Shown: positions 1 through 64,000 of the stretch, piece by piece
Numbering within the stretch: the first letter of the stretch is position 1
How the letters are laid out: each line of letters opens with the position of its first letter
Source of the DNA: Fidelibacterota bacterium
GTDB taxonomy: Bacteria > Fidelibacterota > Marinisomatia > Marinisomatales > UBA1611
NCBI GenBank assembly: GCA_016784605.1
Contig: JADHUI010000012.1
Span: 1-64,000, forward strand
Length of the DNA: 64,000 bases
Reading direction: 5' to 3'
The notes under the pieces: generated by a model
Seen by the model: the letters and a program-made list of their open reading frames with translations, nothing else
What the model was told of the DNA's origin: nothing
The model's database searches: none
Translations under genes and position numbers: made by a program

Positions 1-2
1 AT

Positions 3-2909
3 GTAGAAGATGTCCATTTTTCCAATGAAAATGTGGGTCGGGAAGTTACAGCCACCATTTCTGAACAAGGCGCATACTTTAGCCCTGCTGGTAGCTATTA
101 TCCCATGGGAAATGAATCTATGGCAAGCTTCAAACTCACAGCAAATATTCCTGAAGCTTGGGAATCAATCAGCGACGGGAATCGTTTATCCAACGAAACG
201 AAAGATGGTCGAAAAATCCAATCTTGGGGAAACCCATTTAAAAATGATGGCAATATGTTTATGGCAGCGCCATTCGTAACAAAATCCACATGGGTAGATG
301 ACATTGAAGTTGCCTGTTATTTCTTTGAAGCAGATACAGGATTATTCGATCAATATCTTCCAGCAACAGCTGGATATATTCGACAATATTCTGAATTGAT
401 TGGGCCATATCCTTACAAGAGATTTACAGTAGTGGAAAATTTCTTTCCCACGGGTTACGGCATGCCTGCATGGACTTTATTAGGACAACAAGTCATTCGA
501 CTTCCCTTTATTGTATTTACTTCTTTGGGGCACGAAGTGCTCCACAATTGGTGGGGAAATAGCGTGTATGTGGATTATGAACGCGGAAATTGGTGTGAAT
601 CTGCCACGGTTTATGGTGCCGATTATCGATATAAACTGAAGCGGTCTCAAGACGCAGCCAAAACCTACCGAAAAGATATTTTGAAACAATATGTAAATTA
701 TGTCACGGAAGAAAACGATTTCCCCATCAGAGAATTTATCAATCGCACGAGTCCAGAAACACGAACCATCGGATACAATAAAGCGATGATGGTGTATCAC
801 ATGATTGAAGAAGAAATCGGGACTGAACCGTTTTTTGAAGCATGGAAATTGGTAAATACCAAACACTTGGAACAAAAGATTTCTTGGGAAGAGTGGGTGG
901 CTGCATTCGAAGAAACATCCGGGAAAGATTTGAGTCATATTATTCCCCAATGGATCGAACAAGACGGTGCACCGATTTTGGATTTACAAATAAATGATGC
1001 GTCTGATAATTCAATTGATTTCACATTGCTTGAAAAGAGTGGCCAAAACTATCGATTGGAAGTGCCCATTCATTTTGATAGCGGGTTTGATACAACCATT
1101 GTTTTGAATTCTCCATCTTCATCTTTTTCTATGAAATTATCGAAAAAAGCAAATTCCATTTCGGTTGACCCAGACTTACATTTATTCCGCCGACTCTACC
1201 CTGTAGAAATTGAGCCTATTTTATCTGCAGCTTTGGGAAATAAAAACAAATTATTTTTCACGGATAATGATCCAACACATTTCAAAACATTTGGAAATAA
1301 TGTAACTGAAAGTGATATTACTATTCATTCAACTCAAGATATATCATCTCAAGACAAAAATAGTTTACCAATTATTCTTAATCTAAAAGAGTTGCCAACC
1401 TTTATCTCTGAACGTATTGAAATAACCGATGAAACAATTACAATTGCTGGAAAGCGTTATCCAAAATCTGGACATACATTTATCTTAACAGGACAAGATT
1501 GGGATGGATTTAAAAATCTGCTCCTTATTTTATCTGATGACTTTGAATCCTTACCACGCATTGGACAACTGGTTCCCCATTATGGGAAATATTCTTATCT
1601 CGTTTTTAAAGGGGCCAAAAATGTTGGAAAGGGCCAATGGTATGTAGGCAATTCACCTTTAATGCAAAACTTAAATGATGATGGGAAGGTTGGCGTTAGA
1701 ACCCAGAAGACACTTGAAACGACATCGGCGACATTTTCAACTGATAGAATGATGAAAACCGTTAATTACCTTTCAGATGACAAACTAAAAGGACGCGGTA
1801 TTGGAACAAAAGAAATTGATGATGCAGCAAATTATATTGCCAATAAGTTTGAAGAATATGGGTTAAAACCTGGAAGTGATACAGAGTCATACTTCCAAAA
1901 GTGGACACAAGATGTTTTAGATAAAAAAGGAGTTGAATTACAAAATGTAATTGGAATTATTCCTGGAAATAATCCAATATTATCTGAAGCAGTTGTTATT
2001 TCTGCCCATTATGACCATTTGGGCTTTGGATGGCCTAACGCTAAAAAAGGGAATGATGGTAAAATCCATAATGGGGCTGATGATAATGCAAGCGGTGTAG
2101 CTGTTATGTTAGAACTTGCTAAATCATTTGGCGAAATAGCAAATCCTTCCCGAACCATTATATTTGTCGCTTTTACTGCAGAAGAAGCTGGTCTAGTTGG
2201 GTCTCGTTATTTTGTGAACAATTACAAAAAATATTCAATATTGGCCAATTTAAATATTGATACTGTTGGGAGATTATTTGAAAATAAATTGATGGTTTTA
2301 AATAGTACATCTGCTGCTGAATGGAAATATATTTTTATGGGCATTAAATATTCTGCAGGAATTGAAACAGCAATTATTCCACAAGATTTAGATGCCAGTG
2401 ATCAAGTGGCGTTTATTGAGAAAGGGATTCCAGGTGTACAATTGTTCTACTCTGGTGTTGGTTCAGACTACCATGTGCCGGAAGATGATGCTCAAAAGAT
2501 TGATGCTTCAGGATTGGTTAAAACAGCAACTGTTGCATACGAAGTTTCAAAGTATCTTTCTGGAAGAGGAGAACCTATGGCTTTCACGGGTAAAGAAAGA
2601 AAAAGTCATTTGCAAAAACCTTCCACAAATAAAATAACTGGCGAACGAAAGGCATCAACGGGTATCATGCCCGACTTTACATTTTCGGGAGTGGGTGTAC
2701 GAATTGCTGGAGTCGCTGATGATTCTCCCGCATCCAAAGTTGGTTTAATAATCAATGATATTGTTACCGCTTTTAATGGTAAAGATGTCAAAAACTTGAA
2801 AGATTATTCAGCCTTCTTGAAAGAACACCAACCTGGCGATACTGTTACCTTTACAATTGAACGTGATGGTAAAAAAGAAGACAAAACCTTTAAACTCAGT
2901 GAAAGATAA
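3..2909 (+). CDS. M1-like / M28 aminopeptidase with C-terminal PDZ (5' partial)
   Basis: The frame is open to the left edge, so the true start and any signal peptide lie outside; 968 codons are visible. Numbering from base 3, HEVLH at about 177 is followed 17 residues later by Glu (WCES), an M1 gluzincin zinc site one residue tighter than the usual 18-residue spacing. From about 590 an M28 metallopeptidase domain shows all five metal-ligand motifs: SAHYDHLG, GADDNASG, TAEEAG, NIDTVGR and DYHVPED. A PDZ domain occupies about 890-968. Two peptidase folds plus PDZ in one chain is unusual. It probably degrades peptides in the periplasm or at the surface; that is inference from the families. Confidence 0.85.
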   Translation, partial: VEDVHFSNENVGREVTATISEQGAYFSPAGSYYPMGNESMASFKLTANIPEAWESISDGNRLSNETKDGRKIQSWGNPFKNDGNMFMAAPFVTKSTWVDDIEVACYFFEADTGLFDQYLPATAGYIRQYSELIGPYPYKRFTVVENFFPTGYGMPAWTLLGQQVIRLPFIVFTSLGHEVLHNWWGNSVYVDYERGNWCESATVYGADYRYKLKRSQDAAKTYRKDILKQYVNYVTEENDFPIREFINRTSPETRTIGYNKAMMVYHMIEEEIGTEPFFEAWKLVNTKHLEQKISWEEWVAAFEETSGKDLSHIIPQWIEQDGAPILDLQINDASDNSIDFTLLEKSGQNYRLEVPIHFDSGFDTTIVLNSPSSSFSMKLSKKANSISVDPDLHLFRRLYPVEIEPILSAALGNKNKLFFTDNDPTHFKTFGNNVTESDITIHSTQDISSQDKNSLPIILNLKELPTFISERIEITDETITIAGKRYPKSGHTFILTGQDWDGFKNLLLILSDDFESLPRIGQLVPHYGKYSYLVFKGAKNVGKGQWYVGNSPLMQNLNDDGKVGVRTQKTLETTSATFSTDRMMKTVNYLSDDKLKGRGIGTKEIDDAANYIANKFEEYGLKPGSDTESYFQKWTQDVLDKKGVELQNVIGIIPGNNPILSEAVVISAHYDHLGFGWPNAKKGNDGKIHNGADDNASGVAVMLELAKSFGEIANPSRTIIFVAFTAEEAGLVGSRYFVNNYKKYSILANLNIDTVGRLFENKLMVLNSTSAAEWKYIFMGIKYSAGIETAIIPQDLDASDQVAFIEKGIPGVQLFYSGVGSDYHVPEDDAQKIDASGLVKTATVAYEVSKYLSGRGEPMAFTGKERKSHLQKPSTNKITGERKASTGIMPDFTFSGVGVRIAGVADDSPASKVGLIINDIVTAFNGKDVKNLKDYSAFLKEHQPGDTVTFTIERDGKKEDKTFKLSER

Positions 2910-3058
2910 TCATTCATGAAAAGTATGTCGATATGCTCCAACGACACAATTAAGGTAAGGATTATATAGCCCAATTTTTCTAAAGCCTTATTATAAAAGA
3001 TGATTTGACAATATATTTCCTATGAACTAATTTCAGTTACAGCATTGATGACAATTGT

Positions 3059-3087
3059 TATATTGGTATGATGATCATACCAATATA
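3059..3087. repeat. 29-bp near-perfect inverted repeat (operator or hairpin)
   Basis: Two 14-base arms around a single central base (3073); the inner arms read TATTGGTATGAT and ATCATACCAATA. It lies about 45 bases upstream of the start at 3133 in the 223-base gap after the peptidase gene. There is no T-tract, so an operator is more likely than a terminator. The rest of the gap shows nothing else I recognise. Confidence 0.5.
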
Positions 3088-3132
3088 GGTTCATCGATTG
3101 CATTCTCAACAATAACCATCTCAGGAGGTTTT

Positions 3133-4158
3133 ATGAAAAAAATGATAACAATATTTATAGGGATAAGTATTGCTATTCTTCCCCTTACAGCTCAAACCGT
3201 TATTTTCTCTGAAGATTTCGAATCCGGCGCTCCAAACGAAGCGTGGGAACAATTCATTGCGGGCGAAGAACCCATACAGGCCGTTACAATGTCAACAGCT
3301 CCTGCTACACTAGATGGCGGAGGTAATTATGTAGGAATGATTTGGGATGAAGATGTGTCTCATGCCGGCGCATCCTATATTCTCGCGGGCGATACTAGCT
3401 TAACGAATTATACTATCGAAGCAGATGTGTGGTGTTATGTTAATAATTCAGGAGGATCTGCATACACCGGTCTTATCGTTTATGGTGATTCTTCTCGTCA
3501 AGGTTCTGTTTCACACGGATTTGTATATAAGTTTGTAGCAGATTTTGATGGCGACAATCGATTCAGACTGTATAACAATCAACTTGATGGTTGGGCTTAT
3601 ACCTTTGCTGAAAATATTGATGCAAGTGGCTATTACGATGGAGACGCTTGGCACCATATGAAATTATCGGTTGAAACTGTTGGTGAGGCCACTCATTTTA
3701 CCTGCTATTTCGACGGGACAGAATTAGGCAGTTATGTAGATGATGGGAATGATCAATTTGGTAGTGGAAAATTTGGACTTTGGGCTTTCCAAAATAATGG
3801 CGGCTTACAAGGGTATTTTGATAATATTGTTGTGACTCAAACTTCAAGCAACATTAATGATGAACAGGATTTAACTCCTACACAGTTTACACTAAAACAA
3901 AATTATCCCAACCCATTTAATCCAACAACCTCTATTGATTTCACATTAAATGAAGGGGCTGAATCATCCTTAAATATTTTCAATATTAATGGACAGCTTG
4001 TTCAAAATTTGGCAAATGGTTATATGGAAGCAAAAGAATATTCCATACAATGGGACGGATTAAATACCAATGGACATCAAGTCCCAGCAGGTGTTTATAT
4101 TTACACCCTAAATCATGGACAAAGTTCTCAAACTAAAAAAATGATTCTTCTAAAATAA
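3133..4158 (+). CDS. Secreted LamG-like protein with T9SS sorting domain
   Basis: 341 aa. ATG 3133 is chosen over the upstream in-frame start at 3055 because AGGAGG sits at 3123-3128 and a clean signal peptide (MKKMITIFIGISIAILPLTA) begins there. Residues about 25-235 resemble a concanavalin/LamG-type beta-sandwich (FSEDFESG at the start, FGLWAFQNNGG near the end). A type A T9SS domain starts at about 257 (NYPNPFNPTT) and ends KKMILLK. Expected to be exported and anchored or released at the cell surface; the ligand is unknown. It is probably monocistronic, with an inverted repeat upstream and a terminator downstream. Confidence 0.75.
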   Translation: MKKMITIFIGISIAILPLTAQTVIFSEDFESGAPNEAWEQFIAGEEPIQAVTMSTAPATLDGGGNYVGMIWDEDVSHAGASYILAGDTSLTNYTIEADVWCYVNNSGGSAYTGLIVYGDSSRQGSVSHGFVYKFVADFDGDNRFRLYNNQLDGWAYTFAENIDASGYYDGDAWHHMKLSVETVGEATHFTCYFDGTELGSYVDDGNDQFGSGKFGLWAFQNNGGLQGYFDNIVVTQTSSNINDEQDLTPTQFTLKQNYPNPFNPTTSIDFTLNEGAESSLNIFNINGQLVQNLANGYMEAKEYSIQWDGLNTNGHQVPAGVYIYTLNHGQSSQTKKMILLK

Positions 4159-4168
4159 ATAATGTTGT

Positions 4169-4200
4169 AGCGGGGATGGGAAACCATCCCTGCTTTTTTT
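4169..4200 (+). terminator. Rho-independent terminator
   Basis: GCGGGGATGG pairs with CCATCCCTGC (one G-U) around a short A-rich loop, followed by an eight-T run. It closes the LamG gene, and the T-run directly touches the ATG of the next gene at 4201. Confidence 0.85.
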
Positions 4201-6819
4201 ATGACCCATTCTATTTCGAAATATCTAATCTTTTTTTTATTAGCTTCCCTCACTTTTGCCGGTGTAGGCGGGAAAATTTCCGGCTCGATTACTTCAGAAT
4301 CCGGAGAGCCATTGATCGGTGCTAATATTATTATTTCTGGTACAGACCATGGTACAGCTACAAATGAAAATGGTGAATATTATATTTTAAATATCACTCC
4401 AGGTCATTATACTGTAAAAATCATGATGATTGGATATAAAACATCCGTTCAAGCTGATGTAATAATTATGTCTGATTTTACCACACAACTAAATGTTGGA
4501 TTGCCTCAATCTGTCATTGAAGGAGAAGAAGTTCAAGTAACAGCGTCTCGACCTTTAATTCAAAAAGATGCAACATCGTCCGTTAAGGTGATCGATTCTG
4601 AATCCATTGTAGATATGCCGGTAAATGATTTTAAAGATATTCTTGTAACTCAGGCTGGGTTCACAGAAGATGCATCGGGCGGAATTCATGTTCGTGGAGG
4701 GAGAACAAAAGAAATACTATACATGATTGACGGTGTGGTCGTTAAAGACCCGCTCCAGGGTGATTTTTCAGGGTCTGTTAATCAAAACGCCATTCAAGAA
4801 ATGACGGTCATTAGCGGAACGTTTAATGCTGAATATGGGCAAGCTATGTCGAGTGTAGTCAATATTGTTACAAAAGATGGTGGCGATAAATTACAAGGAA
4901 AGGTTGAATTCATTTCGCCCGAACTTTCTTCTTCTATATATCATTCACCTGGAGCATTTAATGCTGTCTCCGATTCTAATTACCAATGGACTGATTTGAA
5001 AGAAGCGATTTATCCTTATTTATCAACCAACATTGAGCAATCATCCGCGAAACCACTTCTACCCCTTTTTGACTTACCCTTGTCTGGTTCGGGAAGTTTT
5101 AATCTAGGCGGGAGGCTTCCTTTTGGTAATACTCATTTTTATTTTTCATCATATTATAGTTCTAAGGATAGCCAACTTCCGCATGGTTTTGATGTTAATC
5201 AAGATGTACAATTCAAGTTAACAACTAAACCAAATCCGAAAACAAAAATTGCAGCCCATATCCATAGTTCAAACCGTTTGTACCAAAATTACTCTCATCA
5301 ATGGAAATATCGCCCTCTGTATCAAGGCCATACATTTAAATCAAATGATCGTCTTGCCTTGACATTTACACATGCTGTCAGTGAGCCACTTTTTTATTCT
5401 CTCTATTTAACATTACAAGATGTGGCTAGTTTTTCGGGCGTGATGGATAAAATGCCTCTTGAATATGAACGCCCATTAACAGACAAAACTGTCTATTTTT
5501 ATGATGTGGGGAATCGAGGATCTTATATAGACAATCATAGCCAAACTTATTCTTTGAAATATGATTTAACATACCAAGCAAATCAAAACCATTTAATTAA
5601 AACAGGTTTTACCGTTACACCACATGCATTAAATATTCATATCGAAGAACAACCATGGGTTGGGGGAACAAATTTTAAAGATGATACCACCTTTACACCT
5701 ATCGACGGATCATTTTATATACAAGACAAAATTGAATTAGACTTTCTTATTTTCAATCTTGGACTTCGATGGGATTATGTCGATCCTCAAGCGTCGATGT
5801 GGCAGGATATAAATCGTTTTGTGGAATGGGATTCTACAAACAATGTATGGGCTCCAGCCGAATTAACACCTGCGCCCGCTCAATCCAATTGGAGTCCCCG
5901 AATTGGGCTCGCTTACCCCGTAACTGATAATACCGTATTTCATTTTTCCTATGGCCATTTTTTCCAAACGCCCACCTTTGATGCTATGACTTATAACGCC
6001 AAAAAAGATGTTTCATCAGCGTTACCACTCGTAGGAAATCCAAATGTAAGCGCTCAAAAAACAATCGCATTTGAAACGGGACTGAAACAAGCACTTTCTA
6101 ATAATCTTGCCATGGAATTTAGTATATGGTCAAAGGATATTCGAGATTTGCTTTCAACGGTTCAAATTCGATATTTATCCAATATGTATGTCGCATATGC
6201 TAATACCGATTATGCCAGCGTTAAAGGATTTAACTTCCTGTTAGATCAACGGTTTTCCGGTATTTTTGGTGGATCATTTGCTTATACAATGTCTGTAGCA
6301 AAAGGGAATAATTCAAACCCGATTGGCGGTTATTTTTCCGCATATGTACAGGAAGAAGTTCCTCATCAAGAATTTTTTCTCGATTTTGATCAACGCCATG
6401 ATTTTTCAATATCTGCTTATGTCAGAACCCATAAAAATAGTGGATTTAGCTTGGGTGGGATGAAACCGTTGGCAAATATCAATGCAAGCATTTTAGTGAA
6501 CGCAGGAAGTGGTCTTCCTTATACACCCTATGTCGATCCAACACTAAGAGTGGAAGTAAATTCGGCTCGAAAACCATGGACATTTACTGCTGATTTACGT
6601 ATTAAAAAACGACTCAATATTAAATCTTTTGCCATGACAGGATTTCTAGAAATTAAAAATTTAACAAATTATGAAAATGTCTATTATGTTTATTCAAGGA
6701 CAGGCAAACCGTTCGACCCCGGTGTCTTTGGCGTTGGAACATCTTTAGATGCAAATTATAACCCAACCCATGTTGGACAAGGTAGAAATATCAAAGCAGG
6801 TGTAAGTGTCACATTTTAA
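4201..6819 (+). CDS. TonB-dependent receptor with N-terminal carboxypeptidase-regulatory domain
   Basis: 872 aa outer-membrane receptor of the SusC/CirA-like type. A signal peptide (MTHSISKYLIFFLLASLTFA) is followed by a CarboxypepD_reg domain at about 25-110 (GEPLIGANIIISG, NENGEYYI). A plug domain at about 125-225 contains HVRGGRTKEILYMIDG and GTFNAEYGQAMSSVVNIVTKDGG. A long beta-barrel ends in GVSVTF, an aromatic C-terminus typical of barrels. No Shine-Dalgarno is visible, because the previous terminator's T-run abuts the ATG. The next gene starts 1 base after its stop. The substrate cannot be read from the sequence. Confidence 0.85.
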   Translation: MTHSISKYLIFFLLASLTFAGVGGKISGSITSESGEPLIGANIIISGTDHGTATNENGEYYILNITPGHYTVKIMMIGYKTSVQADVIIMSDFTTQLNVGLPQSVIEGEEVQVTASRPLIQKDATSSVKVIDSESIVDMPVNDFKDILVTQAGFTEDASGGIHVRGGRTKEILYMIDGVVVKDPLQGDFSGSVNQNAIQEMTVISGTFNAEYGQAMSSVVNIVTKDGGDKLQGKVEFISPELSSSIYHSPGAFNAVSDSNYQWTDLKEAIYPYLSTNIEQSSAKPLLPLFDLPLSGSGSFNLGGRLPFGNTHFYFSSYYSSKDSQLPHGFDVNQDVQFKLTTKPNPKTKIAAHIHSSNRLYQNYSHQWKYRPLYQGHTFKSNDRLALTFTHAVSEPLFYSLYLTLQDVASFSGVMDKMPLEYERPLTDKTVYFYDVGNRGSYIDNHSQTYSLKYDLTYQANQNHLIKTGFTVTPHALNIHIEEQPWVGGTNFKDDTTFTPIDGSFYIQDKIELDFLIFNLGLRWDYVDPQASMWQDINRFVEWDSTNNVWAPAELTPAPAQSNWSPRIGLAYPVTDNTVFHFSYGHFFQTPTFDAMTYNAKKDVSSALPLVGNPNVSAQKTIAFETGLKQALSNNLAMEFSIWSKDIRDLLSTVQIRYLSNMYVAYANTDYASVKGFNFLLDQRFSGIFGGSFAYTMSVAKGNNSNPIGGYFSAYVQEEVPHQEFFLDFDQRHDFSISAYVRTHKNSGFSLGGMKPLANINASILVNAGSGLPYTPYVDPTLRVEVNSARKPWTFTADLRIKKRLNIKSFAMTGFLEIKNLTNYENVYYVYSRTGKPFDPGVFGVGTSLDANYNPTHVGQGRNIKAGVSVTF

Positions 6820-6820
6820 A

Positions 6821-9800
6821 ATGAATAGCTTTAAACCATTATTGAGCCCCATATTATTCCTTTCATTATTGGTTGGGAATGATTGTTCAAAATGTCACAG
6901 CAATACTCCATCTAGAATGCTTGGTAAGCCATTTGGTTTTAGTGAAAAAGCTGTTGGAGTTATGGATAAGGGACAACTTCAAAATAACACAAGTAATATG
7001 GGTGATCTTGCCAATTTTCATGTTTGGTTTACGAATGCAGGACATTGGCCACGATCAGCAGATTCTGATAGACAATATATTTATGGCCTTGGTTTAGTTG
7101 TAGCTGTGGATGAACATAATGTTATTGAAACTGTTTCTCAAGCCATGACTAAAGTAGTTGACTGGCTCCCACTTGACAATGCTCCTGGAAGAGAGTATTC
7201 TGGCGAAATAAAAGCAGAGTCGGACGATACACCTTTTTTAGCTTCGAGTGATTTTAGGGAAACATGGCCATATGGTTACTATGATGAAGAGGGTATTTGG
7301 GCATCATCTTCTGAACGCGAGTGGCCCGGTTATTTCCGTGTAGATGTAACAGGCATGGATCCTGATACTTTAGGGATGCATTTAGACCCAAGCGTTCTTC
7401 CTTCAAGGCTTAATGAATTCACAAGTGATCGAGATATTTTCTGTACCTACAACGATGATGGAAATGCTCAAGGGAAAGTTGGGCTTACTGTGGAGCAAAC
7501 AGCTTATAGTTATGGAAGACCTTATGCAGAAGATTTTATTTTTTGGGAATTGCGCATTATTAATACAAGTGGTCAGGATTTAAACGATATTTCTGTTGGG
7601 TTTTATGCCAAGTTTCGCCCTGATTTTGATATGCATGATTATATTAATTTTGTGGATTCAGATGGGGATGGACAAAAAGATTTGGTCTATGTCTATGATT
7701 TAAATAACGAACGAAATAAAACATGGGCACATACAGATGATCCTTTAGGCATTGTTGGGCTAAGACTTTATGATACACCTGGTAATATAGGCATTACAGA
7801 TTTTCATCATTTCGGTCGTGGCGTTTCCCCAACAACAGATGAACAAATGTGGGCATTAATGACCAGTGAAAAAAATGAAGATTTGCTCGATTCATTATCC
7901 TGGTATTTTCACGGGGATGATCAAAAAATAGATGATACAGATCCAGCGGCTCTAGGAGAATATTATCCATCTTGGTATGATGAAGAAAGCGGTGTTGAGC
8001 TTGAAGGTGACGGTATAAATTTTATCATTTCAAGTGGACCACACGATATTCCAGCCGATTCTTTTGTAACCATTACACTTGGACTTATCATGGGGGATGC
8101 TGGAGAAATACCAAGCCAGCACGATACAACAGACCTGATGAATAATGTTCGAATGGCCAATGATATGCACCTTATGTATTTTCAAGGATCAGGCCCCCCT
8201 GACGCACCTAATGTAGAAGCTGTAGCAGGTGATGGCAGAGTCACCTTATATTGGGATGAAAATCCATCTGAAAATTCCTTGGATGTTTTAACAGGGAAAA
8301 AAGATTTTGAAGGATATAAAGTATTCCGAAGCACCGATCAAGGAAAAACCTGGGGCGACATTGTAACGGATGGACATGGAATCCCGGTTGGTTTTGAACC
8401 GATTGCCACTTTTGATTATTCTCTAGAAGAAGATTATGATAGATATAATATGGATGTTTCAGGGTTAGATCCGGCTTTTCCCCAATATTTAGGCATCAAT
8501 TCAGGGCTTTCTCACACTTTCGTTGATTCAAACCTCATCAATGGATTAGAATACTGGTATTGTGTAACTGCGTTTGATCACGGAAACCAAGTGAGTGATA
8601 GTTTGGAGCAATCCTATTTATACCCAATAGGATCTTCTGTTTTTGAATCTCATGTCGTGTCTATCATTCCAGGGGCACCTGCGACAAATCATGTTGTTGC
8701 GTCCATTTCAGAAAATAGTATATCGGCTAAAGGTGGCATCTGTGAAGGAATTGTACAAATCGAAATTGTGAATCCAGAAAAAGTCACAGGACACGGTTAT
8801 AAAATCACCTTTGAGGATAGTATTCAAGTTGTGTCCGCCAGTGGCGATACATCCATGGATATTAGTTTCACCCTTATAGATACCACTGATAATGATACAC
8901 TTTATTACAATCATTTACTGTCAAATGAATCCGGAGATAATTTGCCTGTTGTCGATGGGTTAAGAGTGACAGTCCAAAATTCACCTGCAGGTGTTAGTTT
9001 TATTGGGTGGACACACGTTGCTGGAGATACAAGTACATTTGATTGGCGGACAGAAAGTGTTCGGCCCGATTTAGTCCCGAGTGGCCAAGCGGAAGGAAAT
9101 GAAATTGTTACGGTAGATGATTATCGTATTACAATCGATACAGGTCCGCATGGAGGGCTCGATGCGCGATGGTTAGATGTGTTTGGTGGCGAATGGTCTT
9201 ATGATATGGTTGTTTACGAAACGGGACTCCCCTTTGATTCAACCTATCATTTACCTCTAAAAGTAGAAATCATTACAGACCCAAACAATCCCATTGATGT
9301 ATCTGAATATTCTATTCTTGGTGAATTCAATATGCCTGCTCCATGGGAATATTACAGGCGTTATTATTATAGTCCTTTAGGTTGGGATCTTGAGCCGGGT
9401 GGACTTGGGTATCTACAAGCAGATGAAGGTGGAAGTTGGAGAGAACTTCATGTAGATGTCCTAATCCTAGGCGCTTCAATGAATTGGGATAATTATTTAG
9501 TCTTATTAACAAACAATACTCCTGACACATACATAGATAATGATGGAAATACCATCAACCAAACCGCTGTTGCTCCTTCAAATGGAGATCAATTTACGAT
9601 AAAAACGTATAAACCATTTAGAGAAGGCATCTACTATACATTTGGTACAACAGCTTCTTCTGAATCTAAGATAAGCGGAAATACACTGGAAAATATTCGC
9701 GTAGTTCCTGATCCTTATGTTGTAACAAATATTTGGGAAAAAACAGAATTCGGGAAAAAGCTTCAATTCAATCATTTACCCAATCAATGCACCATTGATA

Positions 9801-9976
9801 TTTATACTCTATTGGGTGATTTTGTTGCAAAAGTAGAACATGATTCTAATACCGGATATGAATTTTGGGATATGAGAACCAAAAACGATCAATTCATTGC
9901 ACCGGGAGTTTATTTATTTCATGCATCAACAAAAGATGGACAAGAAAAAACGGGAAGATTTTTGGTGATTAAATGA
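6821..9976 (+). CDS. Large secreted Fn3-containing protein with one CxxCH motif and C-terminal sorting-like domain
   Basis: 1051 aa. ATG 6821 is preferred to the upstream GTG at 6806, which would overlap the receptor gene; a signal peptide follows (FKPLLSPILFLSLLVG). Right after it comes DCSKCHSN, a CxxCH motif at about 22-26 that could bind one c-type heme. A fibronectin type III region lies at about 455-590 (PDAPNVEAVAGDGRVTLYW). The last 95 residues (VVPDPYVVTNIW to GRFLVIK) look like a variant sorting or FlgD-like Ig domain. It sits between the TonB receptor and the PorV-like gene, overlapping the latter by 4 bases. The function is not recognised; co-transcription suggests one envelope assembly. 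Confidence 0.65.
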   Translation: MNSFKPLLSPILFLSLLVGNDCSKCHSNTPSRMLGKPFGFSEKAVGVMDKGQLQNNTSNMGDLANFHVWFTNAGHWPRSADSDRQYIYGLGLVVAVDEHNVIETVSQAMTKVVDWLPLDNAPGREYSGEIKAESDDTPFLASSDFRETWPYGYYDEEGIWASSSEREWPGYFRVDVTGMDPDTLGMHLDPSVLPSRLNEFTSDRDIFCTYNDDGNAQGKVGLTVEQTAYSYGRPYAEDFIFWELRIINTSGQDLNDISVGFYAKFRPDFDMHDYINFVDSDGDGQKDLVYVYDLNNERNKTWAHTDDPLGIVGLRLYDTPGNIGITDFHHFGRGVSPTTDEQMWALMTSEKNEDLLDSLSWYFHGDDQKIDDTDPAALGEYYPSWYDEESGVELEGDGINFIISSGPHDIPADSFVTITLGLIMGDAGEIPSQHDTTDLMNNVRMANDMHLMYFQGSGPPDAPNVEAVAGDGRVTLYWDENPSENSLDVLTGKKDFEGYKVFRSTDQGKTWGDIVTDGHGIPVGFEPIATFDYSLEEDYDRYNMDVSGLDPAFPQYLGINSGLSHTFVDSNLINGLEYWYCVTAFDHGNQVSDSLEQSYLYPIGSSVFESHVVSIIPGAPATNHVVASISENSISAKGGICEGIVQIEIVNPEKVTGHGYKITFEDSIQVVSASGDTSMDISFTLIDTTDNDTLYYNHLLSNESGDNLPVVDGLRVTVQNSPAGVSFIGWTHVAGDTSTFDWRTESVRPDLVPSGQAEGNEIVTVDDYRITIDTGPHGGLDARWLDVFGGEWSYDMVVYETGLPFDSTYHLPLKVEIITDPNNPIDVSEYSILGEFNMPAPWEYYRRYYYSPLGWDLEPGGLGYLQADEGGSWRELHVDVLILGASMNWDNYLVLLTNNTPDTYIDNDGNTINQTAVAPSNGDQFTIKTYKPFREGIYYTFGTTASSESKISGNTLENIRVVPDPYVVTNIWEKTEFGKKLQFNHLPNQCTIDIYTLLGDFVAKVEHDSNTGYEFWDMRTKNDQFIAPGVYLFHASTKDGQEKTGRFLVIK

Positions 9977-10989
9977 GAAAAATATTCCTAATAATTTTAT
10001 TTTCTTTTCTATTTGGAGGAAATGAATTTGATAAAGTAGGAAGTACCTCCGCTCAATTCTTAAAAATGGGTGTCGGCGCACGTTCCATGGGAATGGGAGG
10101 AAGTTTTGTGGGTCTTGCAAATGACGCATCAGCCCTATTTTGGAATCCAGCTGGGCTTTCTTTTTCCAAAGGTATTAATACGCTTTTTTCCCATAATGAT
10201 TGGGCATTAGATATTTCACATGAATTTATTGGGGCCATTATTCCTTTGAAAAACAATAATCACCTCGGTGTTTCTTTCTCCGCATTAACGATGGGGGAAA
10301 AGGAAGTCACCACCGTGATTGAACCTGATGGTAATGGTTTATATTATTCCGTATTGGATTTAGCCATGGGTCTCAGCTATGCCAAATCAATAAGTGATCG
10401 ACTTTCTTATGGATTAACATTGAAATATATCCGCACATCTGCTTATAATGAATCTGCTTCTACCGTTGCCTTTGATATTGGCTCTATATTGCGAACGTCT
10501 TTTCACAATTTAAAAATCGGAATGGCTCTGTCCAACTTTGGTGGCGAACTTAGATACGAAGGGCGAGATTTAATTGGTAAATCCGATATTGATGATCAAT
10601 TAGATGGAAATCATTTAACCGATGTAAATCTCAATACAGAAACATGGCCCATTCCTTTAATGATTCGAATTGGTGTATCTGTGGATTTATTCGGTATGAA
10701 TGATGCATTTATTGAAAACCATTTTAACCGTGTTACTTTAGCCATTGATGCTGAGCATCCAAATGACAGTAGTGAACATTTAAATGTAGGTTGTGAATAT
10801 TCTTACAAAGAAATGTTCTTTTTACGTGGTGGATATCGGATGAATTATACTGAAAATGCTTTCACTTTTGGCGCTGGTCTTAAAATGAATACAACCATCT
10901 TAGGCGAAACAAGTATTCACTACAGCATTCTACCCTTTGGCCCATTCGGGAATACAAATCAATTAAGTATTGAATTTCAACTAAAATAA
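9973..10989 (+). CDS. PorV/PorQ-family outer-membrane protein
   Basis: 338 aa with a signal peptide (MRKIFLIILFSFLFGG). The family signature follows: STSAQFLKMGVGARSMGMGG, then ANDASALFWNPAGLS. PorV-family barrels of the FadL-like fold act in type IX secretion, where PorV shuttles cargo to the attachment complex; PorQ relatives share the start. It overlaps the previous gene by ATGA, so the pair is translationally coupled. PorV itself versus another paralogue cannot be decided here. Confidence 0.8.
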   Translation: MRKIFLIILFSFLFGGNEFDKVGSTSAQFLKMGVGARSMGMGGSFVGLANDASALFWNPAGLSFSKGINTLFSHNDWALDISHEFIGAIIPLKNNNHLGVSFSALTMGEKEVTTVIEPDGNGLYYSVLDLAMGLSYAKSISDRLSYGLTLKYIRTSAYNESASTVAFDIGSILRTSFHNLKIGMALSNFGGELRYEGRDLIGKSDIDDQLDGNHLTDVNLNTETWPIPLMIRIGVSVDLFGMNDAFIENHFNRVTLAIDAEHPNDSSEHLNVGCEYSYKEMFFLRGGYRMNYTENAFTFGAGLKMNTTILGETSIHYSILPFGPFGNTNQLSIEFQLK

Positions 10990-11008
10990 CAAAAAAAGGA
11001 AACTCACA

Positions 11009-12004
11009 ATGAATAACACAAAAGCCATAGGTGCGCTCATTCTTGTTATGATCGTTCTTGTCTTTATTATCGGGCCTTCTGAGAAGAATCATGCTCAGGG
11101 AGATGAATCTCGCGTTACAGCCATACCCAATATTCCCATGGCAGCTGAAGCCTATTTTTCTCCTGACGGAAAAAGCTTTATATGTAATGCTCGAATTACG
11201 GAAGATGATAAAGTTCATCGCGTTTATACATCTAGCATTGATGGGGAAAATATTACCTTAATTAATAGCAAAGGTGAAGATGCATGCTCTTATTATTTCC
11301 CAGATGGGGACAAAATTATTTGGACGTCAACTCGAGATTATCCAGATGTTCCTGTCGGTGATTGGTCAAAACCAAAAATTTATCCACAGGGAGCAGAACT
11401 ATATACAAGTGATTTGGATGGTGGGAATGTAAAACGATTAACTAATAATATGCATTATGATGCAGAAGTATCTGTTTCTCCTGATGGAAAATGGATTCTA
11501 TTTACTCGCCAAGTTGATGGAAAACTTGATTTATGGAAAATGAAATCTGATGGAACGGATGAGCATCAAATTACATTTACGGATGAATGGCAAGAAGGGG
11601 GAGCGTTCTATCTTCCCGATAGTAAAACGATTTTATATCGTGCTTGGAAAATAGAATATGATGATGCGCGAGCAAAGCCAATGACATTATACACAATTAA
11701 TCATGACGGAACAGATCTAAATCAAATTACTTTTGACGATGAAACAAATTGGGCGCCACATCCGGGTCCTGATGGAATTCATGCTGTATTTGTAAAAGTA
11801 CATCCACCGCACAATTTTGAGATTTATATGATAAACCTAGAAACAAAAATACAAACTCGCTTAACGCACAGTGATGCTTTTGATGGTTTCCCAATGATTT
11901 CACCTGATAATAAATCTCTTATGTTTTCATCTAGCAGAAGTGCAAAACCAGGCGAAAGATCATTATCCTTATTTCTTATGGATCTCAAACCTTATTTAAA
12001 TTAA
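11009..12004 (+). CDS. PD40/TolB-like beta-propeller protein
   Basis: 331 aa with an N-terminal hydrophobic anchor or signal (AIGALILVMIVLVFIIGPS). Repeated WD40-like/PD40 blades read EAYFSPDGKSFICNAR, VSVSPDGKWILFTRQ and MISPDNKSLMFSSSR. Such propellers are periplasmic and act as binding or scaffold proteins, as in TolB. Its start lies 19 bases after the PorV-like gene with AAAGGAAA ahead of the ATG, so it may be the last member of the envelope operon. A terminator follows at 12050. The partner is unknown. Confidence 0.75.
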   Translation: MNNTKAIGALILVMIVLVFIIGPSEKNHAQGDESRVTAIPNIPMAAEAYFSPDGKSFICNARITEDDKVHRVYTSSIDGENITLINSKGEDACSYYFPDGDKIIWTSTRDYPDVPVGDWSKPKIYPQGAELYTSDLDGGNVKRLTNNMHYDAEVSVSPDGKWILFTRQVDGKLDLWKMKSDGTDEHQITFTDEWQEGGAFYLPDSKTILYRAWKIEYDDARAKPMTLYTINHDGTDLNQITFDDETNWAPHPGPDGIHAVFVKVHPPHNFEIYMINLETKIQTRLTHSDAFDGFPMISPDNKSLMFSSSRSAKPGERSLSLFLMDLKPYLN

Positions 12005-12049
12005 ACTCTCACATATTGATGAACGATTAATAGTTCATCGTAAATAAAA

Positions 12050-12094
12050 AGCTCTATTTAGCCATATTTTTTATTGGTTAAATAGAGCTTTTTT
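12050..12094 (+). terminator. Rho-independent terminator
   Basis: A 14-base stem, AGCTCTATTTAGCC with GGTTAAATAGAGCT (one mismatch), is followed by six Ts. It ends the envelope gene run before the hydrogenase cluster. Confidence 0.9.
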
Positions 12095-12172
12095 ATATAT
12101 AATATTTTTTAAGGATATTTTTGTCTTATTTTCCATTTAATGCTAAATTCTAATGGTTAATGGAGGTCAATA

Positions 12173-13207
12173 ATGAAACAAATCTTTCCTTTAACGTTTA
12201 TGACACATAATGATATCCCCCATTGGATATCACATTTGCAAAAAATAGAGAATGTGATTGCTCCACATAAAAATGGGATTAACTCTTTTTCATTTGGAAA
12301 AGTTTCTGACCCAAAATGTGTTATTCTCAATTATGATCGTACACTTTCTTCTATAAAAAAATATTTTCTTCCGCCTAAAGAAACGCTCTTCTCCTTTTCT
12401 ACTGATGGAAAAGAAACAACATCAAGTAAAGTCGAACCTATTAATGCTATTTTTTTAGGTGTTCATAATTATGATTTGGAAGCCGTATTCAGATTAGATC
12501 ACAATTTCCTTTCTGGGCATGCAGAAAGCCAATATCTCACAAGACGGCAGGGTGCTCTTTTTATAGGAGTCAGTTATACACCCGATGAATGGCATTTTTC
12601 AAATTCAGTTTTAAAGGATGGGGAACCAAATCATTCAGGTGGATTTGATCTTTTCCTTCATGAAATTGAAGATGGCTACCTATTGGAGACTTTAACAGAA
12701 TCAGGCCAAAATTTAATGAAAGGGTTTCCGCTTCCTGAATTCGATGGGGACATTCCGAAGCAACAATCTTTTAATGCTCATATTGACGGTGGATTTGAAA
12801 AAGTTACCGATGTTTTTTCTCGCGCTTGGGATAGTCCGGTTTGGGAATCTTATGCAGAAAAATGTGTTGGCTGTGGTACCTGTAACCTAGTTTGCCCCAC
12901 TTGCTTTTGTTTTAATGTGGAAGATGAAGTGGATTTGGATTTAAAAACAGGCAATAGAATTCGAACACAAGACGGGTGCATGCTTCGATCTTTTTCAGAA
13001 GTAGCAGGTGGAGAAATATTCAGAAATCAAAAAGCAGCACGTATGCGGCATCGTCTATATCGAAAGTTTAAATATATTTCACAAGAAACAGGTGAATCTT
13101 GGTGTGTTGGCTGTGGCCGCTGTTCTGCTTATTGCACCGCCGGAATCAGTATTGTAGATATTGTAAACGATCTCATTCATGATTCAAATCGGGAGATAGG
13201 CGCATGA
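12173..13207 (+). CDS. hydB: Sulfhydrogenase beta subunit (4Fe-4S)
   Basis: 344 aa. GGAGG at 12162-12166 supports the start. Two ferredoxin-type clusters are visible: CVGCGTCNLVCPTCFC at about 231 and CVGCGRCSAYC at about 311, the arrangement of the beta subunit of cytoplasmic group 3b [NiFe] hydrogenases (sulfhydrogenase I type). It passes electrons between the flavin subunit and the hydrogenase module; the family can also reduce polysulfide. It is first in hydB-hydG-hydD-hydA, the order known from Pyrococcus, and its TGA overlaps the hydG start by 4 bases. Confidence 0.9.
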   Translation: MKQIFPLTFMTHNDIPHWISHLQKIENVIAPHKNGINSFSFGKVSDPKCVILNYDRTLSSIKKYFLPPKETLFSFSTDGKETTSSKVEPINAIFLGVHNYDLEAVFRLDHNFLSGHAESQYLTRRQGALFIGVSYTPDEWHFSNSVLKDGEPNHSGGFDLFLHEIEDGYLLETLTESGQNLMKGFPLPEFDGDIPKQQSFNAHIDGGFEKVTDVFSRAWDSPVWESYAEKCVGCGTCNLVCPTCFCFNVEDEVDLDLKTGNRIRTQDGCMLRSFSEVAGGEIFRNQKAARMRHRLYRKFKYISQETGESWCVGCGRCSAYCTAGISIVDIVNDLIHDSNREIGA

Positions 13208-14061
13208 TGCAAATTTTTAAATCAATTCCAGAAAATATGGAAGCAAATCTTTACCTTCCATCTATGGGAACCATTACACAAACTCATAACTTAACAAAAA
13301 AAGAAAAATGGTTCGAAATCCAAATGCCAGAGACACATTCGTTCTCCTATAACCCCGGACAATTTGTTGAAGTTTCTTTATTTGGTGTAGGCGAAGCGCC
13401 AATTTCTATCACATCTGCCATGAAAAACCCAGGGCTTTTTGAAATGACAATACGAGATGTTGGCGTACTTACAGAAAAAATCCACGCCTTAAATTCGGGT
13501 GACTTGATTGGTATCCGTGGACCTTTTGGGAATGGATTTGACTTAAAGAAATTCAAAGGAAAAGATGTGCTCATCGTGGCAGGTGGTATTGGACTTGTGC
13601 CTATCCGCTCGCTCATTCATACCATTTTAAACGATCGAAAATCTTATGGCAGGTTAATCATTCTATATGGCACAAAATCTAGTCAAGATTTATTGTATAA
13701 AAGTGAGTTAGACCAATGGGAAACGCATCCGGGTATTGAATTCCAAATGACCGTTGATCAGCCTTCACCAGATTGGCATGGGATAGTAGGCGTGATTACC
13801 ACTTTAATTCCAAGCGTGACTTTAGATTTAGAAAATACGGTCGCCGCTATCGTCGGCCCGCCCGTTATGTATAAATTTGTCCTTTTATCTCTCCTCACAA
13901 AAGGGCTATCTGATGAGAATATTTATTTATCTTTAGAACGGCGAATGAAGTGTGGTGTGGGAAAATGTGGCCATTGCCAGATTAATCATTCATTGGTTTG
14001 TCAGGATGGTCCGGTTTATCATTATCCTGAGTTAAAAAAATTACAGGAGGCTCTAAAATGA
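13204..14061 (+). CDS. hydG: Sulfhydrogenase gamma subunit, FAD/NAD(P)-binding
   Basis: 285 aa. A ferredoxin-NADP reductase-like FAD domain (YNPGQFVEVSLFGVGEAPISI) is followed by a nucleotide-binding domain (VLIVAGGIGLVPIRSLI, AAIVGPPVMYKFV). A C-terminal Cys motif (RRMKCGVGKCGHCQI, then LVCQDGPV) binds a 2Fe-2S cluster. It is the diaphorase subunit that exchanges electrons with NADP(H). Overlaps of 4 bases with both hydB and hydD indicate translational coupling. Confidence 0.9.
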   Translation: MMQIFKSIPENMEANLYLPSMGTITQTHNLTKKEKWFEIQMPETHSFSYNPGQFVEVSLFGVGEAPISITSAMKNPGLFEMTIRDVGVLTEKIHALNSGDLIGIRGPFGNGFDLKKFKGKDVLIVAGGIGLVPIRSLIHTILNDRKSYGRLIILYGTKSSQDLLYKSELDQWETHPGIEFQMTVDQPSPDWHGIVGVITTLIPSVTLDLENTVAAIVGPPVMYKFVLLSLLTKGLSDENIYLSLERRMKCGVGKCGHCQINHSLVCQDGPVYHYPELKKLQEALK

Positions 14062-14792
14062 AACCAAAAGTCGCTGTATTTGATTTTACAGGTTGTGAAG
14101 GATGCGAATTAAATAAACTTAATTTTGAAGACGAACTGCTCGCATTACTCGAGCATATTGATATTGTTGAATGGCGGGAAGCCATGGACGATAAATCTGA
14201 TCATTATACCATTGCTATTGTGGAAGGATCCATTTCAACGCCAGACTGTGTCGAGCGCATTCATGATATTCGAAACAGAAGCGAAATCCTTATTGCCCTT
14301 GGCGCCTGTGCGGTCCAAGGCGGAATGAATGCAATGAAAAATCAATACCCATTGGAACAAGTTCGAGAAGAGGTCTATGGATGCCACAAAGATCTTTTCC
14401 CCACGCTTCCTGCATTACCATTGTCAAGATACGTTCGGGTCGATTATGAGGTTAGGGGTTGTCCCATGACAAAAAATGAATTCCTGAAAATTTTAACATC
14501 AATCCTAATGGGGAAAAAGCCCATTAAACCAACACATGCCGTTTGTGTTGAATGCAAATTAAATGAAAATGAATGCGTTTATGATAAGGGAATGGTTTGC
14601 CTTGGCCCCATAACGCGTGGAGGGTGTGATTCTCTCTGCACCAACTTTGGTCAATATTGCACAGGATGCCGTGGACTCGTTGATGAACCAGATGTTGAAG
14701 CCATGTTGGCCATTCTAAATCGTCATGGCCTCTCGATTGTAGAAGCCAAAAAGCGTCTTGAATTATTCAATTATGAAAACCAGGCTTTATAG
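14058..14792 (+). CDS. hydD: Sulfhydrogenase delta subunit ([NiFe] small subunit)
   Basis: 244 aa. The proximal-cluster motif FTGCEGCELN is at the N-terminus, followed by ALGACAVQGG and RGCPMTKNE. A Cys-rich end (CVECKLNENEC, CLGPITRGGCDSLC, QYCTGCRG) supplies the medial and distal FeS clusters. It has no Tat signal, so the enzyme is cytoplasmic. GGAGG at 14045-14049 precedes the ATG inside the end of hydG. It relays electrons between the NiFe site in HydA and HydB/HydG. Confidence 0.9.
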   Translation: MKPKVAVFDFTGCEGCELNKLNFEDELLALLEHIDIVEWREAMDDKSDHYTIAIVEGSISTPDCVERIHDIRNRSEILIALGACAVQGGMNAMKNQYPLEQVREEVYGCHKDLFPTLPALPLSRYVRVDYEVRGCPMTKNEFLKILTSILMGKKPIKPTHAVCVECKLNENECVYDKGMVCLGPITRGGCDSLCTNFGQYCTGCRGLVDEPDVEAMLAILNRHGLSIVEAKKRLELFNYENQAL

Positions 14793-14801
14793 GGAATCAA
14801 T

Positions 14802-16106
14802 ATGACAAAAGATTTAAATATTAACGTCCAACATCTCACTCGCGTAGAAGGTCACGGAAATATTGTTGTGAATATGAAGAATGGGAAGTTGGAAAAAGCA
14901 CGACTCGAAATTGTGGAAGCACCTCGTTTCTTTGAAGCGATGCTGAAGGGACGTAGTTTTCATGAAGCCCACATAATTACTTCACGAATTTGTGGTATTT
15001 GTTCCTTAGGGCATCAAATTGCATCGCTTAAAGCCACTGAACATGCATTAGGTTTGGAAGTCTCTGAACAAACAATTTTATTACGAAAACTTCTTATTCA
15101 CGGCGCTACAATTCAGAGTAACATACTCCATGCTTATTTTTTGGCTACACCAGATTTATTAGGTGTTGGATCTGTCTTTCCCCTAATCTCATCCCATAAA
15201 GATGTGGTTGTTAGAGCACTAAGAATGAAAAAGCTCGCCAACGATATCGGGGATACTGTTTCTGGCAGAGCTGTTCATCCCATTACATTGGTCCCTGGTG
15301 GCTTTACTCATATCCCAAGTGTTAAAGAGTTAGAAAATTTAAAAAAACGTCTCGTCGAACAAATGGTGCCTGATGCTTTAAATACGGTAGAAACAATGGT
15401 CGCGTTAGCAGAATCAGTCCCAAGTTTTAATCGAGAAACAGAATATATTTCGCTTCATTCTGATTCAGAATATGCTCTGTATGATGGAGATATATATTCT
15501 TCAGATACGGGACGATCTCCCATTGAAAAATATCTCAATATGACTAATGAATTTGTGGTGCCATATAGTACATCTAAACATGCAAAGCACAATCGCGATT
15601 CTCTGATGGTTGGCGCCTTAGCTCGATGGAATAATAATTATAAACAAATGCATGATATTGCAAAGAATGCTGGATTAAGAATGGGCTTAACCACGCCCTG
15701 CACCAATCCATATATGAATACAATTGCTCAAGTAGCTGAAGCCATTCACTGCACTTTGGATGCGATTGACATTATCGATAGACTGTTATCTAAAGGACTA
15801 AAAAACGAAAGGCCCAATCAGGCGCCGGTCCAATTTGGAACAGGTGTGGCCGCCACAGAAGTCCCGCGTGGCATTCTCTATCATGAATATACTTACAATC
15901 AACAAGGGCAAATTGAAAAAGCCAATTGTATCATTCCTACAGGACAAAATTTGGGAAATATTGACGACGATATGGTAAAACTTGTCCCTGAAATCATTCA
16001 AGAGCCTAAAGAGAAAATTGTCTTAAACTTAGAAATGCTGGTTCGTGCTTATGACCCGTGTATCTCCTGTTCAGTGCATATTTTGGATGTTGATTTCATT
16101 GAATAA
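14802..16106 (+). CDS. hydA: Sulfhydrogenase alpha subunit ([NiFe] large subunit)
   Basis: 434 aa. The N-terminal NiFe ligand motif is RICGICSLGH and the C-terminal one is DPCISCSVH, so all four Cys ligands are present as Cys and not selenocysteine. RVEGHGNI near the start is also typical. The eight residues after SVH (ILDVDFIE) are the expected cleaved tail, and the protease gene follows directly and overlaps. This is the H2-oxidising or H2-evolving site of a group 3b enzyme. Confidence 0.93.
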   Translation: MTKDLNINVQHLTRVEGHGNIVVNMKNGKLEKARLEIVEAPRFFEAMLKGRSFHEAHIITSRICGICSLGHQIASLKATEHALGLEVSEQTILLRKLLIHGATIQSNILHAYFLATPDLLGVGSVFPLISSHKDVVVRALRMKKLANDIGDTVSGRAVHPITLVPGGFTHIPSVKELENLKKRLVEQMVPDALNTVETMVALAESVPSFNRETEYISLHSDSEYALYDGDIYSSDTGRSPIEKYLNMTNEFVVPYSTSKHAKHNRDSLMVGALARWNNNYKQMHDIAKNAGLRMGLTTPCTNPYMNTIAQVAEAIHCTLDAIDIIDRLLSKGLKNERPNQAPVQFGTGVAATEVPRGILYHEYTYNQQGQIEKANCIIPTGQNLGNIDDDMVKLVPEIIQEPKEKIVLNLEMLVRAYDPCISCSVHILDVDFIE

Positions 16107-16587
16107 ATCTATCCATATTATTGGTGCGGGGAATCCTTTCTACGGAGATGATGGCGTCGCACAAGAAGTCATTCGAGAAATGAAATTGTTGCCCACTTCC
16201 ACTAAATTTATCTTCCATGATATCCTTTCCGATCCTTTTGCGCTGTTAGACAAATTTAGTCCCAAAGGGCTAAACATTTTAATCGACGCTGCTCGGATGA
16301 AATCAAAACCTGGAACCATTAACATTTTTTCGCCTGAAGATATTTCTCTCCCCATAAATTGGACTCATTTTTCTCTTCATGGTATTAGTCTTCCTGAAAT
16401 TTTTTCGTTAGCAAAGCAGTTAGAAATATATCCTAAACACTTAATCCTAATTGGCATAGAACCTAGGAATATGGGTATGAACCAACCCTTGTCGAATACG
16501 ATTAAAAAAATAATTCCTGAAATTATCGATAAAATCGAACTGGAGGTAAAAAAGTATGAAAAACACTCAAACTATTCTAATCATTGA
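16087..16587 (+). CDS. Hydrogenase maturation protease (HycI/HyaD family)
   Basis: About 166 aa. It carries GAGNPFYGDDGV, the nickel-sensing protease signature with its acidic ligand, and FSLHGISL with the later conserved His. It removes the C-terminal tail of HydA once the NiFe cofactor is in place. A GTG at 16045 would give a longer form, but family alignment favours ATG 16087 or even TTG 16099 (NKSIHIIGAGNPF). It overlaps the hydA end by about 20 bases and the response regulator start by 32 bases. Confidence 0.85.
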   Translation: MLISLNKSIHIIGAGNPFYGDDGVAQEVIREMKLLPTSTKFIFHDILSDPFALLDKFSPKGLNILIDAARMKSKPGTINIFSPEDISLPINWTHFSLHGISLPEIFSLAKQLEIYPKHLILIGIEPRNMGMNQPLSNTIKKIIPEIIDKIELEVKKYEKHSNYSNH

Positions 16588-16954
16588 TGATGATATTGAT
16601 CTTGTTGAAATATTACGAGTCAACCTTGAACACAACCAATTTAACGTACTTGATGCCCAATCTGGAGAACACGGGATTAAAATTGCAAACGAACTTTCAC
16701 CTGACCTTATCATTCTTGATGTAATGATGGGAAACTTAGATGAAGGGTTTCACACTGCTTACGCGCTTAGACAAAACCCATCAACCCAATTCATCCCCAT
16801 TGTCATGCTTACAGCAATAAGCCAGGAAACAGGCTATTCATTTAGACCTGAAAAAGATGAAGCTTTTCTTCCTGTTGATGAATTTTTGGAAAAACCTGTA
16901 AACCCAGAAAAACTCGTAGATATAATTCGTAAGTATTTACCGGTTTCTGCATGA
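16556..16954 (+). CDS. Single-domain response regulator (REC only)
   Basis: 132 aa, receiver domain only. The acidic pocket is IIDDDID, the phospho-acceptor is D55 in LIILDVMMG, and the Thr and Lys positions are VMLTAI and LEKPV. GGAGG at 16542-16546 precedes the ATG. There is no output domain, so it acts by protein contact or as a phosphorelay intermediate. It overlaps the kinase gene by 4 bases and lies inside the hydrogenase cluster. Confidence 0.85.
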   Translation: MKNTQTILIIDDDIDLVEILRVNLEHNQFNVLDAQSGEHGIKIANELSPDLIILDVMMGNLDEGFHTAYALRQNPSTQFIPIVMLTAISQETGYSFRPEKDEAFLPVDEFLEKPVNPEKLVDIIRKYLPVSA

Positions 16955-18303
16955 GAAATATCGTATCTCCTCCCCCGGAAAGAAGAAATATTCTTTCATC
17001 TTATACATCTCCTGAAACATTAAGGGATAGATCAAATTGGTACATAAAGCTTCGATGGATAGCCATTTTAATTGCGGGAATATTTGTTTTCTCCGGTTCC
17101 CATATTCTCAATCTTCATTTACATTTAACATATCTAACTTGGACTCTTGGCCTTTTATTAATTTTTAATATAGGATATTTTCTTACAAATAAAAAAAGAC
17201 GTGCTTTAGATCGAATCGTGGAATTAGGAATATTAAAATTTCAAATGGTGATGGATTTATTCTTTCTCACAATACTCATGCATCTAACAGGTGGAGTGGA
17301 AAATCCATTTTCGTTCTTTTATTTTATTCATGTTGTGATTTCAAGTATTATTTTCAAAGGAAAAGAAGTCTACCAAATAGCGTTTTTGGCGATCATTCTT
17401 TTTTCCCTTGAAGTTTTGGGCGTTCAATTTGGCTTACTGAATCATTTTCATATTTTAAGTTCAAGCGAACACCTTCATGATCCTGTATATATATATATGG
17501 CACTAAGTGTTTTTTGCTTTGTCATATTATTTACAGCCTTTCTCGCTTCTAATGTTACTTCCAGATATAGAGTCATTCGAGATGAATTAATTCATAAACA
17601 AAAACAACTTATTGTTGCTGATCAAGCAAAACTGGATTTTTTCAGGTATGTAGCTCATGAAATGAAATCGCCCATTGTGACGATTCAATCTGCCCTGGAT
17701 ACGGTTCTTTCACTTTACAAAGAATCATTAAATGAAAAAGCGGATGATTTACTTTCCCGATCGCGTGACCGTTCTCAACAAGTATTGGATACTGTTAAAG
17801 ATATTGTTGATATGACTCAAGGGACAGATGAAAAGCCCCTTCAATTCGCCCCTTGCAATGTGTCACTTTTGATTCAAAATATTCGTGAATCACTTTTGGA
17901 TGAATATGCCATAAAACAACCAAATATTGATTTAAGAATACCAGATGATTTCGAAATGAAAACATATCCAGAACTTTTAGATAAAATAATTTCTAATCTT
18001 TTGTCAAATGCCATTCGATACAGCGATGATAATTGCCAAGTTATCTTAGAATTAATTAAAAATAGCCATGAGATGGAGCTCATAATCGTTGATTTTGGCA
18101 TTGGGATTTCTGAAAATGAAATTCCAATGATATTTGATGATTTTTATCGGACAGCCAAAGCGCGCGAAAAAGAAAAAATTGGAACTGGATTAGGGTTAGC
18201 AATTGTAAAACGCTTTATTGACAAATTAGGTGGATCTATTTTTGTCAATAGCACCCTTAATGAAGGGACAACATTTACCGTTAAATTACCAATTCATGAA
18301 TGA
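16951..18303 (+). CDS. Membrane sensor histidine kinase
   Basis: 450 aa. About six membrane segments span residues 35-200 (for example WIAILIAGIFVFSG and FCFVILFTAFLASNV). A HisKA dimerisation domain has the phospho-acceptor H236 in FRYVAHEMKSPIVTIQ. The HATPase_c domain has N, G1 and G2 boxes (LLSNAIRYS, IVDFGIGIS, GTGLGLAIVKRFIDKLGG). No PAS or periplasmic sensor domain is visible, so the signal is presumably sensed in the membrane. It pairs with the preceding receiver. Its place between hydrogenase structural and maturation genes suggests control by redox state or H2; that is inference. Confidence 0.85.
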   Translation: MRNIVSPPPERRNILSSYTSPETLRDRSNWYIKLRWIAILIAGIFVFSGSHILNLHLHLTYLTWTLGLLLIFNIGYFLTNKKRRALDRIVELGILKFQMVMDLFFLTILMHLTGGVENPFSFFYFIHVVISSIIFKGKEVYQIAFLAIILFSLEVLGVQFGLLNHFHILSSSEHLHDPVYIYMALSVFCFVILFTAFLASNVTSRYRVIRDELIHKQKQLIVADQAKLDFFRYVAHEMKSPIVTIQSALDTVLSLYKESLNEKADDLLSRSRDRSQQVLDTVKDIVDMTQGTDEKPLQFAPCNVSLLIQNIRESLLDEYAIKQPNIDLRIPDDFEMKTYPELLDKIISNLLSNAIRYSDDNCQVILELIKNSHEMELIIVDFGIGISENEIPMIFDDFYRTAKAREKEKIGTGLGLAIVKRFIDKLGGSIFVNSTLNEGTTFTVKLPIHE

Positions 18304-18775
18304 TAAAATTCTCATTGGCGGTGTGATTCATCACCCAAATATGTGTATGCTTGAAATGATCGGTATTCCCAATTCGCCAGGTTCGGCAGGTAGGGCATTT
18401 TCAATATTTGGGAAGAAAAATATATCCCTAGAATTTATAAGTGAAACAGAGGCATGCGATGGATTGAGTAATATTACATGTTGTTTTCATACGAACAAGT
18501 GTGACGTGGCAAAATCGCTTCATTCACCTATTTTAGTAGCAACAAAAGCTCAAAAATTAAAAACGAAATGCCCCGTGGAGATAATTACAATTTATGGACC
18601 CCATTTTGCTTCTAAACCATTAATCGCAGCAAAATTTTGCGAAGCTCTTGGTGCGATGAATATTAATATGCTGGGTATTACAACATCTATTAACTCAATT
18701 ACATGTGTGATTCATTCAGATTATCATGACTTAGCACATAAGGCAATACAAGATAATTTTATATTCCCTCAATAA
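18296..18775 (+). CDS. Stand-alone ACT-domain protein (aspartokinase-ACT-like)
   Basis: 159 aa from ATG 18296, overlapping the kinase stop by 8 bases. Two ACT-like repeats are visible: IGIPNSPGSAGRAFSIFGKK with ISLEFISE, and AAKFCEALGAMNINMLGITTS. These resemble the regulatory tail of lysine-sensitive aspartate kinase, but no kinase domain is present. ACT modules bind small ligands such as amino acids. The ligand and target here are unknown; the gene order implies a role with the two-component pair or the hydrogenase. Confidence 0.7.
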   Translation: MNDKILIGGVIHHPNMCMLEMIGIPNSPGSAGRAFSIFGKKNISLEFISETEACDGLSNITCCFHTNKCDVAKSLHSPILVATKAQKLKTKCPVEIITIYGPHFASKPLIAAKFCEALGAMNINMLGITTSINSITCVIHSDYHDLAHKAIQDNFIFPQ

Positions 18776-18807
18776 AACCTTTCTTTTCTGTAAGTTGACG
18801 CTTAATA

Positions 18808-19149
18808 ATGCATGAAATGACATTAGCGATTAATATTGTAAAAATTGCATGTAAAACCGCAAATCAAAATGGTGCGGATAAAATAAATTCAATAGAGGTT
18901 GAAGTTGGTAAATTAGCGGGCGTATTAGAAGATTCACTTGCTTTTTGTTTCGAAGCAGCCCGAAATAATTCAATCGCTAAAGATGCACAATTGAAAATAT
19001 TAACGATTCCCGGTAAAGCCCACTGTATAGCATGTGATGATTCGTTTGATACTGATACATTTTTTACACTTTGTCCAGAATGTGATGGAATAGCCATTGA
19101 TATTATTCAGGGAAAAGATTTAAGAATTAAATCCATAAATGTTGATTAA
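18808..19149 (+). CDS. hypA: Hydrogenase nickel metallochaperone HypA
   Basis: 113 aa. The N-terminal MHEM nickel site is intact (MHEMTLAINIV). The zinc site is CIACDDSF with FTLCPECDG, two CxxC pairs. HypA delivers nickel with HypB to the large subunit precursor. It starts 32 bases after the ACT gene and ends 11 bases before hypB. No clear ribosome site is visible at its start. Confidence 0.95.
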   Translation: MHEMTLAINIVKIACKTANQNGADKINSIEVEVGKLAGVLEDSLAFCFEAARNNSIAKDAQLKILTIPGKAHCIACDDSFDTDTFFTLCPECDGIAIDIIQGKDLRIKSINVD

Positions 19150-19160
19150 AGGAAAATATT

Positions 19161-19916
19161 ATGTGTGATACGTGTGGATGTGGCAATCCTGATGAACATG
19201 CCACAATTCAAAAACCAAACGAACCTAAGCATAAGCATGAGCATCATGCCCACCAACACAATCACAGCCATAAAATTGATGTGCAAACGGATGTATTAGC
19301 AGAAAATAATCTTTTAGCTGAGCGAAATCGCGGATACTTTGATGGTAAAGAAATTATAGCACTCAATCTTGTCAGTTCACCCGGATCTGGGAAGACAACA
19401 CTTCTGGAAAAAACAATTGTCGCCATCAAACCAAATATAGATATTGCCGTCATTGAAGGCGATCAACAAACCATGCGAGATGCAGAAAGAATTGATAAAA
19501 CCGGCGTTCCCGTGGTTCAAGTTAATACAGGGACAGGATGCCATTTGGACGCACATATGATTCAACATGCTATTGAAGAATTAGATCTGAAAAATCAATC
19601 CATTTTATTTATTGAAAATGTGGGCAATTTAGTCTGTCCTGCTCTATTTGATCTGGGTGAAGCTATGAAAATAGTCATCATCAGCGTTACTGAAGGTGAA
19701 GATAAACCACAGAAATATCCCCATATGTTTGACGCTTCGGATATATGTATTATCAATAAAATCGACCTTCTGCCTTATGTGGATTTTGATGTAGAAAAAT
19801 GTAAGCAATATGCTTTGGAAGTGAATTATCAATTGAAATTCTTCGAACTCTCCGCTAAAACTGGCGATGGCTTAGATGCTTGGATTACATGGTTGAAACA
19901 GCAACAGAAATCCTAA
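19161..19916 (+). CDS. hypB: Hydrogenase maturation GTPase HypB
   Basis: 251 aa. The N-terminus has CDTCGCG (high-affinity metal site) followed by a His-rich run (HKHEHHAHQHNHSHK) that can store nickel. P-loop SSPGSGKTTLLEK, VIEGDQQT and NKIDLLPY mark the SIMIBI GTPase. It drives nickel insertion with HypA. The hypF start lies inside its 3' end in another frame. Confidence 0.95.
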   Translation: MCDTCGCGNPDEHATIQKPNEPKHKHEHHAHQHNHSHKIDVQTDVLAENNLLAERNRGYFDGKEIIALNLVSSPGSGKTTLLEKTIVAIKPNIDIAVIEGDQQTMRDAERIDKTGVPVVQVNTGTGCHLDAHMIQHAIEELDLKNQSILFIENVGNLVCPALFDLGEAMKIVIISVTEGEDKPQKYPHMFDASDICIINKIDLLPYVDFDVEKCKQYALEVNYQLKFFELSAKTGDGLDAWITWLKQQQKS

Positions 19917-22198
19917 CGAAAGATTCACCAAAGATTCTCCGAAAACGGTTTCGGATTAATGGAATCGTCCAGGGCGTCGGCTTCAGACCTTTTATTTATA
20001 ACCAGGCGAATCAATATAAACTTAAGGGCACCGTTTCAAATTCTGCAGATGGGGTCATAATTGAAGTGCAAGGTTTTGGGGAAAATATAGACAATTTCTC
20101 GAATGCTATAAGCAGTGAAGCTCCGCCAATTTCCTTGATATCCAATATCCAAACGAATGAAATTCCTTTGAAAAGTGAATCAAACTTTTCCATCGTTCAG
20201 TCGGAAAAAAACACGTCTATTTCTACGCTCATTTCACCTGATGTGGCTGTTTGTTCAGACTGTGTAGGTGAATTATTAAATCCTAATGACAGACGTTTTC
20301 TCTATCCTTTTATTAATTGCACAAACTGCGGCCCTCGATATACAATAATAGAAAATATTCCATACGACCGCCCTTTTACTTCCATGCGGCATTTTGAATT
20401 ATGTCCAGATTGCCATAATGAATACGATGATCCTAACAATAGACGATTCCACGCTCAACCGAATGCTTGCCCTGATTGTGGACCCCACGTTCAACTGCAT
20501 GATTCTGATGGATCCATAATATCTATCGATAATCCTATACAAGAAACAGTCAAACGCATTTATAATGGGAAAAATATTGCCATTAAAGGATTGGGTGGTT
20601 TCCATTTGGTTGTGGATGCAAGCAATTCCAAAGCAGTAAAGAATCTTCGAAAACGAAAACTCCGGGAAGAAAAACCTTTAGCCATTATGGTAAAATCAAT
20701 CGATGAAGCAAAAATATTTTGCCATATCAATCCGGATGAAGCAAAAGCTTTAAGCTCGATTCAAAGTCCAATTGTTTTACTTAAAAAACGACGAAATATT
20801 CCCATTATTGATGAAGTGGCGCCAAGGAATGACCGCATTGGTATCATGCTACCTTATACGCCTTTACATCACATTCTTTTTCATTATGGTGCTCCACATC
20901 TTATAATGACAAGTGCCAATTTAACTGAAGAACCTATTTGTATCGAAAATGAAGAAGCGTTTTCTCGGTTGAATGGAATTGCAGATTATTTCCTGACCCA
21001 CAATCGTGATATTTACATTCGGTCAGATGATTCTGTCGTAATCCATTTGAATGAAAAGATTCATCCCATTCGCAGGAGTCGTGGATTTGCTCCTAGTCCC
21101 ATATTTGTAAATTCAAAAGGACCCACCGTTTTGGCCGTTGGCGGTGAATTGAAAAATACAGTCTGTCTATTAAAGGATGAAAAAGCGTTTGTTAGTCAAC
21201 ATATTGGCGATTTAGAAAATATGGAAGCCTTTAACTTTTTCACACAAACAATAGATCATTTACAGCGGATTTTTGAGTCCAAACCAGAAAGTATTGCTTA
21301 TGATTTCCACCCAGAATATCTCTCTACAAAATGGGTGAAAGAACAAACGGATATTCCAACATTTGGCATTCAACACCATCATGCTCATTTGGCATCATGT
21401 ATGGCAGAAAATCATTTGAAAGATTCTGTGATTGGCATCATTATGGATGGAACTGGATATGGAACAGATGGAACTATTTGGGGCGGAGAAATATTAATCG
21501 GCGATTATTCAGGATTTCAACGGTTTGCCCATTTTGAGCCCATGCCGCTTCCTGGTGGTGATGCAGCCATCAAAGCACCTTGGCGAACTGCCGTTGCATA
21601 TTTGCAAAAAACTTTTGGTGAATTACCGGATTTACCCTTTATTGAAAATTTGAATTCATCCCCCATTGTGGAATTAATAGAAAAGAATGTGAATTGTCCA
21701 ATTACATCCAGTTGCGGGCGGTTATTCGATGCTGTTGCAGCTATGAGTGGAGGATTACAAACCATTCGATACGAAGGTCAAGCCGCTATAGAGTTTATGC
21801 AAAAATCAAATGATTTAGATGTTCAGCCGTTTGATTTTGACATTAAGCGAATAGATGATATTAGACACATGCTGATTTCACCCATTATTCGCAATGTTGT
21901 AAATGGAATTCAACATGGTGAACCGATCAATCAATTGAGCAATCGATTTCACAAAACACTTATAGATTTATTCGTTCATACCGTCAAAATCGCAAAAGAT
22001 GAAACGGGCATTTCAAACATCGTTTTAAGTGGTGGCGTTTTTCAGAACCATGTGCTTTTTGAAGGAATAATTCCGAAATTGCAATATGAAAATTTTAATG
22101 TATATACTCATAATAAAGTGCCCATGAATGATGGTGGTTTATCTCTAGGGCAAGCAATGATTACACGTAAACAATTAACAAAAGGTGATATAAAATAA
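19889..22198 (+). CDS. hypF: Carbamoyltransferase HypF
   Basis: 769 aa from ATG 19889, chosen over TTG 19880; it overlaps hypB by 28 bases. The N-terminal acylphosphatase domain has GIVQGVGFRPFIY. Two zinc fingers follow (CSDCVGE with CTNCGPR; CPDCHNEY with CPDCGP), then a YrdC-like domain (IKGLGGFHLVVDA) and a C-terminal Kae1-like domain (QHHHAHLASCMAE, GTGYGTDGTIWGGE). It makes the carbamoyl adenylate from which the CN ligands of the NiFe site are built, acting with HypE. Confidence 0.95.
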   Translation: MVETATEILTKDSPKILRKRFRINGIVQGVGFRPFIYNQANQYKLKGTVSNSADGVIIEVQGFGENIDNFSNAISSEAPPISLISNIQTNEIPLKSESNFSIVQSEKNTSISTLISPDVAVCSDCVGELLNPNDRRFLYPFINCTNCGPRYTIIENIPYDRPFTSMRHFELCPDCHNEYDDPNNRRFHAQPNACPDCGPHVQLHDSDGSIISIDNPIQETVKRIYNGKNIAIKGLGGFHLVVDASNSKAVKNLRKRKLREEKPLAIMVKSIDEAKIFCHINPDEAKALSSIQSPIVLLKKRRNIPIIDEVAPRNDRIGIMLPYTPLHHILFHYGAPHLIMTSANLTEEPICIENEEAFSRLNGIADYFLTHNRDIYIRSDDSVVIHLNEKIHPIRRSRGFAPSPIFVNSKGPTVLAVGGELKNTVCLLKDEKAFVSQHIGDLENMEAFNFFTQTIDHLQRIFESKPESIAYDFHPEYLSTKWVKEQTDIPTFGIQHHHAHLASCMAENHLKDSVIGIIMDGTGYGTDGTIWGGEILIGDYSGFQRFAHFEPMPLPGGDAAIKAPWRTAVAYLQKTFGELPDLPFIENLNSSPIVELIEKNVNCPITSSCGRLFDAVAAMSGGLQTIRYEGQAAIEFMQKSNDLDVQPFDFDIKRIDDIRHMLISPIIRNVVNGIQHGEPINQLSNRFHKTLIDLFVHTVKIAKDETGISNIVLSGGVFQNHVLFEGIIPKLQYENFNVYTHNKVPMNDGGLSLGQAMITRKQLTKGDIK

Positions 22199-22200
22199 TT

Positions 22201-22452
22201 ATGTGTTTAGCTATCCCCGGGAAAGTGACAGAAATATATTCTGAAAATGGCATTAAAATGGGAAAAATAGATTATAGTGGCACTATAAATACTGCATGCC
22301 TTGAATATCTCCCTGAAATCAAAGTGGGTCAATACACCCTTGTTCATGCTGGTTTTGCTCTGTCTATCTTAAATGATGATGAAGTTAAAAAATCTTTAGA
22401 TGCTTGGGAAGAGTTAGGCGAAATCATAAATGATATAGACAATAAATCATGA
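22201..22452 (+). CDS. hypC: Hydrogenase assembly chaperone HypC
   Basis: 83 aa beginning MCLAIPGKV, the invariant HypC/HupF start in which Cys2 holds the Fe(CN)2CO unit. It also has HAGFALSIL. It carries the Fe moiety between HypD and the large subunit. Two bases separate it from hypF, and it overlaps hypD by 4. Confidence 0.95.
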
Positions 22453-23540
22453 AATATCTTGATGAATTTCGAGATCCTATTTTAGCCAAGAAAATCCTAG
22501 CTGAAATTCACAAGACGGTGACAAAACCATGGGTGATAATGGAGATTTGCGGTGGGCAAACTCATTCTATTATTCGAAATGGCATTGATCAAGTTTTACC
22601 GAAAGAAATTGAATTGGTTCATGGTCCTGGTTGTCCTGTATGTGTAACGCCACTTGAAATTATTGATAAAGCCATCGCCATCGCCGGAAAGCCAAACGTG
22701 ATTTTTACCAGTTTTGGGGATATGCTTCGAGTTCCCGGGAGCAAGAAAGATTTATTCATGGTCAAATCTGAAGGAGGAGATGTTCGAACCGTTTACTCTC
22801 CTTTGGAAGCATTAACTATTGCCAAAAATAATCCAAAAAAAGAAGTGGTATTTTTTGCTGTGGGTTTTGAAACCACTGCTCCGGGGAATGCTATGGCCAT
22901 ACACCAAGCAGCCAAAGAAGGTATTGCAAATTTCAGCGAATTGGTCAGCCATGTGTTGGTTCCACCGGCTATGGAAGCATTACTATCTTCTCCTGAAAAC
23001 CGTGTTCAAGGTTATTTGGCAGCCGGGCATGTTTGCACGATTATGGGTTGGGAAGAATATGACCCAATTGCAGAAAAATATCAAGTGCCTATTGTTCCAA
23101 CCGGATTCGAGCCAGTGGATGTTTTAGAAGGAATACTTCTAGTCGTTAAACAACTTGAAGAAGGACGATATGAAGTAGAAAATCAATATCTGCGATCGGT
23201 AAAACGAGAGGGAAATCAGCCTGCACAAGAATTAATTTCAAAAATATATAAAATTACAGATAGGAAGTGGCGCGGAATAGGTGAAATACCCCAAAGCGGT
23301 TTATCTATTCGAGAACAATATAGTGCTTATGATGCAAATCTTAAATTTTCTGTTGAAGATATTCAAACAAATGAACCTGAATTATGCATTAGTGGAGTCA
23401 TTCTGCAGGGATTAAAAAAGCCAAACGAATGTCCCGCATTTGGAAAAGAATGCACGCCCACAACACCATTAGGGGCAACCATGGTTTCCAGTGAGGGGGC
23501 ATGTGCGGCATATTATAAATATCAAAGAATGGGAAAGTGA
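22449..23540 (+). CDS. hypD: Hydrogenase iron-cofactor assembly protein HypD
   Basis: 363 aa. Conserved motifs are [30 protein letters not shown] and GHVCTIMG, with C-terminal cluster Cys residues ([20 protein letters not shown]). HypD binds a 4Fe-4S cluster and assembles Fe(CN)2CO with HypC and HypE. The 72-base gap to hypE is the longest within the hyp run and shows no terminator. Confidence 0.95.
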
Positions 23541-23612
23541 AAAATAAATCTCCAAGAAAAAACTTTGCAGAAGATTGAAACTTTCGAAAAGCAATAATGG
23601 GTTTTAAGAAAT

Positions 23613-24659
23613 ATGAAAATTGAAAATTTATCATGTCCTCTGCCAATTATGGATCACAAGACCATTCAGCTGGCACACGGCGCAGGAGGCCAATTATCCA
23701 ACGATTTAATTGATACATTATTCCTACCTCGGTTTTCCAATAAAACATTGAATGCTATGGAGGACCAAGCTGTTTTGGATTTCCCGGGAAAACGTTTATC
23801 TTTTTCTACGGATACTTTTGTGGTGGATCCTATTTTCTTCCCGGGGGGAAATATTGGAGAATTAGCGATCAATGGAACAGTGAATGATGTCGCCATGTGC
23901 GGAGCCAAACCCCTATTTCTAAGTGTGGCATTTATTCTGGAGGAAGGCTTACCTATGGAAGACCTTCACCAAATCTTGATTAGCATGGAAATTGCCGCTA
24001 AAAAAGCAGGCGTTACCATTGTCACTGGAGATACAAAAGTTGTTAATAAAGGAAGTTGTGATAAAATATTTATCAATACTACAGGCATTGGCGTTTTAGA
24101 GTCTGATTTAAATATTGCTTCTAGCCAAATCAAAATGGGTGATAAAATTATTTTATCTGGAACATTAGCTGATCATGGAATGGCTGTTATGACAAGTAGA
24201 GACGGCCTCTCATTTCAATCAAGAGTAAAAAGTGATACGGCAGCGTTAAATGGGTTGATTGATTCTATGCTAAAAGGAAGCAATAATATCCATGCATTAA
24301 GAGACCCAACCCGAGGCGGAGTGGCGACTACGCTCAATGAATTCGCACGTTCATCCAACTTGGGTATATCTTTGATTGAAGAGAATATCCCAGTTAAATC
24401 AGATGTAAAAGGTGCCTGCGAAATTCTTGGGATTGATCCATTATATGTTGCCAATGAAGGAAAACTTATTGCTGTTGTTTCTAATGAAGATGCCCCTAAT
24501 ATTCTTGATGCAATGAAAAACCATCCGTTAGGGAAAGACGCTGTCATCATTGGAGAAGTTGTATCCAATCATCCCGGCATGGTAACGATGAAAACGGGTC
24601 TTGGAGCAAATCGAATTGTAGATATGCCAATCGGAGAACAGCTCCCACGTATATGTTAA
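23613..24659 (+). CDS. hypE: Hydrogenase maturation protein HypE
   Basis: 348 aa. The glycine-rich motif is LAHGAGGQLS, with FSTDTFVVDP, NGTVNDVAMCGA and RDPTRGGVATTLNEFA as in the PurM/SelD-like fold. It ends PRIC, whose C-terminal Cys is the thiocyanate-forming residue. The start could also be ATG 23649. It completes the hypABFCDE set, so nothing essential for NiFe maturation is missing here. Confidence 0.95.
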   Translation: MKIENLSCPLPIMDHKTIQLAHGAGGQLSNDLIDTLFLPRFSNKTLNAMEDQAVLDFPGKRLSFSTDTFVVDPIFFPGGNIGELAINGTVNDVAMCGAKPLFLSVAFILEEGLPMEDLHQILISMEIAAKKAGVTIVTGDTKVVNKGSCDKIFINTTGIGVLESDLNIASSQIKMGDKIILSGTLADHGMAVMTSRDGLSFQSRVKSDTAALNGLIDSMLKGSNNIHALRDPTRGGVATTLNEFARSSNLGISLIEENIPVKSDVKGACEILGIDPLYVANEGKLIAVVSNEDAPNILDAMKNHPLGKDAVIIGEVVSNHPGMVTMKTGLGANRIVDMPIGEQLPRIC

Positions 24660-24669
24660 GTTTGCTCTC

Positions 24670-25233
24670 TTAAGCTTTGGTATAAGCGCTCTTCAACCAG
24701 CCTTTTAATTCAGTATCAATATCGTTCATTGAGTATATTTCTACATGATGTGTCATCATTCCACTGAATTGTTTTCCCGACTTAAGTCTTTCTGTTTCAG
24801 TTTCTCCTTTTAAAATAAGTCCAACATCTAATCGCGTTTTGGTGGATGCTTTAAATATAGCAAATTGTTTTGACCTGCGAATGGATACATAAGATTTTCT
24901 TGGAGATACATCTACATCGTTTCCAAATGATTGAACAACAGAAACTAATTTATCATACATAGGCCTTAAGCTATTTTTGGGACCAGTATATTGATTTTTG
25001 ACCCACTCTTCAGGCGATTCACTTTTTTCAGTCGTTTCCCTGAATTTAAAGGCAATTAAATTTGCATACCCATGGGTAATATTGTGATTAGTTTTTAAAT
25101 ATTTTATAATTGAATTGTGTTTCAATTCGCCGCTCGATTGAACAACTTTAAGCCAATGCGATAATTCATGCCCGGTTTTTTCTGATAGATTCCCAACCAT
25201 TTTATCCATCATTTCTTGTGGTGATGCCATCAT
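24670..25233 (-). CDS. DUF4287/DUF5655-type protein
   Basis: 187 aa. AAGGAGAGG lies just upstream of the double ATG (25233 or 25230). The N-terminal part (MVGNLSEKTGHELSHWLKVV) resembles the small helical DUF4287, and the C-terminal half (FAIFKASTKTRLDVGLILKG) resembles DUF5655. These domains are widespread, soluble and of unknown function. It converges on hypE with 10 bases between stops and has no operon partner. The domain names are from memory of the families. Confidence 0.6.
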   Translation of the reverse strand: MMASPQEMMDKMVGNLSEKTGHELSHWLKVVQSSGELKHNSIIKYLKTNHNITHGYANLIAFKFRETTEKSESPEEWVKNQYTGPKNSLRPMYDKLVSVVQSFGNDVDVSPRKSYVSIRRSKQFAIFKASTKTRLDVGLILKGETETERLKSGKQFSGMMTHHVEIYSMNDIDTELKGWLKSAYTKA

Positions 25234-25384
25234 GTTTCCTCTCCTTGATTACATTATCATTTCTAGAAAAGTTACTTTATTTAGGAAAGATTTTCATCAT
25301 TTATCTATCGACTAAATGTCACCATACGGACAGTTCATTATAGCCATGATGGATATTTTCAATCAACCTAAACGGAGAAGTTTC

Positions 25385-27385
25385 ATGAAAAACATTGTAA
25401 AATTATTCCTTTTTGGATTTCTACTTCAATTTTCACACGGAAAAAACCTTGAAATTGTTTCTTCCACATCATTGTCTAATTTTGAACTATTAGATGTTCA
25501 TATTACTGGTAGTCATGCTTTCATCCCAGGCGGGTTGGGAGGATTAAATATTGTCAATATTTCTCAACCGGATAATATTTCTGTGATAGGCGATTTTTAT
25601 GCAGTCGGTTGTGACTATGGGCGTATCTATTCATGGGTGACGCGTGGGAATTATGCCTATGGGAATGGACGAGAATGTGGCGTACATATTGCCAATATAT
25701 CTAATCTAAGTGATCCAACCCATGTAGGTGTTTACGGAGCTGTCAATACACGATATGAGCATGCATCCATTCAAGAGAATACGCTCTTTTTTTCAACACA
25801 CCAAATGGGAGTGGATGTTGTATCTGCAGAAGATCCAATTCACCTAACTCGTAAAAGTATCATTCAAACACAGAATGCCTGGGCAACGTATCCTGAAGAG
25901 GATTTCTTATATATTGCTGATGGAATGAGTGGTTTAATAATCGCGAATATTTCTGATCTTGAAAATCCGTACATCATTTCTGAAATACCCACAAGTGGAT
26001 CAGCAAAAGATTTGGTTAAAAAAGGAAATTATCTTTTCATGGCTGTGGGAGCGGATGGGGTCGATATGTTTGATGTTTCCAACCCAGAATCTCCTTTGTT
26101 ATTATCAAATTATAATACTTCAGGGTTTGCTACACGCGTTGATGCCAATGATTCTCTTGTTGTTGTCGCTGACTGGGACGATATAGAAGTTTTAGGATAT
26201 GAATCAGGTGAACTCATTTTAAAAGGATATAAAAATACCGGAGGGCGTGTTATGGCAACTGCTATGATAAATAATACAATTTTTTCTGCAGAATGGGCGC
26301 ATTTATCCGTTTTTGAATATAAATCAATTACTGGAGCAGACATGGATATTTCATCCCATCGAGTGGATTTTCCAAGAGTTGGATTAAATGAATCATTGAC
26401 GCTTAATTTTTCCATAGAAAATAATGGAAGTATTCCTCTCGTTATTAATCCTTCAGTATCAAGCAATTCAAACTTTTCTTATGCTTTGGATTATCTGGAA
26501 ATCTATCCGGGTGAATCTAGCCAAGTTCATATCACCTATTCTCCTGAATCATCAAATTGGACAGAAAATATCCTGCTAGAAACGAATGATTACGATGAAA
26601 GTGAATTAACAATTTTCGTCAGGGGGAATTACCCTTACGGCCCTATGCCAGGTGATCCTGCGCCAAATTTTGAATTAGCCAGCGTAAATGAATATGGCCA
26701 TATTTCGAAAAGTGATTTAATGGGATCGCCCACAGTACTCGCCTTTTTTACAGCTTGGTGACCTGTCTGTGCTCCGGAGTTTTCGGACATTGAAATTTCT
26801 ATTTGGCAAGAATACCACGATCGAGGTTTACAAGTGATTGGCATTTCAAATGAACCGCTTGCGGTCATTGAAGATTTTATCGAAGACCAAGGAATTACAT
26901 TCCCTGTCTTACGTGATGATGCTGGCGTTTATAGCCAATTTAATATCCCGGGAAGTCAGAGCCCGTTTCCTCGAGATTATATAATGGATGCTGAAGGAAT
27001 CATTCGCTTAGCTAAAACTGAATATGACCCAGGAGCTATGATTAATATTATTGAAGGACTCTTGGATGAAACCGTTTCAAGTGAAATAGACTTTCCACTT
27101 CCAAACGGGATTAAACTTCTTTCAAATTATCCTAATCCATTCAATCCATCCACAACCATTCAATTTGAAATTGGTTTTACTGATGTAGTGACATTGGATA
27201 TCATAGATTCAATGGGGAGAATCATTCAAACACTCATCCGCGAAAAACAAATTAAGAAAGGGAAACATCAAATTTTATTTCCCGGGCTTGACTCTCAGGG
27301 TAAGCCATTATCTTCTGGTGTGTATTTAGTTCAGCTAAATGCAGGAAAACATTTTGTTACCCAAAAAATAGTCTTAATGAAATGA
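25385..27385 (+). CDS. Secreted LVIVD-propeller / thioredoxin-fold protein with in-frame TGA read as selenocysteine, T9SS cargo
   Basis: 666 aa if TGA 26759-26761 is read through as residue 459. ATG 25385 has a GGAG-type site upstream and a signal peptide (NIVKLFLFGFLLQFSHG). Residues about 30-320 are LVIVD propeller repeats (GGLNIVNIS, GLIIANISDLENP, GVDMFDVSNPES). An Ig-like HYDIN/ASPM-type domain spans about 325-425. A TlpA/AhpC fold at about 430-560 reads FFTAW-TGA-PVCAPEF, where relatives have WCxxC. The T9SS domain starts at about 577 (NYPNPFNPST). The frame stays open and domain-coherent for 208 codons after the TGA, ending in a normal TGA. A secreted selenoprotein is the best reading; a nonsense mutation is the alternative. 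Confidence 0.75.
26773..26787 (+). promoter_or_regulatory. Candidate bacterial SECIS hairpin after TGA 26759
   Basis: UCCG (26773-26776) pairs with CGGA (26784-26787) around a 7-nt loop, GAGUUUU. The loop begins 16 nt after the TGA and its first base is G, within the published loose bacterial SECIS criteria. An alternative stem GUCUG/CGGAC (26765-26769 with 26784-26788) also exists. The stem is short and could arise by chance. Confidence 0.45.
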
Positions 27386-27389
27386 TGTG

Positions 27390-28205
27390 ATGAGGCAAAT
27401 ATTAATACTAATCTATCTATTTCTCCATATCGGGTTTTCCCAAGAATACCAGGTTGGCGACCAACTGACGCTTGAACATCAGAATAGTCCCTTGCCTACA
27501 TGCGCAAATTCTGAAGGAGAAATATTTCTTAGAGATTATAATGGAAATTTAAATGGTGGGCAATACTTCGTAACAATGATAAATACGTTTACATCCTGGT
27601 GCACGTATTGCCAACAAGAAATCCCTCCTGTCAATCAATTATATGAAGAGCAATTTGAGAATGGATTTCGCGTAATTTCATTTGGGCGACAATGGTATGC
27701 CCCTTATAGCTGTGATGAATGGGCAGGTTTGGGTGCAACTTATCCCTTAATTGACGATGATTCTCTCATGGCTTGGTCTTGGTTTGGCCTTGGATATGTT
27801 CCGCAAAATATTATATTAGATCATAACATGGTGGTTCGCTATTCTGCTGTTGGTTACAATCACTCGGAAGTCGAAAGTTTGGTGGTGCAGTACTTGAATG
27901 AACTTCCTTCTGTCTCAACCGCTTCTAAAAATAATCTACCTGAAAGAATCAACATATCTCCAATATTTCCCAACCCATTTAATCCGGTAGCCTCCTTGCA
28001 ATTAAACCTGCATAAAAGAACAGATGTACAATTGATTGTTAGAGATATTTCTGGGAAAAAAGTCGATTCAAACCTGTATGAAAATATGGCGTCGGGTAGC
28101 CATACTATTCGATGGAATTCTGGATATCATTCTTCCGGTATTTATTTCTTCGAAATTTCTATGGAGAATGCATCTCAAATTAGAAAAGGAATCCTAATAA
28201 AATAA
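27390..28205 (+). CDS. Secreted thioredoxin-like (TlpA/AhpC) protein with T9SS sorting domain
   Basis: 271 aa from ATG 27390, 4 bases after the previous stop; a GTG at 27387 is less likely. It has a signal peptide (ILILIYLFLHIGFSQ). A thioredoxin fold carries TSWCTYCQQEIPP with C71 and C74, the normal Cys version of the motif that carries TGA in the gene before. A sorting-like domain starts FPNPFNPVASLQLN and ends RKGILIK. Probably an extracellular or surface thiol oxidoreductase working with its neighbour. Confidence 0.8.
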   Translation: MRQILILIYLFLHIGFSQEYQVGDQLTLEHQNSPLPTCANSEGEIFLRDYNGNLNGGQYFVTMINTFTSWCTYCQQEIPPVNQLYEEQFENGFRVISFGRQWYAPYSCDEWAGLGATYPLIDDDSLMAWSWFGLGYVPQNIILDHNMVVRYSAVGYNHSEVESLVVQYLNELPSVSTASKNNLPERINISPIFPNPFNPVASLQLNLHKRTDVQLIVRDISGKKVDSNLYENMASGSHTIRWNSGYHSSGIYFFEISMENASQIRKGILIK

Positions 28206-28238
28206 TCATTCAATGCTTAAGTCTTATAGGAGACAATC

Positions 28239-29267
28239 ATGAAAATATTACTCTTACTATTACTCATATTATTTGGCGCATGCAAAGAAGATGATTTGTT
28301 AGCTTCAGATATTGATTTACAAGATTGCTTGGTCGATGACAATTATATTCGCCAAGGGTGCTTTGCCGGGAAAGATTGTATCCCAAGTTTGGAACATCCG
28401 AATACATCAACCGTTGGCGGAAATAGCCTTGAATTCCTTGATGACAATGATCTGGTTGTGGGAATTTGGGATGGAGAACAATATATGGCATTTCCACACT
28501 CTATTTTAGACTGGCATGAAATAATTAACGAAGATGGATATAGTATTTCCTATTGCCCCCTCACAGGAAGTGCTTTGCATATTGAGACGGAAAGTGCTTT
28601 TGGGGTTTCTGGACTCTTATACAATAGCAATTTAATTATGTATGATCGAGAGTCAGAAAGTCATTGGCCACAAATGTTTCTAAAATCTGCAGAAGGATCT
28701 CGTCAAGGAGATCAACTAAAACTCAAATCAATGATTGAAATGAATTGGGGTACATGGAAAAACTTATTCCCTGATTCCAAGGTCGTCAATTCAAATACTG
28801 GCTATTCCAGGAATTACGATGGCTACCCTTATGGGCAATATCGAACCTGTAATTCTCAAGAATGTGGAGATTATATCTTTTTTCCGATTCCGCCTGTGGA
28901 TGATCGTTTGCCAGCAAAAACACGCGTTATATCCATTATTTCTGAATATACTCAAAAAGCGTATCCCATCAATAATTTTGAAGAACCCACCATCTTGAAT
29001 GAAACAATTGATGGTCTCTTTTTTGCTGTCATACTATCAAGTAATGAAAAAACAGGAGTTGCGTATCAAACCTCATCCGCTTTATCTATTTCAGAATGGG
29101 ATATAGAAAACGGAAACATCATTCTTGAAGATGATGATGGAAATCGATGGAATATTCTTGGGAAATCCATAGATGGAACTTCAAATAATCTTATCCCCGC
29201 AAATGCCTTTATTTCATATTGGTTTTCCCAGGCAGCTTTTTATCCGGATACTGAAATACAGTTATGA
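28239..29267 (+). CDS. DUF3179 lipoprotein
   Basis: 342 aa. GGAG precedes ATG 28239. A lipoprotein signal ends LILFGAC at about Cys15. The DUF3179 signature is clear (SYCPLTGSALHIE, GLLYNSNLIMYDRESESHWPQM). The family occurs in envelopes of marine and FCB bacteria, with no established activity. It contains several Cys residues (DCLVDD, QGCFAGKDC), plausible given two thiol oxidoreductases upstream. It overlaps the next gene by 4 bases. Confidence 0.75.
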   Translation: MKILLLLLLILFGACKEDDLLASDIDLQDCLVDDNYIRQGCFAGKDCIPSLEHPNTSTVGGNSLEFLDDNDLVVGIWDGEQYMAFPHSILDWHEIINEDGYSISYCPLTGSALHIETESAFGVSGLLYNSNLIMYDRESESHWPQMFLKSAEGSRQGDQLKLKSMIEMNWGTWKNLFPDSKVVNSNTGYSRNYDGYPYGQYRTCNSQECGDYIFFPIPPVDDRLPAKTRVISIISEYTQKAYPINNFEEPTILNETIDGLFFAVILSSNEKTGVAYQTSSALSISEWDIENGNIILEDDDGNRWNILGKSIDGTSNNLIPANAFISYWFSQAAFYPDTEIQL

Positions 29268-30211
29268 GACTCTTTAAAACATTGTTATTCACCCTTATTT
29301 TAATCCATCCGATATTTGGACAGGTGTGCTGTTCTATTGTGGGGTCTATTAATAATGGCGGGGGAACATCTTCCACAAATTGGGGTAAGCATTGGCCATC
29401 CAAATTCGATGATCGAAAGTCATTCAATTGGGTAGGGGGCTTTAACACAACTTTTACTTCGGATGATCATTTAAGAATTCGCTATGGTGCTTCAGTCAGC
29501 GCACATGGACAGATATCACATTATATTGGGAAACGGAACATAGGGTATATTCAGCTGGAAAGCAGTTGGCTACAAATTGAAGAATTTTTGTCATTTTCAA
29601 ACAGTAGTAGCGATGTTTTTCAACTTGGATTCAAAACAGGAATGCGCCATTTATTGCCAGGGAAACTGGGATATATTTTTGAAGAATTGAGCCTCCCAAA
29701 ATCACCTACATTCACAAACACTCAATTCCCATTTACAACAGGGGCCGTCCCCATTTTCATGGTAGGATACACAAATCGGATACAAATGCCTTGGGCTATA
29801 AAATCACCATCATTCCTTGCAGATTTATCTTTGTCAGTCTCTCTATCTAAAAACCAAAAAATCCAAGATAATGTTTTTCTTGATGATGCAGTGAATATTC
29901 ATTTATCCTCTTCCATATATTGGATTAAGTCTTTGGCGCTTTCTCCGTTTTCAGCCCTCCAATCTCAAAAATTGATCGCGCCTCTTTCCCCCTGGGATAC
30001 GGAACGACAATCCCGCAGGCTGAATGTAATGATAATTGGATTAGATCTCACGCCCACACATCATGATTGGCGTTGGCTTCATTTAAGGATTGATTTCCCA
30101 GTATATCAATGGACTTCAAACGGGTTGTTCCCAGACGGGTCCGAACCTGTTCCGAGGATTTCTCTTTCAATCAATAATAATGGGGTTTTTCGGGGAAAGA
30201 AAAAGATATGA
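29264..30211 (+). CDS. Predicted outer-membrane protein, unknown
   Basis: 315 aa with a signal peptide (LFKTLLFTLILIHPIFGQ) followed at once by VCCSIVGS. The rest has alternating amphipathic strands (RIRYGASVSAHGQISHYIG, FLADLSLSVSLSK), suggesting a small beta-barrel. I do not recognise a family. It overlaps both the DUF3179 gene and the next lipoprotein gene by ATGA, so it belongs to the same operon as the selenoprotein candidate. Confidence 0.55.
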   Translation: MRLFKTLLFTLILIHPIFGQVCCSIVGSINNGGGTSSTNWGKHWPSKFDDRKSFNWVGGFNTTFTSDDHLRIRYGASVSAHGQISHYIGKRNIGYIQLESSWLQIEEFLSFSNSSSDVFQLGFKTGMRHLLPGKLGYIFEELSLPKSPTFTNTQFPFTTGAVPIFMVGYTNRIQMPWAIKSPSFLADLSLSVSLSKNQKIQDNVFLDDAVNIHLSSSIYWIKSLALSPFSALQSQKLIAPLSPWDTERQSRRLNVMIIGLDLTPTHHDWRWLHLRIDFPVYQWTSNGLFPDGSEPVPRISLSINNNGVFRGKKKI

Positions 30212-30579
30212 AAAATATATTTATCTCTGTTTTCTTCATTATGGCTTCTTCCTGTAATGTGGTATTAGAAAACGAAATGACTGATTCCATTGTTGGAAGT
30301 TGGACCCTATCTAAAATGAATAATCCTGTAGATTCATCTCCAATTTCTAATCTAACTTGGGAATTCCAAGATGAAGAAATATTAATAGAAAAAGGATGCA
30401 ACGATACACAATGTTGGCAACATCAATTTAGTTGGAATGTAAAAAAAGATTCATTGCATCTCTTTTTATTTGATCAAAACCATAAATCTGGAAAATTCAC
30501 TCTAACGCCAAATGAGTTAATTGTCCGATGGGGAGAGTCAGATGAATGGTACTTTATATCAATAAGTTCAAATGAATAA
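30208..30579 (+). CDS. Small lipocalin-like lipoprotein
   Basis: 123 aa. The lipobox-like ASSC gives a lipidated Cys near residue 16. The body starts SIVGSWTLSKM and contains LTWEFQDEEILIE and KSGKFTLTPNELIVRW, a pattern seen in small lipocalin-like envelope lipoproteins. The ligand is unknown. It is last in the 25.4-30.6 kb operon; the stop lies 6 bases from the convergent epimerase gene, with no obvious terminator between them. Confidence 0.5.
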   Translation: MKNIFISVFFIMASSCNVVLENEMTDSIVGSWTLSKMNNPVDSSPISNLTWEFQDEEILIEKGCNDTQCWQHQFSWNVKKDSLHLFLFDQNHKSGKFTLTPNELIVRWGESDEWYFISISSNE

Positions 30580-30585
30580 GTATTT

Positions 30586-31335
30586 TTAATTCAATCGAAT
30601 AAATTGGTTCGTGCCAAATGGGTCATTATAAGAAATACCCATTTGATGGTATAATGCCGGTGGAACAGAAATATCACCTACATATAAATTACCTAAAATA
30701 TGCTTTTTTTGATGATCATCCATACCCACTTTTGGAAGAGCCAAAGTTAAAGTTGCTGATGCTTGAACGGTAAATAATGGGTTCACTTCTTGATCAAATC
30801 GAAATCCGGTTGGCGCATCCAATGAAATGATACTTTTAGATTTTTGGTTATTTATTGATTGAATAAAATCAAGTAATTGCCCCTTCAATTCTCCTGTCAT
30901 TCCATATCCAATCATGGCATCAATTATAATGTCAGAATTAGAAATAATTTTATCTAGTTCATTTGAGGCTGGTTTTATAATTTGTTTCAAAGGTAATTCA
31001 TTCAAAATGGACCATTGGTGCGCAGGGACTGGTTTTAATTTTATATTATCACCTATTAGAATAACAGAAACAGTATAGCCACGATTAGATAGATTGCGAG
31101 CAGCAACCATTCCGCCACCGCCGTTATTCCCCGTACCACACAACACAGTTATTTTGGTAGAATGACTGACGGGGGTTGATAAATAATCTTCCGTTAAATG
31201 CGCGAGTGCCCTTCCTGCATTTTCCATCATTTGAATTAAGGATATGTGAAATTTTCCCACCATTAGGCGGTCCACTTCTTTCATTTGGCCTACAGATATA
31301 TAGGGCAGATTTTGTTGCTTATTGGAAATTTTCAA
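30586..31335 (-). CDS. nnrE: NAD(P)H-hydrate epimerase (YjeF N-terminal domain)
   Basis: 249 aa, N-terminal YjeF domain only. It shows VGQMKEVDRLM, MMENAGRALA, LCGTGNNGGGG and SLDAPTG. It epimerises damaged NAD(P)HX so that a dehydratase can repair it; the usual fused C-terminal dehydratase is absent. It overlaps the thioredoxin gene upstream by 17 bases and is the last gene of the minus-strand redox operon. Confidence 0.85.
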   Translation of the reverse strand: MKISNKQQNLPYISVGQMKEVDRLMVGKFHISLIQMMENAGRALAHLTEDYLSTPVSHSTKITVLCGTGNNGGGGMVAARNLSNRGYTVSVILIGDNIKLKPVPAHQWSILNELPLKQIIKPASNELDKIISNSDIIIDAMIGYGMTGELKGQLLDFIQSINNQKSKSIISLDAPTGFRFDQEVNPLFTVQASATLTLALPKVGMDDHQKKHILGNLYVGDISVPPALYHQMGISYNDPFGTNQFIRLN

Positions 31336-31717
31336 GACTCTGAATTAAATCCTTTGCTGATTGATAACCTATTTTTTTTAGTTTGATATTCCCTTCGCTA
31401 TCGATTCCAAACATAGCAGGAACAGAACGAACATTAAATTGCTTAGCTAACCGCCTGCCTTCTAAGCTATCTACATCAATTTGTAATGCAATAAACCTAC
31501 CTAATTCTGATAAAACGCCTTTATCTTTAAAAGTCGTTTTATCCATATTTCTGCAATTATGACACCAGTCAGCTCGAAATTCTAGAAAAATAGGCTTCCC
31601 TTCAATTTTGGATACAGACACTGCATCGTTAAAACTTAAAACTGAAAATACCCCATTATCGCTTGCGATTAGAAAGGATAATAGGAATGGGAATAAGATT
31701 AAGAATACATTTTTCAT
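31319..31717 (-). CDS. Periplasmic thioredoxin-family protein (DsbD-C/thioredoxin_7-like)
   Basis: 132 aa with a signal peptide (NVFLILFPFLLSFLIA). FLEFRADWCHNCRNMDK carries the CxxC, and FNVRSVPAMFG the cis-Pro. It resembles the C-terminal domain of DsbD or DUF255-related thioredoxins, so it likely transfers reducing equivalents outside the cytoplasm. A short imperfect hairpin (31741-31769) lies in its leader. Confidence 0.8.
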   Translation of the reverse strand: MKNVFLILFPFLLSFLIASDNGVFSVLSFNDAVSVSKIEGKPIFLEFRADWCHNCRNMDKTTFKDKGVLSELGRFIALQIDVDSLEGRRLAKQFNVRSVPAMFGIDSEGNIKLKKIGYQSAKDLIQSLENFQ

Positions 31718-31780
31718 TTTTTTCTCCTATTTTTTTTTGCAAGGTGAATCTAATGAGAGAATCCACCTTACATTAAAAGA

Positions 31781-32332
31781 CTAACTCAATATATTATTAT
31801 TTGGAATATCTAGTTTTAATTCAATTTCAACTTTATCATTCACTTTCATGGGACCCATGCCTGGGGGTGAAATTTCATATCGCTCTAAACTCACTGTGGT
31901 AGCACCACTAATGGTTAACCCATGATTCTTTTTATGTATCGATAAAACTAATTGGTGACTTTTTTCGATGCCATTTATTGTCAGAACTCCATCCAAAGAA
32001 ACGGATCCATTCTTTAACTCCGATCGCGTATTGGCTTTGAATGTGATTGTTTTATATTTATTATCGAATATAGACATTTTCATATGGACATCTCTCATCC
32101 AATTTTCAGTGGTAATTCGTTTTATGGGAATAGATACATCTACAGCCCGTACACCATCAATTGGGTCTGATACTTGAATATTAAAATATTCAACAATGAC
32201 TGGAAATGAATCACCATTTGTGGATGATGCGCTTCCTGTTATAAATCCTGAATCATTTGAGACATGAAATGCACCAACCGTTATTAAGGGTAATAACAGA
32301 AGTGCGATCCTTTTTTTAAATGATTTTTTCAT
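31781..32332 (-). CDS. YceI-family protein
   Basis: 183 aa from ATG 32332, chosen over 32365 for the signal peptide (MKKSFKKRIALLLLPLIT) and a GAAAGGA site upstream. YceI features are VRAVDVSIPIKRITTENWMRD, ITFKANTRSELKNGSVSLDGVLTINGIEK and ISPPGMGPMKVNDKVEIEL. YceI folds into a lipocalin-like barrel that binds isoprenoid quinones or similar lipids, in the periplasm. Its neighbours are all redox genes. Confidence 0.85.
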   Translation of the reverse strand: MKKSFKKRIALLLLPLITVGAFHVSNDSGFITGSASSTNGDSFPVIVEYFNIQVSDPIDGVRAVDVSIPIKRITTENWMRDVHMKMSIFDNKYKTITFKANTRSELKNGSVSLDGVLTINGIEKSHQLVLSIHKKNHGLTISGATTVSLERYEISPPGMGPMKVNDKVEIELKLDIPNNNILS

Positions 32333-32440
32333 GATTAGTCCTTTCTTTTTTGTTAATGGAATCAATTAAATCATGGGCTATTTTATCTCATGCATATGGT
32401 ACGAAACTGTCAATTAGCCGACAGTTTTGTTAGAAAGCTA

Positions 32441-33529
32441 TCATTGTTCTCTTAGTCTTTTCCGTCTTCGATAATCGATGGTATCCACAGCGCGCACAGC
32501 ATATTCCTGGGCAGTATAAATTTGTTTCATCATAGGCTCATCTTCCCGTTTAGCCATGTCGCCAACGGCAAAAAGTCCAGTCACTGATGTCTCCCCTTTA
32601 TGATTAATCCATACATGACGTTTTTCCTCCGGATGCGATTGATCCATGAGCTGAGCATTTAATTGTCGGGCTAAATCATTATATACACGATGTAAACCGA
32701 GAGAAATCAAACCAAATTTCACTTCTATTGAATCATGGGACTCAAATTCGAACCCATGGAGTTGTTTAACACCTTCACTTAATATCCCTGTAATGGGATC
32801 CGAAATGATTCCTACGCCATATTTTTCTAGAATTTTCATTCGGCCTTCTGAAATTTCAGGTTGAATTCCATTGGTTAATATATATGATTTATTATTATAT
32901 CGTTCATGAAGCATCATGGCTAATTCTGCAGACACATTAGAATGCCCAATGACAGCGACCGAATCTTTACTTGTTAAATGGCCTTCGCATCGAATGCAAT
33001 ACAAAACTTGTTCACGATTTGAAAAAGGATAAATCCATTTGGGTGTTTCTTCCCATTCCCCTTTTTTATTTTGTTTCAAAATATGGGGTTGCTCATCCAT
33101 CACACCCATGGATAAAACAACAGAATTCCCATTATAGAGTCCATCATCAATCTTTATAGAAAAGGCGTAGTCTTCCTTCTCTAAATGAGATACTTCACCT
33201 TCTTTTATGGTTACATTTGGAAATCCATTTTCAATTCGCTGAATTGTATTTTGGATCAACATGCGATTATTTATATGATAGTGTTCTTTTTCAAGATAAG
33301 AAACAGCTTCATCCAGTTTATGTTTCTTCAATGTTTTTATGGCTTGGTTTTTTATAATATCTTCATGGAAGCCCACAATATTATCTAGGTTCATGACCCA
33401 TTGAGATCGACTTCGTTTTCGACTTTTTTTTGAGCCTAAAACCCAAAGCGTATTCATTCCATTTTGAGCGGCACGAAGCGCGGATGCTGAACCACCAATA
33501 CCGCCACCAATAATAATGATATCAAACAT
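32441..33529 (-). CDS. FAD-dependent oxidoreductase, thioredoxin-reductase-like
   Basis: 362 aa. The FAD Rossmann motif IIIGGGIGGSASALRAA opens the protein, a second nucleotide motif is AVIGHSNVSAEL, and TGLFAVGDMAKR is the C-terminal FAD motif. A redox pair C178/C181 (YCIRCEGH) corresponds to the CxxC of thioredoxin reductase. Compared with canonical TrxR it has an insertion before the Cys pair. It is 3 bases downstream of the HMA gene, so the two are coupled. Confidence 0.8.
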   Translation of the reverse strand: MFDIIIIGGGIGGSASALRAAQNGMNTLWVLGSKKSRKRSRSQWVMNLDNIVGFHEDIIKNQAIKTLKKHKLDEAVSYLEKEHYHINNRMLIQNTIQRIENGFPNVTIKEGEVSHLEKEDYAFSIKIDDGLYNGNSVVLSMGVMDEQPHILKQNKKGEWEETPKWIYPFSNREQVLYCIRCEGHLTSKDSVAVIGHSNVSAELAMMLHERYNNKSYILTNGIQPEISEGRMKILEKYGVGIISDPITGILSEGVKQLHGFEFESHDSIEVKFGLISLGLHRVYNDLARQLNAQLMDQSHPEEKRHVWINHKGETSVTGLFAVGDMAKREDEPMMKQIYTAQEYAVRAVDTIDYRRRKRLREQ

Positions 33530-33532
33530 GTG

Positions 33533-33847
33533 TTAATCCTTTTCTAAAATAACCCAGTTAATTATTTTGAAATTTCCTGTTGATTCAACAGTTTTAAAAA
33601 TATGCTGTATTGTTTCTTTTGTTGGAATGAATGACACTGTAAAGAGGCGGGTGCCTTGATCAAAAGTTTGTTTCTTAATATATTTCAACTCATCCAGAGT
33701 TTTTCCGATATTAGTCGGCCATCCCATTCATAGTATGCCACCGCGAACATCCATCCCTTCCACGCCAAAAGTTGCAGAAACTGGTATTTCATTACGTGCA
33801 CAAAATGCTAATAACAAAAGAGAAACTGTCATAAAAGATGTTTTCAT
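33533..33847 (-). CDS. Secreted HMA-domain (MerP-like) protein with in-frame TGA (selenoprotein or pseudogene)
   Basis: 104 codons plus stop, starting ATG 33847 behind a GGAG site, with a signal peptide (SFMTVSLLLLAFCA). TGA 33728-33730 interrupts the frame at residue 40: EGMDVRGGIL-TGA-MGWPTNIGKTL. This is where HMA metal-binding domains carry their CxxC loop; the second Cys position is Trp. The downstream part (LFTVSFIPTKETIQHIF) keeps the HMA pattern. The ATG right after the TGA has no ribosome site, so a separate short gene is less likely. Either selenocysteine replaces the first Cys, or the gene is decaying. Confidence 0.5.
33687..33701 (-). promoter_or_regulatory. Weak candidate SECIS hairpin after TGA 33728-33730
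   Basis: On the minus strand AACUC pairs with GAGUU around the loop UGGAU, starting 32 nt after the TGA with G among the first two loop bases. A nearer hairpin (CCGA/UCGG) lacks the loop G. Five base pairs can occur by chance. Confidence 0.25.
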
Positions 33848-33943
33848 TATTCTTCTCCAATAAAAGCACAATAAGTATTTAAATCCATTGAATCATTTTA
33901 AAAGATGAGGAAATAATAATGATATTTCCTCATCTTTTTTCTA

Positions 33944-34363
33944 TCAATTTATATCATTAGCGCTATTCCCTTTGACGGCAAAAAATAACGCAATGGCTAA
34001 AATAAGCACTTGAAACTCCATGCCTTTTCCTGGCATATCTGGACCCATATTTACTGAATTCCAGCCATTTTGTGCATGAACCATTCCGATCGCACCAACC
34101 ATAGGCGCTGCCATTAATAATCCACCTATACGAGTTGCCCAATCGGGGCCAAATCCGCCCCAAAGCAATAATACGGCTCCACCTACTTCCATCATAGCTA
34201 GCATATAAACGGCAATCACAGGCATGCCCATCATATCGGCCATTCCTTGCGCCATCATAAATTTTGGGAATCCATGATATAGAAATGTTGCTGCTAGCGA
34301 TGCCCGTGGCAACCAATGCCCTATGCCTGAAAATCCATTTAATATTTTAATAATCGTATTCAT
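33944..34363 (-). CDS. DoxX-family membrane protein
   Basis: 139 aa from ATG 34363, chosen over 34414 because AAGGAGATAAG precedes it. It has four hydrophobic helices, with ASLAATFLYHGFPKFM as the DoxX signature and GAVLLLWGGFGPDWATRIGG. DoxX proteins are small inner-membrane proteins tied to thiol or oxidative-stress complexes in some bacteria. Here it is in an operon with glutaredoxin-like, flavin reductase and YceI genes, which fits that role. Confidence 0.8.
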   Translation of the reverse strand: MNTIIKILNGFSGIGHWLPRASLAATFLYHGFPKFMMAQGMADMMGMPVIAVYMLAMMEVGGAVLLLWGGFGPDWATRIGGLLMAAPMVGAIGMVHAQNGWNSVNMGPDMPGKGMEFQVLILAIALFFAVKGNSANDIN

Positions 34364-34404
34364 TTTCTTATCTCCTTGTTTTGGTTTTTTTGAATTCAGC
34401 AGTG

Positions 34405-34713
34405 TCATGCACAAATCGTTTCAGTTTCGTGATTGGGTAAGTTTAATCCATCAATTTTTTTGGCAAATTGATCTAAATCAATACCACCCAAATACCATAA
34501 TTGTCCATCAACCCACGTTGCTGGTGTAATAATGCTTTGGCGGCCTTTTGGAAGAATATCGCCTTTTTCAAGATCAATTATCTGTAAGGTGATTTCACTC
34601 TGATAAGATTGATACGCTTCCAATAATTTGACTACACCATCACATACGGAACATGATTCCCGGACAATGACTTGAACCAAATGATTTTGACTGTTTTTAT
34701 CGTTTTTCATCAT
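34405..34713 (-). CDS. Glutaredoxin/thioredoxin-like small protein
   Basis: About 102 aa from the second ATG cluster (34713); a longer 116-aa form starts at 34755. VIVRESCSVCDGVVKLLEAY gives a CxxC at the end of the first strand, and ITPATWVDGQLWYLGG has the cis-Pro region, as in glutaredoxin-like proteins. No signal peptide, so it is cytoplasmic. It lies between the Crp regulator and DoxX in the same operon. Confidence 0.65.
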   Translation of the reverse strand: MMKNDKNSQNHLVQVIVRESCSVCDGVVKLLEAYQSYQSEITLQIIDLEKGDILPKGRQSIITPATWVDGQLWYLGGIDLDQFAKKIDGLNLPNHETETICA

Positions 34714-34763
34714 AGGATATTCTACTTTTAATTTTCTATATCCAACTGTCTGCACTCGGACAA

Positions 34764-35447
34764 TTATTTAAATTGAATCCATTCTTCGTCATGAACTATT
34801 AAGTAGCGTCTTGTGTATTTGATTGTATTTTGGTCAACTAATTCATTCAAAACCATATTGACCGTCTGCCGAGCGGTAGCGGTTAAATCAGCAATTTCTT
34901 GATGAGTTAAGAATGGACGTACCATATAACCATCTACCATTTTTTTCCCAAAGGTTGTGCTATAACGCTTCAAAAAGGCGATAATTCGTTGTTTTGAATT
35001 TTTAAAAACCAAATCTTCAACATGTGCTTCAATTTTTCGTAATCTGAATCCAATAAATTTGTTAATACTTAAATTTAATTTGGGGTTTGATTTCATTAAA
35101 TCTTGAAATATATCCTTATTAATAGAACAAACGACCGCATCTTCAACTACTTCAGCAATATTTTCATGGATTTCCTGGCCTAATAATGCACTTTCACCAA
35201 ATATTTCTCCAGGACCTAATAGCTGGATTGTGGTTGATCGTCCATCTTCTGCTACGCGTGATATTTTAATTTTACCTTCTTTCAAAAAATAGATTGTATC
35301 GCTACTTTCTTCCGGAAAGTAAATTATTTCTTTCTTTTTACTTTCCTTCATCCTTGACATTTTATTCATTTGTTCCATGGAAGATGTATCAACACCATTG
35401 AATAAATTGAAATTATTCAAATACCATATTTTTGTATTATTGGCCAT
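34764..35447 (-). CDS. Crp/Fnr-family transcription regulator
   Basis: 227 aa. The cyclic-nucleotide-type beta-roll spans about 20-125 (IYFLKEGKIKISRVAEDGR, LLGPGEIFGESALLG), followed by a dimer helix and a Crp-type HTH at about 170-215 (LTHQEIADLTATARQTVNMVLNEL). No N-terminal Cys set typical of FNR is present, so the effector is unclear. Two bases separate it from the TetR gene, so two regulators head one operon. Confidence 0.85.
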   Translation of the reverse strand: MANNTKIWYLNNFNLFNGVDTSSMEQMNKMSRMKESKKKEIIYFPEESSDTIYFLKEGKIKISRVAEDGRSTTIQLLGPGEIFGESALLGQEIHENIAEVVEDAVVCSINKDIFQDLMKSNPKLNLSINKFIGFRLRKIEAHVEDLVFKNSKQRIIAFLKRYSTTFGKKMVDGYMVRPFLTHQEIADLTATARQTVNMVLNELVDQNTIKYTRRYLIVHDEEWIQFK

Positions 35448-35449
35448 AA

Positions 35450-36061
35450 TTACGCTCCTTGTAATACATCAAAAAAGTTTGAAATAGCTATTAATTTCAC
35501 TTTTTCCAATTCAAATGATTCAATTTCTTTCGCATTAAATATTTCCTGTTCAATTAAAAACATTAAAACAGAAAAATGAAATAATCGAATTTGTATTCTT
35601 ATGTCAATATTTTGATTAAACCCCCAATGAGATTGACCGTATTTAATCCTATCCTCCAAAATGGCCCAAAATCCATCTTTGACTTGTTTATATTTTATTC
35701 CACCTAATTTCCCGTTTCCCATACTTACTTGTAATAGTAAACGAAGATAAGCAATCCTTTCTGGTGTCATATTTATCAAGCTTGATAAATAGTCATCAAT
35801 GAAAACGCGAAATTCACCTACCGTTGTAATTTTCTCAGCAGGAGTAATCGGGTGACTTTTATTTTCATATTGCGCTAAAATATGATTTATAATTTCGCTT
35901 TTTGATGTGAAATATTTAAATAAAGCACCTTCAGAAATCTCACTTTCTTTTGCTATTTCAGCTGTACGAATTGATTCCATTGGCTTCCGCCCAACCAAGG
36001 CTAATGTGGCATCCAATATATGTTGGATACGATCTTCTTTCTTCATTCTTGTTGCAACCAT
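35450..36061 (-). CDS. TetR/AcrR-family regulator
   Basis: 203 aa, or 198 from the second start at 36046. The N-terminal HTH is typical (RIQHILDATLALVGRKPMES, IAKESEISEGALFKYFTSKS). The ligand-binding half is unrecognised. A near-palindrome lies 7 bases upstream of the start, so autorepression of the whole minus-strand operon is likely. TetR repressors respond to small lipophilic or toxic ligands; none can be named here. Confidence 0.85.
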   Translation of the reverse strand: MVATRMKKEDRIQHILDATLALVGRKPMESIRTAEIAKESEISEGALFKYFTSKSEIINHILAQYENKSHPITPAEKITTVGEFRVFIDDYLSSLINMTPERIAYLRLLLQVSMGNGKLGGIKYKQVKDGFWAILEDRIKYGQSHWGFNQNIDIRIQIRLFHFSVLMFLIEQEIFNAKEIESFELEKVKLIAISNFFDVLQGA

Positions 36062-36067
36062 ATATTA

Positions 36068-36089
36068 ATATAGTGAGTACTTACTATAT
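36068..36089. promoter_or_regulatory. Putative TetR operator
   Basis: A 22-base near-palindrome, 10 of 11 pairs complementary, with core AGTGAGTACTTACT. It lies immediately upstream of the TetR start, the usual place for an autoregulatory site. Confidence 0.6.
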
Positions 36090-36158
36090 TATCTAGACAT
36101 AATTCCGCTTTTACACAATCAACGTTGAAATATTTGTATTAGGATAAATTATATATTC

Positions 36159-37331
36159 TTAAAAAAAGAGATAGGATGAAAATAGAATTCTCAAATTAGA
36201 AACAGATAAGTCTCCAGGTAATGCTTTTGGGACAAGAAAAGAATCATAACTACTTGTATAAGATGCTGTGGTTGATTCTAATTCAACCGCAAATTGAACT
36301 TTTTCAACTTTATAGGCAATGCTACCACTCAATCGAAAGATATTTTTTATATTGGGCGACCTAGCTGAAAGTGAAACGAACTCTCTCGACTCTATTTCTG
36401 TTTCTACACCTAAATTTTCACTGAATCCTGTAAATAAACCAAAGATAAATAGCCCTTTAGAATAACGAAGATCTAGCCAGTGGCTAGCCAATTTTAATGC
36501 TTGATACTCACGTACGCCATATACTTCGTTAACTGTATAGCCCCCCAGCATTAAATGGTCGGCCATATCTTCCCCAAAAAGTGTCTTCCATCGGATACCC
36601 AATTGTTTATTCTCAAATTTCCCATATAGAGTCCAAACGGATGAAGATAATTTTTCAGATGATTCATTAGGAACTATTGTCCGATAATGATTTCCCAAAC
36701 CAAACAAATAATGTTCTCCTTTTAATCGAATATGAAAATGCACGCCCGGTAACCCCGATTTTATTTGTTGCTCATTTCCGCCTATTTCCTGGTATGCATC
36801 TCTTTGCATGGTTAATGCTGCCAACATTTCTATTTTTTTACTCATATTTCGAGTCAGTCTAATTTGTGGCATCCGAGCAAAAGGTTGGAACGGGATTCCA
36901 GTATTAAAACTAATCACCTTCGGATATACACTGGTTGTGAATAAGGGCGTCCACGTTTGCCCAAATAGGAGTGAACTTTTTTCCCAATTGAGAGATACAT
37001 ATGATTGCCGAAGCCTAAATGTGTTTTCCATTCCGTTTGCTGTTCCAAAAAAATCACCTTCAATTATTCCTGTAACCTTTGCACCTCCGATCGTGTTTGA
37101 CTTTATTTTTAACCCAAGGCGTGTTTGGAATAAGACAAAATTTAAATGGGGACTTTCATCTTGATTATTTGTCGGGTATAACAAAATATGTCCTTCTCTT
37201 GCTGACACTACTTCTTTTGTATCATAAAATCCATCAAATTTGATAAATCCAAAGGGCGAAAGTTTTGTTTGAGAAAAAGAAATATTTATAAATAATATCC
37301 ATAAAAGGACATTGAGAATCTTGGTATTCAT
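36159..37331 (-). CDS. Predicted outer-membrane porin-like protein
   Basis: 390 aa from ATG 37331, preceded by GGGGGAG, with a signal peptide (ILNVLLWILFINISFS). It begins LSPFGFIKFDGFYD and continues RLRQSYVSLNWEKSSLLFGQTWTPLF, a pattern of outer-membrane porins whose early strands carry FGFIK and GQxW motifs. It ends with an aromatic residue (SSYLFF). Its solute is unknown. It is on the same strand as the TetR operon but 97 bases upstream of the TetR start, so the operator region could affect only its downstream side. Confidence 0.6.
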   Translation of the reverse strand: MNTKILNVLLWILFINISFSQTKLSPFGFIKFDGFYDTKEVVSAREGHILLYPTNNQDESPHLNFVLFQTRLGLKIKSNTIGGAKVTGIIEGDFFGTANGMENTFRLRQSYVSLNWEKSSLLFGQTWTPLFTTSVYPKVISFNTGIPFQPFARMPQIRLTRNMSKKIEMLAALTMQRDAYQEIGGNEQQIKSGLPGVHFHIRLKGEHYLFGLGNHYRTIVPNESSEKLSSSVWTLYGKFENKQLGIRWKTLFGEDMADHLMLGGYTVNEVYGVREYQALKLASHWLDLRYSKGLFIFGLFTGFSENLGVETEIESREFVSLSARSPNIKNIFRLSGSIAYKVEKVQFAVELESTTASYTSSYDSFLVPKALPGDLSVSNLRILFSSYLFF

Positions 37332-37448
37332 ATTCACTCCCCCGTAAATCGTCTTTAATTGAGCCATAATTCTATTTTAAGACACTTATGTCTTGTATAA
37401 ATTTACAGATTATTCCAGTCGGTGTATAGAGAGAAAAAGTGAAATTAA

Positions 37449-37500
37449 GCAGGGGAAACCGAAGTTTCCCCTGCAGTATAAATAAACCCGCACGAATGCG
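37449..37500. other. Pair of CGAA-loop hairpins in a 385-base intergenic region
   Basis: A perfect 11-bp stem (GCAGGGGAAAC with GTTTCCCCTGC, 37449-37474) is capped by CGAA. A second 4-bp hairpin, CGCA-CGAA-TGCG, lies at 37489-37500. There is no T-tract, so neither is a standard terminator. The rest of 37332-37716 holds a 69-bp repeat and nothing else recognisable. Confidence 0.5.
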
Positions 37501-37590
37501 AGACTGACGTTATTATAATGTATTTGATTAACAATGTTTGTATATCCTCTTACAAACACGGGTTAAGTTACGAGTGCATGTCAAATTCCT

Positions 37591-37659
37591 ACAATGGGGT
37601 GATCTACGTATTTTTGGGTGTTTTGGGACAGTATTTTTACCCTATTTTGGACAGTAGTG
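37591..37659 (+). repeat. 69-bp repeat, copy 1
   Basis: Matches 61207-61275 at 66 of 69 positions in the same orientation. It contains two direct GGACAGTA boxes 23 bases apart (37626 and 37649). This copy ends 57 bases upstream of the sensor kinase start, where it could be a promoter or operator element. Confidence 0.75.
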
Positions 37660-37716
37660 CTCTTTTTTAATGATTTTCCATGTAATTTTAGCTATCATAC
37701 ATGTTGAACTGATTAA

Positions 37717-40476
37717 ATGGTTATTAAAATAAAATATAGTATTCTACTCTTCATTCTTCTCTTCAATGGCGCCAAGGCAATTGAAGCCATAGATTTGTCG
37801 ACAAAAGATGTGTATATACGAAAAGGGTTTAATCCGGATTGGGTAAATCAACATCCAAATAGTGAAGATGGTTGGCACCGTATTCCTGGTGTTCCATCCG
37901 GTGGCCAATCTTTGAGTATTCGAAAATTAAACTTATCTGATGTGACTAAGCATACATTCTTTTCTCTCCACAATCCCCCGGCTGAATCTTTCACTTATGT
38001 ATTCCCTTTAATGTTAGATGAATCGATTCATGTATCGACGGAAGCTCTTGGGATTTACTTAGTTGGCATCGCTTATAATTGGGAAATTTTCTTTAATGGT
38101 GTCAGTATCGAAAAAAGAATATATCCTAAAACGAATGGGCGCTTGGATTTGCCTATTAGAGGAAAAAGACGCATTATTCCAATCCCGAATAATATCATCA
38201 GCAGTGGGGAAAATATCCTAACGATGCATATTATTGGTAGTCCGGCATATTTAGGGACAGGATTATATTATAAAGGGCCTTATGTTTTTGGTAATGTAAC
38301 TGATTATATCAATGATGGAATTCCTATTTTCCAGTATGGATTAGTTTGGTTTTATTTTGTCATTGGGCTCTTTTGGCTATACATGTATTTAAAAATCCCC
38401 GGCAAGATTAATTATTTTCTTTTTGCTGGATGGACATTTTGTATTTCATTATATAATTTAGGTCGTGTAGACCATATAACAACTTGGTTTAACAAAGGGC
38501 TTTTGGGTTTCCGGATGGAATATTTTGGCATGTTTATGTCATCATTATTCTTTTTTGCTTTTGTGATGGGCATGATTCAAAGACAGGTAAATAAACCAAC
38601 GAAATATATTGTCTATTATTTTGGTATTTTATCCACTTTTACCCTTTGGGCTCCAGTCTCCTTTTTACATGATTTATTAAGGCTGTGGGAAATAACTGTA
38701 CCCATTGCAATAATGTATCTAGCCTATCAATTAATCGTACATTTTATTGTAGTATATAAAAAGAGAATCAACAGTCAATCTTTTTGGTCCTTACTTTATC
38801 TTTCACCCATTGGAAATTTCCTATTAGGCGCTTTAGTTTTATTTGGTTTCTTATTAACGGATATTGTCCTTAATCTTTTTTATACAGAAAAATCATCCTT
38901 AAACATTATCGGGTTTCTCTTTTTTACCATTACTATTTCCGGATCCGTTTTTAAAGATTTTGTTGATGCCCATTTAAAAGCTGAATCCTTTAATGAAAAA
39001 TTAGAACAGACGGTTCTAAAGAGAACACAAGAAATCAAGGATACAAAATCACGCATTGAAAGTATTTTTAATACATCCTCTAATGGATTGGCTTTATTCG
39101 ATTTAAATTTAAACCTCATTGATTGCAACCAATCTCACCTTGATTTATTTGGATATTCAATTGAAGAATATAATAATTTAGAACTCGAAGATTTTTATTC
39201 TAAAAAAAGCCTAAACAAACTTCTCGAGTATAGAGAGAAGATTATGGCAAAAGAAGAAACAACCTTTGATTTTGATGTATCTGTCCGTAAAAAAGACGGA
39301 ACCCATGTTCTAATATCTATTTATGCTTCTCTGCTCCAAAGTAATGATGTGCCGGTGGGTTTTGTGAGTGATATGCGTGATATAACCGATGAAAAGAAAG
39401 CGCAGCAAGAGCTTCAAAAAACATCTGATGAATTAATGGGCATTTTTCATGCAATTCCTGATCTCTTTTTTAGAGTTGACAGAAATGGGCGTATTTTAAA
39501 TTATAAAGCAGAAAATTTGACAGATTTATATTTAGATCCAGAAGATTTTTTAGGGAAAAAAATCCCAGATATACTTCCACCGGATGTGGCCAATAGAATA
39601 ATGGAGGGTGTCCATGAAACTTTGAATCAAAAAAATATTGTTACAGTTGAATATTCATTACCTAAAATGGATACCCCTGAAATAATTGAATATTTTGAAG
39701 CACGAATGTTGCCTGTTCCTGGCAACCAAGTATTAACCATTATTCGAAATATCACTCGACGTATTCGAGCAGATGAGTCTATCCAATCTTATCAAAAGCA
39801 ATTAAAGGATCTATCACAAAAGTCATTGAAAATATTGGAAGATGAACGCGGTCGAATCAGTCGCGAATTACATGATGAAGTTGGGCAAGCTCTATCCGCT
39901 GTCAATCTAAATCTTCAACATATTAAACTGAAAATGGATAAACAAGATGCGGAAGCACAATCACGTATCGACGATTGTCAATCATTGGTCCAAAATACAG
40001 CCGATAATATTCATCGATTTTCTTTTGAACTTCGCCCATCCATTCTTGACGATTTAGGACTCGTTCCAGCTATGAAGGCTCATGCGCGTTCATTTACGGA
40101 TAGAACAGGGATTCATGTTCATCTATTAGGTGATTCAAAAATATCTATTTCAGATGACCAATCAAGAACAACATTATATCGCATTTTCCAAGAAAGTTTA
40201 ACCAATGTGTCTAAACATGCTAAAGCAACAATAATTGATGCTTCAGTAACCTTAAATGAAGAATCACTTTTATTGATTATTAAAGATAACGGTATCGGCT
40301 TTAAACATAGCTCATCACCGGAGAATGGGAATGTAAGCGGTTTAGGTATCACGGGCATGAAAGAACGAGTCGAGTATTCAGGTGGAACATTTATTCTTCA
40401 TTCTGAACTTGGCCATGGAACGGAAGTTATTATTCAATTACCTTATAAAAAATCGGGAGTGACTCATGAAAAATAA
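37717..40476 (+). CDS. Membrane sensor kinase, 7TMR-DISM-like with two PAS domains and HisKA_3
   Basis: 919 aa. Signal or first helix FILLFNGAKA is followed by an extracytoplasmic beta-sandwich region (residues about 25-200) and a block of about seven membrane helices at about 205-405, the layout of 7TMR-DISM receptors. A coiled coil leads to PAS domains at about 445-560 and 570-690. The NarL-type HisKA_3 domain has H719 in ISRELHDEVGQALSAV, and the HATPase ends GLGITGMKERVEYSGG. It overlaps its response regulator gene by 11 bases. The sensed ligand is unknown. Confidence 0.85.
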   Translation: MVIKIKYSILLFILLFNGAKAIEAIDLSTKDVYIRKGFNPDWVNQHPNSEDGWHRIPGVPSGGQSLSIRKLNLSDVTKHTFFSLHNPPAESFTYVFPLMLDESIHVSTEALGIYLVGIAYNWEIFFNGVSIEKRIYPKTNGRLDLPIRGKRRIIPIPNNIISSGENILTMHIIGSPAYLGTGLYYKGPYVFGNVTDYINDGIPIFQYGLVWFYFVIGLFWLYMYLKIPGKINYFLFAGWTFCISLYNLGRVDHITTWFNKGLLGFRMEYFGMFMSSLFFFAFVMGMIQRQVNKPTKYIVYYFGILSTFTLWAPVSFLHDLLRLWEITVPIAIMYLAYQLIVHFIVVYKKRINSQSFWSLLYLSPIGNFLLGALVLFGFLLTDIVLNLFYTEKSSLNIIGFLFFTITISGSVFKDFVDAHLKAESFNEKLEQTVLKRTQEIKDTKSRIESIFNTSSNGLALFDLNLNLIDCNQSHLDLFGYSIEEYNNLELEDFYSKKSLNKLLEYREKIMAKEETTFDFDVSVRKKDGTHVLISIYASLLQSNDVPVGFVSDMRDITDEKKAQQELQKTSDELMGIFHAIPDLFFRVDRNGRILNYKAENLTDLYLDPEDFLGKKIPDILPPDVANRIMEGVHETLNQKNIVTVEYSLPKMDTPEIIEYFEARMLPVPGNQVLTIIRNITRRIRADESIQSYQKQLKDLSQKSLKILEDERGRISRELHDEVGQALSAVNLNLQHIKLKMDKQDAEAQSRIDDCQSLVQNTADNIHRFSFELRPSILDDLGLVPAMKAHARSFTDRTGIHVHLLGDSKISISDDQSRTTLYRIFQESLTNVSKHAKATIIDASVTLNEESLLLIIKDNGIGFKHSSSPENGNVSGLGITGMKERVEYSGGTFILHSELGHGTEVIIQLPYKKSGVTHEK

Positions 40477-41140
40477 TATATCAATCTTTATAGCAGATGA
40501 TCATGCTATTGTACGAGATGGATTAAAAATGGTGATAGGCGCTGTTCCAAATATGGATGTTATCGGAGAGGCTGAAAATGGAATAGACGCGACTAAATTG
40601 ATTGTAGAGTTAAAACCAGATATTACATTAATGGATATTGGCATGCCCAACATGAATGGGCTGGAAGTAACACGTGCTGTATTAAAACAAGAAGCAGAAT
40701 TAAAAATTATTATTTTATCTATGTATTCAGATGATGAATATGTTCTTGATGCTATTCAATCGGGCGTTTCTGGATATTTAGTTAAACAATCGGCTGCGGA
40801 TACTTTAGTCCAAGCGATCCAATCTGTCGTAGATGGAAACCCCTATTTTAGTCCGGATATTTCTGGGGCTGTTTTAAAAGCAGCTAGAGATGGATTAAAA
40901 GATAGAAAACAGAAAAGGAAAACCGCTCTAGAAAAAAACGAATTGTCCAATCGAGAACGACAAGTTTTATCTCTTATCGCTGAGGGATTAACATCCTTTG
41001 AAATCGCTGATAAATTATATATTAGCGCAAAAACCGTGGAAAAACATCGACAGAATATAATGAATAAATTGAATAAACATGATTTAGCCAGTTTAATTCG
41101 TTATGCGGTTGAACAAGGGCTTCTCCTTAGACAAAACTAA
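40466..41140 (+). CDS. NarL/FixJ-family response regulator
   Basis: 224 aa. A receiver domain with D57 (TLMDIGMPNMNG) and K in SGYLVKQS is followed by a LuxR-type HTH (ELSNRERQVLSLIAEGLTSF, ISAKTVEKHRQNIMNKL). It is a DNA-binding partner of the preceding kinase. Its target is unknown; the 69-bp element with paired GGACAGTA boxes upstream of the operon is a candidate site. It converges with the next gene, overlapping by 4 bases. Confidence 0.9.
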   Translation: MKNNISIFIADDHAIVRDGLKMVIGAVPNMDVIGEAENGIDATKLIVELKPDITLMDIGMPNMNGLEVTRAVLKQEAELKIIILSMYSDDEYVLDAIQSGVSGYLVKQSAADTLVQAIQSVVDGNPYFSPDISGAVLKAARDGLKDRKQKRKTALEKNELSNRERQVLSLIAEGLTSFEIADKLYISAKTVEKHRQNIMNKLNKHDLASLIRYAVEQGLLLRQN

Positions 41141-41463
41141 TTATACCAAACACCCAATCCTTGTTTTTGGAGCTGGGTGGCTAACATGGCTTCAATATTT
41201 TCAGCGTCTTTCCGGGTGGGGATAGGATTATATTTTTCAAATAAATCCGGACGTAAGGTTAAACCAAACTTTTTGGCATATTTATTGGATTTATATCCTT
41301 CCTTATGTTGATCCATGCGTAATGCCGGTTTTCGACTTGATTGTCCCACATATACACACGTATTTCCTTTTATATAATGTGGATTTCGATCTCTAAATTT
41401 CCGAATACTGGCAACTTCCTGAGAAAGTTCAATAACATAAACGTAATATTTTTTGGCTGCCAC
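41137..41463 (-). CDS. GIY-YIG-like nuclease-fold protein
   Basis: 108 aa. YYVYVIEL and CVYVGQSSRKP correspond to the GIY and YIG strands, followed by an Arg (ALRMDQH) and a conserved basic helix region. It is very short, with no additional domain. Family members include UvrC-type and orphan nucleases; activity is not assured without checking the catalytic Glu. It is 10 bases downstream of the M48 protease gene. Confidence 0.6.
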   Translation of the reverse strand: MAAKKYYVYVIELSQEVASIRKFRDRNPHYIKGNTCVYVGQSSRKPALRMDQHKEGYKSNKYAKKFGLTLRPDLFEKYNPIPTRKDAENIEAMLATQLQKQGLGVWYN

Positions 41464-41473
41464 AGAAAAAGAA

Positions 41474-42706
41474 TTATTGCTTAATCGCTTCGATACGTTG
41501 ACTCACAGGAGGATGACTGTAAGAAAGAAAAACAGTCATTGGGTGTGGCGATAAGTGAGATAAATTTCTTGCGGCTAATCCTTTCAACATAGAAATCAAT
41601 GCTTGTGGGTTTTGGGTATGTTCTTTTGCAAAAGCGTCTGCTTCAAATTCATTCTTACGGCTTAATGCTGTGGTGAATATGGATAAAACTAAACTGACAG
41701 GCGTATAGAGCATTCCAAAAAATAAAAGTCCGGCATAAACAGACATATTTTCAACACCAAAAACAGAATAAAGCGCTTGATCATTTTTGATAAGATTAAA
41801 AATAAATAACATTAATCCTGTTTCTAAAATGCCAAGAATGGTTCCTTTAATAATATGTTTCTTTTTATAATGACCAACTTCGTGGGCAACGATGGATATA
41901 ATTTCATCTTCTGAATGATCATCCATAAGTGTATCATATAATGCCACACGTTTACTTTTCCCGAACCCTGTGAAATAGGCGTTTGAATGGGATGATCGTT
42001 TGCTCCCATCCATAACATCAATTCGAGCAATTGGGAATTGTACTTTCTTCGAAAATGCATCAATCGCATTTTTAAGTGCCCCATCTTCCAATGGTGTAAA
42101 TGTATTAAACATGGGCGAAATAACATGGACAAATAACGGTTGAATCGCTATCATAAATACCGTCAAAATACTCCAAGCAATCCACCAACCATTTGTTTGA
42201 TATATTTCGAAAAAATATAGAATAGGAGACAGAATGATACTCCCCAATACAAGTGTTAATGCATACCCTTTAATTAAATCAGTTATAAATGTTTTTACAC
42301 TTGTTCGATTAAACCCAAATTGCTCTTCAATCACAAAAGTGCTATAAATAGAAAAAGGCAGTGATATAATATCTTTTGCAATAAAGAGTAGAAAGAAAAA
42401 AAATAATCCCTGAAGAATAAAATGATCTGTTTGAAGTCGAACCCATTGATCTACATATCCAAAAAAATCCGTATGAATGACGCCCATTATCAGTAATAAC
42501 CCAAAAGCACCTGTCCCTAATCCGAAACGTGTATTTATCTTTAAATAATCTTGGCTTTTTTTATATTTCTCTTCATCATAAACATCCTTGAACTCATCTG
42601 GAATATTTGGAGAAATATTTTTCATATTGAGTATAGAACTCGCGGTAGATAGAAGGTATTCTCCTACCAGAGCGCTCATAATAATTATATAATATGTTTG
42701 TTCCAT
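41474..42706 (-). CDS. M48 CAAX-type membrane metalloprotease (Ste24-like)
   Basis: 410 aa with about seven membrane segments. The zinc motif is HEVGH at 275-279 (IVAHEVGHYKKKH), and the downstream Glu is in SRKNEFEADAFAKEH. The length and topology match Ste24/CAAX prenyl protease 1 rather than the shorter HtpX. In bacteria this family probably acts in membrane-protein quality control; the substrate is unknown. Confidence 0.9.
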   Translation of the reverse strand: MEQTYYIIIMSALVGEYLLSTASSILNMKNISPNIPDEFKDVYDEEKYKKSQDYLKINTRFGLGTGAFGLLLIMGVIHTDFFGYVDQWVRLQTDHFILQGLFFFFLLFIAKDIISLPFSIYSTFVIEEQFGFNRTSVKTFITDLIKGYALTLVLGSIILSPILYFFEIYQTNGWWIAWSILTVFMIAIQPLFVHVISPMFNTFTPLEDGALKNAIDAFSKKVQFPIARIDVMDGSKRSSHSNAYFTGFGKSKRVALYDTLMDDHSEDEIISIVAHEVGHYKKKHIIKGTILGILETGLMLFIFNLIKNDQALYSVFGVENMSVYAGLLFFGMLYTPVSLVLSIFTTALSRKNEFEADAFAKEHTQNPQALISMLKGLAARNLSHLSPHPMTVFLSYSHPPVSQRIEAIKQ

Positions 42707-42753
42707 AAAGGCGAAAGCACGTTAAAAATTAAAAAACAATTTGAAGGATTATG

Positions 42754-43173
42754 TTAATCTTTTTGAACAACAAGCACAGGGCATTTGGTCTTATTTACAA
42801 TTCCCTCATCCACAGAATCCATAATATGAGATTTAAATGTACTCATTTTTCTATGCCCAACAATGAGCATATCACACTTTTGACTGAATTCATTAATTGC
42901 TTCTGCAATACTATTATTTTCAGTAATGATAACGTCTAAATCACGAAGTATTTGACCAAACCCATATTCGGATATTTGATCACGAATCATGTCTTCTGTA
43001 ATTTCCTTTGGGCTTTCCATCATCATACTCATTTCGCCAGCATGTGGGTCATTTACATGGATCACAACCAAGGATGCGTCTAATTTATTTTTCATTTCAA
43101 CGGCATGTTGAATAACAACTTTTTCGCTGCCATCCCCCACAAGTGAAACCATAATTTTTTTATATTGTGTCAT
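42754..43173 (-). CDS. Universal stress protein (UspA family), atypical
   Basis: 139 aa. The alpha/beta fold begins YKKIMVSLVGDGS and has LDASLVVIHVND and CDMLIVGHRK. The ATP-binding signature G-2x-G-9x-G(S/T) is not intact: the segment reads GHRKMSTFKSHIMDSVDEGI. It is therefore probably of the non-ATP-binding UspA class. It stands alone on its strand between the protease and a T9SS cargo gene. Confidence 0.8.
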   Translation of the reverse strand: MTQYKKIMVSLVGDGSEKVVIQHAVEMKNKLDASLVVIHVNDPHAGEMSMMMESPKEITEDMIRDQISEYGFGQILRDLDVIITENNSIAEAINEFSQKCDMLIVGHRKMSTFKSHIMDSVDEGIVNKTKCPVLVVQKD

Positions 43174-43230
43174 AAACGAATTCCAATAGCATTATTATAG
43201 ACTAAAAATAAAAAAGATAAAACGAATAAA

Positions 43231-45084
43231 CTATTTCAATAAAATCATTTTTTGCGACACAAGATGCTGATCTGTTTGTAGGACAGCAATATATAATCCA
43301 GCTGAAACAGATATACCGTTTACATTCGTTGCATCCCAAATGACTTCATGAAACCCAGCCGTAATTTCGCCTTGAATTAACGTTTTAACCCATTGGCCGG
43401 TTATATCAAATATACGTAGAGACGTTTCATGAAACGTCTCTACTACGGGAATATTAAACCGGATCGTGGTGGTTGGGTTAAATGGATTTGGATAATTTGA
43501 TAACAAGTTAAAATGATCTGGTGCGCTATAAACATCTTTCACATCAAGAGAATAAATAGAACTGCATTCATTAATATAGGATGAACTTCCTTCAGAACTA
43601 TATGCCAATGTTGCCGTGGAATCTTTACAAATACATCGCCCATCCTCTTCTTTAAATGTCATTTTTGGCGCATCATATTCGAATGCTTTATAAGCACATT
43701 GTTCAAAGGTTAAAGGACCGTTAACCGTTTGGGTGCTATGAGTCCAATTACTAAATAGCATACTCCCGCCTTGCCAAAAATAAGTTCCGTCCTGTCCTTC
43801 AAATTCGCATGGTTTAAAAAAAAGTATATACAATGTGCCCGTTCCGCCAGCGCCTCCACCCACATTCACAGCTAAAGTTCCATCTTGACGTAAATCTCCA
43901 ATAAAGGACATGGATCGTGAAAACCGTTCTCCACTCCCAGATTGACCGCTCGTACTTAAGTTTAAGCCAAACCCACCTTCCGCATTATTAATCCTTTGGA
44001 AAGTTTTTACCGTTTTATCTGGATTTAGATATATAATATAAGCATATCCCTCATTCGTTTGATTTGCTCCTGTAATAAGATCAGGAACCCCATCCCCGTT
44101 CAAATCTCCCGCTCGGCATAAAGCGTGGCCAAACATAGCTCCATTCGATTGATTATTATTCGTTGCCTCAAGCAACAGTTCATCAAATCCACCTTGGTTT
44201 TCGCCAATTTTTAATTTCGAAACAACATGATAGTCTGTTGCATCCAAAGATATAATCCAAATGGCGCCCCGCCCACTATCAGCTTTAAATGATCCAACGG
44301 CTAACTCAATAGTGCCATCTCCATCCAAATCGCCTAATGAAGCTACTTCTCTACCGCCAAATCCATCTCCATCTTCAATACCCTCTCCAAAATCGCCTTG
44401 AGTTGAGCTAATAGTTACCGTACTTGAATCGATGATATAAGATGTAGAATCCAAAAACACAATATCCACGGCTCCTCGATTATTTCCCCCATCATCTGAA
44501 GCGGGATTGCAAATAGCTAATTCAGTTCGCCCGTCTCCGTTTAAATCCCCAATAGCGGACAATCCTTGGGAAAATACGTTTTCATTTTTTACATAATTTT
44601 TTACGGTTCCATCGTTGTTTAGGTGGATGATATATAAGGAATTGTTAGGCGGAGAAATAGCTGTAACAGCAATATCGGGGACTCCATCTTCATCAATATC
44701 ACCTATTCCTGCGACACCATAGCCAAAATAATTACTTTCAATTAAAGTGTCTGTAAAAGCACCTTCTAACATGGATATTTTTTGATGAGACTGAACCGTT
44801 CCATTTTGATTCATAAAGAGAATATAGACAGCACCGGCATCTGTCGCTCCATCATCATCAGACCGAGCTCCAACGACCAAATCTATCATGCCATCGCCAT
44901 TAATATCGCCGGCCGAATCGTGATCGCGGCTAAACCGATCTGCCATATTTAAATCTGCGTTAAATCCGGATTGACCTTCTTCAATAATAACAAATGAATC
45001 AGGGCCAAACAGTGTTTGAACCTGTGAAACACCCAGCGAATTCAATGATATAATAATCCCGAGCATCATTCCAACACGTTTCAT
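43231..45084 (-). CDS. Secreted FG-GAP repeat protein with T9SS sorting domain
   Basis: 617 aa with a signal peptide (MMLGIIISLNSLGVSQ). Integrin-like FG-GAP repeats recur through residues about 25-420 (AGDINGDGMIDLVVGARSDD, LGDLDGDGTIELAVGS, AGDLNGDGVPDLITGA), each with a Ca-binding DxDGDG loop. A Cys-containing segment follows (CEFEGQDGTYFWQGG), then NYPNPFNPTTTIRFNIP. It is a surface protein, probably adhesive. A perfect 28-bp palindrome lies within the sorting-domain coding sequence at 43416-43443. Confidence 0.85.
   Translation of the reverse strand: MKRVGMMLGIIISLNSLGVSQVQTLFGPDSFVIIEEGQSGFNADLNMADRFSRDHDSAGDINGDGMIDLVVGARSDDDGATDAGAVYILFMNQNGTVQSHQKISMLEGAFTDTLIESNYFGYGVAGIGDIDEDGVPDIAVTAISPPNNSLYIIHLNNDGTVKNYVKNENVFSQGLSAIGDLNGDGRTELAICNPASDDGGNNRGAVDIVFLDSTSYIIDSSTVTISSTQGDFGEGIEDGDGFGGREVASLGDLDGDGTIELAVGSFKADSGRGAIWIISLDATDYHVVSKLKIGENQGGFDELLLEATNNNQSNGAMFGHALCRAGDLNGDGVPDLITGANQTNEGYAYIIYLNPDKTVKTFQRINNAEGGFGLNLSTSGQSGSGERFSRSMSFIGDLRQDGTLAVNVGGGAGGTGTLYILFFKPCEFEGQDGTYFWQGGSMLFSNWTHSTQTVNGPLTFEQCAYKAFEYDAPKMTFKEEDGRCICKDSTATLAYSSEGSSSYINECSSIYSLDVKDVYSAPDHFNLLSNYPNPFNPTTTIRFNIPVVETFHETSLRIFDITGQWVKTLIQGEITAGFHEVIWDATNVNGISVSAGLYIAVLQTDQHLVSQKMILLK
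43416..43443. repeat. 28-bp perfect palindrome inside sorting-domain coding sequence
   Basis: Each half reads GTAGAGACGTTTCA or its complement. It encodes residues VVETFHETSL, where sibling domains read GETPLIASL. Inverted repeats with the same AGAGACG ends lie at the matching codons of the two neighbouring genes. Confidence 0.85.
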
Positions 45085-45136
45085 TTATTCCCTCCAATGT
45101 TACGCCTTTTGACCGAAGGCAATCATAAAAGTTAAA

Positions 45137-46318
45137 TTATTTTATATAAATCATTTTTTGGGATACAGATTGATGCCCCATTTCTAAAACGGATATATAC
45201 ACGCCCGCTGCCACAGTTAATCCATCATCATTCGTTGCATTCCATTTGATATTATGAATCCCAGCCGCCATTTCACCTTGAACGAACGTTTTAACCAACC
45301 GCCCATTTATATCGTATATGTGTAGAGACGCAATTAATGGCGTCTCTCCCGGAATATTAAACCGGATCGTGGTGGTTGGGTTAAATGGATTCGGATAATT
45401 AGGATATAATAATATTTGATTGGCCACGACTGGACTGTTTTCAGGATCCGTGGTTAAAAAATCGGATAATCTATACATCGAAAAGAACTCAATTAATACT
45501 TCATTCGCATTTATGTCATGATTATTGTTTCCCAAGCCGTCAATAAACCAATCACCCAGAGAAGAACCAAACCATTGATGCCCTCCGTTATCTACTTTAT
45601 AGTGGATAAATTGTGTGTTGGATGTGGACGTGTAATAGGTGTATTTCTCAACAGTAGTATTATCAGTTGTATCGCTGTCTGGTATTGTTTCAACTTGAAC
45701 TAAATCTAATCCATTTTGATTTCGCCAATAGTCAATAGCTTCTGAAACAAATAAAGATTCATCATAAGAATACGTATAGGGAACGGTAGGATCTTGGGTG
45801 CCGTGCAGGTGAATGATAGGAATATCTCTCGAATGATCACACACTTGATCATCATTCAACATGAAGTTTCCTGTTACTGAACCAAAAGCAGCAATTTTAT
45901 CGGATAATTCACAGGCCAATTCATAAGCCATATACCCGCCATTAGACATTCCACAAGCATATATACGATCCAAATCAATCGCATAATCTTTTGCAACAGA
46001 ATCAATTAATACACGAATAAAATCAACATCATCCGCTTCTGTGTTATCCCAATTCGTTCCCACATTCCAAGCATGATTGATCCCATTCGGATAAACAACT
46101 GCCATCCCGGAATTATGAGCAAAATTATTCATTCCACTGTAACCTTGCTGTTCAAGAGCATTGCTCCCAAACCCGTGCATATTAATAATGAGTGGACAGG
46201 GTTCCGATGCATCGCTTGGATAGGATACATAATAATTTCTTTCTATCCCATTATGCATAAGTGTGAGTTGACCATAACACATTGAAGCTATGGTAAATAC
46301 AAAAATTATTTTTTTCAT
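45137..46318 (-). CDS. Secreted polyhydroxybutyrate-depolymerase-like esterase with T9SS domain
   Basis: 393 aa with a signal peptide (IIFVFTIASMCYGQ). Alpha/beta-hydrolase of the LpqC/feruloyl esterase type: INMHGFGSNALEQ oxyanion region, nucleophile elbow ACGMSNGGYMAYELA, acidic site HLHGTQDPTVPY, and His in VDNGGHQWFG. The sorting domain begins NYPNPFNPTTTIRF and ends QKMIYIK. Likely cleaves polyesters or acyl-polysaccharides outside the cell. It overlaps the CotH gene by 4 bases, so the two are translated together. Confidence 0.85.
   Translation of the reverse strand: MKKIIFVFTIASMCYGQLTLMHNGIERNYYVSYPSDASEPCPLIINMHGFGSNALEQQGYSGMNNFAHNSGMAVVYPNGINHAWNVGTNWDNTEADDVDFIRVLIDSVAKDYAIDLDRIYACGMSNGGYMAYELACELSDKIAAFGSVTGNFMLNDDQVCDHSRDIPIIHLHGTQDPTVPYTYSYDESLFVSEAIDYWRNQNGLDLVQVETIPDSDTTDNTTVEKYTYYTSTSNTQFIHYKVDNGGHQWFGSSLGDWFIDGLGNNNHDINANEVLIEFFSMYRLSDFLTTDPENSPVVANQILLYPNYPNPFNPTTTIRFNIPGETPLIASLHIYDINGRLVKTFVQGEMAAGIHNIKWNATNDDGLTVAAGVYISVLEMGHQSVSQKMIYIK
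45324..45347. repeat. AGAGACGC inverted repeat in sorting domain
   Basis: 8-bp arms AGAGACGC / GCGTCTCT around AATTAATG. It is identical to the copy at 46502-46525 and related to the perfect palindrome at 43416. Confidence 0.8.
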
Positions 46319-48711
46319 TTTAAATAAATCATCTTCCCTGTTTGATTTTCTGTTCCCATTTGTAGTGATATTAAATAGATCCCATTTGCCACAGATTCGT
46401 TATTCATATTTGTAGCATTCCATTTAATATCGTGAATCCCAGGCATCATTTTACTTTGAATTAATGTTTTAACCAACCGCCCATTTAAATCGTATATGTG
46501 TAGAGACGCAATTAATGGCGTCTCTCCCGGAATATTAAACCGGATCGTGGTGGTTGGGTTAAATGGATTTGGATAATTTCCTAATATAGAAAGCGAATTT
46601 GGCATTATTATTTCTTCATCTGTAGATACAAATGTGGTATTGTCATTTCCAGGAGAACCATTTCCATTTGAAGCAGCCCAATTTTCCGCTAAAGCATTAT
46701 CTAAAATTGGATTTAACAATTCTAATGTGGGTCCATTTCCATCTGGGCTTTCGGGCCAAGGACTGGAATCATCATATTCTACAAAATCAATCAAGATACC
46801 ACTTGAATCAAATAATCGGATTAATTCTCCACCCCCGCTTAGCCCAAATCCTAAATCACCCACATAATTTGTTACAAATGGATAAAAGTCTGAAAAAGCT
46901 TCACTATCCTTACATAATACAAGATATTGGTTGGATTCGAGTGTTGTATTGTGGGGCAATTGAAAAATATGATCGTCATTTTCATCTTTAAAGATCCATT
47001 GGCTCAAATCTAAAGAATGATCCATTGGATTATAGATTTCCACCCAATCATTTGAATCAAAATTATCCGCAGAATTATAATTGATTTCATTAATAACAAC
47101 TACGGGACCTGCAGAATTTGGTTGAATGGTATAAGCATAGAATTCTTTTTCTGCCAATTCCGGATCAAGCATAATTGCATCATCATTTTGAGCGCGAATA
47201 TAATAATGAACGGTGGATCCACTTTCATCAAATGGAAAAATAGCTCCGTAAAGACCATCACCCGCTTCTCCATCATTATGTTGACCATCATCCAACATAT
47301 CTATGGCTGAAAAATGCGTATGAGCGTGACTCGTTGTTGCCATAAGCTCTACGGATGTTGCGCCTGTAACTTCCGCCGTAATTATAACCGTTTGCCCCGC
47401 TTCGGGCGTATCGATTGATTGAAACACATCTCCAATCAACGGTGCAACTTTTGAAATTTCTTCGTGTGCCAATAAATAGGTTCTTCTCGCTTCAACGGTT
47501 GGAACAATGCCACAAAAATCTAGGCCAAACCCTGTAACTAAAAAGTTGTCCACATTATATTGGAAATATTGTCCTGTCCCAAATAAGGGAAAAAGATTTG
47601 GATCGTTGGCAGCATAAGTTTCAATGCCATCTTGAAGACCATAGGCAAGTGATTGAATATCATTTACATTATAAATATCATTAAGAATAGAACGAATGTG
47701 AGCACTAAAATATTTTTTATATATGGGGACAGAAATCAATTGATTAAATAAAGGCCGAGAATTATCTCCTTCAAAAATAAAGGGATCCCATTCGTATATA
47801 TCTTGGGGACTATCAACAAAATTAACAAGAGCGCCTCCAAATGAATGATCTTTATCCCAAGGAATTATTTCAAACTGGCCACTGGTTATATTTTTATAAA
47901 TATAATAATTGTGTATCCAAAACCCATTATACGTATCCAAATCTGGAATAACGGTGGATGCGGCAAAAAACCATAGAACGCGATCCACATTTAGGATTGA
48001 TTCAATATTATTCATATCAAAATTCAGAGTATAAATCAATTCAAGCAAATCATTCCATCCTGCATCTGATTTTAATTCATATCCTAATTGATATTCATCC
48101 AGAGTGGAATCACTTCCATACCAACGTAAATCAGGATTTACCCATCCTTCTTCCCCAAACTGAGACTGAGGTTCACATTTAAAAAAGGATCCATCCTTAT
48201 TCCCAAAATGCTTAGAAAGAAATGGTTTATTGACTGATTCTACCGATATGTAAAGACCCATTAATTCATCATTAATGGTTACATTCATGTATCCTGTTTG
48301 AGATGTGGGTAAATAGGTAGATTCGGTTAAATATCCCAAAGTTTCTCGCACAAAAGTAGGATCAAAAATAGAGCTGGATAATTTAATTTTATTATAGCCC
48401 CATAACGATTGATCTTCGTGTACAAGATCCACATCAATATTTAATGGGAATTTTGGACTGTCTGTTTCTAAAGTATAATAATAAGTAGAACTTCCCTTAT
48501 AGCGTACACCCACACTATCCAAAGTGTCCCCATTCACAACTATTGTAGCTAATTCATACGATTTATCATGTGCATCCCACTGTGCCTGTAAAATAGAATC
48601 ATAGTCAGCATTATAAAAATAAATATCCATCATACGAACTTCATACGGGTCAAATAATTCTTGTCCGAATAGGACTCCGGTTAAGAGTAGTGTATTAAAT
48701 AAGAATTTCAT
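46315..48711 (-). CDS. CotH-like protein with lamin-tail domain and T9SS domain
   Basis: 798 aa with a signal peptide (FLFNTLLLTGVLFGQ). The CotH kinase-like domain spans about 35-420 (VGVRYKGSSTYYY, IKLSSSIFDPTFVRE, IIPWDKDHSFGG). A beta-rich linker leads to a lamin-tail domain at about 570-690 (VINEINYNSADNFDSNDWVE), then NYPNPFNPTTTIRF. CotH proteins phosphorylate spore-coat proteins in Bacillus; secreted lamin-tail versions are common in FCB bacteria with unknown targets. It is the first gene of a two-gene operon with the esterase. Confidence 0.85.
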   Translation of the reverse strand: MKFLFNTLLLTGVLFGQELFDPYEVRMMDIYFYNADYDSILQAQWDAHDKSYELATIVVNGDTLDSVGVRYKGSSTYYYTLETDSPKFPLNIDVDLVHEDQSLWGYNKIKLSSSIFDPTFVRETLGYLTESTYLPTSQTGYMNVTINDELMGLYISVESVNKPFLSKHFGNKDGSFFKCEPQSQFGEEGWVNPDLRWYGSDSTLDEYQLGYELKSDAGWNDLLELIYTLNFDMNNIESILNVDRVLWFFAASTVIPDLDTYNGFWIHNYYIYKNITSGQFEIIPWDKDHSFGGALVNFVDSPQDIYEWDPFIFEGDNSRPLFNQLISVPIYKKYFSAHIRSILNDIYNVNDIQSLAYGLQDGIETYAANDPNLFPLFGTGQYFQYNVDNFLVTGFGLDFCGIVPTVEARRTYLLAHEEISKVAPLIGDVFQSIDTPEAGQTVIITAEVTGATSVELMATTSHAHTHFSAIDMLDDGQHNDGEAGDGLYGAIFPFDESGSTVHYYIRAQNDDAIMLDPELAEKEFYAYTIQPNSAGPVVVINEINYNSADNFDSNDWVEIYNPMDHSLDLSQWIFKDENDDHIFQLPHNTTLESNQYLVLCKDSEAFSDFYPFVTNYVGDLGFGLSGGGELIRLFDSSGILIDFVEYDDSSPWPESPDGNGPTLELLNPILDNALAENWAASNGNGSPGNDNTTFVSTDEEIIMPNSLSILGNYPNPFNPTTTIRFNIPGETPLIASLHIYDLNGRLVKTLIQSKMMPGIHDIKWNATNMNNESVANGIYLISLQMGTENQTGKMIYLK
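46502..46525. repeat. AGAGACGC inverted repeat in sorting domain
   Basis: Same sequence as 45324-45347. The surrounding 108 bases (46471-46578 and 45293-45400) match at 106 positions. Confidence 0.8.
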
Positions 48712-48800
48712 TATGGATTTTAACTTTTCTTTTTAAAATATGCTTGGATTGCTTCATCTTTTCAAACAGGAATATAAATGCAAATTGTTCATAGCTATAA

Positions 48801-48836
48801 ATAAAAAACCCCCGTATTTCTACGAGGGTTTTTAGA
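48801..48836 (-). terminator. Rho-independent terminator of the Hc1-like gene
   Basis: On the minus strand CCCTCGTA pairs with TACGGGGG around a GAAA tetraloop, followed by a T-run. It lies 23 bases after the small gene's stop. Confidence 0.85.
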
Positions 48837-48858
48837 ATTCAATTTAGATTGAATTTAA

Positions 48859-49035
48859 TTATTCACCAGCAACAGAAGCTTTTCTGTAATCAGTAACTAA
48901 TTTTTTAATTTCGCCAACTGCTTTACGCGCGCGGCTACCAGCAGCTTTATTACCACTCATGTTTTTGTCATGATTATCTTCAAAATCAGCAAAAAGTGAT
49001 TTGATTTGATCTGCTAAGTCATTTGTTTTTGACAT
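48859..49035 (-). CDS. Histone H1-like (Hc1-type) small DNA-binding protein
   Basis: 58 aa, found by reading the minus strand between CotH and htpG. AAAGGAAA precedes the ATG. It starts MSKTNDLADQIKSLFADFE and contains NKAAGSRARKAVGEIKKLV, the pattern of the small Hc1-like proteins of Bacteroidota (acidic helix, GNKAAGxRxRK turn, basic helix). It likely binds DNA as a nucleoid protein. It has its own terminator, and 153 bases to htpG contain nothing else I can see. Confidence 0.75.
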   Translation of the reverse strand: MSKTNDLADQIKSLFADFEDNHDKNMSGNKAAGSRARKAVGEIKKLVTDYRKASVAGE

Positions 49036-49188
49036 GTTATTTCCTTTGTGTTTTAATTAAATGTTATTTTGTCACGTGTTGTCTAAATATCATATGATAA
49101 AGATTGAGACAAAATTCGGCTGGAAAGCTAATCATTTATTCATCATGTGTAAATAGGCAATTTAGGCATCTAGAAAAGGGACTTTCTT

Positions 49189-51054
49189 TTACAATGTATT
49201 CGTAATGACTTTATTCAATCGTTTCACAAATCCAGACGGATCTTCTAATGTAACACCTTCCTGAATCAACGCTTGTTCATATAAAAGCCAGGCAATATCA
49301 TCAAATGCTTTTTGACGCGTCATACTTTTCAGTTTTTCCACAATTTCATGAGTCGGATTAATTTCTAAAATCGGCTTAATCTCGGGCATATCTGTTTGTC
49401 CCATGGATTTCAGTATTTCCTGCATTTGGGATGTAGGGTCATTCTCATCCGCCACAATACATGAAGGAGAACCACTCAAACGATTGGACATTTTTACATC
49501 TTTTACTTTATCGCCCAAAACTTTCTTGATTTTCTTTAACACCGGCTTGGTATCTTTTTCAGAATCTTCGTCTGATTCATCCGAGAAATCATCTGCTGCG
49601 CCACTACGATTGACAGATTTTAAATCTTTTTCATCATACTTAGGCACCGATGTAATAATGATTTCATCAATCTCATCATCCAGTATTAATACTTCAATAT
49701 CTTTCTTAGTGTACATTTCTAATAAAGGAGAATTCCGCAATGATGTTTCATTTTGCCCTGTAATGTAATAAATCGCCTTTTGGTCTATATCCATACGATT
49801 CACATAATCTTTAAGAGAAACGAGCCCTTCTTCTTTCGTGGATTTAAATCGAAGCAAATCGGTTAAAGCATCCTTATGCTCAAAATCTTGGTACACACCT
49901 TCTTTAATGAGTCGTCCAAATTGGTTGAAAAATTCGGTATATTTTTCTTTATCATTAGCTGTATCTCTCAATTTGTCTAGAATTTTTTTCACAGCATTAG
50001 AGCGGATTTTACTCATGATTCTATTTTGTTGTAAAATCTCCCGACTCACATTTAAGGGCAAATCGGATGAATCAATCACCCCTTTTACAAACCGGAGCCA
50101 AACAGGAAGTAATTCTTTTTCATCATCCGTAATGAAAACGCGGTTTACATATAATTTGACGCCTGTTTGATAATCCGTTCTGAATAGATCCGGAGATGCT
50201 TTCTTTGGAATGTAAAAAAGTAACGTGAATTCCAACGTTCCTTCCGCTTTATAATGAACCCAATCAAATGGATCTTCCATATCATTGGAAATGGATTTAT
50301 AGAATTCCTGATAATCTTTTTTCTTTAATTCACTTTTAGAGCGAGTCCAAAAGGCTTTTGCATCATTCACTTGATCCGTCTTTGATGTTCTGCCTTCTTC
50401 TTTTCCCTCTTTATCATAATCAATATCATCGTATGTGAGAAAAATGGGAAAATCGATATGATCTGAATATTTCTTTACCAAACTATCAATCTGCCACCGA
50501 TTAGCAAATTCTTTTCCCTCTTCATTCAAATGGAGCGTAATGGTTGTACCGTGTTCTTTTCGAACATCTTTTTTAATTTCAAATCCGGAGTGGCCATCAC
50601 TGGACCATGAAAAAGCATCATCTTCGCCTGCTTTTTTAGTTGTTACATCCACTTTATCTGCCACCATAAAACAGGAATAAAAACCGACACCAAATTGACC
50701 AATTAATTGAGAATCTTTCTTTTCATCGCCGGAAAGATTGGATAAAAAATTCTTGGTTCCGGACCGAGCAATGGTTCCCAAATTATCTTTCAAATCTTGT
50801 TTATTCATCCCAATCCCTGAATCGGATAAAATGAGTTTTGGCTCATCTCCATCTTGAAATTCAATGCTGATTTTTGGATCAAAATCCAATGATTTGAATG
50901 CGTCGTCCGTTAAAGTGAGATACCGAAGTTTATCTAATGCATCAGAAGCGTTAGAAATGAGTTCTCGTAAAAATATTTCTTTATGGGTGTACAGAGAATG
51001 GGTAATTAAATGAAGAAGTTGCCCTACTTCAGTTTGAAATTTTTGTTGTGCCAT
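49189..51054 (-). CDS. htpG: Hsp90 chaperone HtpG
   Basis: 621 aa, normal HtpG length. GHKL ATPase motifs are ELISNASDALDKLRYL, LSDSGIGMNKQDL and IGQFGVGFYSCFMV; the middle-domain signature is LPLNVSREILQQNRIM. It is a cytosolic ATP-dependent chaperone. A charged segment (DDFSDESDEDSEKDTK) before the C-terminal domain looks like a disordered insert. No CIRCE element is visible upstream. Confidence 0.97.
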   Translation of the reverse strand: MAQQKFQTEVGQLLHLITHSLYTHKEIFLRELISNASDALDKLRYLTLTDDAFKSLDFDPKISIEFQDGDEPKLILSDSGIGMNKQDLKDNLGTIARSGTKNFLSNLSGDEKKDSQLIGQFGVGFYSCFMVADKVDVTTKKAGEDDAFSWSSDGHSGFEIKKDVRKEHGTTITLHLNEEGKEFANRWQIDSLVKKYSDHIDFPIFLTYDDIDYDKEGKEEGRTSKTDQVNDAKAFWTRSKSELKKKDYQEFYKSISNDMEDPFDWVHYKAEGTLEFTLLFYIPKKASPDLFRTDYQTGVKLYVNRVFITDDEKELLPVWLRFVKGVIDSSDLPLNVSREILQQNRIMSKIRSNAVKKILDKLRDTANDKEKYTEFFNQFGRLIKEGVYQDFEHKDALTDLLRFKSTKEEGLVSLKDYVNRMDIDQKAIYYITGQNETSLRNSPLLEMYTKKDIEVLILDDEIDEIIITSVPKYDEKDLKSVNRSGAADDFSDESDEDSEKDTKPVLKKIKKVLGDKVKDVKMSNRLSGSPSCIVADENDPTSQMQEILKSMGQTDMPEIKPILEINPTHEIVEKLKSMTRQKAFDDIAWLLYEQALIQEGVTLEDPSGFVKRLNKVITNTL

Positions 51055-51420
51055 GATTGAGTCCTATATTTAATGAAAGATTTTTAGCTTTTAAACGGCT
51101 GGGAAATTATAATTGAGTCACCCACAAATAAAACTGATACGATTGTTAATTAAAATTAAATAATCTATAACGATTTTAGAGAATGAACCTTTGGGTTCAG
51201 TATTTTCACGCTTATTAAATCTATCATTGTGAAAACTTGGTTATTATTACTCCAGCATAGTTTAGTCGTATGATTATTAGGATTTCACCCTTTTTTTAAT
51301 GACCCCACTCCGAAACACAAAGGGGGAAAAAGTACGGTTAATTGTCGCCGGAGTAATAGCACACAATTTAAGGTTAAAAAAGAACACGATAACTTCGCCA
51401 AAATGATTGCTTTATTTTAC
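51055..51420. other. Intergenic region upstream of htpG
   Basis: 366 bases without a credible gene. It should contain the htpG promoter on its left side. A 9-bp inverted repeat (TATTACTCC at 51245, GGAGTAATA at 51350) encloses about 95 bases that include CCCC/GGGG complementarity; a structured RNA is possible but weak. Confidence 0.35.
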
Positions 51421-51930
51421 CTAAAGCTTCTTCCCCCATAGATTACCAATATACGGGTCAAACGCATCCATAAAATATATAGGTATAAAAACTGAATCAT
51501 CCTTGAAATATCCTTTAGACTCATAGATAGTTATATAATCCGTTGAAAATATTTGCACCGGTGCTTCAATAATTTGAAAAGGGATCCATATAGAATCTCC
51601 CCTAATATGCGCACTCACATTTAACGGTCCCGTTGAGTTTGAAATATTACCATAATTTTGAATGATAATTCCAATGGAGTCACAAGAGTCTCGCTCTATC
51701 TGAATGGAATAATCATCATAATAAATATCAAAGAAAGGGCTCATAATGGAATCCTGAACAGAATACAACCCCAACCTTTGCGTGTTCAAAAGGACGCAGG
51801 AATTATCATCATTAACTGCATTGGGATTATAGTTGCTTGCATTGCAATCAGTACATCCCGATTCAATATCCTCAGCGCACGATACCCAAAAAAGGGTTGA
51901 AATAAATATTATAAGATGGAATAATTTCAT
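51421..51930 (-). CDS. Hypothetical lipoprotein with Cys-rich NYNPNA motif
   Basis: 169 aa from ATG 51930 (MKLFHLIIFISTLFWVSC), a lipoprotein signal with Cys at about 18; an earlier start at 51960 is less convincing. After it, GCTDCNASNYNPNAVNDDNSC is a compact motif common in FCB surface proteins (GCTDxxAxNYNPxAxxDDGSC), probably a small Ca- or disulfide-stabilised unit. The rest is beta-rich and unrecognised. It stands alone. Confidence 0.6.
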   Translation of the reverse strand: MKLFHLIIFISTLFWVSCAEDIESGCTDCNASNYNPNAVNDDNSCVLLNTQRLGLYSVQDSIMSPFFDIYYDDYSIQIERDSCDSIGIIIQNYGNISNSTGPLNVSAHIRGDSIWIPFQIIEAPVQIFSTDYITIYESKGYFKDDSVFIPIYFMDAFDPYIGNLWGKKL

Positions 51931-52020
51931 ATGTTTATGGAACTTGAACCTTGTGGCCAAAATAAATTAACACAAGACAAAATCACTTTCAAATATTATT
52001 ACTGACGTTTCTTTCTTTTT

Positions 52021-52540
52021 GTCACTGTGAGCGATTTTTACGGGGCAGTCTCTGGATTGATGCTAATTCTAAAAATCATCTTTGACATATCATTATTTGC
52101 AAATAAGACAATCAGGTCATTCTGATCGAAAAACCCCTATGAACAAATATTCAACAAAGTAAACCGAGAGAAGAATCTTCATAACCATTAATGGAGAACT
52201 TATCCATTGAAATACTTTAGGATTTACTAATGGAGATTCCTCGTTGGCTAGGCCTTTATTTATTTAAATAATTGGGTCTCTCACTCGGAATGACTTTTGT
52301 TGTTTCGTCCCGTATTTCATGCCTCGTACTGACGTTTCTTTTTAATGTCATTGCGATGATGAGCGATAGCGAAGAAGACGCAATCTCCTTGAATGGCCAA
52401 ATTCTACCCTAGGAACTGAGGAGATTACCGCGTCGTTTCACTCCTCGTAATGACGTTTCTTTTTTTATTCCTGACCACCAAGACTCACTTATTTGTGTCA
52501 TTGTGAGCGAAGTATGAACGGGACAATCTCCTTGAATGTA
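52021..52540 (+). repeat. REP-like composite repeat cluster, copy 1
   Basis: The 654-base gap 51931-52584 is filled by repeats. It holds a half module A (from 52021), module B (about 52067-52246: TCTTTGACATATCATTATTT to GAGATTCCTCG), an extra segment GTTGGCTAGGCC with TCACTCGGAATGAC (to about 52290), a full module A (52347-52454, GTCATTGCGA to CTCCTCGTAATGAC) and a further half A (52497-52540). No gene is present. Confidence 0.8.
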
Positions 52541-52584
52541 ACGAATTCTTCCTTATGACATAAGAAGGTTATGAAAAAGAAAAA

Positions 52585-53457
52585 CTATACTCCGATTTTC
52601 CAAATACCCTTTTCAGAAAACGCTTCTATCGTTTGACGATGTGCTTTATTAATTAAATTTGAATGAGATATTTTATTCATTTTTGCATATGCATTCAATG
52701 TAACAATTTCTTTTCGTTCTAAGTAGGCCAGCCGTTTATGGTAACTATTTGTTAATGCTTTCCCAACAATTTCTTCCATGATGGTCGTTTTTTTATTTTG
52801 ATCATATTCTTTGAAAGCTGAATAATAATGTGAACGATCAATAAATTGAATATTAATGGGCACATACCCCTCACGGATAAGTAAATAATTATTCAACACT
52901 CGCCCAATTCTTCCATTCCCATCTACAAAAGGATGAATATATTCAAACGATAAATGAAATCGCGCAATTCGCTTAATAATGTTTACCATTGGTGACGCAT
53001 AATATTCATTAAGCATTATTTGAAGTTTATCTTCAATTTTAGCTGGATCACATGCTATATGATTGGCAACCTTAACCCATTCGCCATCACCGCGAAATCG
53101 CCCAGCAATATCATCTCGAATATTTGAAACTAACATTTGGTGCAGCAATAGAATTACATCCAATTCTAATTCTTTCTCTTTTGATTTTGTCTGTATATAA
53201 GATAAAACGCGTGCAAGATTTTTTGCTTCAAATAATTCGCGTTCAGAAATAAATCGGTCTAAATCAATCTGCAATAATATTTTTTCAGTTTCATCTAAAC
53301 TCAATGTGCTATTTTCGATTGCATTTGAATTATAAACATGCTCTGCCACCTCTGTTTCAAGGATGAGCGTAAGTAGCGATTGCCCTTTTTGAGCTAAATG
53401 GACATACCGTTTTTGTAAATCTTCTATTTTTTTGAATACATTTAATATTTTAGCCAT
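52585..53457 (-). CDS. Fic-domain protein (predicted AMP-transferase)
   Basis: 290 aa. The Fic core HPFVDGNGRIGR lies at 175-186 with all catalytic residues. An N-terminal helix segment SNAIEN (44-49) matches the inhibitory motif of class II Fic proteins, whose Glu blocks ATP. A C-terminal winged-helix-like part (LNAYAKMNKISHSNLINKA) may bind DNA. Fic enzymes AMPylate proteins; the target is unknown. No antitoxin gene is adjacent, consistent with intramolecular inhibition. Repeat clusters lie on both sides. Confidence 0.88.
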   Translation of the reverse strand: MAKILNVFKKIEDLQKRYVHLAQKGQSLLTLILETEVAEHVYNSNAIENSTLSLDETEKILLQIDLDRFISERELFEAKNLARVLSYIQTKSKEKELELDVILLLHQMLVSNIRDDIAGRFRGDGEWVKVANHIACDPAKIEDKLQIMLNEYYASPMVNIIKRIARFHLSFEYIHPFVDGNGRIGRVLNNYLLIREGYVPINIQFIDRSHYYSAFKEYDQNKKTTIMEEIVGKALTNSYHKRLAYLERKEIVTLNAYAKMNKISHSNLINKAHRQTIEAFSEKGIWKIGV

Positions 53458-53562
53458 AATGGAAAATACATAAATTTCACGATTATAACAACATAACCAT
53501 GAATAACAACTATCAAACCTATGATTTTCACGATTATCGTAATGACTTTCCTTTTTTTAAAA

Positions 53563-53897
53563 GTCACTGCGAGTCCTGCGAAAAGCGGGATGGGGTTGAA
53601 AATCCCGTCGAATGACGGGACAGTCTCCATGAATGGGTCCGGATTTAACCTAGGAACCGAGGAGATTACCGCGTCGTTTCACTCCTCGTAATGACTTATT
53701 TTTTGTAGTATTATTCTAGAAATCGTCTTTGACATATCATTATTTTCAAATAAAACAATCATGTCATTTTGATCGAAAAACCCATAAGAATAAACATTCA
53801 ACAAAGTAAACCGAGAGAAGAATCTTCTTAGGCATGTGCAGAATATTTATTCGTTGATATACTTTAGGATATACTGATAGAGATTCCTCGTAATGAC
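53563..53897 (+). repeat. REP-like composite repeat, copy 2 (A+B)
   Basis: Module A 53563-53695 (GTCACTGCGAG to CTCCTCGTAATGAC) is followed by module B 53696-53897 (TTTGTAGTATTATTCT, GTCTTTGACATATC, GTAAACCGAGAGAAGAATCTT, GAGATTCCTCGTAATGAC). Copy 3 starts 14 bases later, so copies 2 and 3 form a direct tandem. They fill most of the 823-base gap 53458-54280, which has no gene. Confidence 0.8.
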
Positions 53898-53911
53898 GTT
53901 TCTTTTTTAAT

Positions 53912-54276
53912 GTCATTGCGAATGGAGCGATAGCGAAGTGGGGTTGAAAATCCCGTCGAATGACGGGACAGTCTCCTTGAATGGGTCCGGATTTAACCTA
54001 GGAACCGATGAGATTACCACGTCGCAGGCTCCTCGTAATGACTTATTTTTTGTAGTATTATTCTGAAACCGTCTTTGACATATCATTATTTTCAAATAAA
54101 ACAATCATGTCATTCTGATCGAAAAACCCCTATGAATAAATATTCAACAAAGTAAACCGAGAGAAGAATCTTCATAACCATTACTGGAGAACTTATCCAT
54201 TGAAATACTTTAGGATATACTGATGGAGATTCCTCGTAATGACGGTACTTTTTTTATTCCTGACCACCAAGATCCA
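53912..54276 (+). repeat. REP-like composite repeat, copy 3 (A+B plus tail)
   Basis: Module A 53912-54042, module B 54043-54243, then the tail TTTTTTTATTCCTGACCACC ending 5 bases before the metK stop codon complement. The same tail follows a module A at about 52459-52482. Confidence 0.8.
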
Positions 54277-54280
54277 CTTA

Positions 54281-55426
54281 TTATATTTCCCAGGGCAGAT
54301 CTTTTTGTGTACCAAACCACCCATGAATTGCCATAAAGGGTAATTTTATCAAGGTGTTTAATTTGTCTTCAAAATATCGACTGAAACATTCATTAATCGC
54401 GTTTGGGAACTCCCCAGTAAGTTTTTCTGCCAACCCTGATGCTGACCTAATAGATATATATTTTTGTTCACCAGGAGCCCATGTAAGCCAGACAGTTTCA
54501 TGGGATAGGTTGTTATCCATTAGCGATTTAAGTGCTATTTCTCTTGCGAGTAATGGACCCAATCTATCAACTTTATGAGGGTCTTTACCGCTAAAAGCAC
54601 CACCACCGATTGGCACCATTGGTCCATAAGCATCCACAACCAACTTTTTCCCTGAAAGTCCATTATCTCCAATTGGACCTCCGGTAGTAAAATCACCGTG
54701 TCCATTCGCAATAAGTTCTACATTCCAAGGATCTATTTCACAATTGGACGGAACCATTGTTGCAGATACCTTTTCTAATACTTCTCTGATTGTTTTTCCA
54801 ATGTCTTCCCAATAAATATCTGGAGAGTGCTGAATAGAACACACAAGTTTATCCAGCTTCCAATTCGAACCGCTGACAGATACTTCTGTCATTACTTTGG
54901 CATCAGGGCCAAACGCGTTCATTTCTTTAGTCGTATTCATTAACTCATTCATAATAACTCTTGAAAGCCATTGTCCCCTTGGTATATAACCGGTTTCCGG
55001 AGAATGAACAGCATACCCTACCGTTATACTTTGGTCGTCAGATAACTTCCTGATATTTTCTTCACCTTCATGTAGCGAGTCCTGAACCAATCCGTCAATA
55101 TTAATAATTAGGCTGTCCGGATCCGGGTCCCATTCTTTAGAATATCCACCATCTTGATATACAGATTTGATTATCTCCCTTAAATTTGCTTTATTCTTAT
55201 GAATGGCTTGAGCCGAACTAGCACAACGCGGTTTTTGAACGGCAATCCTTCCAGTGATAAAAATATGCTTTAAAGAAGTCGCAATTTCAACACCCACTAA
55301 TGATTTTTCATAATGGGTAACCGTCTCTGAAACAATTTTATCTGCAATAGCATCTGCTAATTTATCAGGGTGTCCTGGGCTAACAGATTCACCGTATTCT
55401 TTTTTAAATGGATATTTATTATTCAT
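54281..55426 (-). CDS. metK: Divergent S-adenosylmethionine synthetase
   Basis: 381 aa. MetK hallmarks are SPGHPDKLADAIADKI near the N-terminus, TTGGPIGDNGLSGKKLVVDA, and GGGAFSGKDPHKVDR at about 276-290. The usual GAGDQG hexapeptide that covers the active site is not present; the segment reads LSDDQSITVGYAVH. The usual SVSEGHPDK reads SVSPGHPDK. It is therefore a divergent paralogue or accessory form. It is the last gene of the MoxR/vWA operon, 1 base after the preceding stop. It would make SAM from Met and ATP if active. Confidence 0.8.
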   Translation of the reverse strand: MNNKYPFKKEYGESVSPGHPDKLADAIADKIVSETVTHYEKSLVGVEIATSLKHIFITGRIAVQKPRCASSAQAIHKNKANLREIIKSVYQDGGYSKEWDPDPDSLIINIDGLVQDSLHEGEENIRKLSDDQSITVGYAVHSPETGYIPRGQWLSRVIMNELMNTTKEMNAFGPDAKVMTEVSVSGSNWKLDKLVCSIQHSPDIYWEDIGKTIREVLEKVSATMVPSNCEIDPWNVELIANGHGDFTTGGPIGDNGLSGKKLVVDAYGPMVPIGGGAFSGKDPHKVDRLGPLLAREIALKSLMDNNLSHETVWLTWAPGEQKYISIRSASGLAEKLTGEFPNAINECFSRYFEDKLNTLIKLPFMAIHGWFGTQKDLPWEI

Positions 55427-55427
55427 T

Positions 55428-56756
55428 TTATTCTCCTATTGATGGTAGTAAAAAAACCGGGCCGGATAATGACTGCATCTCGTGTTCGAATCCGTCTTCG
55501 GTAATAACCTTAACGAACTTTATTTTCCTTGGTAACTTTGATATAAGGAGTTGAGATGGCTCTCCTACATAACCGTCGGTAATGATGACCGGCTTCTTCA
55601 CTTTGTTTTTGATTATATGCTCCAGAACACAATTAATATCTGTTCCGAAAGTAGATTTATATTGTCCTTTAAATATTTTGTTTAATGGATAGTCATAAAT
55701 CTCTGTGCTGAATATGTGAACTATGGGATGGATTAATTGTCTAATAGGTAATAGTCCGCTGAATATTTTCTCTAATATCATATCCATACTTCCCGATACG
55801 TCTAAATAAAGGTGGGCTCTTCCTACGGGTTTATTAATCATCCTTTCAATTCTTCCCTTGTAAAACAAAGTTGACTGCCCAATTGATTTCATGACTGTCG
55901 CTTTTCTGTCCGGTAGAGTTGGATATGGAAACATCGTATCCGACTCAATTAAAGCTTTCCTATTTACAGTTCCTTCATTTGTGAGTGCAGCATACCGAAT
56001 TGCCTTTTGGATAATGTTCGCAATCTTTTTATTAGGTGCTTCAAGAAGTATTTCCTGCATGGCCGCATTCATTCCCATATCTCTTCCTTGTGTTTTATCC
56101 ATAGCGGGCCATTTAGCCACAATCTTTGCAATGGCATCTATAATCTGCGATGATGGATTCTCGTCACCGTCTTCACTATGATCTCCGATTAAAATAATTT
56201 CAATATTTTCATCTATCTCATTGCTGACTAACTCAAATATATCTTTGTAAGTAATATCTCCATCGGATGTGTAAAGAGCTTTATGCGCTTCTAGGAGATC
56301 ACCTTTCAGTTTCCAGGCAGCTTGGGAATCATTCTCTGGATTCCAACTTTTGGGAGGACGAAGTAATGCCGTTAAACCATCATCTGCGTAAAGTTGGCTG
56401 AAGAAAGACGTATAGTCATAATCACTCATACTTTTGCAGATCATTGAATTAATGATAGCATCAAAGGCAAAATTCTGTGCCTGTGTAACCCTTACAAACA
56501 ATCGGGTATGCCCTAATAGGATATGATACATTTCATGCATGACCAGCATAAGAAGATGTTCATCCGTTTTACAGAACTTTTTTACGAACTTTTTATTAAA
56601 CAGAAGTACTGGGGGTAACCCTGTTTTAGCGGCTGCCGTTTCCACTTTATCACTATAAGCCATTTTAAACATTCCAAGTAAATGGTCTAATGCAAGATCA
56701 TTAGATGGAAATACATTTGCTATTCGCCACTTCAGAGATTCAATCGATTCATACAT
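55428..56756 (-). CDS. Metallopeptidase-vWA protein (DUF2201/vMAP-like)
   Basis: 442 aa. The N-terminal half has a zincin site HEMYH at 74-78 followed by H83 (MHEMYHILLGH). The C-terminal third is a von Willebrand A-like domain with the metal site DVSGSM and TDGYVGEP. This architecture matches the putative metallopeptidase/vWA proteins that pair with MoxR ATPases; the pair is expected to act as an ATP-driven chaperone or remodelling unit. It overlaps the 172-aa gene by 1 base. Confidence 0.75.
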   Translation of the reverse strand: MYESIESLKWRIANVFPSNDLALDHLLGMFKMAYSDKVETAAAKTGLPPVLLFNKKFVKKFCKTDEHLLMLVMHEMYHILLGHTRLFVRVTQAQNFAFDAIINSMICKSMSDYDYTSFFSQLYADDGLTALLRPPKSWNPENDSQAAWKLKGDLLEAHKALYTSDGDITYKDIFELVSNEIDENIEIILIGDHSEDGDENPSSQIIDAIAKIVAKWPAMDKTQGRDMGMNAAMQEILLEAPNKKIANIIQKAIRYAALTNEGTVNRKALIESDTMFPYPTLPDRKATVMKSIGQSTLFYKGRIERMINKPVGRAHLYLDVSGSMDMILEKIFSGLLPIRQLIHPIVHIFSTEIYDYPLNKIFKGQYKSTFGTDINCVLEHIIKNKVKKPVIITDGYVGEPSQLLISKLPRKIKFVKVITEDGFEHEMQSLSGPVFLLPSIGE

Positions 56757-57274
56757 TATTTTTCTCCTAAAAATAAAACAGCGATTTCACGATTAAATGA
56801 TAATCGACCTAAAAGGGGATTTTTATCTCGAATAAAGACGTTATCGCCGCATCTTGCCATCATGTAAACAGCCGTCAGCAAAGAAGATATGCATCCCAAT
56901 CCCGGACTAAATGATCCAAAATCATTAACGACAATTCCCACGGACGGCAAATCATATCCCATTAATTCCTTTGGTGGATTCTTTATCATATCTAACAGTT
57001 CCTTGTGCGGATTATGACACGTCTTTATATAATTAAGATAACTGGAATAATCCTTATCCACGCCTAATTGTGCCATTGCATTGATAATCGGAACAATGTC
57101 TTCATTTTCATGCAAAGGAGGACCCGAATAATAATTGTTCAATGAAAGATCCGTAACGGTACCTGTCAGGTTAATCGGAAGTCTATCTTTTTCAATCCCC
57201 CGTGAATTAACCATAGTCCGGGATCTGCAGCTCATATTCTGAATCAAGTTTGATGAAACGGGTTTTAATTGCAT
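56756..57274 (-). CDS. Unrecognised 172-aa protein of the MoxR/vWA operon
   Basis: 172 aa, no signal peptide or membrane segment. It contains NLTGTVTDLSLNNYY, a central helical part (NYIKTCHNPHKELLDMIKN) and SVGIVVNDFGSFSPGLGC. I do not recognise the family. It overlaps the MoxR gene by 10 bases and touches the vWA gene, so it is translated with both and may be their specific partner or substrate. Confidence 0.6.
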   Translation of the reverse strand: MQLKPVSSNLIQNMSCRSRTMVNSRGIEKDRLPINLTGTVTDLSLNNYYSGPPLHENEDIVPIINAMAQLGVDKDYSSYLNYIKTCHNPHKELLDMIKNPPKELMGYDLPSVGIVVNDFGSFSPGLGCISSLLTAVYMMARCGDNVFIRDKNPLLGRLSFNREIAVLFLGEK

Positions 57275-58659
57275 GTTTTTATCCTTTCTTCAATATCTGC
57301 ACTTACACGATGAACATTGTCCAGCTCAATGTTTTCTTCTTCGATAAAGAATAAAGCTCTTGAAATAGCAATATGGGTAATGAGCTGATCAGAGTCTTTT
57401 AAGTCGGTTTTTGAAATGCCATCATTTAACCTTTGCCAAACTTTCCACCTCGTTGTACCGTTGGAAATAGAAGCGGAAAAATCTTCATGAGCCCCTTTAA
57501 CAATATTAGACTGAATTTCTCCAATCTGTTCTAATACGGATGCGGATACTTTCACGTCCCCTTGAATCAGGCGGGGGAACAGGTGATCTATCCAGCAATA
57601 CCTTTCCAACAGATTTAGCGATGCAAAGCTATCCGCAATTAATTTTGTTAACTCTGTTTTGTTAACGCCAAGTTGAAGCGCCTTTTCAACCTTTTGAATA
57701 GGATCTGTTAAGCGATTGATCTGGGCTTTGGGTGAATTGATATCTAACTTTGTTAATTCGACTGACTTTTTATGTGCCAGAAGGACTTTTGATTTATCGA
57801 TGGGTTTCCCAGCGGCACTATGAGGAAGGCTAAATTGCAATGTTCTTAAAGCAGTTTCTTCCAATACAGGGTTCTGCCCGAGAATGATTTCAGCACTGTA
57901 AAGTGATAGAATATTTTCAAACAGGTATCGGGCCCTTCTTCCCGAAATGGTCAGGCCTGCTTTTTCAAGAAGCGGATTCATATTGATTAAATATTCTGCA
58001 ATCCATGTTTGTTCATTTTTCGGTATACTTGAAATGAATTCATTTACAGTCTGGGTGAGAGTTAATAAATCCATTCCTTTTCTTTTTACATCGTTTCCCA
58101 AAAGAATCTGCCTTTTGGCTTTCTGAGATAAATGAGAATAGCCTGGAACTTCCAGTATAAATTGAAATCGATCGGCCAAGGCCATATCCAAAGACCATGA
58201 GCCTGAGTATAATGGTTCAAAGTCATCTTCCGTATCGGATGGGGGATTCATGGCCGCCCAGCAATGCTTTAAAGACTCAAGTTTGATTCCCTGTATTTTG
58301 TGTTCGTAAACAATTGGGAATACTTTATTCTGAATCTCCGGTCTGGCACGGGAAATTTCATCTAGAAGTATAAATTCAGCGCCCCAGATGGTGCCCGGAG
58401 TCTGAATGAAATCCAATGTTTTATTCTCATTATCCGGAACAGGGTATCCAGCTAAATCATCATAGTTTAATAGACTTGTATTATAATGCCTAAAATCCAG
58501 ATGAACTATTTCCGAAACCTTTTCTGCTAGGAGTGTTTTTGCGCTTCCGTGAGGTCCAATCATTAATAAGGTTGAATTGTTAGATAGAGCAGCCAAGATA
58601 GCAGCGTCTAAATGATCAAGGCCATAAAGTCCAAGTTCTCTTGTTATGTAAGTATTCAT
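57265..58659 (-). CDS. MoxR-type AAA+ ATPase
   Basis: 464 aa from ATG 58659, chosen because AAGGAGATTAAC precedes it; the open frame reaches 58737. Walker A is GPHGSAKT at 35-42, Walker B FILLDEISRARPEIQN, and AAMNPPSD is the sensor 1 region. MoxR ATPases work with vWA-domain proteins to load cofactors or remodel complexes. The C-terminal 150 residues are helical and specific to this subgroup. The vWA partner lies two genes downstream. Confidence 0.85.
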   Translation of the reverse strand: MNTYITRELGLYGLDHLDAAILAALSNNSTLLMIGPHGSAKTLLAEKVSEIVHLDFRHYNTSLLNYDDLAGYPVPDNENKTLDFIQTPGTIWGAEFILLDEISRARPEIQNKVFPIVYEHKIQGIKLESLKHCWAAMNPPSDTEDDFEPLYSGSWSLDMALADRFQFILEVPGYSHLSQKAKRQILLGNDVKRKGMDLLTLTQTVNEFISSIPKNEQTWIAEYLINMNPLLEKAGLTISGRRARYLFENILSLYSAEIILGQNPVLEETALRTLQFSLPHSAAGKPIDKSKVLLAHKKSVELTKLDINSPKAQINRLTDPIQKVEKALQLGVNKTELTKLIADSFASLNLLERYCWIDHLFPRLIQGDVKVSASVLEQIGEIQSNIVKGAHEDFSASISNGTTRWKVWQRLNDGISKTDLKDSDQLITHIAISRALFFIEEENIELDNVHRVSADIEERIKTCN

Positions 58660-58788
58660 GTTAATCTCCTTGTTTATAGGAGATTTGCAGGACTGCATCT
58701 TTGGACCGAAATTGTACTCGGCTAAAGGGTTTAGCACATTTTTTAAGTGGTTGCAATCCTAACAAATCGCCACGTTATTTAATACTGT

Positions 58789-59070
58789 TTAGAAGCCAGT
58801 TGCGTCTAAAAAATCCCAGGCACCTACTCTATCTAATTTCGGGTGTCTATTAACAGATTCTGTCACAATGCAAATACGCATATAATCCCGTCCTTCATCC
58901 AACTCCTTTTGTTCTTCATCAGACAGACGTATTTCATTATTAATCTCTTCGGATAATGAGTAAATCAGCTTCGGCTCAAGCATATTCTTCGCTTTCATTT
59001 CACGAAGTGTTCTCAGAATATCCGGATGGGGGAGTTCAGAGTATTGAGACTTTCTATTCTTTCTTTTCAT
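58789..59070 (-). CDS. Unrecognised small protein, first gene of MoxR/vWA/MetK operon
   Basis: 93 aa. AAAAGGAAAA precedes the ATG. The N-terminus is very basic (MKRKNRKSQY), the middle acidic (EEQKELDEGRDYMRIC), and it ends WDFLDATGF. No known domain seen. It lies directly after the structured leader and terminator at 59123, and 129 bases ahead of the MoxR start. Confidence 0.6.
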   Translation of the reverse strand: MKRKNRKSQYSELPHPDILRTLREMKAKNMLEPKLIYSLSEEINNEIRLSDEEQKELDEGRDYMRICIVTESVNRHPKLDRVGAWDFLDATGF

Positions 59071-59122
59071 GATGTGTTTTCCTTTTTATTTATGGTTAAC
59101 ACAGCAGGAAGGTCTATAAACG

Positions 59123-59258
59123 AAAAAACCGCCAAACATCAGGCGGTTCATAGTTTTCCTTTCGGACACATCTACCGTTTATGGATCAAACCACCGTGGC
59201 CACTCGGCTCGGTTGGTAGTCTCAATACTTCATTGAGACGTTCCTGATGTTGGTGGAA
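59123..59258 (-). ncRNA. Structured leader with intrinsic terminator (possible attenuator or riboswitch)
   Basis: The transcript runs right to left. In order: AACATCAGG (59243-59251); a perfect 8-bp hairpin GTCTCAAT/ATTGAGAC (59219-59239); a central GC-rich part with GAGTGGCCACGGTGG; then a terminator AACCGCC/GGCGGTT with six Ts (59123-59148). CCTGATGTT in the terminator loop and arm (59135-59143) is exactly complementary to the opening AACATCAGG, so closing that stem would break the terminator. The ATG of the first operon gene lies about 50 bases downstream. It matches no riboswitch class I know. Confidence 0.55.
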
Positions 59259-59279
59259 TATACATAAATTGTGAAAACT

Positions 59280-60164
59280 TTAAAAATGCAGAAACTGTTG
59301 ATATTTTATTTCTAAAAATTCTTTATTTGGTCTGTCACCCGCTTTTGTAGGTAATTGTATCGATAGCTTATTCAATTCTTTTAAACCATGTTGAAGCATG
59401 GGGCCATCAACTTCTCTTAATAAATCGTCTCTAATTTCAATAGTATAATCAGGGGTTATGCCAATAAAAAATTTATCGTATGCAGCATGATGAATTTTAC
59501 ATAATGCTAATCCGTTATCAACTGTGGGCTTACTTGCGGGATCCGAATCTGGAATTATATGGGCTGCATCTAATAATTCTTTATGCTTTAATCTACATAA
59601 TGTACATTGGGTTTTATATGCATATAAAACTCTTTCTCTGAAACTTTGCTGATGGATTCTCCTTTTTACAGTTGTAGTTATATATTCTCTCCTTGCATCA
59701 GAACTGTCAGAAATTTTGTTAGATTTCACAATAGGTAGTTTTTTATCATCGAATGCAATTTTAAATGTTAATTCATTTGGCATATCAGCAATAATGAATG
59801 CAGGCCACACAGAGATATACTTCCCTGGCATTATACTATTGAAATAAATAAGGGGTACATTTTGCGCCATAGCATTTCGAAGGCCAACATTGTCCCTATG
59901 ATTTATATCTGTACCTCGATATTTATATATAATAAAATTTCCAATTTCTTTATCATCATATGGTCCATTAGAAATTGAAGTAATAGTTAATGGTAATTTC
60001 ATCTGCCTAGGTTTGAAAATCCCTTGAGGTGAAACTAATGGTATTTTAATTCCATCATATTCAAACCCTTCTTGTAATAATTTTCGCGGTAAAATATCAT
60101 CATACACTTCAGATTTTTCACGTAACCACGAAAATGCTTTTAATCTGATTTGATAGTCACTCAT
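59280..60164 (-). CDS. HNH endonuclease-domain protein
   Basis: 294 aa. The C-terminal HNH spans about 187-232: CTLCRLKHKELLDAAHIIP and VDNGLALCKIHHAAYD, with two CxxC-like zinc elements and the catalytic His. The N-terminal 160 residues (LPLTITSISNGPYDDKEIGN, YKYRGTDINHRDNVGLR) form a beta-rich domain of the kind fused to HNH in putative restriction enzymes that may recognise modified DNA. It lies 7 bases after the HNH-HIT gene, so they form a pair. No methylase is adjacent. Confidence 0.8.
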   Translation of the reverse strand: MSDYQIRLKAFSWLREKSEVYDDILPRKLLQEGFEYDGIKIPLVSPQGIFKPRQMKLPLTITSISNGPYDDKEIGNFIIYKYRGTDINHRDNVGLRNAMAQNVPLIYFNSIMPGKYISVWPAFIIADMPNELTFKIAFDDKKLPIVKSNKISDSSDARREYITTTVKRRIHQQSFRERVLYAYKTQCTLCRLKHKELLDAAHIIPDSDPASKPTVDNGLALCKIHHAAYDKFFIGITPDYTIEIRDDLLREVDGPMLQHGLKELNKLSIQLPTKAGDRPNKEFLEIKYQQFLHF

Positions 60165-60171
60165 CAGAGTT

Positions 60172-61143
60172 TTACTTCAGTTTGTAGTTCATTTTATTTG
60201 GTATAACGCCACGGACACCGCCCCTTGGGTTGTCCGAATCTCCATCTCTCCGTGGGATTAAATGTATATGGGAGTGCATCACAGTTTGGCCAGCAGACAC
60301 GCCACTATTCATTCCAATATTAAATCCAGTGATAGTTGAATCTTTCTCTTCTAATTTATTTCTTAAAACTCTAAGCAATTTGGTAGCATCACTACGTTCA
60401 TTTTCAGTCATCGTAAAATAGCTATCAGTATGCCGAAAAGGGATAATAAGATGGTGATCTTCAGTAACTGGGTAATTATCTTTTATAGCAAATACAGAAT
60501 TATTTTCTGCAACAACTTTTACCCCATTGCAAAAAGGACAGTTAGAATCCTTAATATTTGTAACCGTATCTCTGAAATCCGTATCGTCCTTATTCCCCTT
60601 TGATCTGTTGCACTTTGCACAGAGCACTTGAAGGTTCTCTTCTTTTGAACTCCCACCACGTGAACGGGGTATAATATGGTCCACATCAAGCATCCGCTCT
60701 TTAGCGGTGATTCCACATAAGGCACATCTTTGTTTACCTGCTTTTAATACCTTATACCTGATCGAATCTGGAACGGGGTCAGCAGAAAACCTGTAGTTCC
60801 ATGTTGCGAGACCACGTTTTTCTAAATACTGTTGAATCTTTTCTTCGCAGATGCGTTTCAGTTGAGCTTTTTCCTTAAAAGTAAATTTTTTGACATTGAG
60901 TGAGATAATACTGTCATGTTCAATTAAAATTCCATGATTCTTAAGAACCTTCACTGGCATTTTCTTAATTGTACTCTCATAGTACTGAAGTTGGCTCTCA
61001 TCTTCCAATACGAACTGTTGAGCTAATTGCCTCACTGTGGCAGCACCACCTGCATCAACCAATGTCTTAATAAGCAGCGGTTGATAAATATGGCTCATCC
61101 TCATCTTGTTTTCTATGAAGTAGTATAGGTCTTTAAAAGTCAT
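60172..61143 (-). CDS. HTH-HNH-HIT fusion protein
   Basis: 323 aa. Residues 1-85 look helical, winged-helix-like (GGAATVRQLAQQFV). An HNH domain lies at 140-185 (CALCGITAKERMLDVDHIIP, LCAKCNRSKGN). A complete HIT domain spans 202-300 (CPFCNGVKV, DHHLIIPFRH) with the triad H290, H292, H294 in HSHIHLIP. HIT enzymes hydrolyse nucleoside phosphoramidates, dinucleotides or AMP conjugates. Nuclease plus nucleotide hydrolase in one chain suggests processing of nucleotide signals or DNA ends, possibly in defence; that is inference. Confidence 0.85.
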   Translation of the reverse strand: MTFKDLYYFIENKMRMSHIYQPLLIKTLVDAGGAATVRQLAQQFVLEDESQLQYYESTIKKMPVKVLKNHGILIEHDSIISLNVKKFTFKEKAQLKRICEEKIQQYLEKRGLATWNYRFSADPVPDSIRYKVLKAGKQRCALCGITAKERMLDVDHIIPRSRGGSSKEENLQVLCAKCNRSKGNKDDTDFRDTVTNIKDSNCPFCNGVKVVAENNSVFAIKDNYPVTEDHHLIIPFRHTDSYFTMTENERSDATKLLRVLRNKLEEKDSTITGFNIGMNSGVSAGQTVMHSHIHLIPRRDGDSDNPRGGVRGVIPNKMNYKLK

Positions 61144-61206
61144 TTAGAGAACTCTTTATTAATTTTATGTGACGACACAAAACTTAAGCGATTCGCAATC
61201 AAATTA

Positions 61207-61275
61207 ACAATGGGGAGATATACGTATTTTTGGGTGTTTTGGGACAGTATTTTTGCCCTATTTTGGACAGTAGTG
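61207..61275 (+). repeat. 69-bp repeat, copy 2
   Basis: Matches 37591-37659 at 66 of 69 bases, including both GGACAGTA boxes. This copy lies 64 bases upstream of the HTH-HNH-HIT start and 8 bases from the end of the HD gene. Confidence 0.75.
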
Positions 61276-61282
61276 GTATTTT

Positions 61283-61741
61283 TTATATTATTTTTAACAC
61301 ATCACCCGTTTCAGCAAGTCGTTTTGCTTCATCTGTAAATAATAAATCTGGGTCAGGAAGAATACCCACTCTACCTAAATCTAAACGATCGGCATCCCAA
61401 CAAGTGGCGATGGTAATATTTGATGCATTTATGCCGCCCGTGTGTCCCGCACATGCTTTATATAAAGATTCAAATTGTTCATCTGAAATATGAAGAAGCG
61501 ATTTTATTTCTTTTGCATATTCTGCTCCGCGATAACCATGTTTTGGATCATGGCTTTCATTTTCTCGTTTACAATCATGGAAATGGGCAAATAATGAAAC
61601 AACATTTACATCTGCTTTAGAATATTTTGCCAAATATAATCCATATTTTTCCACTGTTTGCCAATGGGTTAAGCCATGAAGGGGGCTATTAAATAATAAA
61701 GACTCTTTTTGTATCTTTTTGATGATTTGCGTATTGATCAT
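61283..61741 (-). CDS. HD-like metal-dependent hydrolase
   Basis: 152 aa. HD-type pattern: SPLHGLTHWQTVEKYG, then FAHFHDCKRENE (the HD pair), KACAGHTGG and CWDADRLDLGRVG with the final Asp. Substrates of this family are nucleotides or metal-bound phosphates; none can be assigned. It precedes the HNH-HIT gene on the same strand with the 69-bp repeat between them. Confidence 0.75.
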   Translation of the reverse strand: MINTQIIKKIQKESLLFNSPLHGLTHWQTVEKYGLYLAKYSKADVNVVSLFAHFHDCKRENESHDPKHGYRGAEYAKEIKSLLHISDEQFESLYKACAGHTGGINASNITIATCWDADRLDLGRVGILPDPDLLFTDEAKRLAETGDVLKII

Positions 61742-61844
61742 TTTTTATTTTATATCACAATTTGAATTTGACTATAGTAAGGCTAAATCTAATACTTAGG
61801 TTAATGGTATAATACGAGTTCCACAATATTATCTGAGATTTTTC

Positions 61845-62287
61845 CTATGAGCTGAGGAGATTACCGCGTCGTTTCACTCCTCGTAATGACGTTTCTTTTT
61901 TTAAAAGTCACTGCGAGTCCTGCGAATAGCAGGACGTGGCAGTCTCCTTGAATGGGTTTGGATTTAACCTAGGAACCGAGGAGATTACCACGTCGCAAGC
62001 TCCTCGTGATGACTTATTTTTTGTAGTATTATTCTGAAACCGTCTTTGACATATCACTATTTACTAATATAACAATCATGTCATTCTGATCGAAAAACCC
62101 ATCTGAATAAACATTCAGCAAAGTAAACCGAGAGAAGAATCTTCTTAGACATGTGCAGAAATTTTATTCAGTGATATACTTTAGGATTTACTAATAGAGA
62201 TTCCTCGTTGGCTAGGCCTTTATTTATTTAAATAATTGGGTTTCTCACTCGGAATGACTTTTGTTGTTTCACTCCTCGTGATGACTT
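61845..62287 (+). repeat. REP-like composite repeat, copy 4
   Basis: A half module A (about 61854-61890), full module A (61907-62013), module B (62014-62207) and the GTTGGCTAGGCC to CGGAATGAC segment also seen in copy 1. It is in the same orientation as copies 1-3, so the island 54.3-61.8 kb lies between direct repeats. The 681-base gap 61742-62422 has no gene. Confidence 0.8.
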
Positions 62288-62422
62288 GTTCGTTTATTAT
62301 GTCGTTGCGAACCCAGACGAAATAGAAGGTATAAAAAGAAATGGAATACTATTTTAAAACAAAGGGGAACACTCTTAACTTTCCCCGCTTAATTTTGCAG
62401 AAATGCAATATAAAGCCACATG

Positions 62423-62496
62423 GTGGGTGTAGCTCAGCTGGTTAGAGCACCTGGTTGTGGCCCAGGAGGCCGTGGGTTCAAGTCCCATCACTCACC
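62423..62496 (+). tRNA. tRNA-His (GTG)
   Basis: Acceptor GTGGGTG pairs with CACTCAC. The D arm is GCTC/GAGC, the anticodon stem CCTGG/CCAGG with loop TTGTGGC, and the T arm contains TTCAAGT. G at 62422 can serve as G-1 opposite C73, the His identity pair. CCA is not fully encoded. Confidence 0.95.
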
Positions 62497-62497
62497 C

Positions 62498-62531
62498 AAA
62501 AACCGTTCGGTTGCACCGAGCGGTTTTTTGT
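62498..62531 (+). terminator. Terminator after tRNA-His
   Basis: AACCGTTCGG pairs with CCGAGCGGTT (one T-G) around TTGCA, followed by six Ts. Confidence 0.85.
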
Positions 62532-62573
62532 TTTAGGTTCTATTCATTATTGTTTATGAGATAAAACATTATT

Positions 62574-63710
62574 ATGATTAAATATATTCTAAGCATCAGT
62601 CTTGCGGTGATTTTTGGACAAACGCCAAAACCGGGTTTGCCCGTATCCATAAATGATATACGCATTAATCAACTTCAAGTCATTGGGAGCCACAATAGTT
62701 ATCGCATTAAAACACCTAAATCCATCTTAAATATTATTGCTTTATTTGATTCCACAAATGCAGCTCAAATGGATTATACCCATTTATCCTTACCCGATCA
62801 ATTTGATCATTATGGGATTCGTCAAATAGAAATAGATTTGTATCATGATCCCAATGGCGGATTATACTCCAGCCGATTTGGAAATTTATTTACCTCGTTA
62901 CCTATGGCCTCCGGTATAGACGCGTTAATGAATCCTGGACTGAAAGTATTACATTTCCCTGATATAGATTATGAAACCCATTATTATACATTCACAAGTG
63001 CTCTTAAGGCGGTTAAAGAATGGTCTGATGCAAACCCAAATCATGTTCCTATTTTTATTTTGGTAGAATGTAAAGATGAGGGAATTCGAGATTTATTCCC
63101 TTTTATGTTTGGCGTAACGAAACCCCTTACTTTTGATTATACAGCATTAGAAACAGTGGATGCTGAAATTAAACGTGTCTTTGGGACACATTTAGAAAAA
63201 GTTATTACACCCGATAATGTTCGAGGCGAAGCAGAAACATTAGAAGAAGCTATTCTTACAAATGGCTGGCCCTCTTTGGGTGAGAGCCGCGGAAAAGTTT
63301 ATTTTGGTTTAGATAATGGTGGATCCATTCGGGATTTATATATTAAAAATCATCCTTCCTTATCCGGACGAATTTTATTTACAGATTCTAAACCAGGAAC
63401 GCCAGAAGCTGCTTTTATTAAACAAAATAGGCCAACGGAAGAAATCGCTAAATGGGTCCAACAAGGATATATTGTTCGTACGAGGGCGGATGCAGATACG
63501 GAACAAGCTCGGAGGGGAGATACAAACCAACGAGATTCAGCTTTATCCAGCGGAGCGCAGTTTATATCGACTGATTATTATGTGGCAGATGCACGGAATG
63601 ATTCCAGTGAATTATGGTCTGATTATTCTGTCCAATTACCCAACGGTGTTGCGGTGAGACTCAATCCGATCAATGGGCCGAAAGCTTTTAATGACATGAT
63701 TATTGAATGA
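62574..63710 (+). CDS. Secreted PI-PLC-like phosphodiesterase (Ca-dependent type)
   Basis: 378 aa with a signal peptide (MIKYILSISLAVIFGQ). The TIM-barrel PLC signature is QVIGSHNSYRIK (catalytic His), IRQIEIDLYHDPNGG (metal Glu/Asp and second His), IFILVECKDEG and VYFGLDNGG. RTRADADTEQARRGDTNQRD near the end is typical of the Ca2+-dependent PI-PLC-C1 family. It would cleave phosphoinositide-like or other phosphodiester lipids outside the cytoplasm. It stands alone between two tRNA genes. Confidence 0.85.
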   Translation: MIKYILSISLAVIFGQTPKPGLPVSINDIRINQLQVIGSHNSYRIKTPKSILNIIALFDSTNAAQMDYTHLSLPDQFDHYGIRQIEIDLYHDPNGGLYSSRFGNLFTSLPMASGIDALMNPGLKVLHFPDIDYETHYYTFTSALKAVKEWSDANPNHVPIFILVECKDEGIRDLFPFMFGVTKPLTFDYTALETVDAEIKRVFGTHLEKVITPDNVRGEAETLEEAILTNGWPSLGESRGKVYFGLDNGGSIRDLYIKNHPSLSGRILFTDSKPGTPEAAFIKQNRPTEEIAKWVQQGYIVRTRADADTEQARRGDTNQRDSALSSGAQFISTDYYVADARNDSSELWSDYSVQLPNGVAVRLNPINGPKAFNDMIIE

Positions 63711-63765
63711 CATTTGACTCTTGTAAAAATAGACCTAAATTTCCGGGCTTTTTTTCAACACATTT

Positions 63766-63840
63766 CGGGGTATAGCGTAGCCCGGTTAGCGCGCCTGCTT
63801 TGGGAGCAGGAGGTCGCAGGTTCGAATCCTGCTACCCCGA
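63766..63840 (+). tRNA. tRNA-Pro (TGG)
   Basis: Acceptor CGGGGTA pairs with TACCCCG. The anticodon stem CCTGC/GCAGG holds the loop TTTGGGA, and the T arm has TTCGAAT. The discriminator is A and CCA is not encoded. Confidence 0.95.
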
Positions 63841-63869
63841 CATAGACAATACCATACTTTTCTCTAGAA

Positions 63870-63900
63870 AGCCTCACTTTATTGTGGGGTTTTTTGTTTT
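63870..63900 (+). terminator. Terminator after tRNA-Pro
   Basis: CCTCAC pairs with GTGGGG (one T-G) around TTTATT, followed by six Ts. Confidence 0.65.
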
Positions 63901-63925
63901 CCCCTAATATTATTAGATTATACGT

Positions 63926-64000
63926 ATGAAAAAATTATATGATAAGTTTTTATCACTAAATATTGAAGCTGCCAGTAAAAGATGCCAAAGAAGAGGTATT
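63926..64000 (+). CDS. Partial gene at right edge, unknown
   Basis: 25 codons from ATG 63926 remain open to the window end, starting MKKLYDKFLSLNIEAASKRC. There is no clear ribosome site. Too short to assign. Confidence 0.4.
   Translation, partial: MKKLYDKFLSLNIEAASKRCQRRGI

Follow-up and report, generated by a model that had tools for sequence, protein, structure and literature searches.

The gene at positions 25385-27385 (plus strand) of the window (the whole stretch of DNA that was analysed, 64,000 nucleotides) most probably encodes a surface redox selenoprotein, in which the in-frame TGA codon at 26759 is decoded as selenocysteine (Sec) by SelB and tRNA-Sec under the direction of a hairpin in the mRNA; the probability of this reading, with the surface location as predicted, is put at about 0.9. 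The insertion of Sec at residue 459, when judged on its own from the sequence comparisons, can hardly be doubted, and the redox chemistry of the product is likely when judged from its fold and its UxxC motif. The family is genuine and apparently undescribed, it has an unusual architecture, it is predicted to be extracellular and it occurs in an abundant uncultured marine phylum.

Domain architecture and predicted chemistry

The frame that starts at the ATG at 25385 is unbroken up to its terminal stop codon TGA (27383-27385) except for a single in-frame TGA, codon 459 (26759-26761), in the context FFTAW-TGA-PVC-APE, as is seen in both the sequence and its translation and as had been stated in the preliminary description. 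When this codon is read as Sec, the gene is complete and its product has 666 residues. Sec459 aligns with the first cysteine of ResA, in agreement with the earlier proposal that the TGA falls where the WCxxC relatives have their first catalytic cysteine, and the resolving cysteine, Cys462 of the UPVC motif (codon at 26768-26770, plus strand), occupies an invariant column of the family alignment.

All domains are encoded on the plus strand. An apparent signal peptide (about MKNIVKLFLFGFLLQFSHGK, 25385-25444) is suggested by inspection of the sequence and by a helix at residues 2-15 of the structure model, which has low confidence at residues 14-19. It is followed by a β-propeller with an LVIVD repeat (residues ~21-319, 25445-26341; PF08309, 59.4 bits), for which the model is all-β and Foldseek finds propeller matches, and by an Ig-like domain of the HYDIN/DUF1573 type (residues 320-415, 26342-26629; PF22544 and PF07610 above cut-off). 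The AhpC-TSA or ResA/TlpA-type thioredoxin-fold domain (residues 422-562, 26648-27070) matches PF00578 with 76.8 bits (gathering score 26) and the ResA structures 1st9 and 3c71; this score is obtained with read-through of the TGA, as compared with 39.0 bits for the downstream half alone. A type A C-terminal sorting domain of the type IX secretion system (T9SS) is encoded at 27110-27382 (TIGR04183, 38.7 bits against a cut-off of 23; PF18962), and the SprA translocon is found in the genome (739 bits), as expected for T9SS type A cargo. The downstream half thus supplies the rest of the thioredoxin fold and a T9SS domain, just as had been proposed. In the AlphaFold2 model (34 sequences, mean pLDDT 88, pTM 0.78), Sec459 sits just ahead of the helix formed by residues 462-480; the matches of the full model to the PDB found with Foldseek are mostly generic propellers with about 10% identity. 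Some relatives have a dockerin-type tail instead of the T9SS tail, and surface attachment therefore seems, from these sequences, to matter more than the type of anchor.

It is proposed that the hairpin at 26773-26787 directs the decoding of TGA 26759 by SelB and tRNA-Sec, and that the 666-residue product, carrying its apparent signal peptide, would leave the cell through the T9SS and remain on the outer membrane or beyond it. Its proposed function at this location is that of a thiol/disulfide oxidoreductase or thiol peroxidase working through a selenol, in which a reductase, an isomerase or a peroxidase role is conceivable; Sec459 would be the nucleophile and Cys462 the resolving residue of a selenenylsulfide cycle, and the β-propeller and the Ig domain may bind a partner or hold the thioredoxin domain at the surface. 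It is quite possible, if on balance doubtful, that the main role of the thioredoxin fold at the surface is that of a thiol peroxidase or oxidant detoxifier and not of a disulfide oxidoreductase, which is compatible with the insertion of Sec. The domain scores on both the ResA and the thiol peroxidase models, the U-PVC-xPE motif resembles the T-PVC-TTE motif of peroxiredoxins, and the Trp that precedes Sec is replaced by G, M or N in many members of the family. Nevertheless, the best solved relatives are oxidoreductases of the ResA/TlpA type, and Sec is found at the first and not at the peroxidatic position.

Conservation of the TGA codon and of the frame beyond it

A full-length search covered 298 relatives, including 245 genomes of the phylum Neomarinimicrobiota. 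About 46 matches in these relatives span the site at E <= 1e-60, and each of them has exactly one internal stop codon, which is TGA. In all 48 in-phylum genes that cover the site (the window gene counted), codon 459 is TGA and the motif U-P-[VA]-C-[AGSI]-P-E-[FL]-S-D is preserved. A scan of the genomes of 84,980 species gave 34 loci, all with TGA; seven of these are outgroup-type sequences from records that are not labelled Neomarinimicrobiota (one being from Krumholzibacteriia), again with TGA in all seven, and selA is present in the four outside-phylum family genomes that were tested. In total, 55 genes from several lineages have TGA at codon 459 together with an intact downstream frame. A Cys orthologue was found neither in the 245 genomes of the phylum nor in the scan of the 84,980 species' genomes, and a scan of viral contigs found no relative of the gene.

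A strong selA match is present in 43 of the 47 family genomes, compared with 134 of the 198 other genomes of the phylum (Fisher p = 0.0009, relatedness being ignored); of the remaining four, three have no match and one has only a weak match, which is compatible with incomplete genomes. One family copy (G141) is split across two frames upstream of the TGA site. A further locus (L072, G072:C8:21234-21953) covers residues 13-241 only and ends before the site, with no downstream remainder found nearby; it is a probable pseudogene.

It is very improbable that the TGA is a genuine stop codon or a recent nonsense mutation, with a truncated propeller/Ig protein as the product and the downstream part being either a remnant or a gene of its own that begins with GTG 26834. 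TGA is indeed a normal stop codon in this genome, ending 12 of the 46 ORFs of the window, the selenoprotein gene included, and the program-made ORF list does cut the gene at its active site, giving a separate ORF with a GTG start at 26834-27385. This ORF, however, has neither the active site nor a signal peptide, the break in the thioredoxin domain would coincide exactly with its catalytic residue, and the same TGA codon with an intact downstream frame recurs in the 55 genes. The frame beyond the TGA is open for 207 codons, whereas it is open for at most 44 codons beyond the stop codon of the other TGA-ending ORFs (comparison over the 12 such ORFs of the window). Moreover, dN/dS is about as low downstream as upstream of the TGA. 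When the window gene is compared with the relative closest to it (68% identity), dN is 0.21 and dS is 1.78 upstream, and dN is 0.27 and dS is 1.23 downstream, with values of 0.11 and 1.00 for the downstream thioredoxin part; 14 further comparisons are alike, with dS near or at saturation in many of them. As judged by these substitution rates, the downstream half is kept as protein under purifying selection, as is the upstream half. Standard gene callers would truncate the protein at the active site, and its catalytic half is therefore likely to be missing or mis-annotated in the databases.

The downstream hairpin and the selenocysteine machinery

The preliminary description had also pointed to a candidate SECIS hairpin with a loop G after the TGA. 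This hairpin (26773-26787, plus strand) has a TCCGG/TCGGA stem (arms 26773-26777 and 26783-26787) and an AGTTT loop (26778-26782), and its assignment as a bSECIS element is based on invariant synonymous sites, pair counts and a covariance model. The interval 26759-26787 is exactly the TGA plus the hairpin, and the apical loop lies 16 nt past the TGA. The element satisfies the published rules for bSECIS elements (upper stem of 4-16 bp, spacing of 16-37 nt and a minimum free energy of at most -7.5 kcal/mol; PMC13188914), having a 5-bp stem, a 5-nt loop (with G second, then U), a spacing of 16 nt and a minimum free energy of -8.5 kcal/mol over the 34 nt that follow the TGA. Folding of the single sequence is unremarkable and not significant (z = -1.25); the evidence for the hairpin comes from the comparison between genomes rather than from folding alone.

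The consensus TCCGG-AGTTN-TCGGA is shared by the family members, and the 48 in-phylum genes do not differ in the nucleotides CCGGAGTT.TCGGA, even at codon positions where the genetic code leaves a choice. Pro464 is CCG in 48/48 genes (CCG makes up 21% of the Pro codons in the rest of the same genes), Glu465 is GAG in 48/48 (30% elsewhere) and Ser467 is TCG in 48/48 (10% of Ser elsewhere), whereas the third base of Pro460, next to the Sec codon, varies freely (T19/A9/C11/G9).

Further comparison is possible with the family of the next gene (27387-28205, plus strand), a thioredoxin-fold/T9SS paralogue which reads WCTYC, has no hairpin and is the ordinary Cys version that had been noted at this place; its relatives are often Sec forms. 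In this family, 38 of the 63 matches in relatives have an in-frame TGA, the position of which was checked for the extracted ones only. Repeated switching between WUxxC with the hairpin and Cys without it is seen in this paralogue (the window copy, L023, L031, L033, L035 and L075-L086), and the tree requires about five changes between Sec and Cys, of which at least four are forced by well-supported branches. When both families are taken together, a hairpin with all five register pairs is found in 55 of 60 Sec forms and in none of 14 Cys forms. Across 70 aligned Sec elements of both families, pairing is observed in 92% of the cells and changes on both sides in four of the six pairs; most of this covariation reflects a single divergence of one family from the other, L083 having changed separately from C-G to U-A, and it does not represent many events. 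Sliding the pair partners abolishes the pairing signal, RNAalifold recovers the same helix, and paralogue L086 is off the hairpin register. Because the pairing tracks the Sec forms and is absent from the Cys forms, including the neighbour in the window, the hairpin is tied by these alignments to the decoding of UGA and not to the protein sequence. The switching neighbour provides a natural experiment for defining the minimal SECIS.

The source genome (2.17 Mb, 46 contigs, draft, 89% complete) contains selA (524 bits), selB (344 bits) immediately downstream, selD (404 bits), which has its own in-frame TGA within a GUACK motif, and a canonical tRNA-Sec with anticodon TCA (58 bits against the Rfam gathering score of 47), so that the genome-wide search that had been suggested found all four components. 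Among the near-hits to the Rfam tRNA-Sec model, those examined as other UGA-reading tRNAs proved to be ordinary tRNAs for Ser, Leu, Cys or Phe. This genome is likely to encode two other selenoproteins: a Bcp-type peroxiredoxin (L054, C22:46595-46933), whose in-frame TGA falls at the U of TxxU (STPGU), and a UshA-like PCGU protein (L051:1878-2978, contig C45), which adjoins a TlpA-like gene and scores below the cut-off of NF041198. The covariance model scores the window site at 57.5 bits, the model containing the window sequence so that this match is not independent, and the next match in the genome at 14.3 bits; no second strong hairpin site is found by it in the genome, so that the other likely selenoprotein genes would use different SECIS sequences. 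In a table published in 2016 (PMC5029168 Table 1), single-cell genomes of SAR406 (Marinimicrobia) and KSB1 appear among the 'orphan SelD' organisms, for which no selenium trait was known. Since selA is widespread across Neomarinimicrobiota genomes, incomplete genomes are the likely reason for this listing.

There is only a very small chance that UGA stands here for Cys or Trp, through a changed tRNA or a partial shift of the code. Cys would suit the active-site position, but the UGA-reading tRNA that is found is the canonical tRNA-Sec, above the Rfam cut-off, selA, selB and selD are complete, the hairpin accompanies the Sec forms only, and the role of TGA as the stop codon of 12 of the 46 window ORFs, this gene among them, excludes a global recoding, as had been argued before. 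A sequencing or assembly artefact at a TGC or TGT codon, for which the draft state of the genome could be invoked, can be dismissed, the same codon and hairpin being present in dozens of independently assembled genomes and the synonymous sites around the TGA being invariant. Clearly, the grounds for doubt named in the preliminary description do not apply: the machinery is present, the homologues that cover residue 459 all have TGA there with no Cys orthologue among them, and the gene has not decayed.

Locus and comparison with known systems

Downstream of the paralogue lies a gene for a DUF3179 protein (28239-29267, plus strand; PF11376, 225.6 bits), which is a recurrent neighbour and is here without Sec. 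In several relatives, the selenoprotein gene is followed by the thioredoxin/T9SS gene and then by the DUF3179 gene, and an in-frame TGA is found in none of the DUF3179 neighbours. Upstream of the selenoprotein gene, at 14802-24659, the window encodes the large subunit of a NiFe hydrogenase and the maturation proteins HypF, HypD and HypE; a SAM-I/IV riboswitch (55 bits, 59141-59255, minus strand) precedes the minus-strand ORF at 57265-58737. In the relatives, the TGA-containing thioredoxin-fold proteins L145, L148, L149 and L158 (~505-530 residues), with dockerin-like and T9SS parts, are likely to be another surface selenoprotein family.

For most selenoproteins, Cys homologues of the whole protein exist (PMC12013277). 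No such homologue of the window protein is present in the genomes searched, which raises the question of why Sec is indispensable. One speculative and rather unlikely answer is that the phylum runs an extracellular selenol redox system, made up of the obligate-Sec propeller/thioredoxin protein, the Sec-or-Cys thioredoxin/T9SS partner and the DUF3179 protein, which would not draw on the usual supply of electrons from the inner membrane and would need selenium because Cys fails in the reaction.

A 2026 catalogue describes 119 prokaryotic selenoprotein families (PMC13188914), including a Prx-like UxxC class and thiol-disulfide isomerase (TlpA-type) entries with UxxC or UGC; the propeller/Ig/thioredoxin/T9SS architecture has no entry in it, and no relevant report of a selenoprotein with LVIVD repeats or type IX secretion was found in the open-licence literature. 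The nearest known class is the Prx-like thiol:disulfide oxidoreductase (UxxC, PF00578; PMC13188914 Table 1; 'Prx-like 1' or 'Trx-like 1' of the GOS data, PMC2398784), which likewise is an AhpC-TSA domain with Sec for the first Cys of CxxC. This class is defined by the domain alone; in the window family, the domain is joined to a propeller, an Ig domain and a tail of the T9SS or dockerin type, and no Cys orthologue is found in the genomes searched. GOS reads contain Prx-like selenodomains fused to unknown domains (PMC2398784), so that fragments of the window family may be included in those counts already, with a generic name.

The UxxC motif is shared with the Omp28-related selenoprotein (NF045500; GOS_C), but the window protein gives no match to this model; the relatives' paralogue L145 (510-530 residues) matches it partially, below the cut-off. 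The TxxU motif of Sec-peroxiredoxins is also absent, the window motif being UPVC with Sec three residues before Cys, and a separate TxxU peroxiredoxin is encoded in the genome. DUF3179 and DUF1573 are both catalogued selenoprotein families (PMC13188914 Table 1), the former being a frequent neighbour here and the latter resembling the Ig domain; the difference is that neither the DUF3179 neighbours nor the window Ig domain has an in-frame TGA.

ResA and TlpA (PDB entries 1st9, 3c71 and 2ls5) share with the window protein the thioredoxin fold, the position of the first Cys, which corresponds to Sec, and the SPxP sequence at the cis-Pro site. They differ from it in that the window protein has Sec for Cys, is multi-domain and is predicted to be exported beyond the outer membrane, and its score with the ResA model (NF002854) is 51.6 bits against a cut-off of 170, so that it is related to ResA but is not a ResA. 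The LVIVD repeat and the propeller are shared with the choice-of-anchor B surface proteins, with different C-terminal anchors (T9SS here, dockerin elsewhere), the score with TIGR04312 being 24.3 bits against a cut-off of 100. The earlier suggestion of a new type of selenoprotein is thus upheld as far as the architecture and the targeting to the surface are concerned, whereas the redox domain is a member of the broad UxxC Prx/TlpA-like class that has already been catalogued (PMC13188914).
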